64,000 nucleotides of DNA from Chrysoperla carnea. Its lineage: Eukaryota; Arthropoda; Insecta; Neuroptera; Chrysopidae. Of the stretch, positions 1 to 64,000 are shown in pieces. Each line of letters begins with the position of its first letter. Position 1 is the stretch's first letter. The notes under the pieces were generated by a model that searched no databases, was not told the origin of the DNA, and saw only the letters and a program-made list of their open reading frames with translations. The DNA is taken from contig NC_058340.1 in assembly GCF_905475395.1 (NCBI RefSeq), forward strand, positions 53,670,181 to 53,734,180, in the 5' to 3' direction. Made by a program: the position numbers and the translations under genes.

Positions 1-2022
1 ATAAGAAATCTATCTCAATATGTAAATTTCTTTTTATTAAGATAAATGACATTATTTGTTTTATGTTATGTGTTTCATTATAGCATTTTATTAAATAAAT
101 ATAAAATGTTACATTATTTTTTGCAGTATAGGCAACTGTATGTACATTTATGTAGTGCGTAGTGGGTATAATTTACTACACTCTACTGAAACGTGTTGAA
201 ACTCCAACAGGTGAATGGCATAATAAATGGGATGGTTACGATCAAAACCAAATTTATTTATCTAGATAAAGTATTAAGGGTTATATATATAAAAAAATTT
301 TTAGAAAAATAATACAGAAAGATTATCTCGCGTTAAAAAATATTTTTTTAAGGTAGTTTGTTACCCAAATTACTTAAACTTGACTCCAAATTTTTTTTAT
401 ATTTATTCGAAAGATTATATGTAAATGCATCCATAGAAAAAATTTGATTTTTAACGCATGGTTCACCAGATATAATTAGTTAAAATTATGTAAAAATTTA
501 TGGGATCTTATGAGTGTCCTTATTCAATAACTCCGAAAATCGAGAGTTCATAAAAAATCGTTAAACTTGAGCTTCCAAAAAAACAATTTATATATATACA
601 ACCAAGCCTCGAACGTTCATTAGACAAAATTTAAAACAATTTACTGTAAACTTTCTGTTTAATTAATTTTTTAATATTATCAGCTGGCATCTATTTCCGT
701 TGTTTATCGGAAACATTTAAATGCATTATGCGCGCAAATTTGAATCGTAAAAATGCCTTAGATTGTATACAACGCGTTTATAAATGGGATCATAATTAAA
801 TGTCAACAAATATTAAAAAATATATATAAATAAATAGGAAAGTTTTAGGTTTGACAGTTTATTTTTAGTCAACTCAGTTTTAAAAAATGTTTTTACGATT
901 TTTAATTATTGTTAATGCGTATGAAATTAGATCAATTAATTTATTATAAATTTTTTTGTATCATTTAGTTATAAAAAACAATTCAAAAATAATTGCGGAA
1001 TTAACTAAGTGATTTGGGTAACAAACTTCCTTAAATGCTAACTTCCTTAATGCTTGAGTTTATATAGAATTGATCATTATGTTTTTTAATAATTGGTAGC
1101 TAGTAAATTTGCTATTTCTGGCGCAAGCTCTGTTTTGCATAAACGAATACCAGGAATTATGGTTAACATTATTAAAAAGAATCATTGTACATATTAAAAG
1201 TTTTTCTGAGTTGGAGTTTCAGTTAATAAAAATATTTATTTTGTCCCTTTTTCCTTCAATATGGGCAGCTATATAAATTATTTAAAATATTATTTGGATG
1301 CGATTTTAAAAAAACCGATTTTCCCCCTTGGCCTAAAACCTTAAAGACTATTATACTGTATACATAAACAAAAACAACAAAATTATAAAAATGAGACATA
1401 CTTTAGCAGCTAATAAAAAAATATCAAATAATACAAATAATGTCAAAAAAATCTTTCCTAATTCAGTAACGAAATGTCATACTTTTGATACTGATTTTAG
1501 TCACAAAATATTGTTAATTTTGTCACTATTGATAACTGGGAGTTGCAACCCGGCAACTGCTCGAGTTGGCTCGATTTCAGTAGTTCCAATTTAAACTACC
1601 AAATGACCATATTTGTACTTAACATTTTTAAAGGCCAATTAAAATATTCAAATCAGATAAGTCCCACCAAATAGCGATAAAATTAGTGCTAATTAAAACC
1701 GGAAGTGGTCCTCTTTTTCAGTAGTTCCAAATTAGACCACCAGATTACTTACCATTTATCAATAGAATGAGATATATTTAAAAATGAAATTTTTACACAC
1801 GATGTGTTGGATCAAGCTTTACATTTAACGCAAAAAACACTTTCATTTTGCAACTAGTTATATAAATAGTTATTTTCTCAATATATTTCTACTAAATATG
1901 CACTTATTTCCTCCATTTTGAATCGTATAGGAGTTTATTTTTAAAAGCCATCAAAGGCTTGTATGCTTTTTTGAATAAATTCTCTTATCTTAATAAATAA
2001 ATAATTTTCAATTTATATTCAG
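1..2022. other. No exon recognised; HEMK1 intron or upstream DNA
   Basis: I find no coding exon here. The methyltransferase gene that starts to be readable at 2023 still lacks its S-adenosylmethionine-binding glycine motif and N-terminal domain, so this stretch is probably one of its introns, with earlier exons left of the window. The DNA is AT-rich with short homopolymer runs. The 67-residue open frame at 1391-1594 has no recognisable protein character. Confidence 0.5.
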
Positions 2023-3918
2023 ATTTCTGTGATAGCTGTTGATAGAAGCAATGAAGCTTGTGATTTAACAAAACTAAACGCACAATTAAATTATATTGAC
2101 AATAAGCGTTTAGAAGTATTACTATGTGAAATAAATGAAAGCAATTTGTTAGAAAATATTAATCAAACATTTGATATAATCGTCAGCAATCCACCGTATA
2201 TTCCACAAACAGAAATTTCGCAATTACAACCAGAAATATTACTGTAAGTTGAATATTGTTTTATATATACGTTTTTTACGTTTGACAAACTTACGAAGCT
2301 AAGCTAAGTTTTGTAATTTTTAATTCATAATAATAGAGTACTTTCTCAAAGCTGCCTTCAGGCAGCTCTTAAAGCTGTCTTAACACAGTTTTGAGAAATA
2401 AATGAAGCTATATAAAAGTTAACTCAAGTTTATAAGTGATAAGAGGTAGAAGACCACTCTAGAGTTGAAAGTTATTCCTTATAATATAACAAATCTTTTT
2501 TGTTTAAAATATTTTTTCGAAATATGAATAGATTCGACATAAAATGAATCTAAAATTCTTTCCCTTGGGTCCATTATGTTGAGGATAAAGGGGAAATCAA
2601 TCAATTGTGATACTATGGATAATATCTTCTTTCTGTTTCTTAAATTTAAGAATTTAATTGGATATAGTATTAAACTGAATTATTTGTGAACGCACATCAA
2701 TTTCCACCTACAACCTTAATGTTCTTTTGATATCAAGTTTTGTTTTTTTCATTTTTTGTGAAAATAAAATAATAAAATGGAAATAGTAAATTTTTGGGAA
2801 ATTTTAATAGATTATTATCTTTTTTATCTTAATAACTGTCATAAAATTGAATTGAAGTCGTTTTAAAAACAATTGAACATCATACATCATTTACATATCC
2901 ACTTTACATTTATAGTACGGCAGGTAGGCGAAAAATTTTACGAACACTTCGAAAAAATTGATTTTAGGATTACCAGAATTATTTCATTGACGACCCTTCC
3001 GATCTGAAGTCCGTTGACGCCGACACTTCTGCTGTTAAACAGCTCCAAATGGTTCATGGAGCAGCGACCGGAGATGGGCGCTCCCTTTTTCGGTATCATA
3101 ACGAACCATATGGCCTAAGTGTGCCCCACACTAGAACAGCCACTCTTACGTCACCTAACCTAACCATATACATCTAATACGATTCATTGTTATGATTCTA
3201 AAAACACATTAGCTTCAAAATAACACGTGTTAATATTGTGAATGGTGTGTGTACAGTCTCGCTTGAATACATACATTCCAATGCTGTTTTTGAAATGCAT
3301 TATTTTATTTATAATGAATTTTACCATATAATCCCAGCAATCGGAACAAATCCAATAATCGGAATACCTCTGGTTTTTATTGAGTCCCGATTATCGAGAC
3401 TCTACTCTACTGTACCTTATATCGCTAATGTGGGTGTTTTGACTACTGTCGAAAAATTGTATTATAACTGTTAATATAACTTTGCTTGTTTTCTAAGTTA
3501 TTATATTTATCCTGTAAACGAATTAGAATCTATAACGTGTCTGAGATCGTTTACACCACGTTATTTTAAATTTTGTATATTCTGTACTATATTTTAATTT
3601 ACCCAAAATAAATAATAAAAAATAACATTTTGTTTTTTTTTAATAATCTGTTTTTATGTTTTTCTTTTATCGTATAGGTATGAGGATATAAGAGCACTTG
3701 ATGGAGGCTTGAATGGATTTGAAACAATTAAGTTAATAATCACAATGTCATCGAATAAATTGGTTACAAATGGCTTGTTATTTTTAGAAATTGATCCGAG
3801 ACATCCTCAGTTAATTGAAGATTTTTTAAAGAAAAATACTTTACTCGGATTAGAACTTAGTCAAATATATAAAGATTTTTGTTCAAAAAATAGATTTGTG
3901 AAAATAATAAAAAAATAA
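2023..3918 (+). CDS. HEMK1: Release-factor glutamine methyltransferase, HemK family (3' exons only)
   Basis: HemK/PrmC enzymes methylate the glutamine of the GGQ motif of translation release factors; animal HEMK1 is the mitochondrial form. Two exons are visible: 2023-2243 (acceptor ...ATATTCAG, donor GTAAGT) and 3678-3918 (acceptor CGTATAG), joining in phase 2. The first reads ISVIAVDRSNEACDLT, the end of the cofactor-binding fold, and contains FDIIVSNPPYIPQ, the NPPY substrate-binding motif that defines the family. The second begins YEDIRALDGGLNGFETI, matching the family's EP.LALDGG.DG segment, then runs to a TAA at 3916-3918 and an overlapping AATAAA. The N-terminal domain and glycine-rich motif are missing and must lie to the left. 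MTRF1L-type nomenclature or a cytosolic N6AMT1 homologue is less likely because of the ALDGG block. The intron 2244-3677 holds a dispersed repeat. Confidence 0.9.
2985..3172 (-). repeat. GC-richer dispersed repeat beginning GGTTAGGTTAGG
   Basis: On the minus strand this block starts GGTTAGGTTAGGTGACG and contains GTGGCTG, GGGGCACACTTAGGCC and TGATACCG. It is clearly richer in G+C than its surroundings. It resembles a repeat I recall as common in many insect genomes, possibly SINE-like. The class is uncertain and the match is from memory only. It lies in the last HEMK1 intron. Confidence 0.4.
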
Positions 3919-4336
3919 ATAAAAATTTTATAATTGTGTGAAGGAAAATTGTATTTTTCTTTATTGGTTATTGCAATATTTGAAAGTGAATTATTAATTT
4001 TTCTTTCTAAGTGAATTATTAGGTACTACCAACTACCAAGGTAGTGTGATCAATGATGGCCCGAGCCCTATCATAGCCCAAATGAAAAAAGAAAAATATT
4101 CAATGAGTAATTCATTTAATACGTAAAGAATATCCCAGGCAAAAGGCAAACCCATCTAGATACAATTACGCCGTGTTTTTAATGTCGGATTTTAATTTTA
4201 CTTTTCAGAGGCATAATAAAGTGAGTGCATGTTTTATAACTTCAAATGTGAAATGTAATTAAAGAAAAATAGCAAAAATAGTTAAAATCATTTTGTTATA
4301 AGTTTGGACATTGAATGATTGGAAAGTTTCTGTTTT

Positions 4337-4815
4337 TATATCATGCATATATGTAAAATCCAAGGTATACTAAGTTTAGTCCCAAGTTTGTAACGCTTAA
4401 AAATATTGATGCTAAGCAAAAAATTTTAGTATAGGTGTTCATAAAATCACCTAATTAGTCCATTTCCGGTTGTCTGTCTGTCGTCTGTCTGTCCGTCTGT
4501 CATCACGATTACTCAAAAACGAAAAAAGATACCAAGCTGAAATTTTTATAGCGTGCTTAGGACGTTAAAAGTGAGGTCGAGTTCGTAAATGAGCAACATA
4601 GGTGGTCAATTGGGTCTTGTAAACCGTTACAGATAGAACAAAAGTTTAAATGTAAAAAATATTCCTTATAAAAAAATAACCAACTTTTGTTTAAAACATT
4701 TTTTCGTAAATAACACTGTTTACTCGTGAGGGCGCAAATTAGGCGTAAATTGTATAGTATGTTATTATGGGAATATTAGTTATGTACCTATGTGTGTGTA
4801 ATGTGATAGAATCAT
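4337..4815 (-). repeat. Family A dispersed repeat, copy 1
   Basis: One of at least six copies in the window (with 14410-14953, 21296-21846, 25093-25640, 35560-35972, 36087-36646 and a piece at 18285-18442). Full copies are ~550 bp. They open with ACAAGTGAAAACAAACAATT, contain a GTCTGTCTGTC / CGGACGGACAACCGGAAATG block and close with GCGTTACAAACTTGGGACTA followed by a short AT palindrome ending CATGGTAT. This copy lacks the opening ~60 bp. There is no coding capacity, and the family resembles widespread non-autonomous insect elements of uncertain class. Confidence 0.8.
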
Positions 4816-5362
4816 CGTTTTATTATGTAACATGGTGAATTTTCTTAAGATTTATTTGGAAAACGAATATTAATTAATTAAAAGTATGACAAATAATTTC
4901 CTATAAAGAAAATTATAACAAGCGCCACTCGAGTTTTTCCATAAAATACATATATTTTTTCTGTTTTAAAAATTCTTCAAAAAATAACGATACTCCTGCA
5001 AATATCCCACGTGTAAACGTGTCTCTTGTAAGAAAAAATATCTGTATTGATTATACGATTATATCTGGAACTATTCTTACATCAATTAAAGTTAGGTATG
5101 CAGATAAGGAAGCATTTTTGTTGTTTCCTCTATGAATACCTTTACATACCGTGTGTTTCGTATAACCATGAATTGCGTAAGAAAAAATTGATATATGTTT
5201 GATAAATTGATTCGGGTGTAGTTAATAATAAACTTTTTTTATGGATTGTAGAAGTAAAGGATAACTATTTTATATGGAGAAAAATTGAAAAAGTGGCAAA
5301 AAATAAGGGAAATTAAGTTTCAGTGAATGGTTACAATGGCGCTCGTGAGAAAGTGGACCAAG

Positions 5363-5364
<2 letters not shown>

Positions 5365-5417
<53 letters not shown>
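5365..5417. repeat. (AT)n microsatellite
   Basis: About 26 uninterrupted AT dinucleotides. A 122-codon open frame runs through it only because TA/AT repeats lack stops in two frames. Confidence 0.97.
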
Positions 5418-5420
<3 letters not shown>

Positions 5421-6488
5421 GGAAGGACGTGAAACTCGAGTGGAGAGGGTAGCTGGAAAAAAGGCGCCTATCTGGGTGAGATCTAGTCCTCGACCGTTGC
5501 GTACTTTGTACCTCCCATCAGGCTGTCTTTTGTTTAGATATCAATTTCAATTGTTTTCAATATCACGGCAAGGAAGTTTCACGCCCTTATATATATGTTT
5601 TCTTGAGGAGACCTTAGTTAATCTACTTCTCTATCCTCTTCTAACAACTTGTTTAAGATATTTATCTTACTCTTATTACTTTTGTGTTTGATGTGAACTT
5701 CTCTATCCTTCTCTAACAACTTCTTTAGATATTTATCTTACTCTTATTATTTTTTTATTGTCTAGCCTTGATGCTCGTACATCCTTAAAAAATTAAGTAA
5801 ATCAGACGGATGCGTTGGTTCTTTAAAGTTAAGGAGTACAATAATGGATAATCACCTTATATTAAATTTCTTTTAAAATTGCCATTAATTCCGTCATTTT
5901 ATTGAGGCTCCATGCCCATCCGTTTAACATAAATTATTAACTAATTAATTAATTTGTATACGGAATAGAATAAATAACTTTAAATTATTTATATAGGAGT
6001 GAATAAAGAATAAATAAATATACAAAATGATTAGTTTTTACAATTACATTTATTTTTTTTTAATATAACTTTTTATTTAATTTTTTTTCAATTTTTTATA
6101 ATATTTTTTTGATGCCATTATTACAATATATAATTATTTTTGTAACATAATAATTAATTATTTTATTGCAACTTAATAAATTGTCTCATTCATGGAAGGT
6201 ATTTTTAAATTTGCAATAAAATTTTGTTAATAACATATTTTTTTTATCTACAAATACAAAATAAAGACAATAAATAATTTAGAAAGGTTAGCAGAGTGAT
6301 TATTAAATAACAGTCAATTTATTTATTTAAAAAGTTAAGTTAGAATTTTAAATAATAAAGAAGATAATAATATAATAATTATTCATATGTTCCAGCCTCT
6401 GTTATTTTTTTTTTATATTTAAAAATATCACAAATATATATTTTTTTATATTATCATATAAAAATTAAGTGAAAAATAGAAAACGAAA
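5418..6488. other. Gene-free spacer
   Basis: I see no gene here. There is a direct duplication of a short pyrimidine-rich sequence (CTTCTCTATCCT...TAACAACTT at about 5629 and 5698). At 5761-5787 there is an isolated inverted-repeat end of family E (TTAAGGATGTACGAGC on the minus strand). The rest is very AT-rich. Confidence 0.6.
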
Positions 6489-6494
6489 TTTATT
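6489..6494 (-). promoter_or_regulatory. Probable Capa polyadenylation signal
   Basis: AATAAA on the minus strand, 31 bases beyond the Capa stop codon at 6526-6528, at ordinary spacing for a 3' UTR signal. Confidence 0.5.
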
Positions 6495-6525
6495 CGTAAA
6501 AAAAACTCGGAAATAAAAAAATAAA

Positions 6526-7356
6526 TTATTTTTTTAATGGTTTGTCTACAGTTCTATTTGTTTCATCTAAATCATCATCATCTAAAAGTTCTTCAGAATC
6601 ACGTCCAAGTCTTGGTGTGAAGTCAGTTCCTCGGGGCCATTTTTGGCCATCTGTTCAAATAAATATCAATAAATATTAAATAATTATAAAAGACATGGTT
6701 GAATATTAATGGATATAAAGTATGTTATATACCTTGTGCTGAAACAAAACCCCATGGTGTGTCGGTTAATTCAGGACCACGTTTTTGAAAACGTCCTAAT
6801 CGTGGCCCCCACCATAAACCTAAATAAAATTAAATAAAAAATTTTTGAATGGATCATAATATGAGAATATTTGATTTTATGATTAAAATTAATTTATCGG
6901 AATGACTATGCAAACAAAAAAGTAAAAAAATTATACATGTTGTAAATTGAACCCAGGACTCTAAGTTGTATAAACTATTCAATAGTAATACTTAAACAAT
7001 ACTTAAATATTCTGTATATCACGTGACCTAAGACACGAGCCGCAATGATGTGATGTCATATAGGCAAAAATAATATGCAATAATTATTAATTTGTTGATG
7101 GTTTTCATAGTAATTGTAGGCTTATTACATCGTCTTTATTTACACATATACAATGTCTTACATATGTAATGTATTTATTGTTTTTACCAATATTACGTCA
7201 CCAAAATGGCTGACAGCATTTTTGACAGAATAAAAAAAACAACAAAATTAAATTTTGTCTCTTTATATACTCATAACGCCAATTATTTAATTTCGTTTTT
7301 GAAAGGTCTCCGCTCTTGTTTTTAATACATTTAATGCATCATTATTTTCAAATTAA

Positions 7357-7387
<31 letters not shown>

Positions 7388-8016
7388 GGAATTATTATTA
7401 AAATTAAACTAGAAAATGTTAAAAAAAATGTTTACCATTGAGTTGTTCAGGTGCATTCATAGCATTTTGTTCCGTATGAGATTGACTATCACGACCAACA
7501 CGTGGAAATGCCATTAAACTCTGTTGTCGTTTCATTTCATGGAAATAATCTGTTACAAATAATGATAAATTTTATTAAATATTATCATATTATTATTATT
7601 AACTATAAAATACGTCATCTATAATCATCCTCTAATTATAATAAGTTTTTTATTATAAATTAATAATAGGTAGTAAGTATTTATTTAATCCAATTATAAA
7701 TTAATACATAATGTTATAATATGGTGAATTTATACCTAAGCATATTATAATTGATAAAATTATTATATTAATTAAATATTACATATAGACTAACAAAATA
7801 TGATGATCATTTAAGTATTAGAAGATTGTGATATTTCATTTAAAGATATTTATTTAATCCTTATTAATGCTACCATGAAATATTTACAAAATTCTAATTT
7901 TAACTAATCTATTAGTTAAAATTATTCAAAATCAAATTAGAGGAGAAAATCTAGTTCTAATTTATTTAAACTACATTTATTATCGTAATTTTTGGTTTTT
8001 TACATCATTTGATATA

Positions 8017-8047
<31 letters not shown>

Positions 8048-11000
8048 GGCCACCCACATCATGATTTGTTAATCTTTATTTATTTAATTACAAACATATT
8101 TACAATTACATTTTGATGTGGGTATAGTCGGTTACTTCGTTCTTATCCACTGCCTGGATTCGAACCCGCAACCTAAGCCTAATTGGACAAACAGTCTAAT
8201 ACACACGCCTTAGACCGTTCGGCCATTTAGGCTCTCATCATCAACATGATTTGATATAAAAAACGTATCTTATTCAGGCTGTTAAGATCCGAGTTTACAA
8301 AAAACGCACTTTTAATATCTATTAAAGTTTAGATAAATTTTACCTGAGGAATCATATAATTCATGTGGTGATTGAATTCTGGAGTATATACCAGACCTTC
8401 CTACTCTTGGATGTGGATAAATACCCCAATTATTACCACCTCTCTTGACTTTTGCTCCAATTGTGGCTCCTTTAAAAAAAAAATAGTTAATTATAATTAG
8501 AATGGTAGGTAATATCGATGAACTTAAATTGTATTATCAAAGGCTCAGTATTATTGTTTTATTATATTAAAATTACAAGTCGTAATTTTTAATCTGTATA
8601 TCACGTGACCTAATAATCATACAGGCAAATATAATATGCATTAATTACTAGTTTGTTGATAGCTTTCATAGTAATGTTATCATTAAAATTATTTATACAT
8701 ATAATAATTACATACACGACTGTTGTTTTTACCAATATTACGTCACCAAAATGGCTGACAGCGACTTTGCAAGAATAAAATAGGTTTAATATTTAATTTA
8801 ATTTTATGGCAAGAAAGCGTGTTTATTTTGGCAAAATATATTTTTTTGTGGCTTTTTATTAGGAAAATCAACATTTTGAAGTACTTTTTCAAACATAGTA
8901 GAATATTCTATTAAATAGAAACGAAAATTACAAAGAATTGTAAACATAAACTTAAATGTTGGGAACGTTGAAACACCATTTCGAAATAATATTTTGTTAC
9001 TCATGATAGTTTTTAGAAAAAAAACATAATGAATTTATTTTTCAAAATCGTATATAACTTAAATGAAATTATTTTTCAGAATTGTAGGTACATTTTACCT
9101 TAAATGGTAAATCAGATAATAGAATAATAGAAAAGCGAAATAGGTTAAGAGAACGTGTTATAATGTAGAGATATTTAACACATAAAAAAGGTTTTTTCAT
9201 TTAATTTTCCAAAAAGTCATGAAGGAAAAGGGAAAATTTAATTTATTATAAAATTATTACTATAACTATACTCTATACAATTTTTTCACTTCTATAATGC
9301 GTATATCGAATTTATTTTAATGTCTTAAAGGTGGAAGTGATGGTCAATATGTATATAATTTTTATAAATGAAATAAAATATGTATATAAGCATATAATAC
9401 GAAATTTAAAGATTGATAGAATTTTACCGAAAAAAATCACCTTTCATACTTTTCAAATTAAATAATTTATGATGATTTTTTTCATTTAAAATTAATTTTA
9501 CCCAGAAATTTAAACATCAAATTAGAGAATATAGAATCGAGATTATCAGTTACGACTAAAATTTTCGAAGCTTACATCAACTTTTGTTTTTTTACAAATA
9601 ATTCCTAAAAGTGTACGCTATATTATTATATCCAAAAGGTGGATTATCCATAACGCAAAGTAGGAAAGTGCCGACGCAAGTACAGACGCGGGGTTACAAA
9701 GGCGGCGCCCATGGAAGTTTTTAAACAAACATCAAACTGTGTATGCAAGTATGCAAAAATCACAGTCCGTTGACATTGATATTTGTACAGTTATTCAAAT
9801 TTATGACAGTCTGATTCATATAATTTCTGCAGAAAAGAAAAATTTTAATAAAATTGATCAGCAAGTCTTGGAACTTTCATTACTCAAATAAAAAAAAGGA
9901 CATAAAAAGGAAGTTCACAGTATCTGCCGAAAATATTCCGAGAAGTGTTCAGCAATTTTAATAGGTTCTAAGAAATAAAGAACTTGAAACATAAGAACTA
10001 AAAAAGGTTTTTATTGGTAAATTTTTATTGCGAGGAGTGCTAATTTTTAAAACTACCTACGGGCGCAAAATTTTGTATCTATTTTATGGTGGAAACGCAG
10101 ATAATATTACTTGCAATAATAATACAATACTTGTTATATTTCAATTGACTGTTTACTGCATCAACACATATTTACATTCTACACGTTTTGAAAGCTTACT
10201 AATAATCTAAGCAACAAGTTCAGATTGATGAAATATAGAAAAACATGGCCGTAAAAATACGTGTGATAGCTTGATGGATTCGGAATGATGTCGAGAAAAA
10301 TTTGCTAGAAGGATTTTTCAGCACATAAAAAATTGAAACAATTATCAATATTTCTTAAAATAATAATATTTAAGAAATTTCCTAAAATAATAAAAAAAAG
10401 AATCTTAAAAAAGAAGAAATTTCCTATAAAAAATTCCCACTGTGGAAAGTCTAACTCCATTATTTATAATCTTAATTTAACGCTGAAAATAGGTCTTTTT
10501 GCATCATTTTTATATTAAGATTTATTATCGTTGGGAAATTTACCTTAAAATTAATTTTTCAACAAGAGAATTGTTTATTCAGAAAATTTTTTGGAATTTA
10601 TTGTTTTCATTGTGAACTAAAAAAAATGATTAAATAATTGGCGTAAAATATTTTGGCTTCGTTGTATATACTTAACAAGATCACATCAAAAGAGTTTTAA
10701 TATCTTGTTCTATTTATTTAAATCAACAAAAAAGCCTTAAAAAATGAGAAATCATGCATTTAAAAAAATTATTTTGAACAATAATTATTTAAAGTCTTTT
10801 GACGTGACTTTGTTAAGTTAATATATATGAAGGACTGCACGAAGCTAAAAACTTTTACGCCATAATTATTTAAACATTTTTTTAATGAATAATAAAGACG
10901 AAAAATCGAGAAAACTTTTGTAAAAAACAATTGTATTATAACTTGTTGAAGAATTAACTTTAAGATAAATTTCCAATGCTAATAAATTCGTTAGAGTGTT

Positions 11001-12211
11001 CAGATACACCATAATTTTTTCCTATTTTTAAATTAATAATTAATACATCCAAAAAATTATTTAGTGTGAGATACTCGTCTAAAAGCTCTATTTTTAGCGT
11101 TAAATTAAAATTATAAATAATGGAGTTAGACTTCTAGGAGCTAGAGTTTTTTATTGTAGATTTCCTTCTCTTTAAGTATTACTTAAATATTAATATTTTA
11201 GGAAATATTACCGAAAAACGAATTACGTTTTTTTCCATCTTTAATTGTTGATAACTTTTTCAATTTTTTATGTGCTGAAAAATGCTTTTAGCACATTTTT
11301 TCTAGACCTCGTTCCGAATCCAACGATCTATCACATGTATTTTTACGAGCAGAATTTCGTTATTTCACTAATTTGAACTTGTTGACTAGACTAATATAAG
11401 TCTTAACTGTGTTTGTTGAACATTTGATTAGCACTATTTTTCTCAGAGCTTCAAAAATAAAAATAATTTTTAATATCCGAAAATATGTCCGAATTATTAA
11501 ATCGTTCTTAAAATTAATGTGTTTTTGAGTTAATGCTTGAACCGAAAACCTAACTTGTTGAATATTTAAGGCCTGTTATCCGTAGCCTAAAAATTTAGAG
11601 TATTTTTGGAACTTTTATATTAAACCCGCTGACCTGACGAACTACGTACCGCCTAACAGTCGATTACTTATTTATATATTTTTTAATACTTATTCTGCTA
11701 TTCGGGACACCTGGTTAGCTATCCCGGTACCCCTCTACTAACACTTAAATTTTATGGTATGGTATTCGAGTGCAAATTGGCTATTTATTATTATTACGAA
11801 TCTTCTGTATGGGAATATAGAAAAGTGTTGTCTTTACACTTTTTCAGGCAACTTTTTAAATTTTTCTCTCCATAAGAACCATCCTCGTGTTTTAAGGAAT
11901 ATTATTTTTTTTTAAATTAGCAAAATCGATTCAGCTGCTCTTGAGATTTGCGCTTAGCAACACATTCAGCGATTCATTTTTATATTATAGATATCTTGGA
12001 AATTTTGACACGATTAAAAGATTCAACGATTTTTCTTGTTTTGTTTAAATTATAGTACCACCAAGAAATAATTTTTTGACTTTACGGAAGAAATTTTTTT
12101 TAAAATTTTTAATAAATTTAAAAATAACTTACCACTACAGTAACAGATCGAGCTAAACAATACAAAAACTAAAATTGATTTGAAAATAAAACTACTATTC
12201 CACAATTCCAT
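6526..12211 (-). CDS. Capa: CAPA neuropeptide precursor (periviscerokinins and pyrokinins), complete
   Basis: Capa encodes secreted neurohormones for CAPA and pyrokinin receptors. Exons in coding order: 12133-12211, 8344-8469, 7436-7549, 6733-6819, 6526-6650. All are GT-AG and all four introns are phase 1; the total is 176 residues. Residues 1-26 form a signal peptide (hydrophobic FKSILVFVLFSSICYC). After KR at 35-36 comes GGNNWGIYPHPRVG-R (37-51), a periviscerokinin-type peptide with PHPRV in place of the usual FPRV. After KR at 75-76 comes QQSLMAFPRVG-R (77-88), a canonical periviscerokinin. NGLWWGPRLG-R (106-116) is tryptopyrokinin-like, W-W replacing the common W-F. A fourth amidated peptide ends GTDFTPRLG-R (143-152), a classical FXPRLamide pyrokinin. 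The tail is acidic. The glycine before each arginine is the amide donor. Each exon from 2 to 5 carries one peptide end. The start is the only ATG ahead of the signal peptide, and a TATA box lies upstream. Confidence 0.93.
7011..7235 (+). repeat. Family C dispersed repeat, copy 1 (Capa intron 3)
   Basis: Shares CTGTATATCACGTGACCTAA at its left end and ACGTCACCAAAATGGCTGAC at its right end with the copy at 8584-8905. The middle has diverged. It lies between Capa exons 3 and 4, on neither splice site. Confidence 0.75.
8018..8047. repeat. (AAT)n microsatellite
   Basis: About ten AAT units immediately left of the SINE in Capa intron 2. SINEs often target such AT-rich runs. Confidence 0.9.
8069..8244 (-). 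mobile_element. tRNA-Leu-like SINE
   Basis: Reading the minus strand from 8244, the head ATGGCCGAACGGTCTAAGGC is very close to the D-arm/A-box of a tRNA-Leu, and GGTTCGAATCC is a perfect B-box. A short unrelated body and an A/T-rich tail follow. CATGATTTG flanks it at 8060-8068 and 8245-8253, a perfect 9-bp target-site duplication. The long variable arm typical of tRNA-Leu is represented by the spacing between the boxes. It sits in Capa intron 2, opposite to no exon, and is about 176 bp long. Confidence 0.8.
8584..8905 (+). repeat. Family C dispersed repeat, copy 2 (Capa intron 1)
   Basis: The left part matches 7011-7235. The right part (ATGGCAAGAAAG..., GTGGCTTTTTATTAG, ATCAACATTTTGAAGTAC) matches 44280-44386. 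The three copies together show one element family of at least 320 bp. Confidence 0.75.
10195..11395. mobile_element. 1.2-kb foldback element in Capa intron 1
   Basis: The whole block is an imperfect palindrome centred near 10.75 kb. The left arm has AACAAGTTCAGATTGATGAA, GGATTCGGAATGATGTC, TTTTTCAGCACATAAAAAAT and TAACTCCATTATTTATAAT. The right arm carries the complements in reverse order at about 11391, 11325, 11270 and 11115. Inner pairs continue: 10530-10570 with 10945-10985, and 10630-10690 with 10805-10870. The arms are ~80-85% identical by eye. There is no transposase frame. It is a foldback or MITE-like element, fairly old. Confidence 0.7.
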
Positions 12212-12370
12212 TTTGAGAAAATTAAAAAATTGAAACCGAAAAAAAAATCACACAAAATGAATAAATTCTTTTTAAAATGTCCCAACAACTATTTGTATTC
12301 GATAATACTTTTTGTTGTTTGCTATTGTTTGGGAAAATTCAAACTATAAATTTTTCGAGAACGAATACCG

Positions 12371-12379
12371 CCTTTTATA
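12371..12379 (-). promoter_or_regulatory. TATA box of Capa
   Basis: Minus-strand TATAAAAGG lies 160 bases upstream of the Capa ATG (12209-12211). This fits a 5' UTR of roughly 130 nt. A strong TATA is common in neuropeptide genes. No clear initiator was seen at the expected start near 12340. Confidence 0.5.
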
Positions 12380-12792
12380 TGCATTACAGTTAAACTAGAA
12401 ATTTTCATTTCGAATAAATACTATCATCTATCTTTGTTCCATCAATTATTTTCAATATAAAAAAGTACTTATTTAAATAAAGATAGATTGATTGTGTTTA
12501 TTGTGGAAAAATAAACTTTAGCGCGCATGTTGTAGGCCGGTTAATACTTTCTTTTCAACAAGTGTATGACGTAAACAATATAAATACGAACGCAACGAAT
12601 TGGCTTGATACAAATCATTTTTTTTAAAGCTCATTTTTTTTTCTATTTTAGAGTTTAATTGAAAATTAATTAGGAATTTAATTTAATTAAAATTTGTCAA
12701 TGAATTTTATATAAAATTAATCGTAAATTATTTTTCGATGAAATCTTATGAAATAATGTACAATATACAATTATTTAGGTACTATTGATTAA

Positions 12793-13672
12793 GGATGTAT
12801 AAGCGTCAGGGTAATTTTGGATAAAAGGCTTGATTTTTTTTATATGTAGTTGGATTAAGTCTAAATCAATTCTAAAAATTTTAGGGAAGGTTGGCCGATT
12901 ATTTAAATAAATAAATTACTTCAAAATGAGGCATATTTAACATTGGTTTTATGGGAAAACGGCAAATGTATGACATGTTTTCATAGATTTCTCCTAAACT
13001 AGCACTAAACTGGAAATTTTTACAAAACTGGAAATTTATAAAAAAACTATTTAAATTAAAGTTAAAACCTTAAGGTAGTATTATCGGTAATACACTTTGC
13101 ATTCAGAATTTAAAGAATCTTGAAGAGTTGTCCATTATTACATCATAATTAACCTGTTAAATTTTTAGGGGCCTTCAGAGAACTGAAAAAAAGATATTTT
13201 AAAGATATTTTTACATTGATCCTTATGGGAAATCACAGATTTTATTTTATTTCACAAAATTGCACGTTCAGATTTTCAGTTCTCTGAAGGCCCCTAAAAA
13301 TTTAACTGGTTAATTATGATATAATAATGGACAACTCTGCCAAGTTTCATTAAATTCTGCATGCAAAGTCTATTACCGAAAGTACTACCTTAAGAAATTA
13401 TTGAAAAAAAAACCGCTGTGCTCGACTAATTAAGGATGTATGAGCACAGCAGTGGGGACACAAATTTAAAAAAATATGTTCAATTTTGATGGGGAATTAT
13501 TCAAAATATCGAAAATTGAAAATTTTATTTAATTATTTAGCTTTCGATATTTCGAAAGACAAGGCATTCGTCTACATTCATGAAGTTGTAAAAAAATTTA
13601 TCGTCATAGTTGAAAATAAGATGCAAATCATTTAAACCACAAGTCTAAATTTGCCTTGGCGCTTGTACTACC
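12793..13672 (+). mobile_element. Family E TTAA-flanked MITE, copy 1, with a nested second MITE
   Basis: Bounded by TTAA at 12789-12792 and 13673-13676. The ends are inverted: GGATGTATAAGCGTCAGGG on the left and, on the complement of the right end, GGTAGTACAAGCGCCAAGG. Removing the insertion at 13074-13389 leaves ~560 bp. The same sequence occurs in the opposite orientation at 15243-15844 and partly at 28075-28551. TTAA targets suggest piggyBac-type mobilisation. No transposase frame is seen. Confidence 0.75.
13074..13389. mobile_element. Hairpin MITE inserted in family E copy 1
   Basis: A 316-bp element with ~150-bp inverted arms: the left starts GGTAGTATTATCGGTAATA and the complement of the right starts GGTAGTACTTTCGGTAATA. 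It is flanked by TTAA at 13070-13073 and 13390-13393. The family E copy at 15243-15844 preserves the empty site (minus strand AAAACCTTAATAAATTATGG), so the insertion boundaries are direct observations. Confidence 0.85.
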
Positions 13673-14409
13673 TTAAATGTCTGGAATTTATAAAAATAAT
13701 AATTTTTAGAAATTTTGAAGACTTTATTATGAAATCGAAATACATTGACCCGAAAAAACTAATGTAACCATTTGAATTTTAGCTAATTTTTTTATTTTTA
13801 AACTAATTTTGAAGTAATTATAAATAATTTGATAGTCTCTTAAAGAATTAACTTTTAATTTTTAAAACGTTTTATTGATGTTGAGAGAAAAATTCTTATG
13901 GCTACCAGCGTAGTCTGCGTGCAATTTTCCGTAAGAATTACAACCTGTTTTCAAACAGATACCAAACTAAAGGAATTAAAAAAGGCGAATTTTTGTCATG
14001 AATATCTAGCCATCTCTTGCTAGGCAAAATATGAAGAATCGGTCATATATATTGTCAATTTGTAGTTGGCTGAGTTTAGAGTTCAGATTTTGGCTAAGTA
14101 TTTTTAAAACTTCTGACGTAGTTATTAGTAACTGTGGAAAGCGACAATAAAAACGGAAGAGGTTCTCAAGCCAACGCAACCCATAAAACGGACTAGGTTC
14201 TCAAGAATATAATGCCCTAATCTAAACGTCTTCGACTTTTTGCTGATTTATGGGGACCTCAGAATATACGACCCAGGTCTTTATATTGAAATATTTATAA
14301 AGGTAATTGACACATCATACTGTACGTGACAAATATCAGATTATCAAAGGAGGCGATTCAGATAAAACCTTTAAGTATCTACACAGTATCACGTTAAATT
14401 TAATATAAA

Positions 14410-14953
14410 ACAAGTGAAAACAAGCAACTGACTGAGCTAACTGTTGAAATACCATGTGTAGATAGTGTTGATTACACTGTCACATTACACATACATACAT
14501 GTCACGTACATACATAACTAATAATCTCATATAATACATACTATACAATTTGTGCCTAATTTGCACCCTCACGCGTAAACAGTGATGTTTACGAAAAAAT
14601 ATTTCAAACAAAAGTTGTTTATTTTTCGATAAGAAACATTTTTTACATTTAAAATTTTGTTTTATCTCAAACGGTTTACAAGATGGGTCCTATGGACCCA
14701 AGAATCAATTGACCTATGTTGCTCATTTAAGAACTCGACCTAACTTTTTACGTCCTGAGCACGCTATAAAAATTTTAACTTGATATCTCTTTTCGTTTCA
14801 GACGTCTCAGACGGACAACCGGAAATGGGCTAAATATGTGATTTTATGAACACATATACCAAAATTTTGTTTGTAGCATAAATATTTTTAAGCGTTACAA
14901 ACTTGGGACTAAATTTAGTATACCATGATATATATTACATTTATACATGGTAT
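14410..14953 (+). repeat. Family A dispersed repeat, copy 2
   Basis: Full-length copy from ACAAGTGAAAACAAGCAACT to ATACATGGTAT. It lies between the two inverted family E copies. Homologous blocks are in the same order as in the copies at 21296 and 25093. Confidence 0.85.
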
Positions 14954-15242
14954 AAAAAATTCTAAAATACAATAATCTTTTGTCTCCGGTATTAAAAATA
15001 ATTTTCATTGTGAAAAAATCAATGTAGATAGTATTTAGTGTTTTTGTTCTAATGACATGTAAAATCCAATTCGGTAACATAAATGTATATTTTTACAACA
15101 ATAAAGAAAAGCTAAATTAAATTTATAAAAAAGAGTTATTTTTCTACTTTTATTTGGTTTTTAAACCATTCCCGTGGAATTTTTCACTCTCCAGATAGAA
15201 ATATTTTAGTATACAATGATCAGACGATTTTAAAAAAATTGT

Positions 15243-15844
15243 GATAATACGAGCACTAAAGCAATTTTAGATTTAGGGTTGAAATTATTTGTACCTTATT
15301 TTCAATTTTATTAGGTATAAATTTCATGAATATAGACGAAAAATGAGAATACAATTTTTTATATATGCCTTGGTTTTCGAAATATCGAAAGCTAAATAAT
15401 TAAACAAAATTCTTAGATATCGAAAAATTGTATACTTACTTTTCGTCTTATATTGTCAAGTTATAACATAATTAACCACCCAAATTGAAAAAAAAAATAT
15501 ATTTTTTAAATTTGTGTCCCCACTACCGTGTCATACATCATAATTAATCGGACACAACGGTTTTTTTTTGTTTTCCATAATTTATTAAGGTTTTAACATT
15601 AATTTAAATATTTTTTTTTATTTACACCGACTAGCTTTGGAGAAATCTATGAAAACATATCGTCGTCTACCGTTTTCCCATAAAGGTAATGTAAAATATG
15701 CCTACATTTGAAGTCATTTATTTATTTAAATAATTTGGCAACTCCCTCTAAAAATTTTCAGAAATGATTTAGACTTATTCCTCCTTCATATAAAAAAAAA
15801 AAATCAAGCCTTTTATCCAAAATTGCTCTGGCGCTCGTACATCT
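15243..15844 (-). mobile_element. Family E TTAA-flanked MITE, copy 2
   Basis: Inverted relative to 12793-13672, to which it aligns end to end apart from the nested insertion. The right end is followed by TTAA at 15845-15848. The pair could be read as the ~560-bp arms of one 3-kb element, but each member has its own two inverted ends, so two separate insertions are simpler. Confidence 0.75.
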
Positions 15845-16268
15845 TTAAACATTTTAAAACACATACAAATCTTGAAATAAGTTTTCTTCGGTCCAACATT
15901 ACGAATCCTATTTTGATAGAGAATTTATCGTTCTTTAAGTTAAATAATATAATTTTTTGGAGTTTGAATATATTCGGATATATTTGTAATTAATTAAAGT
16001 TTGTTTATCTAGGCAGAATAAATATTGATTGATTGGGTTAAATAATATTTTTATTCAATTAGTACTTAATTATCCCAGAGAATAATATGTATGTATCTAA
16101 ACCTCATCTTTGCAATCTGCTACAGATCCAGTCAATTGAAATATTAAATATTCATAAAACTACAGATCGTGTCTTAAAAATCTTTATCTTCTATTTTTAG
16201 GATTTCATCATCAAAGATGAAAAAAGAAACCTCTTGTGTCTGTATGTCTGTCTATCTGCCTGGATGCT

Positions 16269-16472
16269 AGAAAGATGATAGTTTCACCAATCAACTCGAA
16301 ATAAAGTCAAATTAATCGACAAGTTAGAAAAATTTCATTTTTCACAACACAACCCCCCGAAAACTCGGATAAACCTTTTTTTGCGATTATGTGGGTAATG
16401 ATATTTTTCAAACTATTCTGTTAATTTGACTTTATTTCTATCGATTGGTGAAAATCCTACCTTTCAAGCATA
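16269..16472. repeat. Short inverted repeat (foldback)
   Basis: Arms of ~50 bp: AGTTTCACCAATC...AAATAAAGTCAAATTAA on the left (16269-16318) and its complement at 16422-16472. They surround a GTCTGTCTATCTGCC-type stretch and a short AT-rich centre, probably a non-autonomous element. Confidence 0.55.
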
Positions 16473-16618
16473 TATAGAATCGTTATTTTTTAGAGGTTTT
16501 TCCCGCGTATTCTTAATAATTAACAATCAAGTACTTAAAATGCAATTAGGCCAAAACGATAAGCTATTGGGTAAGTATTACACTACACCAATTACACTTG
16601 ATCCCAAATATATGATAA

Positions 16619-16656
16619 AAGTAATATTAACCGAAGCGATTCGGTCAATATTACTT
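16619..16656. repeat. 17-bp hairpin with GCGA loop
   Basis: AAGTAATATTAACCGAA and TTCGGTCAATATTACTT form a stem with one mismatch around a four-base loop. It lies in unannotated repeat-rich DNA. No gene or terminator context explains it. Confidence 0.6.
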
Positions 16657-17975
16657 ATTTGTTTAAAAAATAATAATTTTAACAGTATCTTACCGGGTTA
16701 CCCACCGGCAATCTCTACTTTTACGTTCAGGAGCATGTTTTAAAAGGTTTGAAAAATTTTTTTTATTTGAAATGAGTTTGACGGATAAATTCTCTCTACC
16801 GTTACGCAATGTCTACGGTACATCTTGTCTCAGACTCAGGCAAAACAAAAATCTGTCCTAATAATGGCCTAGTTACCCAATCTTTTTTTATATATATATA
16901 TATAATTAATCTCTTTTTAGAAACTGTTATTTTTTTTTTCAAAATAGTATATTTTTACTAGGGGAAGGTGTAGTACTTGTGTAGGTGTAGTATTAATATC
17001 TATATATGGGCTAATGTTTTTTTACACATATTGTATATTATGTGCAATCTCCTACATAAAATGCTACTGTCATTTCTCAAAAGACCATAAGATATTTACT
17101 CATAATTCGATGTATATTTTAAAATTTTATCTCGAGTTTTTGTAGAAACAAAAAATAAATATTGAAATATAATATACCCGGCGGTTCAATTAAACATTTT
17201 AAGCATACTTTTTTTTTATGGATTACTTGAAAGATATTTTTTGAATTTACAGAATCTCGAATACGATATTTGGTTTATTAGATCAGGGATCGGCAATCAT
17301 TTTAGCATTGTGAACCATTTTCAAAAGAAAGAAATCGAAGTGGGCTGCAAGGCTAAAAAAGGGTTGTGCCACAAAATTTCTTAAAATGTTTTGTAAATTA
17401 TCCTCGCTCGCATTTCCATAAAGACTTTGAACCCAAATTTCTTCCACGTTTTACCTAATAGTTCATTGATTTGTGAGGTTCTTGCCAGGTAAAAAATTGT
17501 TACGCCGGGTGTGTAAGTTTATCAGATACCCGAAGCTTTGTTGTCTTATTTTCGGTACTAAAATCGAGTAACGAGAACTTTTTTTTATTTCGGTAACCAA
17601 AATGATGATTAAAGTTAGGGTATGACATACCGGATCCAATTTTATAATTTGCATCCGTTTGATTGATTATACAGGTTCTATAGATGTAGATATTTAAGAT
17701 AGGAAGCTGAAAATTAAAATTAGGTTGAATTTTATGATTTTGATTTTAAGCTTTTATGATCTTATTTTCATAGAATGAAATTTTATCACTAAAAAAAATG
17801 AAAAATTAAAACCATTTTAAAATTGCTTAAAATGTTGTTTATAAAGTACGAATAAAATATTAATGAACAACAAAAGTTTTTAATGAGTGTTAACGCGATG
17901 TCATCAAATTCTAATTTATTTATTTACCTGATATATATGATATCATATGTTCGAAGTCCGAAGTCTTTCTCTATA

Positions 17976-18870
17976 GGCTAATCAAAATAAAAAAATTGAA
18001 ATCATTCTAAATACCTTCATTTGGTCCTAAATACGTGTAATCCAAGTTTTTTCCAATCACAGGAGATGTAGGTACATAACTATCGGAAGCAAAATAAATT
18101 CGAAATTTTAAGGAGGTTTGTAGTTTTTTACAAATTACAAAAAACCATGCATCAATAAAAAAGTTCAAATAAAAGCCTTAGCTGAAGTAATTGTGCACAT
18201 TCTGGATTTTTTCGACTTTCTAGCTTCAACATTGACCGAGATATGCCAATTTTTAAATGGTTTTTGCTCATTCAATCAAAGTAAAAATGATCCATCTTGT
18301 AAACTGTTAGAGATAGAACAAAAGTTTTAGTATAAAAGTTATTTCTTATATAAAAGCAAACAACTTATTCTTGAAACATTTTTTCTTTAACATCACTGTT
18401 TACCCATGTAGGCGCAAATTAGGATAAAATTGTGTGTCCATTTTCTCCAAAACTATAAAAGAAAGGAAAATTTGCAGGGAGCTTCAACTAGTGATCTTGT
18501 GAAATATTCTCGAAAAACGAAAAAACATTCTAGAAGATACTACTATTAATTTCAAAATTAATTAAAATTTTTCCAATTAATTTCCAATAAGCTGGAAATC
18601 GTTTTATTACCTTCAATTAGTTTTAAATGCGTGTAATCCAAGTTTGCTTACTCCCAGGAGATGTGCATAACTTAAGTAAGTCAATTTTTTAGCAAAATTT
18701 TTTCACTTTTTCAGTTATTTGAATCCCAAAAGTTATGCAGACCTCTGGGATTGGAAAAACTGGGATTACACGCATTTAGGACCAAATGAAGTATTAAAAC
18801 AATTTCCAGCTTGCTGGAAATTAATTCTTCACAACGGTTTTTTTATGGATTATACTTGATTAGCCTACTA
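17976..18870. mobile_element. Family K inverted-repeat element, ~0.9 kb
   Basis: The ends are TAGGCTAATCAAAATA (left) and, on the complement of the right, TAGGCTAATCAAGTATA. Both arms continue with TTCATTTGGTCCTAAATRCG and TGTAATCC. A third, inverted arm copy lies at 18588-18675, forming a palindrome with 18725-18815. A family A fragment is embedded at 18285-18442. There is no coding capacity. Confidence 0.65.
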
Positions 18871-19573
18871 CTGTTTGCCTCAAAAATACAGATATCAGAA
18901 ACAAATGTTGTTTTTTTCTGCCATTATCAAGAATTACTACCCGATTAGTCCTGTGGGCGATCAGTACTTTTGGTATGCAGTTGAACAAAGTCAGATATTT
19001 AGGAGGTCATTGATATTGGAATATTTTATCAAGTATCCGACAAGTATAATTCTGACCTAGGAAATTTGCAGAAATGCCCCTTATTAACAAGTTTCAACTG
19101 ACAGATAGAGCAAAGCTCCACCCCAGCTAGCAGACACATAATTTGCGATCTATTCTCCCGATCCGTTATAATAATAACTCGAATCATCAGATTTATATTG
19201 TTTATTTTTTAACGAGTTTTTAATCAGTTCAGTGTTATTTTAAGGCTTTTTTGCACTCATTGTATGAAGTGGTATCAGATTTCAACAAGTGTACTATATA
19301 TAAGACATAGAAAAGAATGAAATACTTTGATCAAATATAGTTTGAAACAAGTTTTTTGATAAAATTAATGGTATAGAAAACAATAAATTATTTTAATTTT
19401 TCACAGAATTTTGTTTCTATAAAAAGATATTCTATTTTGTAACTTTTGCAAATATTTCCTTTTTTACTTTACCATATACCTATTTGCAAAAAACCTATTT
19501 GCGTAAATCGTGTTACTTCACCATATACATAGTATCTCATCGGCACAAAATTTGCACTGTTTTTACCAGTCTA

Positions 19574-20165
19574 ATAGGGAATATTCATGAAATTTAAATT
19601 CGGTTCAAATATTTTTTTTCTTTCAACTTTAATGACTGGACATTTCAACTAAACCATTATTTTCGAAATTAATAACTTTTTATTTACTTAAAACTAATTA
19701 ATAAAAGTACAAATTCAGTGAGGGCATTTAAAAATTTCTAAAACGGAAATTCAAGTTTTTATACGGACGTGGCATCATAGTACAGGCTTGTCAAATGTGT
19801 TGACATACTGTAGGATATTATTTACTTACATTTTATATGGTATTTCATTAAATTATACTATTCTACGGCTTTTTATTAGAAAACTTAATAATAACGAGTT
19901 TAAATTCTGTGTTGTAAATTCATTTTTTTAAAGTGTAAATTATACATTGAACTGTCACCAAATGACAGATCACGTACTTATACGTCATTAACAGAGAGCG
20001 CCAAAAAACTGTGTTTAAATATCTCAAAATTATAATGTGTTTTAAATATTTTTTTACACTTAAATACAACATTTTTAAGCAGTACCTATTTATATTTTTT
20101 ACTTTGTTATAACGGTGTAAACAATGAATTAAAAATATTAAAAAAAATACATGAATATTCCCTAT
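19574..20165 (+). mobile_element. Family B MITE, copy 1 (~590 bp)
   Basis: Terminal inverted repeats ATAGGGAATATTCATG and CATGAATATTCCCTAT. The same element occurs at 33411-33981 and, inverted, at 52073-52701, all with the internal block CAGATCACGTACTTATACGT followed by GAGCGCCAA. There is no transposase. The open frame at 19920-20273 is an incidental frame through the element; an equivalent frame recurs in copy 3. Confidence 0.85.
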
Positions 20166-21295
20166 TGATATTACTATAACAGTACATATAGTTACATCAC
20201 TTAGAATGGTAAAGCCTGTACAAATTTTGTGACACAGAGATACATGTATGGGTAAAATATAGAAATATTTCATGTTTTAAGGACCTCTAATAAAATTTTT
20301 CTATTTTAAAGTTAGTTAAGGATTTGGCGCATCAAAAAATCCATAAATCCTAACTTTCTGCCCCATGGTAAATAAGCTCCTGAGTCGATGTGGAGCATTT
20401 TCTCTCATAGGGAATATTTAGGGCAGAGCGGCCATTCTTAGGGCAGAGCGGATAGAGAGGGGGGTGGAAATAAGATGAAAAATTGCTATCTCTTACCAAA
20501 TAAACTCCCTAAAGATCACACAAACGTTACATTCTGCAGTCAGTCATTTTCCCCCTCTGCCTCCTTCCAAACGCCCGAAAAGGTGGAACATAGTTTGATT
20601 GACAATAGTCGGGAAGGGAAGGGGAGATATGTCTGTAATAATTATTAAACAATAAAATATATTGTCAGACAAACAAACTACATCGACGAGCTTGCTTGCG
20701 ACCTCGAAGATTCCGTATATAAGTATTTTTGCCTTTCCATACATACATATTTCATTTTTCCTGAATCATTCTTAATATTATCAAGTCAGAGTATCCGACA
20801 AATTCTCTGCTGCGTTTTTTCAGACCGATAACTTAAATATGACGCTATCGTGATCATCTGAGAAAGCAGTACTTTCGAAAAAAAAATTGTAGAGAGAAGT
20901 TTGGTAGACTCGCTAAAAGGAAGCCACTCACGAAGTTTCAAGTATGTATTAATCATTTAACAAAGCACCCTTTCTATCTCACGGTCTTTAAGCTCCCACG
21001 ATCTATATGTCTTCTTCTTAATTAAATGATGATTTGTGTTTATAAGGAACCGCACTAATGTTATAAAAATAGCTGTATTATTTTAAAATATAACGACATT
21101 TTCAATGAAAAACAAAATTTTCTTTAAAAAAAATGTTTGCGTTAAAATGATACCTAAGGCGCACACATAATATCGTGTCATCTATATTTTCTTATTAACT
21201 GTTTATATTGGTCATTATTACAAATTCTACAGAGTGTCTTATTTACATACTTTCTTCTAAAAAGTTAATGCCATGGAATCGGTAGACGTAAAAAA
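20166..21295. other. Gene-free spacer
   Basis: I see no gene here. A 20-base sequence around GGGCAGAGCGG is repeated directly at about 20418 and 20438. A purine/pyrimidine-rich stretch (20440-20640) is GC-richer than its surroundings but has no sustained frame with protein character. Confidence 0.5.
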
Positions 21296-21846
21296 ACAAG
21301 TGAAAACAAACAATTGACTGAGTTAATTGTTGAAATACCATTTATAGTCAGTGTTGATTTCTTTATCACATTACACATACATACATGTCACACATATATA
21401 ACTGATAATCAAGTATAGTACATATTATAAAATTTCCGCCTAATTGGCGCCCTCACGGGTAAACAGTGATGTTTACGAAAAAATGTTTCAAACAAAAGTT
21501 GTTTAATTTTTGATAAGAAACATTTTTTACATTTAAATTTTTGTTCTATCTCTATTGGTTTACAAGATGGGACCTACGGACCCAAAACCGTATTGACCTA
21601 TAATGTTCATTTACGAACTTGACCTCACTTTTTACGTCCTGAGTACGCTGTAAAAATTTCAGCTCGATATCTTTTTTCGTTTTTGAGTTATCGTGTCCAC
21701 AGACGGACGGACAACCGGAAATGGACTAATTAGGTGATTTTATGAACACCTATGACAAAATTTTTTTCCTAGCATCATTATTTTTAAGCGTTACAAACTT
21801 GGGACTAAACTTAATATACTATGTATATTTCATATATACATGGTAT
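21296..21846 (+). repeat. Family A dispersed repeat, copy 3
   Basis: Full-length copy, closest by eye to the one at 36087-36646: both share the internal variant CTTAATATACTATGTAT at the 3' end and CCTAATTGGCGCCCTCACGG internally. Confidence 0.85.
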
Positions 21847-23111
21847 AAAAAAGCCCGCTTTAAAAGAAATACCAATGCGTTTAGCCTCTTCCTCTCTTGC
21901 TCTCGCTTATCCTCCTTCCATAATACTCGAAATAGGGGTAGGGATTGTTTTACACAGGAAAAATATATGTACAAATAGACTCGATAGCAAAATTTGAAAG
22001 TTAAATTAAAATTGATTAAAAACCGAAGTATATAGTTATTTATAAACTTTTGTTTCAAAATATTAAATAAAAGCTTCTGTTTCAAAATTATTTTGATTAA
22101 CTTCCCAGAGGAAGTTAATGTAACGGGGTCGATTTGGAAAATCTCCAGTTTTACATATTTCCGCGGTTTCAAGGCCGCAATATCCGAATCAAACCTTTTC
22201 AATGTGATGTCTTTGTGTGTGTGTGTACGTATATGCGTATGTTCGTTCGGATTCTTTCGCTTCGATTATCTCGCGAACCATAACACGTGACTGGGTTTAT
22301 TCGAAGCGTAATCACGTATTTGAGAACTTAAAGAGTTTTCAGCAGAATTAATTGAGCCGTTTTTTAATGGTAATAAAAAAACTGGAAAAAACTGAATAAA
22401 CAGAATCTGAAAAGTGGATAAAACACATCATTTATCTTTGGAGATAATGATCGTTCCAGTATAAGCTGCAGTATAAGTTCGAAGAATAATCTATGAAGGC
22501 TAACAAGAACTTTTATTTAATGTTTTTTCTCCCTCTCGGTAGTTAGTAGTGGGGACTACAGGGTCACACTCACACGGTTTCAGTACCACACCGACTATGT
22601 GTACTGCCAATCTATTCATTTTATTTTTTAAATGAAAAATGAATTAATTTGCCCAATGTTTATTTCCATTTATTAACCTATATAATTATATTTTTCACAT
22701 CGCTTTCACCATAATTCTATTTGCTAGTTTATTTTCGAATCTCAGTAATAAAATTGAATGTTATCGGTCCTAAATCCAAAATTCCAACTTTCTACATTAT
22801 TTTTTTCTTTTTATGCATTTTTTTGAAGTCGTTTAATTTTTCACAAATCAAAATCTTTTTTCAACAGTTTCTGCAAAGTATTTAATTTAAAATTTTTCTC
22901 TATATCTATAGCCATTCTATATAATAAAGATAAGTTTATGTATATTTTTAATATAATAAAATTAGCCTTAAGGTATGTACTTAATTATGAAACAAAACAC
23001 AATAGCGTAAAATATATTACCTATGTTTAATGATACTTTATTTGAATAAAAAAAATTCCTTCTATTAAAATATTTTCTAATTGTATTTTTATCGAAATTT
23101 ATATATAGATA

Positions 23112-23766
23112 TGTCACAGCAAACTAGTTTAATTAGCCGTTCAATTAACAGCCTAGCCTTTTAATTAAAAGGTGCCGTTCAATTAGTGGCCTGAACGATA
23201 TTTAGCTATCCAATGAAATAGCTAGGCTAATGACTTGTATCAATAACGTTTAACAACTTTCCTTGTCTAAATTCTGTTTCGCTTTCTTCCTCCTGACGCT
23301 GAAACCCACACACTTCCAAAATGGCGTGGGCAAGGAACAATTGATATCGGTCCGCAAAAAAATTACAATATAAAAGTGTAGTTTTGGAGGCCAGAGATTC
23401 CAAAAAAGTAGTTGCTTACTGTGTCGCAAAAATAGATGTGCTTGTTTTAAAAACAAAGTGTTTGCAGAACCAAATGTCATGGACGTTTAACTTTCGTTCA
23501 CAAATAATATTTTAATTAATTACTTGTGTACTTTGTTATCGAGTTGCGCTGTTTTGATCTCATGTTTTTCAACAATTTCTAATAATCATATATTTCATAT
23601 TTTTTTGTTAAATGATCACTCAATAGTATGAATGGCCTAAGCATTAGCCAGCTAGTTCATTAAATGTTGCTATTAGACGCTACGGCTGAATATCATTCAA
23701 GCCGCTTGCTTTAGTAAAAAGGCTAGGCTGTTAACTGAACGGCTAATTAAGTGAGTTGACTGCAAC
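23112..23766. mobile_element. Family H inverted-repeat transposon, 655 bp, non-autonomous
   Basis: Terminal inverted repeats of ~50 bp share TTAATTAGCCGTTCARTTAA and CAGCCTAGCCTTTT. AGATAT occurs directly at both flanks (23106-23111 and 23767-23772), a candidate 6-bp target duplication. The interior holds no transposase; the 76-codon minus frame at 23250-23480 has no recognisable domain. Confidence 0.7.
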
Positions 23767-24676
23767 AGATATAGTGGTATGGATGTTTGTGTATTTTTAA
23801 TAAAAATACTTACTAAGAATTTTATAATAATAATTTTTATTCTTATTTTATCCTCACGTAATTCTGTGGATGATTTTTTTTGAGCAAAGAGAAAATTATT
23901 TTGGCATTACGAAGAAAAATAAATAGAGATATAACTCGAAACAAAAAAGCTGAACATAAAACAAATTACCTCTGGGCAAACAAACTCAAAGAAACTCTAA
24001 ACAAAAAAATCTCTAAAATACAAATAATAACGGCCACAGCCATTTTAACCACAGACTTAAACAGACCAAATACCCCAAAAACCAGTACTAATTCGATCCC
24101 ATTAAAGGTATGGCCAATCATTGGTTCTTAGGATGAACGGTTTCACAGGACAAAAACCCGTAAACAAAGGTTTACTCGACCCCATTAACGGCATGATCAA
24201 ACCGTGGCACGTAATCACAAGCTTAACGTAAATGTCAAAAAACCCTTAGGCCAGTGGTACCATCGTCATTATTATATTATGTTATACTTTAAAATTTTCC
24301 CATGAATTATCTAATTACGAGTTATTTAGATCCGAGTTTTTTTATCGCAGGTTATGTTGGACAAGAGATTTTTTTTATGATAGTTACTTCAGCCAGAGCT
24401 TTCTTGACCAAAATTATTTTAATCCGATTTATTGTGACCGGTGTTGTTGTTGCCGTGTTATATTTTGTCACAAAGACAAATGAGTTATTATGGACGGTTA
24501 TCAAATATTTTATAGTTAAAATGTTAAAGAAATATGAATGCGTTAATATAATTCATCAAATTGAATTTTAAAATAACAAAATTTACTGTCAATTTGTTCA
24601 AGAAAGTATCAAGATTTTCATCATCTCTCTAGTATCTTTCCAAGCAAAACATATCTTTATCCCTTCATTTTTATGT

Positions 24677-24750
24677 GGCCTATTAGCTCAGTTGGTTAGA
24701 GCGTCGTGCTAATAACGCGAAGGTCGTGAGTTCGATCCTCCCATGGGCCA
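24677..24750 (+). tRNA. tRNA-Ile (anticodon AAT)
   Basis: A 74-nt cloverleaf GGCCTATTAGCTCAGTTGG...GGGCCA. The anticodon loop CTAATAA gives AAT. The B-box is GTTCGATCC. Relative to the two other copies it has T instead of C at position 5, giving a G-U instead of a G-C pair in the acceptor stem. It is intronless and followed at once by a T-run (ATTTTTTTAT) that serves as the Pol III terminator. Confidence 0.96.
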
Positions 24751-25092
24751 ATTTTTTTATATTAATAAAATATTAGAGTAATATAGAATGAGCTTTTCTG
24801 TTCGTTACTCTTGTCCATAATGCAATAAATTACAGGAGTTATTTTATTATTTAAATAAGTTCTTAAAATTATAAGTCCTTACAAATTTGAAATGTTTTTT
24901 GTATAACTTACCGTTTACGACTTATACGACTTTTATTATTAATTTATTGACCATTTACCCGATATCTCTTCCAATAACTTTCTCTTTCTAAATGGCCGCA
25001 CTACCGGGTTCTCTTTAAAAAATAATTTTAAAGATACTAATTTGTATCTTTATCCACGGCGTTTACATTATTATAAAAAAAAAAAAAAAAAA

Positions 25093-25640
25093 ACAAGTGA
25101 AAACCAACAATTGGCCGAGTTAATTGTTGAAACACCATGCATTGGCAGTGTTGATTACTCTATCACATTACAAATACATACATGTCTCACATACATAACT
25201 GATATTCCCATATAATACATACTATACAATTTACGCCTAATTTGCACCCTCACGACTAAACAGTGATGTTTACGAAAAAATGTTTCAAACAAAAGTTGGT
25301 TATTTTTTTCTAAGGAATATTTTTTATTTTTAAACTTTTGTTCTATCTCTAACGGTTTACAAGATGGGTCCTACGAACCCAAGACCCAATTGACCTTTGT
25401 TGCTCATTTACGAACTCGACCTCATTTTTTACGCCCTGAGTACGCTATAAAAATTTCAGATTGATATCTCTTTTCGTTTTTGAGTTATCGTGTTTACAGA
25501 CAGACGGACAGACAACAGGAAATGGACTAATTTGGTGATTCCTATACCAAAAATTTTTTTCATAGCATCAATATTTTTAAGCGTTACAAACTTGATACTA
25601 AACTTAGTATACCTTGCATATTGCATATATGCATGGTATA
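25093..25640 (+). repeat. Family A dispersed repeat, copy 4
   Basis: Full-length copy preceded by an A-run of about 20 at 25073-25093. It ends in the palindrome ATACCTTGCATATTGCATAT, then GCATGGTATA. Confidence 0.85.
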
Positions 25641-26003
25641 CAAAGACAAAATATAAATAGTTTCGTTATAAACTAATAGCAATATAAATTGAAAAATTCA
25701 TTTATCAAAATTCAAATAAACTGAAACGTTCTCTGTGCAGTCGGGTAATAAAATATTAAAAAATTTCAATGTTAATCATTTCTCATCTTTTATTATTCGG
25801 TATGTTAGTTTCTTTTTTGTGAACAATTAAAAACTTAACAATATGTATGCTGTTGTTATTTTTGTAATATACAACAACGGAAACAATGCTTTTTGTTTCA
25901 TAATATTAGGTACTTTTATAACCTACCTCACATAATATGTATTATATACATAATACAAGTTGTAATAAAATGGGCATTTCTTTGATAATGTTAAATAGGC
26001 TAG

Positions 26004-26527
26004 TAGTCGCAGAAACGAAGCACTAAAGTTCGAAAATTTGAACAGAACGACGGATTTGAATGCGGTTTTCTGCATTCGATTTGTTAGAGTGTCAGCAAAA
26101 TATTGTCACCTAAATTAAATATATACAATTGATAAATAATATGCATTTTAAATTGACCTAAATAAACAAAATTTCCTTTAAATTGCCCGATTCTGTCGCG
26201 ATATTCGTGTTCAGCTACCCTAAAAACTCCCGAGTCACGAGTTTGAACCAAATTTCCTGAAAACACCAGGAACCGTTGGGGATATTGTTCAGACTGAGCA
26301 CCAGATATCTCGGAGACCAATTTGGGCGCAATATTCGAGTTCAGCGATCCCAAAAAGCCCCGAGTAACAAGTTTGAAATCATTTTCATCACTTGTAACCT
26401 AATTGTGACTTTAGTATATTCACGGTTAATTTATTATAAATCAATTTAAAATCGTCGCATTCAAATTCGTCTTACTGCCCAAATTTATTGAACTTTGACT
26501 GTTTTTAGTGTTTCACTTCCGCGACTA
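26004..26527. mobile_element. Family I MITE, ~524 bp
   Basis: Inverted ends TAGTCGCAGAAACGAAGCAC and (complement of right end) TAGTCGCGGAAGTGAAACAC, with a further shared block ATTTGAATGCG. TAG occurs on both sides (26001-26003, 26528-26530). Inside, a ~126-bp unit is partly duplicated: TTCGTGTTCAGCTACCCTAA near 26204 and TTCGAGTTCAGCGATCCCAA near 26333. Confidence 0.7.
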
Positions 26528-26689
26528 TAGTGTTAGAGTATCTAAAATACTCCTGAGCAGAACAGTTCCATCACTAAGGTCATATGTTACCCTCATTAGA
26601 TGCTTCTTATTATAAGAGACTTTTGATTGCAACGGGATTTTTTCATTTTTTTGTGGAATTGTGAGATTGTGTACACTAACTCAATCTAC

Positions 26690-27115
26690 ATATTTAGCAC
26701 TCTAGCTTAATTTAAAGAGGCTGTAGAAGTAAGCAAAACCATGAAAATTCATGATATTTAGTTATAAAAAAGTAGAAAGGGGCTATTAAGTTGGAATTAT
26801 CAAAAAGTACTTTGTAGATACTAGATCAGTTTACATTCAAATTTTCAATCTTAAAGCTCAATTTGGTAAGGCTGTGTAAGTGCCCAATGCCTTAAAAACC
26901 ACGAAAATTCATTATCCTTCGGTATAAAAAAGATGAAAGGTCTGCTGAGAAATTAACACCTCTAAAAGACACTTTCTTGGCATTAATTTACCATACATGT
27001 GAGTTTTCTCAATTCGGAGATGTAGTGCAGGTATACAAAGCCTTAAAAACATCGAAAAAAAACCTTTAATCTTCTGGAGATCCCCTCCAAATCGCTGAAA
27101 TTAACTCCCGGTTTT
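26690..27115. repeat. Diverged tandem repeat, ~150-bp unit, about 3 units
   Basis: Recurring landmarks at ~150-bp spacing: GGCTGTAGAAGTAAGC (26720), GGCTGTGTAAGTGCCC (26870) and GATGTAGTGCAGGTAT (27023). They are followed by CATGAAAATTCATGATATTT, CACGAAAATTCATTATCCTT and CATCGAAAAAAAACCTTTAAT respectively, then a 'GTATAAAAAAGATGAAAGG'-like block. The units are ~60-70% alike by eye. No frame is conserved across units. Confidence 0.55.
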
Positions 27116-28074
27116 ATGGCTTTGATCTGCCGGATAAGCATATTTATGACTTAACAGATGACATACTCGAAACCGTTCCCCGTCCTTTGATACAGTTCAT
27201 AAGTCTTTATTTTCGTGGAAAATATGACTAAAAAGTGGACCTGTTCACCAAAAATTAAATTATATTATAATCATAAGCAGGCCTTCTACGCATAATGCAT
27301 TGCCTATGCCTATTGGTTACTGATTTAAATGATACCGTGCAGTTGAATCTCACAAGCAATGTTAAGGGGTTATATTCAATTGCCAGCCCAAAACAACACG
27401 TTTTTTTTTTTGGGAGACCATTTATATTACATAAATATAAAATATAACATAACATAAAAATTTTGTATGATACTTCTCCAAAATCCAAAAAAAGGTGTCT
27501 AGAGATGAGCACTTTATCTTTGTTTAGGATTATCTAAAATGAAAAAATTCAGAAAATTTCTTTAGCTAATAGATGAATACAGGTATTAATCAAAGGAATA
27601 AAGTGGACTAAAAATATCTAAATAAATTTATAAAATCTTATTGCTTTCATTCATATATGGAGAAAATATTTTAGAAGATTGTGTTAAAATTCGAAACCGA
27701 TCGGTTCAGCCTTTTCGGAGAAATCTATCTCACCGACATTGAAAATGCTGTTTCGAGAAAAATGCGTTTCAAAAGATGTTTCGTGAATATTTCTTGGAAC
27801 AACTTGAAATTTTCAAAGAATATACTTAAATATTCAAAAAATGCAAAAAAAAATCGATACTTTCAAAATTCTAACGATATAATCCTTTAAGGGAGACTGA
27901 AGCAATATTGCAAGAGGTAATATAATATATGTAGTCACTATAATCTATTGCTTGTAAACGCCAATATTATGGTATCAAAATACCATCGCTAAAATATTTC
28001 TGTCCGAGTAAAATTACATTCATCGTCAATAAGTTTTTATCTTTATCTTTCCTATCCAAGACTAAAATTTTTCA

Positions 28075-28551
28075 ATCTGCCTTGATTTTCGAAATATCGA
28101 AATAATCAAACAAAATTTTCAATTTTCGATATTCGTCGTATAAGTCGTTTACACCATCAAGCAACGCATTGGATTGGTCACACACTTAGGCGAAACAACA
28201 GCATTGCCAAAGAAGCACTTGAGTGGAACCCCCAAGGAAAAAGAAGGGTGGGCCGACCTCGTCATACCTGGCGAAGAACCCTGGAGCAAGAAAATACTGA
28301 AGAAGGCAAATCCTGGGGAGAAGTCAAGTCCATGGCACAGAATCGAGTTCGTTGGCGAGCATTTGTTGAGGCCTTACGTCCCCCTCGGGATCATAGGACA
28401 TAAATATAAATATAAAAATATAAGTCGTTTATTTATTTAAATAACCGGACAACCCCCCCCCCCAACTAAAATTTTTAGAATTGATTTAGACTTAGTATTT
28501 AAAAAAATCAAGCTTTTTATTTAAAATTGCCTTGATGCTCGTACTTACTTC
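28075..28551 (-). mobile_element. Family E copy 3, truncated, split by a LINE fragment
   Basis: Carries the family E blocks CTTGATTTTCGAAATATCG and TTAGAATTGATTTAGACTTA, and the outer end TTGCCTTGATGCTCGTAC. It is interrupted at 28152 by a LINE 3' end. The far end of the element is not recognisable, so it was already partial or has decayed. Confidence 0.65.
28152..28418 (+). mobile_element. 5'-truncated LINE, end of ORF2 (RTE-like)
   Basis: An open frame ending at the TAA 28401-28403 reads HWIGHTLRRNNSIAKEALEW..., then NPQGKRRVGRPRHTWRRT, KSWGEVKSMAQNRVRWRAF and a short tail. This is the characteristic C-terminus after the reverse transcriptase of RTE-like non-LTR elements. The family name is from memory. 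A 3' tail of AAATATAA-type short repeats follows, typical of RTE, not poly(A). TATAAGTCGTTTA is repeated exactly at 28139-28151 and 28419-28431, a 13-bp target duplication. The frame is uninterrupted and the duplication perfect, so the insertion is young. Confidence 0.85.
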
Positions 28552-31091
28552 AGAAATTAATTCTTTAAAATAATGATGAATGAGCCCTTTCCGCGTTTAC
28601 CTTAAATATTATTCGCTTTTATTTTATATCAAAGAAAGTATAAAATCATTCATTTTTAATGTTAATACATATGTTTCGTTACCTTTTGTTATTTTAAGTA
28701 ATTTATATTTTTAAATATTTATAATAAGAAAAGCATATTGTTCAAACTGCCAATACAAATAAGGCTATCATAAATATTAATAATAATAAAGTGTTTTAAA
28801 CCAGTGGTGTTTTACTCGAAAATGTTTAATAATCGAAACGGCTATAAGAGTACTAGAGCTAATTAACTAGATATAAGAAACGCTAATACCTATATTAGAA
28901 ACTGATTATTTCCCATTGTAATAGTAATTATTTCTTTATGATCACCACAGAAAAAAATGAATGTATGAATTAAACAAATTTCCTGAACGTAAAAGCTTCT
29001 TATTATAAATATACATAGTTCGTCACCAATACATAGTATTAACAAAGTCTTACAGAAAGTTTCACAGAAATCCATTTTCCTATTTGCACCGTGCGTGAGT
29101 TTTATTGGAGACGTTTCCATGGTATCGATACACTACTTTAATTATAGAATTGTATGGATGCATATATAATTATATGGATTGCATTTATGACTTACATTGA
29201 AAATTTAATATTATTGTCTCACAAATTTAAATAAATAATGATGATAATTTACATTTGAAAAATAATATTTGTGCAATTTGATTTCTTATTTTCACAATTT
29301 TTAATGATTAAGTTTACTTAATTAGTGTTTTTCAATAATTTCAATTTGACATTTTCTATAACATTAACATGTAAAGAATTGCAAATTAGTCATAACAGCC
29401 TCCCTTATCGCCAAAATCTTTCACTGGAAGCGCGGGCATCGATTTTATTGTCCCTACCATGACTACGCACACAACGAATATAATATTGCGGGTTCCTTTG
29501 TAAATACCGAAAAATTAGTAATTTATTTGACCTAATCACTTCTTAACGAGTGTGCGACCACAGGCGTTTCAAAATATAAAAATTATAATATAATACATAT
29601 AGCACTTCCTAAAACACAACTTATTAGTGATAAATTCGTATTGTGGCTCAGTTCATAGAGTTATATATCATACGAGTTATTTTTTTATAAAATTAATTAA
29701 TATATTTCGATATTCCGTTTAATATAAAATGCATATGAAATTCGATCTGAATATACTATATAAACATCAGATTTTTAAATAATACTTGTGTAACATAAAC
29801 GGCTAAAATCAAATTACTGTTTATAACAATTTATTAGAGAATAATAATACAACATATTTTCAGTGGCGTTTTTAAAGAAAGTGGCTATGGAGTATTAAAT
29901 TATAAGGAAAAATAATTTTTTTTATAAGTCTTCGCTGCTTTTGCAGATAAGAAGGCAAATTATTTATTGCTAATTATGTCACTAATATTAACATTTTTCA
30001 TATGTTTATTGAATTTTTATCATTACACTATGTATATATTGCTTTTTTATTCTTCTTGCATCCGGTGGTTGCAACATTAAACGCTTTATAACTTCATAAA
30101 TATGTATTGGTTTTAGAAAAAAAGTTTCAAGTAAAAGTTTTAGAAAATGTGTAGATTTAAAAGTTAAGTTATTATCATTTTCCTGTAATATTAGAAGAGA
30201 TATCGGTCAAATAGTCAATAAGTAAATCGTCATAAGTCATAAACGCTTAGTGATACAAAAAAAAATTATTCTACAAAAAAGGTAGGTAATTTAATTATCA
30301 ACAAAAAGTTCTACCGCTTTTGGTCTAAAGTGTACGGTTATGGAGATAGAACCTAAAACGGCATTCCTTAAATTGAAGGCACTTCCCCCGCTTATTTTTG
30401 TAAGGATTTTGAGCATTTACATACAGTACGTGATACTGAGGCTATTTAAATAATAAAATAACTCCTGTAATTTAGTGCATTATGGACAAGAGTAGCTATG
30501 TAACATGTTTTAATACGCCAATGAAGATATTTAGCGTAGGAAGTGTATTGGTGTATAAAATAAACTTAATCGTACTTACAGGGTGTAAACATTAATTTCT
30601 CCCACATATATACCTACTATACACATATCGTTTTTCTTTTTTTGTACATTATTTAATTAAAATAAATTACTATTGTATAAAATTTTCGTAATTTACATAA
30701 TCAATAAATTTTTCTTCTAAGTTGTATTTTTATTTTTTTCTTCTAACATTCATCAATTATAAAATAAACTAGCCAATTATTTAGTTAATTTGATAAAAAG
30801 GAAACGATTTATTATAGTTTTTTTTAAGGTGGTATTCTAATTGAAATATTTTCAAAAAAAAAAATTTTTTTTTCCATTTTCTAAAAGTACATAGTAAACT
30901 GTTGTTAGATTTGCTGAAGATCTTTACAAATCGAAATTAAATGTCCAAAAAAAAAGTGCTGGATTGTTTTCCGGTATTTTTGAAAGTGTATGTGTGTATT
31001 TCTAAAATCATCATTTTATTAACCCGTTAAATGTTAATTATATGCATTTAATAAATATTTCGCCTCATAATCGATTGAAAAATTCTTTTTT

Positions 31092-31440
31092 TAACCCCCG
31101 AACAAAAAAAGGGGTGTTATAAGTTTGACCGCTATATGTGTGTGTCTCGTGTGTATGTCTGTCTGTCTGTGGCATCGCAGCGCCTAAACGGATGAACCGA
31201 TTTATAACTTTTTTGGTTTCGTTTGAAAGGTAATTTAACGGAGAGTGTTCTTAGCTATGTTTCAAGTGCGAGTTTAGGGTTACGTAACCGAAAAAACTAA
31301 AAAATTAGGGATGATGTTCAAAATTGGTTCAATTTGGAAAATGCTTTCAGGAAAACGGTAATTTAATGGAGATTCTTCATAGATATGTTTCAAGTGCAAG
31401 TTTAGGCTTCCATACCCGAAAAATTTGTCGGGGGCTTTTT
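31092..31440. mobile_element. MITE-like repeat with AACCCCCGA / TCGGGGG ends
   Basis: Starts AACCCCCGAACAAAAAAAGG and ends TTTGTCGGGGGCTTTTT. The interior has GTGTTATAAGTTTGACCGCT, repeated GTCT, GGCATCGCAGCGCCTAAACG and GATGAACCGATTT. I recall this layout as a very common insect dispersed repeat of uncertain class. A ~115-bp internal piece (ATGTTTCAAGTGCRAGTTTA) occurs twice. Confidence 0.6.
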
Positions 31441-32257
31441 AAATTTTGTAAATTTCCCTTGCTGATAGATAAAACCAATTTTCTATAAATTCAAACTTAA
31501 AGTACCTACACTTTACTCGTAAATTATGGTGTTCAGGAGTTTGATCGCATGGAGCCTTTTATTAGACAAGTTAAGAAATGTATCCTCTCTATTTTTCAGG
31601 AAAATTAACCGAAATTAATCTTTCAAAGTATGTGTAATGGTGTAATCTGTCTCATCTGTACAATCAGAATCCGTCGAGCAATATTCTCTATCGAATACGG
31701 GGTGTACCGTATTTTTACCGAATCTATCATTTTTTAAAGGAATCCCCTACGATTTTTTTGTCCGAAAATATTCTGGAAAAACTGCCTGGACCTATCATCA
31801 GCAATAGCATTTTTTTTTTCAGACAGTAGATTATCCCCTTAAGTATACATAATTAAATAGTTTTCGTCATTCGTAGGTACTATTATTTTTAATTAGGTAT
31901 GTAAATTATTTTAATATTATATAATTGATTTATTAACTATATGAATTATTACGACAGAGTCGTTTATTTAATTGGTAACTGAACTGTAACTCGAAAAAAA
32001 GAGTTTTAACCAACAATATAGAGTACTATTATGATTTTAGATAAGGATTACAAAAATTTACTTGTTGAAGATGAAATTTTTTAATATTAATAAAATTTGG
32101 TAGGTATTGATTTGAATAAAATTGGTATGGAAATTAATTGGTATCAATTAATGATAGAAATAATTGTTTTTAATTCTTTTTATAGGTTTGTCAATTTTAA
32201 ACGAAAAAAGAACATGAACAAAAATTAATTATACATCGAAAAATTTAAAAAAAAGTT

Positions 32258-32331
32258 TGGCCCATGGGAGGATCGAACTCACGACCTTCGCGTTATTAGC
32301 ACGACGCTCTAACCAACTGAGCTAATGGGCC
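32258..32331 (-). tRNA. tRNA-Ile (anticodon AAT)
   Basis: Minus-strand 74-nt cloverleaf with acceptor GGCCCAT/ATGGGCC and anticodon loop CTAATAA. It is identical to the copy at 34710-34783. A run of A on the plus strand just left of it gives a T-run terminator on the transcribed strand. Confidence 0.96.
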
Positions 32332-32420
32332 ACATAACCAATGAACGATAATTATAAATTTTGCTAGCAAAGCAAATATTGGTAACAAATTATTATTTTT
32401 AACCAACTAATTTATCAAAG

Positions 32421-32492
32421 AATCCATTATCTTAGTTGTTTAGAGAGTTTTGCCAGAAGCGCAAAGGTCATGAGTCGGGTCTTTGAACCCCT
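32421..32492 (+). pseudogene. Decayed tRNA-like sequence
   Basis: TCCATTATCTTAGTTGTTTAG aligns with the tRNA-Ile 5' half (CCCATTAGCTCAGTTGGTTAG), and GCGCAAAGGTCATGAGT with its GCGAAGGTCGTGAGTTC region. The B-box and acceptor pairing are lost. It lies 90 bp from the intact minus-strand gene in the opposite orientation. Confidence 0.5.
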
Positions 32493-33410
32493 GTTTTCCT
32501 CTTTTCAGGCGTTCATATTACGAACGTAGCCAAGCCCTAATAACGAATACTAAAACCAGACCAATATCCAACAATAACTTATACAAACGTATACATGCAG
32601 CAGGAAACAATTGCTGATACATTAAATGAGAATAAATGCGTTTGTTTATCTGTAGAAGTTTATAGAGTGAGTGTCTGACAACGTAATTATGTTTTTTTTT
32701 TTTTTTTTCATCAATAGATATTCTATTTTTAAATGAAAACATTATTTAACATTCAGATCAAACCTAAATCTAATCTTATTCTATCGATGTTTTATATACG
32801 ATATTTAAACTTATTTATTCGAACATCTCTCCATGTCCATTCAGTCGGGGGTCTTATATCTCTTATGTGCCTACCATATTCTTTATACATATATGTATAC
32901 GTGTTGTAATGGATTAAATCAATTTAACACTCTATTATTTGTGATACTATTTTTCAAAGTTTTATCAAATAAAATCATTTGACACAATAAAAAAAAACGC
33001 CTTATCTTATTTATAAAATTATTGGTTATACTAATCGCGTAAACCCGTTAAAATTTTTCATCACCAATATTTCATGAACCGCTCAATTTTTCCTAAATAG
33101 AGTTAAAATCTTAAAATCGAATATTGTATTTTTAGTTTTCCAAGAACTTTTATTTCGAAAACTAAGCGTATAGAGGAAAAATCACAAGAGTACTTTCTTG
33201 CTTAAAACTGATCAAAAAATACAAATATATTCAAAATTTTGTACTTTGCGAAATATGTATAAATTAAATTTTACTATATAATTATATTTACCATCCGTAA
33301 AGTATAGAACAAAAAAGTAAATACAAAACAAACATGTTCTTTTTAAAAAAAAAAATCAAATTTCAAACTTACGTTTGAAACAATTTTTCATAAAGTTTAG
33401 ATTTACCACA

Positions 33411-33981
33411 ATAGGGGATATTCATGAAATTTAAATTTGGTTCAAATATTTTTTTTCCGTAGCTTTATTGGCTGGACAATTCAACTAAACCATTATTTTA
33501 GTAATTAATTACATTTTAATTACTTAAAATTAATTAATAAAAGTACAAATACAGTGAGCAAAATTCAAAATTTCTAAATAGGGAAATTCAAATTTTTAAA
33601 CGGGTGTGATATCATAGTACTGGCTTGTCAAATTTGTTGACATACTGTATGGCATTAATTACTTACATTTGGTATGATATTACATTAATTTCTATTATTC
33701 TACGGCTTTTTATTACAAAACTTAATGATAACGAGTGTAAATTCATTTTTTAAAGAGTAAATTATACATTGAACTGACACCAATTGACAGATCACGTACT
33801 TATACGTCATCAACAGAAAGCGCCAATAAACTGCGTTTAAATATCTCAAAACTATGATGTATTTTAAATATTTTTTTACACTTAATTACAGCTTTTTTAA
33901 GGAGTATTTATATTTTTTACTTTGATATAAGGGTGCAAACAATGAATTAAAAATATAAAAAAATACATTACCATTCCCTAT
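33411..33981 (+). mobile_element. Family B MITE, copy 2
   Basis: Same orientation and blocks as 19574-20165, with slightly diverged ends (ATAGGGGATATTCATG, CATTACCATTCCCTAT). It lies between the second and third tRNA-Ile genes. Confidence 0.85.
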
Positions 33982-34410
33982 GTCAGCTAAAAGATAAGTC
34001 TAAAGTAGTACATTTATCTCTGTGCATGTATTTTGGAAGGATTAAACAATTTTTATAATAATAAACAGACCAAACATTAATAAACTTAAATAATTAAGTC
34101 GTATAATAATAATAATAAATAATAATAAAATTTATTTGTTTAAAGATTTTACAACCTTTTACAAAGAATTCCTAGACATTAAACAACAAAAAAAAAACAC
34201 AAAAATATATGTAAAAAAAAAAAAAAAAAAAAACAAACTCAAAAGAACAGAAAAAAAAAAAATTCTAGAAATAATCAAAATGATTGGAAAAAAAAAATTA
34301 GCAATAAAAGTATACAATCATATTAATTCATAATGGAAAAAAAAAAAATAAATAAATAAATAAATTCTAAACCTAGAATGACAAATTTCTTCATTCATTC
34401 GAAAGAAAAG

Positions 34411-34599
34411 ACCTTATCATGAAACTTTTTTTATATGTGAAATAGTTTCATCGTATAACAAACCTTCCAAGTCCCATGTCGTAGAATTGAGTTTCTTGAA
34501 AAAACCGTCACGCTCAAAGTTGTAAACAGGACAAACAAACAACAAATGATGTAAAGTTTCATGAACATTTAAATTGCAAAGTCGTATAATTTGTATCAT
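34411..34599 (-). mobile_element. LINE ORF2 C-terminal fragment (zinc-knuckle end)
   Basis: Minus-strand frame MIQIIRLCNLNVHETLHHLL, then FVCPVYNFERDGFFKKL and ~30 further residues. It matches the pattern C..C....E...H.L..CP.Y...R that ends the ORF2 of jockey/CR1-type LINEs, with the first cysteine missing. It is only ~190 bp and truncated at both sides. It abuts an extremely A-rich stretch at 34180-34360 (plus strand), which is on the wrong strand to be its own tail. Confidence 0.6.
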
Positions 34600-34709
34600 A
34601 TCTCCATTTGCTTAAAGTTTAACAATTAAATAGTTAAATAATTTAATAAAGCATAAATACATTGTTAAAATGTATAACTTAATATATAATTTACAGTGAC
34701 AAAGTAAGT

Positions 34710-34783
34710 GGCCCATTAGCTCAGTTGGTTAGAGCGTCGTGCTAATAACGCGAAGGTCGTGAGTTCGATCCTCCCATGGGCCA
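34710..34783 (+). tRNA. tRNA-Ile (anticodon AAT)
   Basis: A 74-nt cloverleaf identical to the one at 32258-32331, with acceptor GGCCCAT/ATGGGCC, A-box TAGCTCAGTTGG and B-box GTTCGATCC. ATTTTTTTAA follows as terminator. Flanks differ from those of the other two copies. Confidence 0.97.
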
Positions 34784-35384
34784 ATTTTTTTAAATTTAAA
34801 TTTTTGGGATTTGTGTTTACTTTGTTAGTTAAACTGACTCAAGTATAATATCTGAAATAGTGACTAAATAGTTAAACTAATTATTTCGAACAAACGCTGT
34901 CTTTGACGAGCAATTTATAGACACCATGTAGTTTTGATGCATTTTTTTTATATTTTTAGAATTTCTAATAAATAGTTCTATTATTTAATTACCCTATTTT
35001 TTTAAATCTCACAGTTTTATCATAAAATCGATGAAACGTTTAAAAATATTGTATTTGTTTATGGATGTAATATTTATACACAAACGGAAATTTATCACGC
35101 CAAGTAAAATACCCACAACTTTGACCGGAAAAAAAGTAGGAATGGTGTTGCAATAAAAAATAAAGATAAATTTAGTGAAACGGGGATAATTCATATACAC
35201 GTTTTTGCATCCCAATAAAAACTGGTGAGAGTAAACTGACAGCATGGTATTATAGAGTACATATGTTTCAAAAATAGTGTTTCTTCACTCATAAAGGCGA
35301 GATTGGCTTAAATTCAGCCTCATTGTATGATAATTTCAAGTATAAGAACTGATAATTATTTATTATTATCTTTACTTATATTAT

Positions 35385-35555
35385 AAATGTAAAAGTAATT
35401 CTGTCTGTATGTATTTATGTATGTTATGCAATCACGCTCAAACTACTGAACCGATTTAAATGAAATTTGTTACAGAAAAAGTCTGAAGCCTGTGAAAGGA
35501 CAAAGGGGTGTGCTTCAAAAAAGTTCTGCATGGGTTAAGCTCAAATTTTGACAGG
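35385..35555 (+). repeat. ATTATAAATGTAAAAGTAAT-type dispersed repeat
   Basis: Begins ATTATAAATGTAAAAGTAAT and contains CTGTCTGTATG, then CTACTGAACCGATTT and a GTCTGAAGCCTGTGAAAGGA block. A diverged relative, starting ATTATAAATGTGAAAATAAG, lies at 37222-37420. I recall this as a widespread insect repeat with no coding capacity. It abuts a family A fragment. Confidence 0.5.
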
Positions 35556-35559
35556 AGAT

Positions 35560-35972
35560 ACTGTCTGTATGTTTCCGACACGATAATTCAAAAACGAAAA
35601 GAGATTTCAAGCTGTAATTTTACGACGTAAAAAGTGAGGTCGAGTTCGTAATTGAGCAACATAGGACAATTGGGACGTGGGTCTTATAAGCCGTATTAGA
35701 GATAGACCAAAAGTTTAAATGTAAAAATTGTTCCCAATAAAAAAATAAACTTTTGTTTGAAACATGTTTTGCGTAAACATCACTATTTACCCGTGATGGC
35801 GCAAATGATATAGTATGTATTATATGTGTGTGTGACGTGTATGTATGTGTGGCTTCCAAGAGTGACTATCTTTCTTTACTTACATGACGTAAAAAACAAT
35901 CGATTTCGTAATCAACACTGCCTATACGTGGTATTTCAAAAATTAACTCAGTCAATTGTTTGTTTTCATTTG
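35560..35972 (-). repeat. Family A dispersed repeat, copy 5 (3' part missing)
   Basis: Inverted partial copy. It runs from the GACACGATAA...CAAAAACGAAAAGAGAT block to TCAATTGTTTGTTTTCATTTG. The CCGGAAATGG block and 3' palindrome are absent. Confidence 0.75.
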
Positions 35973-36086
35973 TTTTTATTTATTTATGAAATTTATTCAA
36001 AAATTCACAAAAATAAATTTTTGCTATTACAGCGTTAACTAACACGAATCGAAAAAAGTGTTTCGAGTACCTTGAAACAACTTTAA

Positions 36087-36646
36087 ACAAGTGAAAACAA
36101 ACAATTGACTGAGTTAATTGTTGAAATACCATGTATAGTCAGTGTTGATTTCTTTATCACATTACACATACAAACATGTGACACATACATAACTGATAAT
36201 CAAGTATAGTACATATTATCAAATTTCCGCCTAATTGGCGCCCTCACGGGTAAACAGTGATGTTTACGAAAAAATGTTTCAAACAAAAGTTGTTTAATTT
36301 TGGATAAGGAACATTTTTTACATTTAAACTTTTGTTCTATCTCTAACGGTTTACAAGATGGGTCCTACGGACCCAAGACCCAATTGACCTATGATGCTCA
36401 TTTACGTACTTGACCTCACTTTTTACGTCCTTAGTACGCTGTAAAAATTTCAGCTCGATATCTTTTATCGTTTTTGAGTTATCGTGTCCACAGACGGACG
36501 GACGGACGGACAACTGGAAATGGACTAATTAGGTGATTTTATGAACAACTATGACAAAATTTTTTTCCTAGCATCATTATTTTTAAGCGTTACAAACTTG
36601 GGACTAAACTTAATATACTATGTATGTTTCATATATACATGGTATA
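36087..36646 (+). repeat. Family A dispersed repeat, copy 6
   Basis: Full-length copy with a fourfold GACG tetranucleotide (CAGACGGACGGACGGACGG). Copies 5 and 6 lie head to head with ~115 bp between their 5' ends. Confidence 0.85.
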
Positions 36647-37749
36647 AAAACAATGAAGAATCTGAATCTAAAAATTATGGTTTCCAATTTTAAGATTTCA
36701 AAGTTGAGTTATTAGATAGATTTATTTTCAATCCTTTTTATACTCATTACATAAAATATGCGGTTACTGATTTCCCATATTGTATAAATACGTTTTTATA
36801 ATATTTATCTTTATTTACGTTTACAAATGTACACGGGTGAATCAAATTCGTAACCAACATTGTTTATTATGTGAAAACTTCCTATTTCATACGTGATATA
36901 TATCTAATATTAATAGATTTATTCTAATTATACAATCCATTTTAATCCCAATAACTAAAACAAATATCACAATATTCATTGATTATATTCGCACTAGCTG
37001 CGCTACCTATATTATTAACAGTGTAGTACAATCATCTTGGATTTTCTTGGGACTTCTTCCCACATAAAAATTTACTTTTGGTGTTACCGACTTGGATTGT
37101 AGATGTCACAATGAACATATATTTGCAAATAACTAAAAAATCACTTCTATCAGTAATTCCTATCCCGTCCTTATCCCTATCCCTACTCCTATCAGTATCT
37201 CCATCCTTATCCCTATTTTTATATTATAAATGTGAAAATAAGGATGTTTGTTTGTTTGTTACGCTTTCGCACAAAAACAGCTCAATGGATTTGAATGAAA
37301 TCTCACAATAACATATGCATAGCTCTTACATCAGAATAACACATGAGCTGCTAAAATATCATGATAGAAAAAGTCTAGACTAAGAATTAAGCCCCCAAAA
37401 ACTTTTTATGAAAAGTGTTTTTTTTCGAAAACACACTTTTTGAAACAAAAAAGGTTCAAAATTTTTTTGTTAGGCTTTTATAGTATAGGTATATACTTTT
37501 TTTACTTGATTCTATTAATCAAACTCTAGATGCCACCAAAAGCTTATCTTATATATTTGCAAAAAGTTATGTATATTGTAAGTAGGATGGAATCATATGT
37601 TTTAAATGACTGTAGTAGTAGCTCCACTAACACTTAACGAATTAAAAACAATAAATTCATTTGCGCCGCTAACTACAAATCATTGAAAAAGCTATATCCA
37701 ACGATATTAATTTTATCTTATTTATTTTTCAAAGAGATACCCATGGTCC

Positions 37750-39640
37750 AAGAGCTCGCTGCAAAAAACCTGGCCTATCGAGTTACCGGATGAAGTATTT
37801 CTTAAATGATACTACTCACTGTAACTATTAAAAAAATCATTTAGTGCCAGGGCAAATATGGTGCATAACCTTGCTATATTTTTTCTAAGGTACATTTTTT
37901 GGACATAAACTGTACCAATCGAGTAACCGCTTGAAACTGATTTTAAAATGTAGTTTCGAGTGAGTAGAAAATAATTATGAACAACTGCCTCGGTCAATCT
38001 GGTGCTAACCCCATGGCACGACACATTTTTTAATTTTTTTTTTGTTGTGTTACCGTACCTATCGAGTAACCGCTTCAAACTGTAATTAAATTGAAGTTTA
38101 AACATTTCTTATTAAGAAAATATATTAGTGCCACTTCTATTTTAGTGACAAATGCCCGGCACGATACTTTATATTCCTTCAAGTCCCATACTATTGCTCA
38201 TATAATCTATAACAGATACATTGGGGAATAAATGAATAAACATCTAATGCATAACAATTACAGTAATTTTTAAGTGATTTTTTTTATTTATACGAGTATT
38301 TTATAAAGTATCAACATAAAATACAATGAAAGTTCTCTCATATACATATTTTACTATAAAATTAATTAAAAAACTTAAATATCTAAAAATATACATTGAA
38401 CTATATATATAGAATTATTATTAAATGTCATCATGATCATCATCATCACTATCGTCATGATCATTGTCACTACGGCCATGATCATCGTCACTTTTATCAT
38501 AATTATCATCATGGTCACCTTTATTTTCATGATTATCATCGTTATTATCGTCATGGTCACTGTCATTTTTTTTGTTGTAATCATCATTATCATAAGAATC
38601 ATCGTCACAATTATCAATTTCATTAAGCTCTACTTCATCAAGTTCTACCATAACAATGTCTTCAACTAAGAGAGGTGTTGGATCACCTTCGAACCGGTTC
38701 AATTTTATTGTCATTTACTGTCCATCCGCATTGTTCTGGTGAGAAATTGATGCAGTTAGCTTCGGTAGCATTCTGCCACATTGAAGTTACATAGATAGTT
38801 CGTAAAATTTTTTGTTTCAGTGACTTCCAACATGGTGGAAGTTGAGTTGAATCAAATCTTTTTACATTTTTCATAAAATATTCTGCTACAGACGTTGACG
38901 TAAATCGATTTTGAAACATTAATAATCTCGCATCATTTACATTGTTACAACTTATTCCATAAATTTTACAAGTATATTCTTGCAATATTTCCATACTTCT
39001 TAAATTATCAATTTCGTCTATATTCGCGGTCAATGTTCGCATCAAGTTTGGACAGCTTTTGACAAGTTTTGATATTTAAATTTTTTTAATTAATTTTATA
39101 GTAAAATATATGAGAGAACTTTCATTGTATTTTATGTTGATACTTGATGTTTATTCATTTATTCCCCAATGTATCTGTTATAGATTATATGAGCAATAGT
39201 ATGGGACTTGAAGGAATATAAAGTATCGTGCCGGGCATTTGTCACTAAAATAGAAGTGGCACTAATATATTTTCTTAATAAGAAATGTTTAAACTTCAAT
39301 TTAATTACAGTTTGAAGCGGTTACTCGATAGGTACGGTAACACAACAAAAAAAAAATTAAAAAATGTGTCGTGCCATGGGGTTAGCACCAGATTGACCGA
39401 GGCAGTTGTTCATAATTATTTTCTGCTCACTCGAAACTACATTTTAAAATCAGTTTCAAGCGGTTACTCGATTGGTACAGTTTATGTCCAAAAAATGTAC
39501 CTTAGAAAAAATATAGCAAGGTTATGCACCATATTTGCCCTGGCACTAAATGATTTTTTTAATAGTTACAGCGAGTAGTATCATTTAAAAAATACTTCAT
39601 CCGGTAACTCGATAGGCCAGGTTTTTTGCAGCGAGCTCTT
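37750..39640. mobile_element. 1.9-kb element with ~0.6-kb near-identical inverted arms
   Basis: Left arm 37750-38389; right arm 39056-39640, its reverse complement. The outer ends are AAGAGCTCGCTGCAAAAAAC and its complement. The arms encode the same incidental 97-residue frame with two silent differences. They differ mainly by a ~76-bp block present only in the left arm (about 38247-38322). Within each arm, TATCGAGTAACCGCTT-like sites recur three times at ~141-147-bp spacing (37769, 37918, 38059). The centre carries a gene remnant on the minus strand. The layout suggests a DNA transposon with long structured ends. I could not name its superfamily or find a clean target duplication. Confidence 0.7.
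38421..39045 (-). pseudogene. Element-borne protein with LPP...CGW domain and Asp/His-rich tail
   Basis: The 5' part (39045-38683) reads MMRTLTANIDEIDNLRSMEI and contains CKIYGISCNNVNDARLLMF, QLPPCWKSLKQKILRTIY and FSPEQCGWTVNDNKIEPV. I recall this layout (LYG...INDLR..., LPP..., W...GW......P) from a family of uncharacterised proteins very abundant in arthropod and cnidarian genomes and carried by repeats. The 3' part (38714-38421) lies in another frame. It starts near FEGDPTPLLVEDIV, the expected continuation of that domain, then becomes an almost pure Asp/Asn/His/Lys stretch from GAT/CAT-rich repeats. The frame change suggests a broken copy. An unspliced short intron is a less likely explanation. 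No catalytic transposase domain is seen. Confidence 0.5.
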
Positions 39641-41339
39641 GCTCCACCAACCATAACCTACACGAAGGGTTGTGCTTCCAAAAATGATCCCCAATATCTT
39701 TGGCTATGCCTCTCTCCGCACCTAATTTACGAATCGCTAAACGTTAAATTATCGACCTGTCATTTTATCTAACAGATTTGAATCAGTTGAAATTGAATGA
39801 AATTTATTTAATTTTCCATTTTCAATTATGCTTTTTATATAAATTCGAAAATCGATCTTTTCCAATCGATGTCAATTTATAATAATTACCATAAATACCT
39901 AAATTTCTCAAAAAGCCTGCTGTATAACATATACAGATTTTCGCTGCGTACAAAAAACCGAATAGGTAACTACACATAATCTATTGTGAAAGGTTAACAT
40001 TACAATCTATTTTTGAGAGTACAATAAACAAATTTAAATAAAACATACTTGGCAAAACGTAAGTATTTATTTATAGGAGTAATAGAAGAAAATAAGAAGA
40101 AAATAAATGTTTCCTAATCGTCTGTACATTCTCTAACTTTGCATGACTTTTCGTACAACTTACTTAAATTTTTAACTTAATACCAATCAAAGAAATCTGC
40201 TGTTTTACCCCCAAACACGAATACACGACCCTATAACCCCAACCAGAGATTAGGTATAAACCCTTAAAATTTAAATAATTTCGTGAAGGCTTTTGCGGCA
40301 TGACTAAATCGTGAAACTTGAACAGATAGTTGGGGATACTTAATTGCCATTTTGTCACAAATTTTCTAACCCATAAATTTCCACGTAACCTTATAAAGCT
40401 AAGTTTTTAAAGGACCATCATCTGTTGAAGTTTCATAATGTAGTCAATTGTCGAAAATTATTCCTCAATTTTAATTAATTAAGTTTTTATCTCCAAAATG
40501 ATTGGGGTTACGAAATTGAGTATTGGTAAAAAAGGCAGATAGGATGATATTTTTGGTTGGTATTAAAATTCCGATGCAGCCATATTGCACCAATTTTTCT
40601 GCGCCTTTCTCTAGAAAAGTTTATCATCTGCTGTACGATGAAAGTGCGTTGTTTTTAGCAGTGAAGCAGCATATTTACAAATAACTCAAATTCTATAGTT
40701 TATCACAAAACATTTCGGACCCAAGTACATCATGCAAAAGTACCTTTCGAAATTATCTCAACTTCTTAATACTATTAAAGGTGGTTAATTTTTCCAAAAG
40801 TTTTTAGTTTTTTCAAAAAGAAATATCCTTAAATGCGTTTTTCATTGGAGTACAACAGTAACCTACCTCAAATTTATCGATCCAGGATTCCATTTCTTGA
40901 TACCATGTTACATTGTGGGAACTTCGATCATTCAACTGTTGAATAAGCCTTCACCAATCATTTCCTGTGATTTTGGAAATTTTTTTATCTGACAATGAAT
41001 TAATCATTTTTTTATACGTCTTTTGTGCAAAATTCATATCGATTCTCTGTACAGTTTAGGAGAAATTAACTATCAAAGTCAAATGTCAAAGTAAAGTTTT
41101 TTTACCAAAGGAGTTTTTCCATTTTTATGCACAATTCTTAATTTTGATTTTAAAGCTAAAAAACCAACATTTATTACGACTTCATATAACATCATGAAAT
41201 AAGGGCTGTTTTTAATACTTAATTTATCGTAAACCGTGCAGAGAATCGACTTGAAATTTATGTATCACTTTCGTTTGGGTGTCAAAACACCTTAATTTGA
41301 GTGGCGTCCAGATAATCCCGTCTCGTTTATCAGACTAAT

Positions 41340-41587
41340 AAAAAAACTTTTCCAAAGTAAATTAATATGCACTAAAAAGTAAAAAAAAAAAACGATAATA
41401 TAATGTAGTTAAAATTATTGTTATTTTTTGAGTCGGTGTCAGCTAAGAAAACAACTCTGATAGAACAGTTTGCTACTTTAGCTTGACTGACACCGAATCC
41501 AAAAATAACAATAATTTTAACTACATTATATTATCGTTATTTTTCTTACTTTTTAGAGCATATTAATTTACTTTGGAAAAGTTTTTC
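41340..41587. repeat. Perfect-looking palindrome, ~105-bp arms
   Basis: ACTTTTCCAAAGTAAATTAA, then CGATAATATAATGTAGTTAA and GGTGTCAG on the left are matched by complements on the right, around a ~35-bp loop. Identity is near complete, so the hairpin is young or maintained. It lies next to the repeat at 41640-41955. Confidence 0.75.
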
Positions 41588-41639
41588 TTTTGAAGTCTCT
41601 TTTGAAGATAGTTTTTTTTTTATTTTGTGATTATTAGTG

Positions 41640-41955
41640 AATCTGAAGTAAACTAAATAAATTGTTTCCCAAAAAAGGAATCATCGAAATCGGTTGGCTT
41701 AATATTGAGTTACTCGTCCTCTTGTCGTGCATACTTAATGCAAATTTAAAACTTTTATGATTTTCTCATAGATGACGTTGTCAGAACTGGGCATGGGAAT
41801 GAAATGGGACCACACGGGAAGCACCAGCATTCAAACAGATAAAGAATCATCAAAATCGGTTCACCCAGTCGAAAGTTCTGAGGTTACAAACATAAAAAAA
41901 AAAATACAGTCGAATTGATAACCTTCTCCGTTTTTGTTTGAAGTCGGTTAAAAAC
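41640..41955 (-). repeat. TTTTAACCGACTTCAAAC-type dispersed repeat
   Basis: On the minus strand it starts TTTTAACCGACTTCAAACAA and continues AACGGAGAAGGTTATCAATT, a C/T-rich run, and GGGTGAACCGATTTTGATGA. The first ~60 bp recur on the plus strand at 49836-49896. I recall this as a common insect repeat of uncertain class. Confidence 0.55.
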
Positions 41956-42180
41956 TGTTTAAGGAATAAGAAATAGGTCAATCAAAAATAATTATCGTTG
42001 CAAAAAATTAACTTTATTAATAAAGTATAAATGTAAATACATTTGTAGAAAAAAACGACATATGCGTATTAATTAATTAATTCGTATTAGAAAATCAGAC
42101 TATTAATTGTTGCGTAAGTGTATGAAATATACGATTAAAAATTGATACAAAAAGCGTGGAAATACATAACGTGAAACGAA

Positions 42181-43416
42181 TTAGAACCTAGCATGATGAT
42201 TTTCATATTGTTCAATGGCTTCATCTTCGATTCGTGCAAGATCAGCTTTAGCATTATTTATTCGTTTATTATCCGCAATTTGTTGATTTAATTGTTCGAA
42301 GTATTCTTCATGTTGACGTCTCTTTTCATCGTGAACATTTTGTAAAGTAGTCTCTCTTTTAATTTGTGTTTCATTTTCCACTATCTGATCGTGTAATGGA
42401 AAATTAGCTTCATCTTCTAATCGTTCACGATTCGCCTTTACAATATTGTATTGCTTTTTATCTGCAATTTGTTGATTTAATTCTTCGAAATATTGCTCAT
42501 GTTGTCGTCTTTTTTCGTCATGTTGATTTTGTACACTTTGATTTCTGTTCATTTGTGAATTTGATTCCTCTGCCTGATTGTGTAGTGGTGAATGTCCTAA
42601 GGCAGCTAGATGACGTTCTTTAGCTGTTTGAGCATGTACATTCAATTTTTCCGGTGATTTAAATGCATCTACATCCTTATGTGAACTTTGATCATTTTTA
42701 TTCGCTGATTTATCATTTTGATTGTGTAAAAAGTCTTGGTACTCTTGGCGACGTTCCTTCAATAACCGTTGTTTATTATCATCATTTTCTTGCCCAAAAC
42801 TAAACATTGAGTTTCCATTATTTGAAATTGAAGCATGTTGTAATGAATTTTGTAATTTTTCAATATTTGTTTGTCTACTTTCTGCTAAATTAACATTCTT
42901 ACGATAGCCGTGAGAAGGTTGTTGTTCTTCTCCGAAACCAAGGAATGAATTTGCATTCACTTTCTCATAATATTTATCTGGTTTAGTAAAATGATAATCT
43001 TTTTTGGTTAAATACGTTTGGTATTCTTCCTTTCTTTCACTATCTAGTTGATCATGTGATATTTGCCTTTTTTCTGCTAATATTACATCCTTATGATATC
43101 CATGCTTGGGTTGTGTGGGGGTTCCTCCAAAACCAAGAAAATTATCTGGATTCACATCTTCAACGTACTGATTTGTTTTTGTATAATTGTCCGTCTGTTT
43201 TGATAAATAATCCATGTAATCTTGTTTTCGTTCATTGTTTAATTTTATACGATTACTATTTGATTCATCGCCAATGCCTAGAAAACCTCTCATATTATCA
43301 ATTTTTCCTTGACCAGTTGTTTCTTCATCTTCCATTCCAAGTCGTTGTTTTTCTTTCGAAAATTTGTTCTTGTAATCATTTAAAACTTGGTTAATATTTT
43401 CATTTTCTGAATTCAT
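42181..43416 (-). CDS. CSPP1-like coiled-coil repeat protein, paralogue 1 (411 aa)
   Basis: Single-exon frame, complete from ATG to stop. The N-terminal half has four degenerate units, each with an LGFGE-like motif followed by a charged helix: FLGIGDESNSNRIKLNNERK (45-64), FLGFGG...ERKEEYQTYL (93-136), FLGFGEEQQ (158-166) and MFSFGQ...ERRQEYQDFL (204-230). The C-terminal half has two ~70-residue units DEKRRQHEQYFEELNQQIAD, then RERLEDEANFPL, predicted long helices. The LP(L/I)GE...ERNKEYNQFL units and EKYRLELLEQM segment of animal CSPP1, a microtubule protein of centrosomes and cilia, are arranged alike. Homology is inferred from motif pattern, not a search. It lacks signal peptide and membrane segments. 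AATAAA is on the minus strand at 42013-42018. The flanks are related to those of paralogues 2 and 3. Confidence 0.85.
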   Translation of the reverse strand: MNSENENINQVLNDYKNKFSKEKQRLGMEDEETTGQGKIDNMRGFLGIGDESNSNRIKLNNERKQDYMDYLSKQTDNYTKTNQYVEDVNPDNFLGFGGTPTQPKHGYHKDVILAEKRQISHDQLDSERKEEYQTYLTKKDYHFTKPDKYYEKVNANSFLGFGEEQQPSHGYRKNVNLAESRQTNIEKLQNSLQHASISNNGNSMFSFGQENDDNKQRLLKERRQEYQDFLHNQNDKSANKNDQSSHKDVDAFKSPEKLNVHAQTAKERHLAALGHSPLHNQAEESNSQMNRNQSVQNQHDEKRRQHEQYFEELNQQIADKKQYNIVKANRERLEDEANFPLHDQIVENETQIKRETTLQNVHDEKRRQHEEYFEQLNQQIADNKRINNAKADLARIEDEAIEQYENHHARF

Positions 43417-44049
43417 AATGAAATTATTTAATATTTTATATTATCAACTTTTTCACAAATAAGTTTACTTTTGACACAAATAATTTAATAACTGAATTTT
43501 AAGCAGTATGTATCTATCATCTACTATCTATGGTATCTATATATTATAAGGTAATAACCCCACTATTTGAAATTTGGCCGTTTATAGGTGTACTCTGAAA
43601 TTAATCCAGCATGCTAGTCAGCATAGATTTGCACTCAGCTGATTGGTTAATAAACCGCGTCATCATGGTAACATAAGCTGGTCAGGTAAGCTGGATAGAA
43701 TTTTACAGCACACGCGAGTTATTATCGATAAAACTTAAATAACTAGTAGGGGAAAAGTTCGTTATTTTTTCCGATATAAAAAATAATAAAAGATTGAAAT
43801 ATAATGGCATCCTTCATAGTAAGTGAGCAATATACTGGTGATCTAAAAGTCTTTTTAGCCTAACATATTTTTATTTCCTATTGACGGCTGACATGAGCTG
43901 CAATAATGTATTATCGTTAGTCAAAAATAAATCATGAAATTTGAAAAGAGTTAAAATTTATGTAAAAATATATTTAAATATTCTGATTTCGAGTCATAAA
44001 AGTACATTTTTCTTTTAAAATATTAAAATTAAAAATCGCGGGTAAGCAC

Positions 44050-44386
44050 TGCTGTGATGTCATAGCGGTATGAGTCATAGACCATCAGTTAGTTCAGTGT
44101 AGACAGTTGGGTATAATATATACATAGATAAGTAATTATATTTATTATAATCAGATGTCTATGAATATATCTGTCAAAATTATTTGTGTTATTTCATATA
44201 GTGATACCCATATTATGTCATCAAATTGGATGCCCGCGTTTTTGACAGTTGAAAAAAGGTTTAAAATTTAATTTAAGTTTATGGCAAGAAAGAGTGTGTA
44301 TTTTTCCGAAATAAATTTTTGGTGGCTTTTTATTAGCAAAATCAACATTTTGAAGTACTTTTTCAAAAATAGTGGAATACCCTAGA
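44050..44386 (+). repeat. Family C dispersed repeat, copy 3
   Basis: CTGTGATGTCAT on the left and ATGGCAAGAAAGAGTG...GTGGCTTTTTATTAGC...TTTTGAAGTACTTTTTC on the right match the copies in Capa introns. It lies between paralogues 1 and 2. Confidence 0.7.
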
Positions 44387-46351
44387 TTACAACACGAAAA
44401 GAAATTGCTTGTAAGTACATTAATAGGTATATAAGGGCAAAATAAAATGCGTATTTAGGAAGAGCACAGTGACATTCATTAAAAGATTCGGAAAATCATC
44501 ATGCATGCAGTTTTTTTAAGACAGATGAATAGAACAAGGTCATTGGTATAGTTGGGTAGAGGAAAAGGCGAGCCGGATCCACCCTAAAGAAATCGACATA
44601 TAATAAAAAATAAATATAGGTAACTCAACAGCTTTAAAAGTACAATTAAAAGGAATTATCTCTTGTTTCGAACAGTATGTCAAAAAATTAATGTGATAAA
44701 ATGAATCACATAAATAAACAAATCTTGTATCTTTGTCCAATTTTTTGTCCGAAACTAATAATGAATCGTAATTGAAATGAAAAGGTCTATTATTTTAGTT
44801 TTAACTAAAAATAATTATCTGAAATACCGATTCATAATCGGTTAATTAATAGTTCCAGTGAGAATTATAGATAGGACGCTTCCTACGTTAGTATCAACAA
44901 ATAAATAAAATGTTAAATTTGGGAAAAACAGCTATAATTTTATAACACCTCTTTTCGGTAAATAATTTATTACTTATTAATAATTGGAATTTTTGATTGA
45001 TTAGTATCAGTAGTACATATGTCACCGTAATGTTGTAATTTCCATCATATTGTAAACTCACTACAAAAATTGTAAAATTAACTTCCAATAAAATAGCTAA
45101 ACAGCACCCCAACCCGTGTTAACTCGACCCAGATCAACTAGACATAACACAATGAGTTAATTTTCATTAAGGGTTGAGTTAGCGCTAGTTGGAGTGATTT
45201 TTTGTAACCATTTTACTATCTGACGGAAATTACAATATTACGTTGACATATACACCAGAGTACGAACATACGGATCATTATTTCGTATAAATTGGTATCA
45301 GGCACTTATACACAAATATTAGAATAACAATAGATAAGATATAGAAAATATAAAACTTTCAATTACAAAGCTGTTCTTTATAAAAAAAAGTCATTTTTTA
45401 CGAAAATCAAAAGCATTTGGTACCAGTAGTTTTTAAAACAAGAAATAAATAGCATAGCATTTGCAATTTTTTGTTTGTTTATGGAAGTCCATATAGGCTC
45501 CTGGTTCACGGCAATATTAAAACCGATTTGAGAAGGTGATATCAAAAGTCAGTAATTTATGCATGCACTTTTTACGCTCGATGTAAGTAGAAAAAGGATA
45601 ATTTTGTAATACACTAGGTGCCACTATCCTTTTCTACTTACTCTGAGTGTAAAAAATGTTTGCAAAAAGAACATCCGTGTTGTTTTTCACAAAACACTAC
45701 ACTGAACACTCTAAATCTTGTTAAGGTCGTTCCTGGATGATTAGATCTGTATACTAAAATATTTACCTCAAGTTCACGCAAAAAATTAAAAATTCAAAAA
45801 ATATTTTCCAAGAACGAAAATTTTCCATTTCTTGATTTTCGCTTTTTCAATTACCGATAAATCATTGACGAATTTCACCAATTCTAACATTTCAAATATT
45901 AATAGTGCACTTTCTCAGTTTGCTTTACTAACTCTCTTTTTGTGATAACAATTTGAAAATTAAAAGATAATCAGACAGCAAAGATTAAACTTTATTAAAT
46001 ACATGTAAATACATTTCTAAAATAAATAATATAAATGCATATTAATTTGTATTCGAAACTCATTAATAACAATTAGTGCGTATTAACACCTATAATATCT
46101 ACGATCGATATTTTATGATCGATTTAAAAAGCGGAAATTTAAAGCTTGAAAAATTTTTAATAATAAAAAGAGTTATATTTTATTATTAAAAATGAGATCC
46201 CATATAAATAAAGCTCGAATCCAATTCAAATTAATCGGAAATTAATTAGAATGAATAGAAAATACAGTTTCCAATTCATTTGTATTCAAATCCGTTGAAA
46301 ATTTTGAATCGAAATGAATGAGAATCAAACCCATTCAAAATATCACATTAA

Positions 46352-47752
46352 TTAAAACATAGCATGGTTATGCTCGTATCGAACAATGGCCTCATCTTCT
46401 AAGCGTTCTAACTTAGCCTTTGCAATTTTCCGTTGTTTATTATCTTCGATTTGTTGACATAATTGCTCAAGATATTCTTCATTTTTACGTTTCTTTTCAT
46501 CTTGTTCCATGAGTTCTCTATTAATTTGCGTATCATTTTCTGTTATCTGATCTGTTATGTGCAGCGGTAAATTCGCTTCATCTTCTAACTGTTCACGATT
46601 AGCCTTTTCGGTATCCAGAAGTTTATTATCTGCCACTTGTTCATTTAATTGTTCATAGTATTCTTCACATTGGCGTCTCTTTTCGTCATCTTCGTTTTGT
46701 AAAGTAATCTTTCTTTGAATTTGTGTATAATTTTCTTCAGTCTGAGAGGGCGACGGGGAATTAGCTTCATATTCTAATCGTTCACGATTCGCCTTTACAA
46801 TATTGTATTGCTTTTTGTCCGCAATTTGTTGGCTTAATTCTTGAGAATATTGCTCATGTTGTCGTCTTTTTTCGTCTTGTTGATTTTGCAGGCTTTGCTC
46901 TCTGTTCATTTGTGAATTAGCTTCCTCTATCTGATTGTGAAGTGGTGAATGTGCTAAAGCAGCAAGATAACGTTGATGTGCATTCAATTCTGTAACATTC
47001 TCAATAGATGATTTATCATTTTGATTTTGTGAATGGTCTTGATACTCGTTCTTTGGCGTTTCTGGACGCACCTTCCACAACTGCTGTTTATTATCATCGG
47101 TTTTTTGTTCAAAATTAGATATATTTAAGCTTCCATAAGTTGAAATAGAAGCTTGCTGTAACGAGTTTTGTAATTTTTCAATAGCAGTTTCTCTACTTTC
47201 GTGCAAATTCACTTTCTTACGACCATGAGTACCATGAGTAGGTTGTTTACCGCCTTCTCCAAACCCAAGAAACGAATCTGCATTCACTTTCTCAAAGTAT
47301 TCATCTGGTTTAGAAAATTGAACATCAGTTTTCGATAAATATGTTTGGTATTCTTGTTTTCTTTCATCAGCTAATTGATCATGAGATATTTGTCTCTTCT
47401 CTGCTGTAATTACATTCTTATGACGTTCATGCCTACCTTGGCTTTCACCAAAACCAAGAAATGTATCTGGATTCACATCTTCAAAGTATTCATCTGGTTT
47501 AGTAAAATTATCATTCTTGTTTGATAAATAATCTATGTAATCTTGTTTCCGTTCATTACTTAATTTTATACGATGATTCTCTGATTCATCGCCAGTTCCT
47601 GGATATCCTCCCATGGTATCTCTATCATTTTTTTCCTCATCGGATTTATCATCATCATCTTCATCATTCAATCCAAATTTTTGTTTTTCATCAGAAAATT
47701 TTTTTTTGTAATCATTTAGTTTTTGTGAGTTAATTTCATTTTCGACAGACAT
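46352..47752 (-). CDS. CSPP1-like coiled-coil repeat protein, paralogue 2 (466 aa)
   Basis: Single-exon frame, complete. It starts MSVENEINSQKLNDYKKKFS, followed by an acidic stretch (DEDDDDKSDEEKND). Residues 55-75 carry GDESENHRIKLSNERKQDY. FLGFGE motifs at 98 and 161 head two 63-residue units, each with EKRQISHDQLADERKQEYQT and a KPDEYFE.VN linker. The C-terminal half has four helical units with (Q/D)DEKRRQHEQY..., ending RYEHNHAMF. It is much closer to paralogue 3 than to paralogue 1. Its coding frame is intact despite many indels between copies, all in multiples of three where I could compare, so it is probably under selection. It is most likely a cytoskeletal protein with coiled coils. 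CSPP1 kinship is inferred. Confidence 0.85.
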   Translation of the reverse strand: MSVENEINSQKLNDYKKKFSDEKQKFGLNDEDDDDKSDEEKNDRDTMGGYPGTGDESENHRIKLSNERKQDYIDYLSNKNDNFTKPDEYFEDVNPDTFLGFGESQGRHERHKNVITAEKRQISHDQLADERKQEYQTYLSKTDVQFSKPDEYFEKVNADSFLGFGEGGKQPTHGTHGRKKVNLHESRETAIEKLQNSLQQASISTYGSLNISNFEQKTDDNKQQLWKVRPETPKNEYQDHSQNQNDKSSIENVTELNAHQRYLAALAHSPLHNQIEEANSQMNREQSLQNQQDEKRRQHEQYSQELSQQIADKKQYNIVKANRERLEYEANSPSPSQTEENYTQIQRKITLQNEDDEKRRQCEEYYEQLNEQVADNKLLDTEKANREQLEDEANLPLHITDQITENDTQINRELMEQDEKKRKNEEYLEQLCQQIEDNKQRKIAKAKLERLEDEAIVRYEHNHAMF

Positions 47753-47929
47753 ACTTAAAATGTTTTAAAAGATAATTTTTAAAGCAAATAATTTACTCAA
47801 ATACAAATGCAGTATTCACAGTTTAGAATAATATTAGGTATAATATTGTAATAATCGATAACTATGACAGACTAGTGGTATGTACTTAATGATGTAACAA
47901 CATAAACTAGTTAAATATGAGTAGGGGCT

Positions 47930-48065
47930 AGAGCTCTATATACGAAGGGGCTCCTCTTATTATAGCGTGTACTTCTCAATATGTAATCGCAATACATATT
48001 ACGTCTACAAATCTACCACTATTTCGTACGAACTACAAGGTGTAACAGAAAAAATGTTGCTATAT
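47930..48065 (-). promoter_or_regulatory. Conserved upstream block of paralogues 2 and 3, candidate promoter
   Basis: The block at 47930-48065 matches 55475-55622 and lies ~180-310 bp upstream of the ATG in both genes. It contains minus-strand CGTATATAGAG in both, a possible TATA element. Nothing marks a transcription start directly. Confidence 0.3.
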
Positions 48066-49649
48066 AAAAATTAAAGGGAGAAATGTTTGAGGGTGAGGGT
48101 AGATGCGGTAAAAATTGGCTTTGTTCAGGAATGGTATTTGTAAGGCGAAATTCAAGAGCTGTGTTCATGAAGTGAGGTGTTGACTCATGAACAATTTTAC
48201 AGGACGTTCTTGTGTCTGTCGGGGTCGATAAATATACAATATATATTCCATATGTCCCTATAGACACGTTTTTAATAAGAAATGTGTAGGCTACATTAAA
48301 TAAAGAAAAATGTTTCAAACAAAAGTTATTGGGTTAGGTTAAAGTGGGATACCTTAAAAAAACATTGATTTTGACCTTCAGAACTTTCTGGAATTCTATT
48401 TGGATTCGTATTGATAAGAAGTATAGAAGATAACTTTTAATTCGAAAATTGTTCCTTATAAAATAACTAACATTTTTTAAATAAGAATAGATTCGACGAA
48501 ATTTGAATCTGAAATTCTCTCTTTTATAATCAACTTCTGCTTTGATTTATGAAAAAAATTGTTCTTCTTTTTATAACGAACAACTTTCTAATTTAAAGCG
48601 GTTTTCTATCTCTTATCAGTTAAGAGCTTAAGTTATAGCTATGATCTCGAGTGCAGCTAAACGTCAAATTCAAGATGTTTTAAAGATATTCTTCTTTCAG
48701 TTTGGTGTCTATGAGATGTTTAAAAGCAGGGTATGGTAAGGTTTTCGGAGGCAGTGTTGTGAGGGAGAGGTTGGGTCAATAGCGATGTTGTATAAGAGAA
48801 TAAGGGTTATCTATAGGAGGGCCAGAGGCGGTAGTAGTGGGCGAGCTCAAGGATAGTACGTATAGTGAATATTCTAGGCCGATTTCAGGGTAACAAAAAT
48901 ATTTTAGCCGTTAACAGCTAGTGGAGTTTTTCATGTTCATGACAGTGATTTTTTACATGTCACGCTACATGATTGTAAGGTTACTCAACTATGACACAAT
49001 AAAATATTTGCTTACAGTTGATATATGTATTGTATTGATTGTAATTTTATAGTATTGTACCTTATTTATTATAGGGAATCGCCTATTAATTATCTCACGT
49101 TCAGCGGTCAAAATTGTGTAAAAAAATTTTTTTATTCTCATCAAAATTTCTCAATAGAAATTTTTATTCTTTTAATTAACCATACATCATTTAATATTTC
49201 ATACAAGACTCATACAATATTTGTCAAATCGAAATAATTTAATTAATTCATTTCTTAGAAGATTTGAAATGGTAATATTTGATTTTTTAATTTGCTGGAA
49301 TCATAAAATTTAAATTTGGTTTTTTTTTTGGAAAAATTAAGAACGTTTTTGAGTTATTTTTGCAAATAGTCCAATAGCTTAGCTATTCTATGCATCGATT
49401 CGGACGTACTTCAACGTTTAGATTGTGAAGATTTAATCGACCAATTCGCAATTCAAAAAGTCAGGCGTGTTTCCCTGTGGAAAAAATTATTATAATATAA
49501 TTATGAATCAAGCTGAGTGCAAAATGTATAACTCTAAGAACAAAAACAAATATTTTTTTATTTCATATCAAAGTATATATAATAAATTATTTGCAATACA
49601 TTAAATATTTTAATTTTTTTTAAATAAGATATCAAAACTATATAACTTT

Positions 49650-49721
49650 TAGTGATATTTCAATGATGGGGCGGCATTTTTTCAGTGCCCAAGGGCGGCA
49701 GAAGTTTAAATCCGGCCCTGC
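49650..49721. repeat. hAT-like terminal fragment
   Basis: On the minus strand the block begins CAGGGCCGGATTTAAACTTC followed by TGCCGCCCTTGGGCAC. CAGGGCCGGATT is a frequent hAT-type inverted-repeat end. The partner end was not found. Confidence 0.4.
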
Positions 49722-50083
49722 TCACGTTGTAGTTAATATTTTAAAGTACTTTACCGAAAACATATGGGAAATATTTAAAATTAGGAAACGAAAAAACCCC
49801 TGTGTGTGGCATAATTTATATAAAGTTAATTAATTTTTAACCGACTTCAAACAAAAACGGAGGAGGTTATCAATTCGACTGTATGTTTTTCTTACATAAA
49901 CTTTTCTGCTATTTTAAAATAATATAGGATTTCATTGTGGATAACACAATGAGCGAGTGCCAATAAAGTTACATAAATTTCACACCTTTTCTGCAACTTT
50001 TACATAAGAATAGGACTTCATTTTGGAAAATCAAAATGAACAAATGGAAAATAAAACAATAAATAACATACAAATAACAAATT

Positions 50084-51872
50084 TTAATCATCATCACTTA
50101 TACGTAAAATCTGATATCGTAATTGAAAATCATTTCTATATTCTGGTAATAATTTGAGCTTAGCATTTTCACATGTAAATGATACCTGAGCAGGATTATG
50201 TTTCATTTGGAACTTAATTAAATTAATCCACGAATCAATATCAACATCACCATACAAATTACATACAATTTCCAATAAATGTTTAATAATTTTATAATTC
50301 GGTCGAATATGCGATGATTCTAATGAAATCATTTTTCGTATTAATTCCAATGGTTGTTTCTCTGACCGAAGCATTTCCAGAAATGTTGTCCGTGCAAATG
50401 AAAAACTTTTCTCAATAATTAACCATTCAATATAATCAATTTTTAATGGATTCGAAACCTCCTCAAACGGAACAGAAATTCCATCTAAATAGAATTTTTT
50501 AATTTTTTGGAATTTTTCCTCCCGATCATCATTATTGGGTATCATGTAATATTTGATTACAATTTTCCATAGTGGCAGTGCTTTATCTTTTAATGCTTCC
50601 ACACCTTTTTTGAATGTGATGTCAATTTCACTATTTTTACCATCCTTAACATAAAAACATAATAATTCGGTCCATAATTGACATGATTCTGGATACTGTT
50701 CAATCCCATATTTGATAATATGTTCTTTATCAGTTAATTTATCTGTTAATTGTATTAACATCAAATAATGATGTTCCGTTAAAAATCGACTATTTGTTAC
50801 GCGACATCGTTCGTAGGTACATTGTAGAAGGTTATATTGAACTACTTCATTGGTATGTGGATAATTTAAAATTGTATTTAAATAATACTCCCACATTCGA
50901 GGTGTTTCGATTTGACTGACAGCATTTACATACACAGCACAAGCATTTTCTAATCGTTTTTTTACCGATAATTCCTTATCGATCGGTACCACATATCGTG
51001 AATCATATGGTTTACCCTCTAACGCTCTTAACGCTAATGCATGCCAAAAATATTCATTTTGTGAGAATTTCGCTTCTAATATATTTATAATTTCAAATTG
51101 TAATCGTCCAGACTCGTCATACTCGTCCGTCATATTTAAAAGATTACACAGCAGTTCAATTTTCGGTAAATATTTCAATGTTGATCGAAATATAATTAAT
51201 GCCGGTTCGAACGGTTTACTATTTTCTATTTTAATTTTAGTTTTTAATTTTAATTGAACGGTAAAAGCTTCAATGTACAAATTCTCACATTCTGGATTAT
51301 ATTGAAGTGCTTTTAGTAAGATTTGTTCAGCATCGCGTAATTGTCCCTGTTTTACATGCCATAATGCAGCTGCAGTCCATACTTCAGGATTTCTAGGATG
51401 TGTTTCCATCATTTTCTTATTAATTTCGGATACTTTTTCTAATCGACCAGCTTGTGTACCGAATGATATTAATGAAAGCCATAATGATATATCGTTTGTG
51501 AATTTTGTGATACTTTGCTCGTATAATTTAATAATTCGATTCGTTATAGATTGTTCTATATCTGATTTTTTACCCGCCACACAATGTTTCAATCTACGTA
51601 AGTGAATATCTTCTAACAGGTTGATTTCAAACTCAATGTATGATAAAAAATGATGTTTCTCTGTATCGTGTCGTTGAAGTTTGTATTCGAAATCAGATCT
51701 TTTTGATATTTGTTTCCTAAAAACATTAATACATATTAATACATTATCGGCTAAATAAATGCATGTTTCTCGTAACTAACCTTATTTCATCATCGTTATA
51801 TAAATTTAATCGTTTTAACTCCTCAAGTTCTGGTGTTATATTTTCTAAACGTTGTTTTACGTATTCTGCCAT
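50084..51872 (-). CDS. UTP6: U3 snoRNA-associated protein 6 (SSU processome, UTP-B)
   Basis: UTP6 is a half-a-TPR (HAT) repeat scaffold of the UTP-B complex that acts in nucleolar 18S pre-rRNA processing. Two exons: 51781-51872 and 50084-51716, a 64-bp GT-AG intron, 574 residues (human ~597). The start MAEYVKQRLENITPELEELK matches human MAEIIQERIEDRLPELEQLE. SDFEYKLQRHDTEKHHFLSY and FEINLLEDIHLRR follow and match the invariant SDLEYKIQRR...EINLLE...RRR. HAT-like units run through the rest: LWLSLISFGTQ, NPEVWTAAALWHVKQGQ, LLKALQYNPECENLYIE, RMWEYYLNTIL, PLKIDYIEWLII and SWINLIKFQMKH. The long ORF alone would begin at an internal Met (51592); the upstream exon restores the conserved N-terminus. 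It lies between CSPP1-like paralogues 2 and 3 on the same strand. A scrap duplicate is at 56188-56305. Confidence 0.96.
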
Positions 51873-52072
51873 ATTTTTTTAAAACTTTTAATACAAATCA
51901 CATATAAACCAACGAAATATTTTCAAAACATTTTCACTTGTCAATATTTTTAAAAGTTTAACCACGTTTTTTTTATGTTTCTCAAATCTGTTAACTAGAA
52001 TGGTACCATAAATAATAAATAAAGGGTACGTTCTGTGCATAGAATATATTGGTTAATTTAATTACACTTTAA

Positions 52073-52701
52073 GAATATTCATGTATTTTTTTATATTTTT
52101 AATTCATTGTTTACACCGTTATAACAAAGTAAAAAATATAAATACTGTTTAAAAATGCTGTATTTAAGTGTAAAAAAATATTTAAAATACATTATAATTT
52201 TGAGATATTTAAACGCAGTTTTTTGGCGCTCTCTGTTGATGACGTATAAGTACGTGATCTGTCAATTTTTGACAGTTCAATGTATAATTTACACTTTAAA
52301 AAAACGAATTTGCAACACAGAATTTACACTCGTTATTATTAAGTTTTCTAATAAAAAGTCGTAGAATAGTATAATTTAATGAAATAATAAATGATAAAAT
52401 GTAAGTAATTAATATCATACAGTATGTCAACCAAAGATATTGTAATAGTAGTCCATCTCTACTATTATTTTATCTATGATGTCAACAAATTTGACAAGCC
52501 CGTACTTTGATGTCACGTCCGTATACAAATTTGACTTTCCGTTTTAGATATTTTTAAATGCCTTCACTGAATTTGTACTTTTATTAATTAATTTTAAGTC
52601 ATTAAAAAGATATTATTTACTGAAATAATGGTTTAGTTGAAATGTCCAGTCATTAAAGTTACGGAAGAAAAATATTTGAACTAAATTTAAATATTCCCTA
52701 T
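52073..52701 (-). mobile_element. Family B MITE, copy 3, with known empty site
   Basis: Inverted relative to the copies at 19574 and 33411. It is flanked by TTAA (52069-52072 and 52702-52705). The duplicated segment at 56311-56335 reads TAATTTAATTACAATTTAAG directly followed by AATTATGAC, which is the same locus without the element. The left end lacks the outermost ~5 bp of the family consensus. The 69-codon open frame inside is incidental. Confidence 0.85.
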
Positions 52702-53552
52702 TTAAGAATTATGACGTCAGCATTTCAAACTACTACCTGATTAAATACTAACAAGTAACTAGTATATTCAGAAAATACTCATAAGCTAAAAAAGAATTCA
52801 AAATTTTCCATTTAAAATCTCAGTTTTTTAAGTCACATTGCTCCAAATGATCATCCCTTAATTCTCTCATTTGAACTGTCGTTGATCTCCATTAATATTC
52901 ATTATAATCGCGATTAAAAACTGGCAGTGCTTAACGAAATGGAAAAGTTATATACTACGATCGTTTGTATTCGTAGCAACTCTATATTTCAAATATTTGA
53001 TAGTGCACTTTTTCAGTTTGCTTTAACTCTATCTCTTTTTGAAATAACAATTTGAAAATCAAAGATAATCGTAGACAGCAAAAATAAACTTTATTAAATA
53101 TATGTAAATACATTTCTAAAATGAACAATATAAATGCATATTAATTTGTAATAGAAACTCATTAGTAACAATTAGTGAGTATATTAACACCTATATTATC
53201 TACGATCGATATTATGATCGATTTAAAAAGCAAAATTTTAAGTTTGAAACATCTTTATTAAAAATGGGATCTCATATATAAATAAAGCTCGAACGCAATT
53301 CAAATTAATCGGAAATTAGTTAGAATGGATCGAAAATACAGTGTCCAATTCATCTTATTCAGATCCGTGTAAAATTTTGAATAGAAATGAATGAGAATCA
53401 AACCCATTCAAAATTTTGAATCATAATAAATGGGAATGAATCAGAAAAAAATAATTTTTCTCTTTTTCATTCTCATTCATTTTGATTAATTTTCGATTCC
53501 TTTGAATAGAAAATCAATCGACTTTAATAGTAGTAAATTAATAAATATTACA

Positions 53553-55280
53553 TTAATTAAAACGGTGGTCATAATGACTATGCTGGTATCGCTCGGAGGC
53601 TTCATCTTCTAAGCGTTCTTTATTAGCCGTTGCAATTCTCCTTTGCTTGTTATCATCGATTTGTTGACATAATTCGTCAAGATATTCTTCATTTTTACGA
53701 TTCTTTTCATCTTGTTCCATGATTTCTGTATCATCTCTATTAATTTGTGTATCATCTTCAGTTGTTATCTGATCTGTTATGTCCAGCGGTAAATTGGCTT
53801 CATCTTCTAACTGTTCACGACTAGCCTTTTCGGTATCCAGTTGTTTATTATATTCTTCACATTGGCGTTTATTTTCGTCGTCTTCGTTTCGTAAAGTAAT
53901 CTTTCTTTGAATTTGCGTATAATTTTCTTCAGTCTGATTTACAATATTGTATTGTTTTTTGTCTGCAATTTGTTGACTTAATTCTTGAGAATATTGCTCA
54001 TGTTGTCGTCTCTTTTCATCGTTAAGATTTTGTAAATTATGTTCTCTGTTCATTTGTGAATTGGCTTCTTCTATCTGATTATGAAGTGGTGAATGTGTTA
54101 AAGCAGCAAGGTAACGTTGATGTGCATTCAATTCGGGAACATTCTCATTAGATGATTTATCGTTTTGATTTTGTGAATAGATTTGCTGCTCTTTCACAAA
54201 AACGTTTATTGGCGTTTCTGGTGCCTTCCATAACTGTTTGTTATCATCATTTTTTTCTTCTAAATTAGATAAATTTAAGCTTCCATAAGTTGAAATGGAA
54301 GCTTGTTGTAACGAATTTTGTAATTTTTCAATAGTAGTTTCTCCACTATTATTTAAATTCACTTTCTTTCGATCATCAGTACCATGAGTAGATTGTTTAA
54401 CGCCTTCTCCAAATTCAAGAAACGAATCTTCATTCACTTTCTCAAAATATTCATCTGGTTTAGAAAAATGATCATCACTTTTCGATAAGTATGTTTGGTA
54501 CTCTTGTTTTCTTTCACCATCTAATTGATCATGAAATATTTGTCTCTTCTCTGCAGTAATTACATTCTTATGACGTGCATGCCTATCTTGGGTTTCACCA
54601 AAACCAAGAAACGAATCTGCATTCACTTTCTCAAAATATTCATCTGGTTTAGAAAAATGATCATCACTTTTCGATAAGTATGTTTGGTACTCTTGTTTTC
54701 TTTCATCATCTAATTGATCATGAAATATTTGTCTCTTCTCTGCAGTAATTACATTCTTATGACGTGCATGCCTATCTTGGGTTTCACCAAAACCAAGAAA
54801 CGAATCTGCATTCACTTTCTCAAAATATTCATCTGGTTTAGAAAATTGAACATCAGTTTTCGATAAATGTGTTTGGTACTCTTGTTTTCTTTCATCAGCT
54901 AATTGATCATGAGATATTTGTCTCTTCTCTGCGGTAATTACATTCTTATGACGTTCATGCCTATCTTGGCTTTCACCAAAACCAAGAAATGTATCTGGAT
55001 TCACATCTTCAAAGTATTCATATGGTTTAGTAAAATTATCATTCTTGTTTGATAAATAATCTATGTAATCTTGTTTCCGTTCATTACTTAATTTTATACG
55101 ATGATCCTCTGATTCATCGCCAGTTCCTGGATATCCTTCCATGTTATCTTCGTCATTTTTTTCCTGATCGGATTTATCATCATCATCTTCATCTTTCAAT
55201 CCAAATTTTTCTTTTTCATCAGAAATTGTTTTTTTGTAATCATTTAGTTTTTGTGAGTTAATTTCATTTTCGACAGACAT
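53553..55280 (-). CDS. CSPP1-like coiled-coil repeat protein, paralogue 3 (575 aa), expanded repeat
   Basis: Single-exon frame, complete. The N-terminus MSVENEINSQKLNDYKKTIS is nearly that of paralogue 2. It has FLGFGE-type motifs at residues 98, 161, 224 and 287 (the last FLEFGE), exactly 63 residues apart, against two in paralogue 2. Each unit reads RHARHKNVITAEKRQIFHDQ, then ERKQEYQTYLSK and SKPDEYFEKVNADS. The C-terminal helical half is shorter in places (one RRQHEQYSQEL unit lost its middle) and ends with a histidine-rich HYDHRFN. It is a member of the inferred CSPP1-like family; the role is unknown, and a microtubule or centrosome association is a guess from resemblance. AATAAA is at 53090-53095 on the minus strand. 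Confidence 0.85.
   Translation of the reverse strand: MSVENEINSQKLNDYKKTISDEKEKFGLKDEDDDDKSDQEKNDEDNMEGYPGTGDESEDHRIKLSNERKQDYIDYLSNKNDNFTKPYEYFEDVNPDTFLGFGESQDRHERHKNVITAEKRQISHDQLADERKQEYQTHLSKTDVQFSKPDEYFEKVNADSFLGFGETQDRHARHKNVITAEKRQIFHDQLDDERKQEYQTYLSKSDDHFSKPDEYFEKVNADSFLGFGETQDRHARHKNVITAEKRQIFHDQLDGERKQEYQTYLSKSDDHFSKPDEYFEKVNEDSFLEFGEGVKQSTHGTDDRKKVNLNNSGETTIEKLQNSLQQASISTYGSLNLSNLEEKNDDNKQLWKAPETPINVFVKEQQIYSQNQNDKSSNENVPELNAHQRYLAALTHSPLHNQIEEANSQMNREHNLQNLNDEKRRQHEQYSQELSQQIADKKQYNIVNQTEENYTQIQRKITLRNEDDENKRQCEEYNKQLDTEKASREQLEDEANLPLDITDQITTEDDTQINRDDTEIMEQDEKNRKNEEYLDELCQQIDDNKQRRIATANKERLEDEASERYQHSHYDHRFN
54423..55178 (-). repeat. Coding tandem repeat, 189-bp unit x 4
   Basis: The anchor sequence recurs at 54423, 54612, 54801 and 54990, exactly 189 bp apart (63 codons). 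The two middle-left units (54423-54611 and 54612-54800) are almost identical in their shared part; I saw a single difference over the ~130 bp read side by side. The outer ones are more diverged. The repeat count differs between paralogues (2 versus 4), so it expanded after the gene duplication. Confidence 0.95.
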
Positions 55281-56187
55281 ACTTAAATGTTTTAAAAGAA
55301 AGTTTTCATAACAAATAATTTACTCAAATACAATGCGTAGTATTCACAAGTTATAATAATATTACGTATTATAATGGATACCAAATATATTAATCGATAT
55401 CTATTACAGACCAGTAGTATGCACTGCAGTAGTATGCACTTATTGATGCAACAACTAATATAAACTAGTCCAATATGTAGGGGCCAGAACTCTATATACG
55501 TAGGGACTCCTCTATATACACAGCGTACTTCTTAATATGTAATTTCAATACATATTACCTCTATAAATCTACAACTATTTTGTATGAACTACAAAGTGTA
55601 ACAATAAAAATTTTGCTATGTGTTGTGGAGTGGTTTGTTATCCAGAAAATTAACTTTCCACTTTTTATGGCTTCTACTGGCCTTTTTCCTATTAAAAAAT
55701 TTTCCTTGAATTTAATTAAATTGTAAAGTGTGTATAGAGTTCATGCGAGTGTTTCATTTTTGTTTGTATGATTCATTATTTTAAGTGTACCCACATCTTA
55801 AAAATGCACCCACTTTTATTTACTATATTGATTGATTTTTCTAGAACAATAAATTTTAATAACAATTCATCTTATTATTCTACGCAATTCATGCATGGAA
55901 TACTGAGTTGACTCATTTAAGAAAAATACTCCCATATAGGTTCCAGTCCAAGTACTTTAACTTAATTTAACTATGTTATAACTATGAGTTTTTTAACATT
56001 CTTAGAGTATTTAGTCATTTTTTCACACAATTGCTTTACAAATCCTTTTTATAATCCCTTGAATACTATATTGAAGGTCAAAGAAAAATTATTGGGTATA
56101 AAGTGAGATACCTCAAAAATATCTTTAATTTGATCTCGACCTTCAGAATGAAATGAAATTAATTAAAATCATTACTCTATATTTGGT

Positions 56188-56305
56188 TTTTTCAAACTCA
56201 ACATATGACAAAAAATGAATACTTCGCGAATGGTGTCGCTTATTTCACTATCGCTATATAAATTTAATTTTCACTTACCAATTTCTTTCAAGTTCTGTGC
56301 TGGAG
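56188..56305 (-). pseudogene. UTP6 5'-end fragment
   Basis: TTTCAAACTCAACATATGAC and AAAAAATGAA match UTP6 exon 2 near 51626-51650. CTTATTTCACTATCGCTATA and TAAATTTAAT match exon 1 at 51781-51811. The intervening exon end and intron are missing, and coding is destroyed. It is a remnant of the tandem duplication, not a retrocopy, because its flanks are also duplicated. Confidence 0.75.
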
Positions 56306-56635
56306 CGGTATAATTTAATTACAATTTAAGAATTATGACATCATTGCAAAACTATACATAAGCAAATACATAATAAAAAAATCTACATAAGCAAAAAAAA
56401 ACAAAATTTGAAAATTTATATAATAAAATCACAGCTTTTTTAATTATTTATTTATTTTTTGAAAAGAAACACATCTGCCACAAATGATCACCCCTTCTTT
56501 CTCATTCGAATTGCCGTTGATCTTCATTAATATTCGTTATAATCGTGATTAAACACTGGAAGTGCTAAACGGAATGAAAAGGTTATCATCACTACGTTCG
56601 TCAAATGTTCGTAGCATTAAATATGAAATATTAGT

Positions 56636-59600
56636 AATAAAAAGTTTCAGGCCATTAAAAAACAAACCAAATTATGTTCATATATGACTTTTTTATTTTT
56701 CAAACAAATTACAATAACAGCAATAAAATCACAGACGACAGCAATTGAGAAAAGAGTATTTTTTACATATTCAACAGGACAATTACATGTGATAATATAA
56801 AATTTATATCAACAACAATTAAAGCTGAACTGAACACTAATAAATTTCACTATTTTTATAGAAGAGCCGGCCATAGTAAAGACGAGTTACATAATAGACT
56901 GTAGTTATCGGATGCGACTTTTAAAAAACGTTTTTAAAATAGGTGATAACGAGTTAAAATGCCTATTGTCTTAGAGTTTTAATACCTATTATCTTAAAAT
57001 TCTCTAATGGTGAAAAAATAAAGAGAATTGTAGTAAATTTTATTTTCTACAACTTACTATAAAAATTTTAATTAATATTAATCGAGGTATTCTCAGAATT
57101 AAAACTGATAATTAGCAAAACCCTTGTTAATGATATGTCGGATCTAAAAACTGATAAGGAACTTTTTCTTAAAATTTCAACCTTTATATCGCTCTGCTCT
57201 TTTAATACGATATTATATATTCAACTATTGTACGAATGAAATTGTACTTCACTACCTTCTAATTAAAATAAAAATTTAAAGTTTTACTAAATTTATGTTG
57301 ATATAATTTAGGAGTCCTATAGGATTGGAAGCTCGTTAAGGAATCCAAAGAAAAATACATTTCTATAATGAGCTCGAAATTTTGTAAGCTGTGTATTGAA
57401 CATATTACGTTCACAGTGTGTCTTTAAGGAATTGAAAAATTAAGATTTAATTTATTTAGTCTCAGGAAACCAAAGTATCTACTACAGTCGGCTCTTAGGC
57501 TATTATAGTTATTTAACAACAAAATATTCCACATTTTAAAAGATAATAAATAACAAGGTCCATTGTGTAGTACGTCAGAATGAAATAACTATTGCATAAA
57601 ATTACATTATTCAAACTTATGGTTGTATTAAATCAAAGAAAAATAGTGTTGCTACAAATGTAGTGCTATTTTATTTTATTATTACATTTTTAACAAATCA
57701 TACGACAAATAAACACAGTATGTATATTATTTACAAAACATATATTTTAATCATTGTTATTGTCAAAGACTTGTTCACTTAGTTTAGAATGCAACACTTG
57801 GTCATTTAGGTTTAAAGCTCAGCCAATCTATTATTCTTTGATCTAATTTACTGATTATACTAAAAACTCTTATTTCATACCACCATAAGTAATATGCACT
57901 CATAAAATCTCAAATAAAAAAATTGTTCACCTATTAAGGTCACCCTATTAAGATGTTTTATTACTTTAGGGAAGTAATTATTTGAACATTACATTATTAA
58001 TAAAACCTACCATCCTTTTCAACTGCATTGTTGTCAGTTTCAACCGAGCACGGCTAATGTACACAATCCCAATAAAGAATGTGAGCAGTGTTACCGGATT
58101 TCCCGTTTAAAACGGTAATTCTGTATCTACCGTGTTGATCATTATTCCGTTTTTTCTCGTAATCGACCTTCTTTTATTATTTAGGTGGTGCATTTATAAT
58201 AATGAATAATCATGCTAAGTCACTACCTTTCGCACCTCGACAGATATTTTGAATTGAATTGAACAATTTTTGTAATTTTATATAACATTAATTTTGCGAG
58301 TTATGAATTTTTAAATTCGGTAAATATTGGAATTTAAGTAAAAATACAGAATCTACCGTATTTTGAATGTGAATGTGAGCTTATCGTAGGCAATATTCTT
58401 TGTTATGGAAACCACAGACTCAATCGAAAGGGGCGCTTGTCACAGTCCTCCCTTATATCAGTGAAGAGGATTGGAATCATAAGCTTTAAAAGCCCGAAAT
58501 CCAATTTAACAGGGAAAATGGTAGGTTTGTGTATCCACTGAAACTCCTAATCTTAAATATCTGAGCTTCTCTAAGCAGATCGAAGACATATTTTGGAAAA
58601 ATTGTCATATGCTGATCAAAAGAAATCGTTCTTTATCCTAGGTCCAGAAATAACTGTTCCAAACACTTCTCATCTATAGTGTAAGGACACTAAAGACAAC
58701 TCTGAGCAAAAAAGAAACAAATTAATCGCTAAACAGAGATTATCTGTATGTTTAAAAGCTCAGATCGTTGGGGAGCATGTAATTAAGTCAGTGTATGATC
58801 GAGACAATTGTTATTTTCGATTTATGAAACATTGCCAAATCTGAAACAGGCTTTTTTTTTGCTTCTAACGTGTGAGTGAATAATATAATTATGCAAAATT
58901 TATTCATTTTCTAACGTAATTTATTATATAACAATTGAATAATTTTTACATTTATGAGTAATTGACCGGATATTGATTATTAAATTTCCGATGAAGAAAT
59001 GTTGGATGATATCTATGATATTTTACTTATTCGTTTTAATCTATTGTATCTTTTATAAGCTTTTGTTGTTGTTCTCCACAGTTGCAGGAGCTTGCGATTT
59101 TACCTGCTGTGTTAACAACTTAAACATTAAACTATCTAATGATATATTTCGAAATTTTGAACGTACAATACACAAATTTTTGAACGATTTTGTGTGTACA
59201 TTCATGCATTCAAATATGAAGTAAATTGTATTACTTTTGGTAATAATTTATTTAAAACAAAATTCCCTTGCTTTATAATTTTTGTATTTTGCTTACTTAG
59301 CAAACGAAAAAAGTTACAGATAAATTTGGATTTTTTATCTAAGTAATCCCACACATCTGTTAATTTATAGGAGAAAATTTGAATTAAAACTTTCAGCGGG
59401 ATAGTTTTTTAAGTCTTTTTTTTATGGAATGTAGAATTCAATTAGTATTAATTTTAAAATATATTCAACAATTAATAACAAGAAAAAGCAATAATTTTTT
59501 AATAAATTTTTTTATAAATAATGGTTGTTTATTGTCGATAGAAGCGCTCAGTTTGTTTACTGAAAAACTTAACACCCAGTATCGACCAGTTCCGCCACTC

Positions 59601-61250
59601 CTGAGAGATATTATACTTTATTTTTATTGGAACTTATCATAATTTTGAGCTAATCAGATACTTCTAGATAAATCGTTTTCGTAAAAAGCTTTTAAAAAAA
59701 ACGCATTAAAATTTGATCTTTTGTAAGAGGCAACAGATAGACCAGTAAACGTATTGAATTCTTGATTAGCATATTTCATGACTTTTCTCGATTGTAAATA
59801 AAATTATTTAGAATTTTGTAAGTTTTCATTGCAATTCGATATAGTTAATTAAAAAATTTTCGACAAGTAATTTTGCATGACAACCACTCAAAAGCTTACA
59901 GTTTGTAAATTTGGCCAATTGTTTTACAAAATTCATCATTTTATTTATTTGGTAAGATAAATTAATGAAATAAGTAACTAACTGTATAAATAAATATTAT
60001 ATTTAGTTATTAAGACCATTGGCTTTAAACTCTATTCGTGAATATAATATGTACCAATGTAAAATAATGAATTTCTTCTATTTTTTCAATCAAAATAAAT
60101 TTCTAGAAAAAATACATTTGTTTTCTCTTCATAATCCAAAAAAGGTTCATAATCCATACTTTCGATTTAACAGAAGGTATATGTTTCAATTTTTCTGTAA
60201 TTTTTCTTTGATCAAAAAGGTTTATTGAGAGATACGGTATATTAAGATAATATAAAGACATTACTCTCTCAAATTTCATCTCTCATCAAATTTTTAGATT
60301 TTATTTTAAACATACTTGCATAGGGATCGGCTCCAGTCTTGAAATCAAGTTTTAAGCAGTAAGCTAATTTTTAAGTCCATGTTGTTAAAAAATTTAACTT
60401 CACCAAAGAATTCACTAAAATGTTGTATCTAAAAACTTTTTTGTCAATCTTCAATTTTAAAGTATGAGATTGATATTCCAGTCAATTGCTGAAAATTTTA
60501 AACCCTGATTCTATAATTAAGTTTGGGATTTCTTTTTCCTATTAAATTAAATTTTTTTTATTAAAAAACGTGCCTAAAGAAGTTTTACTTCAAAAATATA
60601 AATTTCTTTGTTGTTTTTTCATTGCATATCCGTATATAATTCCAGCTTTTTGTCAAAAACTTTTGCGAATGCTATAAAATATGCGAATATTCGTCACATC
60701 ACTAACGTAGATATTTATATCCAAATACGGAAAAAATCTTACAACACTGAATGGATTACAAGTAAAAAAAACATTCAAAAAAAGAAAAATTACAGAAATT
60801 ATAATAACTTTTATATTGAGCTAGCTAATGGATAATGAATCTTCGATAGATATTTATAAATTTTTCAATAAATTTCACTAAATATTTCCCTAAAGGTATT
60901 ATATATATATATTTCAAAAAAATATACATGTAGATTAAAAAAAATAGATATAATTTTTTTTTTTTAATTGTACTATATCTTTTAAATAATAACATTTTAA
61001 AAAATATCTATTTAGCACAAAGCCAGCTTTTTTTGCTAAAACTATCTAGATAAATGCTTTCTTCCACATACATTTAAAAACAAAAACAAACTCAATAATT
61101 TAATATAGTTATAAACACCCGGTATATATTGTATTAAATAGGAATAACGTTAAAATTAAAATAACAACAACAAAAAATTAACACTATTAAAATTGCGACA
61201 ATCTTTTCGATTATCTAATTTCAATTTTACTATTAACTAACGCATTTAAA
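56636..61250. other. Gene-free spacer with one dispersed repeat
   Basis: No gene is recognised. A family D repeat lies at 58085-58400. Open frames at 58973-59224 (hydrophobic N-terminus) and 59424-59642 are the only stretches with mixed residue use. The first has a possible acceptor TTCTCCACAG and the second possible AATTCAATTAG. I could not connect them to each other or to a family, so I do not call them genes. Frames at 60019 and 60608 look like AT-rich noise. Confidence 0.5.
58085..58400. repeat. Family D dispersed repeat, copy 1
   Basis: Shares AGTGTTACCGGATTTCCCG, AAAACGGTA, a middle block CACTACCTTTCGCRNCTCG, and AATTTAAGTAAAAATACA followed by CTACCGTATTTT with 63295-63650 in the same order. 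A 3' fragment (ACCGTATTTTTACCGAATCT) also occurs at 31699-31745. The ends may be inverted repeats around AGTGTTRCC. Confidence 0.65.
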
Positions 61251-61256
61251 TTTATT
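61251..61256 (-). promoter_or_regulatory. Probable HLCS polyadenylation signal
   Basis: Minus-strand AATAAA, 74 bases past the HLCS stop. A second AATAAA overlaps the stop codon itself. Confidence 0.4.
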
Positions 61257-61329
61257 TTGATACGCTTTATACGAGATTCCGTTATGAATTTTTGGTATTT
61301 AAATTTGTAACAAATATTAATTATTAATT

Positions 61330-63971
61330 TTATTTTAATTTCGGTGCAATTAAACCAACTAACATATCAAAACTGTTTCCATCAGGATGAACACTAAATA
61401 TTTCTCCATTCGATGATACTTCTATGTATCCGTAATTATCAATACCAATTACTTTTGCTGCCCGAGATTGGCCTGATTCTGATAAAACTGTAACTTCAGC
61501 ATTTCTGTAAAATATAAAAAAATATATTGAACTGATCTAAGTAATTAATTTATTTATTCAATAAATTTTACATCCGGATTAAGTTTCACAATCAATCAGC
61601 GGCATCATTACAACTCGTCTTTTTCAATTATCAAATTGGTAATCGTTTTGGTGTTTATGTTATTGAGATTCTATTTCGGTGTTGGTGAATTGTTTGACCT
61701 TTATATAACAAGAATATTCTACTATCAGAATAAAATTTGGCTTTTGTAACCATTTATAATCTAAACTCAGAGACTAAAAAATATGTACAAAAGTTCGTAT
61801 TGATCAATAATTTTAAAGTTTGTAGTCTCTTTTAATCTGTGAGGAGTAATACCATGCAATCAACTGACTTCAACTCTCTAAGGATCCGCTTGCCTACTGA
61901 CTTACTGAGATATAATTCTGTTGGTAGTCTATAATGGACGAGAACGGTTCGAGGTATGATTTCAGATAGAGGGTCAGCAAGAAGGATTCAATCCTCGAAC
62001 AATTGAATCGTTCAAGACGTCAAACATTTGTACTCTCCTACCTTAAGTTCCTACGGATATCAATACCTATTTAGTATTTTGATCATGAGTTATCCAAGAG
62101 TTAAACTAACTATAAGATCCAATCCCTACCCCTGATATTATTATATTACTGATAATATGCCTGTTTGAGCGATTTTTCGCTATTATTTCTTGAGGCTATA
62201 TCTTGAAAACAAAATATTTCTTGAGTTATGTTTATAAACATAAGCCACCAATTGAACAAATTACAAAACATCTTAAATCGTATAAAATAATCCACAAAAT
62301 ACATTTACAACTTACAAAAATTTAATTACCGGAAAATTTAAAAAAATAATTATAAAAATTGTTGTTGGTATTCTCTTTGTAGGAAAGATAAACAAGCACA
62401 TTCCAAATTGACATAAAAAATTGATTAACAATTTAAAAGAAATTTAAACTATGAAAAAAGCCACAAAAAACAGAAAAAAAAAGAAAAGCAAAACATTTGT
62501 ACTTACTCATGTAACCAATAACTATAATATAATTCATATAAATGAGCAATACCGCTAGGTGTCATTGATAAATCATAAAGTCTTTCAAATTCGTTGAAGA
62601 TATGTGCAAGAAAAACTTCTAAATCTAATTCAGGTAATTTACCACCATTATTTTCATTGTAGGATCTTATTAATTGATTTATGGAAATTGTGGGATATGC
62701 ATTATTTAAATTTACACCAATACCTAAACAAAAAATATTATCAATCATTACATCATTATTCCCGAAAGAATTTATTTTTTAGATAAAAAAAAATTCACGG
62801 AAAAGGGAATCAAGTATTTCCCGGTCGAATATCTCTCTTCCCCTTCTGAGTAAAACATTTTTCTTCCTAAAAATTGGTTAATATAAAATTCTTCTCATAA
62901 GGATATATATTCCTTCAACTTCATTCAAAGTAAATAGAATTAATAACGGTATGCCCAAAGACGCCTAACTTAAAACCGTACTTCTTTTGTTATATCAACG
63001 AAATCTTGAAAGATCCTCTTAGTCAACCAAAAAAGTTAGTTTCTAGTTGTTTTTTAAATCCCTATTTTGAAAACTATTGTATAAGTTATTGGAAATAAAA
63101 AATAAATTCACTCAAAACTTAACTCCTATTGTCTTTATTGAAGCAATTGGATTATAAATGTGCCGCAGAAGACCAAAAAGCATTTTTCACTTGGAAAACT
63201 TAAATACTCTAAATATTCTAAATGCTTATCTTATTTCTGTATCTTCAAAAACTTTACTTGTATAAACAGGTAAACCATTTAAAAATATAAATTCAGATCT
63301 CCTGTTAAAACGGTAGGTCTACCGAATTTTGATTAGGTCTCCCGTAATACCTTTTTTTGTTCTTAACCTACCGTTTTTTATTAATTAGATGGCGTAATTA
63401 TATAATAATGACGAATCATGTAAAGCCACTACCTTTCGCGGCTCGGAGAATATTAATTTTTAATTTTTGAATTTTTATTTCGGTATTTAAAATGAATTTG
63501 AATTATGAATATATAAATTCGCTAAAAATTCGAATTTAAGTAAAAATACAACTACCGTATTTTTACCGAATCTACCGTTTTTTAAAGGTACTATCTACTG
63601 TTTTTTATTCAAAATGGTCTGTAGATATGGCAACACTATAATAAACCTCATCATAAATAAATTTTTAGGAAAGAAGTATTTAAATCGAAAATGTTTATAG
63701 TTTTTAATCATACCACTATTTTAATATATTGTCAAAATTGACTTGATCGCTTTTTATAATCAAGTAAAATATGTTCAGAAAATCTCAATCAACATCATTT
63801 TTGTAAAAACCCCTATATTGATTTAAAAGCGGTATATAATAATTTTTAATTCTTACCAATATTACAAACAATAGTTGAAGTATTTGCTACACTAGTAACA
63901 ATGACACCACCGATTTTTATTGATTTATTAGCAAAAATATCATTTGGCCATTTTAAATTTAAATCTAAACT
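61330..63971 (-). CDS. HLCS: Holocarboxylase synthetase (biotin-protein ligase), C-terminal exons
   Basis: HLCS activates biotin with ATP and attaches it to carboxylase lysines. Three exons in coding order: 63857-63971 (phase-1 end), 62507-62723, 61330-61504, all GT-AG. The first reads LNLKWPNDIFANKSIKIGG, the biotin/ATP-site KWPND and KIGG motifs. The second reads GIGVNLNNAYPTISINQLI, matching human G.GFNVTNSNPTICINDLI, and ends at YYSYWLHE. The third holds NAEVTVLSESG (the C-terminal cap domain) and HPDGNSFDMLVGLIAPKLK, close to human HPDGNSFDMLRNLILPKRR. About 168 residues are visible. The GRGR..R catalytic motif and N-terminal half are beyond the right edge. Intron 62724-63856 contains a family D repeat. 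Confidence 0.95.
63295..63650. repeat. Family D dispersed repeat, copy 2 (HLCS intron)
   Basis: Collinear with 58085-58400. It ends ATTTTTACCGAATCTACCG, then TTTTTTAAAGG, and a tail TGGCAACACTATAATA whose complement resembles the left end AGTGTTACC. It is intronic and does not touch the splice sites. Confidence 0.65.
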
Positions 63972-64000
63972 CTACAAATCAAATATTTTAATTATAAGCA

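Follow-up and report, generated by a model that had tools for sequence, protein, structure and literature searches.

An intronless gene family of Chrysoperla carnea probably derived from the lacewing's own CSPP1 gene

CSPP1 is among the few proteins known to act on microtubules from the inside, and in humans it is a ciliopathy gene (PMC12170345, in part). As described in part of PMC9948759, CSPP1 binds inside the microtubule, a laboratory construct that retains only the pausing domain and the microtubule-binding piece, joined with a dimerizing piece, reproduces its main effects, and the protein also has a microtubule-organising region and a C-terminal centrosome-targeting region. Among the papers listed in searches of an open-access library, judged by title or abstract start, none describes a gene family derived from CSPP1 of the kind reported here. 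The genes in question lie in a 64 kb window of Chrysoperla carnea chromosome 4, the window being the whole stretch of DNA analyzed. On balance, we favor the reading that they belong to an intronless family that arose from the lacewing's own CSPP1 through a retroposed founder, spread at the DNA level and encodes natural minimal CSPP1s.

As the initial annotation had claimed, three single-frame genes (A, B, and C) lie intact on one strand of the window (Table 1). Together with a UTP6 frame, they make up all four listed stop-to-stop frames of at least 150 aa, in a listing that omits frames running off the window ends. The DNA is ∼70% A+T, and chance is no reasonable explanation for frames of this length in such sequence. 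Pfam searches yielded no family above cut-off (best E 0.64 for gene A, 0.38 for gene B, none for gene C), a PDB sequence search with gene C gave no match at E ≤10, and a search for a viral origin returned two pattern matches in viral_contigs, neither confirmed as a relative. The AlphaFold model of gene C is poor (mean pLDDT 52.4, pTM 0.19), although block means of 70–88 are reached in the helix at the N terminus and in some stretches of the C-terminal coils. The repeats first noted in all three proteins were recovered as FLGFGE-plus-helix units of ∼63 aa and helical C-terminal units. Pattern searches counted the FLxFG motif three, two, and four times in A, B, and C, respectively; successive motifs lie 63 aa (189 bp) apart in B and C, and in A the distances are 48 and 65 aa. 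DEKRRQHEQY-type helical units were counted two, three, and three times. The 63-aa unit has multiplied inside the genes of the family.

Table 1. Coordinates of the family genes, their parts and neighboring features in the window
Feature	Position	Strand	Description
Gene A	42181..43416	-	Intact ORF, 411 aa; most diverged long paralogue
Gene A, two C-terminal helical units	42211..42519	-	Pattern search; hhalign
Gene A 65-aa unit	42946..43140	-	Pattern search
3' flank of B	45879..46341		Duplicated beside C at 52977-53414, 83%
Gene B	46352..47752	-	Intact ORF, 466 aa
Gene B 63-aa unit	47273..47461	-	Pattern search
5' flank of B	47753..48063		Counterpart of 55281-55619; TATATAGAG ∼190 bp before ATG
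UTP6 gene between C and B	50084..51872	-	Pfam UTP6_C E 4.9e-13; human UTP6 in PDB E 6.6e-25
3' flank of C	52977..53414		Counterpart of 45879-46341
Gene C	53553..55280	-	Intact ORF, 575 aa; three full 63-aa units
Gene C C-terminal helical region	53559..54089	-	Counterpart of CSPP1 exon 5; predicted helices 398-494, 510-574; hhalign
Gene C unit 3, 63 aa	54423..54611	-	Pattern search
Gene C unit 2, 63 aa	54612..54800	-	99% DNA identity to unit 3
Gene C FLGFGE+helix unit 1, 63 aa	54801..54989	-	Pattern search; cf. CSPP1 exon 2 AFFGFGE...ERRLDYKEYLEK
Gene C N-terminal module	54990..55280	-	Counterpart of CSPP1 exons 1 and 2; family-profile hhalign match
5' flank of C	55281..55619		Counterpart of 47753-48063

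Across the Chrysoperla carnea genome, the family occupies seven loci on three chromosomes (4, 2, and 1), of which five are long and intact and two, both on chromosome 1, are short or rearranged. Four loci beyond A, B, and C are found on chromosomes 2 and 1, and the tandem arrangement originally described therefore holds for three of the seven, the rest being dispersed. Shared flanks, likewise part of the original description, were found for B and C (blocks of 83% and 88%) and hardly for A, where likeness is limited to 75% over 76–100 bp on the 3' side. The 88% block, on the 5' side, begins within the genes (47255-48063 vs 54783-55619). Upstream, B and C differ at a p-distance of 0.185 (319 sites), and downstream at 0.108 (268 sites), below their silent-site difference (pS 0.191). 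The UTP6 gene that separates them, whose start and exon boundaries were set by eye, has had the region from exon 1 through intron 1 to exon 2 co-duplicated with family copies C2a and C1b, where fragments were identified at L051:6388-6766 (73%) and L054:5733-6072 (74%). The family's later spread was at the DNA level, since both of these copies have a piece of UTP6, intron included; it ran in tandem along chromosome 4 and reached chromosomes 2 and 1. Duplication at the DNA level after founding had been anticipated by the initial annotation and is supported.

Selection was estimated for the five long copies, the two short ones being left out. In all ten pairs dN/dS was below 1 (omega 0.31–0.55), and in none of them did any of 300 bootstraps reach 1, which indicates constraint; dN/dS below 1 is the outcome that the initial annotation had named as support. 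B and C are fairly close (pN 0.065, dS 0.22), and the label "young" is only partly right. It was dropped for the family as a whole, since gene A is old, with dS 0.68–0.82 and omega 0.34–0.37 against the other four long copies.

The multi-exon CSPP1 parent sought elsewhere in the genome is present at C4:53139531-53148076, on the same chromosome as the A/B/C cluster and ∼0.56 Mb from it. The gene model, in which exon ends were chosen by eye, has seven exons encoding 534 aa, with consistent exon phases and GT/AG at six of six introns, and gene A used as a genome query matches C4:53146576-53146803 (E 0.018). The predicted protein contains AFFGFGE...ERRLDYKEYLEK in exon 2, ARQHEKYHEDLRKQIEEK, and the motif RAQSPP, the conserved RAQSPP ... 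KNV...QL..E..RL part being encoded by exons 6-7. When compared with an unverified version of the human CSPP1 sequence, the numbering of which may be off, it gave three colinear hhalign matches (E 0.0009, 0.0023, and 0.044) and, for its N-terminal part, a BLASTP match (E 7.9e-5). Searches with pieces of the lacewing protein returned no Pfam family (best E 0.2), the PDB gave nothing beyond two amylase chains (E 0.23 and 0.25), and the whole protein as a genome query retrieved its own seven exons only (7 matches, 11 candidates), without recovering the family.

Kinship with CSPP1, proposed from the repeats, is supported through this lacewing gene. A family profile matched CSPP1 in two colinear hhalign blocks, aa 1-79 (gene A numbering) with CSPP1 aa 1-96 (E 1.1e-5, score 47.7) and aa 263-337 with CSPP1 aa 223-298 (E 1.3e-5, score 47.2), with probabilities of 82 and 81%, respectively, that come from a single CSPP1 template sequence. 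None of 200 local shuffles reached these scores (maximum 25.3), reversed CSPP1 scored 18.3, and the best of 24 other frames scored 24.4. These frames remained from 25 decoys after C1a, a family member scoring 198, was set aside; one is CSPP1 exon 6 (14.3) and at least one is an antisense frame of C2b. The decoy frames are few and lack independence, which makes the shuffles the stronger control. Smith-Waterman scores of the five long copies against lacewing CSPP1 ranged from 160 to 197, gene A scoring highest, and none of 200 shuffles of either kind reached them for any copy. For the N-terminal module without coils, 0 of 1000 shuffles did so for four of the five copies, and 28 of 1000 for C2b. 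BLASTP aligned gene B aa 1-83 with CSPP1 aa 1-95 (E 0.004) and gene B aa 97-158 with CSPP1 62-121 (E 0.003); across the family, the better BLASTP blocks have identities of ∼27–43%. The RAQSPP ... KNV...QL..E..RL part had only chance-level counterparts in the five long family proteins (BLASTP E ≥1.3; none by hhalign). Since the exon 6-7 part is unrecognizable, the genes are named here as CSPP1-derived and not as CSPP1 orthologues.

Direct comparison with this unverified human sequence was less telling. Whole family proteins gave marginal scores, reached by locally shuffled human sequence in 19–105 of 200 trials; the N-terminal module was reached by 0–4 of 1000 shuffles for four copies and by 27 of 1000 for C2b, the family profile matched at E 0.016, and the exon 2 unit matched the human binding piece weakly (BLASTP E 0.50). 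Neither end of the human sequence returned a Pfam family (best E 0.24), and its N-terminal part found no match in the PDB or, at E ≤10, in the lacewing genome. Because the genome does contain a CSPP1 gene, this last search was too insensitive and its empty result is uninformative. A single genome match of the human C-terminal part (E 2.36) was rejected by eye as a Rel/NF-κB-like gene.

In the family, the start encoded by exon 1 of the parent, the FFGFGE-plus-helix unit of exon 2, and the coiled region of exon 5 are retained in order and in single frames. Of the parental junctions, those after aa 35 and after aa 90 fall inside aligned blocks (B 1-83, B 97-158, and C 97-158), as does the one at aa 226 (C 376-443 vs CSPP1 215-283). 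As the family aligns across these three intron positions with no introns of its own, the retrogene founder of the initial annotation is upheld as likely: a spliced CSPP1 mRNA was probably copied back into the genome, and the content of exons 6 and 7 would then have been lost or altered beyond recognition. An AATAAA or ATTAAA signal lies within 400 bases in each 3' flank of A, B, and C, and reading the first 250 bases of these flanks revealed no evident poly(A) remnant. A retrocopy normally retains its 3' end, an expectation against which the unrecognizable end of the parent mRNA stands. This missing end, the position of parent and cluster on one chromosome, and the DNA-level origin of the later copies would all suit an origin in which CSPP1 was duplicated as DNA and the copy shed its introns afterwards, but the absence of an intron at three junctions makes such stepwise loss less economical, and we regard it as improbable. 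Far less credible is the idea that the loci are decaying processed pseudogenes with frames open by accident; the two short or rearranged chromosome 1 copies fit it, but frames of 411–575 aa are kept at five of the seven loci and the omega values and bootstraps of all ten pairs speak against it. We give equally little credence to a likeness of composition alone, between CSPP1 and unrelated proteins of low complexity with coiled coils. The proteins are indeed helical and rich in E/K/Q/D/N, their whole-length score against human CSPP1 is weak, and for B, C, and C2b reversed CSPP1 scores higher than most shuffles, with a maximum of 124 for C, where the forward score is 173, which reflects composition bias. 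Nevertheless, likeness by composition only is largely refuted by the hhalign and Smith-Waterman controls, the two colinear blocks scoring well beyond anything from shuffles, the reversed sequence, or other frames, and the N-terminal block, which runs from the very first residues and takes in FxGxGE, is hence not coil only.

As a proposed mechanism, the proteins would be natural minimal CSPP1s. They combine a multiplied unit that resembles the binding piece, present once to three times in full and additionally in partial form, with coils that would match the pausing-domain helix. They would be expected to bind and stabilize microtubules, probably on the lumenal side, with each contact weak but several acting together. 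Both lumen binding and a sperm role are inferred. Motile cilia in insects are those of sperm, so that the sperm flagellum would be the likeliest site. In the lacewing Chrysopa pallens, the sperm axoneme is 9+9+2 (PMC10464168, in part). It may be, although we hold this only tentatively and think it rather doubtful, that in this lineage-specific family of minimal CSPP1s arrays of the lumenal microtubule-binding unit serve as a lining or a ruler for microtubules in the sperm flagellum, with one 63-aa unit possibly corresponding to about one 8-nm tubulin dimer and array length depending on the paralogue. We are about as doubtful of the alternative in which the CSPP1 descendants act outside the lumen and outside sperm, for example by scaffolding centrosomes or spindles in somatic cells. 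The microtubule-organizing and C-terminal centrosome-targeting regions of CSPP1 (PMC9948759, in part) would suit such a role, but the 3' exons of CSPP1 have no recognizable counterpart in the family, and intronless, fast-evolving duplicates are often expressed in the testis.

Pared to putative binding and pausing parts and varying in unit number, the family offers a ready-made series for part-by-part tests and could show whether array length matters. It also illustrates how a founder that was probably retroposed can give rise to DNA duplicates dispersed through a genome that still holds the parent. Lineage-specific families of duplicated sperm proteins are described in insects, such as the Drosophila S-LAPs (PMC3078892, in part), and share with the present family duplicated, lineage-restricted genes; they differ in their parent genes. 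With human CSPP1 (binding piece at 375-453, pausing domain at 706-796; PMC9948759, in part), the likeness is one of layout, namely a charged helix that follows a glycine-rich motif and, going by the unverified human sequence, a coil of the pausing-domain kind, whereas the whole-protein signal against that sequence is only marginal. The closest system is the lacewing's own CSPP1, which has introns where the family has none, a single unit where the family has between one and three complete units and further partial ones, one coil unit as opposed to two or three, and exons 6-7 without a recognizable counterpart, but which shares with the family the start region, the FxGFGE+ER..DY..YL unit, and the RYLA.L...EK.RQHE.Y.E.L..QI..K coil region, all of them ordered alike.

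The minus strand of the window, C4:53670181-53734180, was found to carry three intact intronless frames of 411, 466 and 575 aa (genes A, B and C) where the initial annotation had placed them, and together with UTP6, which lies between C and B, these account for all four listed window frames of at least 150 aa. The repeats and shared flanks claimed for the three are present as described, except that A has little flank in common with B and C. A possible promoter element, TATATAGAG, is common to the 5′ flanks of B and C and of the chromosome 2 copy C2a; in B and C it lies ∼190-220 bp upstream of the start codon. When gene C was searched against the genome (559,487,470 bases, 337 contigs), 15 matches resolved into seven loci, counts that are lower bounds in a search of this kind; the loci include C2a and C2b on chromosome 2 and C1a and C1b on chromosome 1. 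C1a consists of four N-terminal modules arranged head-to-tail in a single frame, and the leader KHLS, which precedes the start codon in related copies, is now coding at the module junctions.

Coordinates of family loci, flanks, the CSPP1 gene and COX1-like regions
Feature	Position	Detail
C2a	C2:53837299-53838912	542 aa
C2b	C2:9356736-9358238	505 aa
C1a	C1:26034530-26035453	309 aa
C1b	C1:91268-91567	frame of 109 codons
5′ flank of B with TATATAGAG	window 47753-48063	
5′ flank of C with TATATAGAG	window 55281-55619	
Lacewing CSPP1 model	C4:53139531-53148076	seven exons, 534 aa
Further match to gene A	C4:53146576-53146803	E 0.018
Bacterial-type COX1 frame	C1:138886126-138887466, minus	542 aa
Mitochondrial COX1 fragment	C2:59569181-59569471	decayed
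Mitochondrial COX1 fragment	C6:6312573-6313197	decayed

Near the end of chromosome 1 lies a complete bacterial-type COX1 frame with no stops, beside frames that appear Rickettsiales-like by eye; the region is either an endosymbiont DNA insertion or an assembly join. Decayed mitochondrial COX1 fragments also occur in the nuclear genome.

The family is real, and substitution patterns indicate constraint. dN/dS (Nei-Gojobori) was 0.31-0.55 in all ten pairs of the five long copies (A, B, C, C2a and C2b), each value showing constraint on at least one of the two genes, and none of 300 bootstrap samples for any pair reached 1. Between B and C, pS (0.191) is near the 5′ flank value (0.185), amino-acid-changing change (0.065) is a third of the silent and 5′ flank level, and the downstream flank gave 0.108 over 268 alignable sites. 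Pairwise dS within the group B, C, C2a and C2b was 0.22-0.36, and between A and these four 0.68-0.82. The 63-aa units (FLGFGE plus helix) have been multiplied inside genes: DNA identity is 99% between the second and third units of C and 97% between the first two of C2a. The three units of C2b are only 86-90% identical mutually, no more than to other genes' units. In comparisons between genes, B units match C units at 93-97%, other unit pairs among B, C, C2a and C2b at 83-92%, and A units match others at 60-81%.

A genome search with gene A gave a weak further match within a multi-exon gene whose sequence identifies it as the lacewing's own CSPP1, ending ∼0.56 Mb ahead of the point where A begins on the same chromosome. 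Frames are consistent, and all six introns are GT/AG, which is no independent test because exon ends were picked by eye. Searched against the genome, the joined protein matched its own seven exons alone (seven matches from 11 candidates). Against an unverified human CSPP1 sequence, three colinear hhalign matches (E 0.0009, 0.0023 and 0.044) and a fourth out of order (E 0.23) were obtained, with a BLASTP E of 7.9e-5 for the N-terminal part; a RAQSPP motif is followed by a KNV...QL..E..RL stretch (E 0.13). The model is short and stops soon past the RAQSPP region. A genome search with the C-terminal region of this human sequence turned up no counterpart, and its best match (E 2.36) was rejected.

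BLASTP, Smith-Waterman and hhalign agree on kinship between family and CSPP1. The family profile matched lacewing CSPP1 in two ordered blocks, one at aa 1-96 with an E of 1.1e-5 (probability 82%) and one at aa 223-298 with an E of 1.3e-5 (81%). Their scores were 47.7 and 47.2, whereas local shuffling gave at most 25.3 in 200 trials, reversed CSPP1 gave 18.3, and the highest-scoring of 24 other frames, a small, non-independent set (25 tried, family member C1a excluded), gave 24.4. Smith-Waterman scores of the five long copies (160-197; 81-124 against reversed CSPP1) exceeded every one of 200 shuffles under both shuffling schemes. When only the N-terminal 170 aa were used, the scores of A, B, C and C2a were reached in 0/1000 shuffles and that of C2b in 28/1000. 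With the unverified human CSPP1 as the comparison, shuffles equaled the N-terminal module's score in 3, 4, 3, 0 and 27 of 1000 trials for A, B, C, C2a and C2b, respectively, and the whole-protein score in 42, 21, 97, 19 and 105 of 200 local-shuffle trials; the best profile E was 0.016. Given this weak whole-protein and profile signal, the kinship claim rests on the lacewing parent. The initial annotation's main point, an intronless CSPP1-like family, is borne out.

B residues 1-83 align over the CSPP1 exon junction at aa 35, B and C 97-158 over that at aa 90, and C 376-443 over that at aa 226, with no intron in these copies, so spliced CSPP1 mRNA was likely the founder's source. The lack of recognizable CSPP1 exons 6-7 in the family argues against a simple retrocopy. 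Later spread occurred at the DNA level: C2a and C1b carry, beyond their 5′ flank, a decayed copy of the UTP6 start with its short intron (UTP6 exon ends read by eye).

No description of an intronless family derived from CSPP1 was found in the open-access literature searched. The family has kept and multiplied just the exon 2- and exon 5-like parts, and its proteins may combine multivalent microtubule binding with coil-based association. Insect biology suggests the sperm flagellum as a putative site of action; another green lacewing, Chrysopa pallens, is described in PMC10464168 as having a 9+9+2 sperm axoneme. PMC9948759 and PMC12170345 place CSPP1 in the microtubule lumen, and the former describes human residues 375-453 as a short microtubule-binding piece, a pausing domain within helix H6 (706-796), and a construct of binding piece, leucine zipper and pausing domain that reproduced CSPP1's main effects. 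By alignment to the unverified human sequence, lacewing exon 2 matches the human LPLGE unit and, weakly (E 0.50), the binding-piece region, and exon 5 matches the pausing-domain region (human 718-775; numbering may be off).
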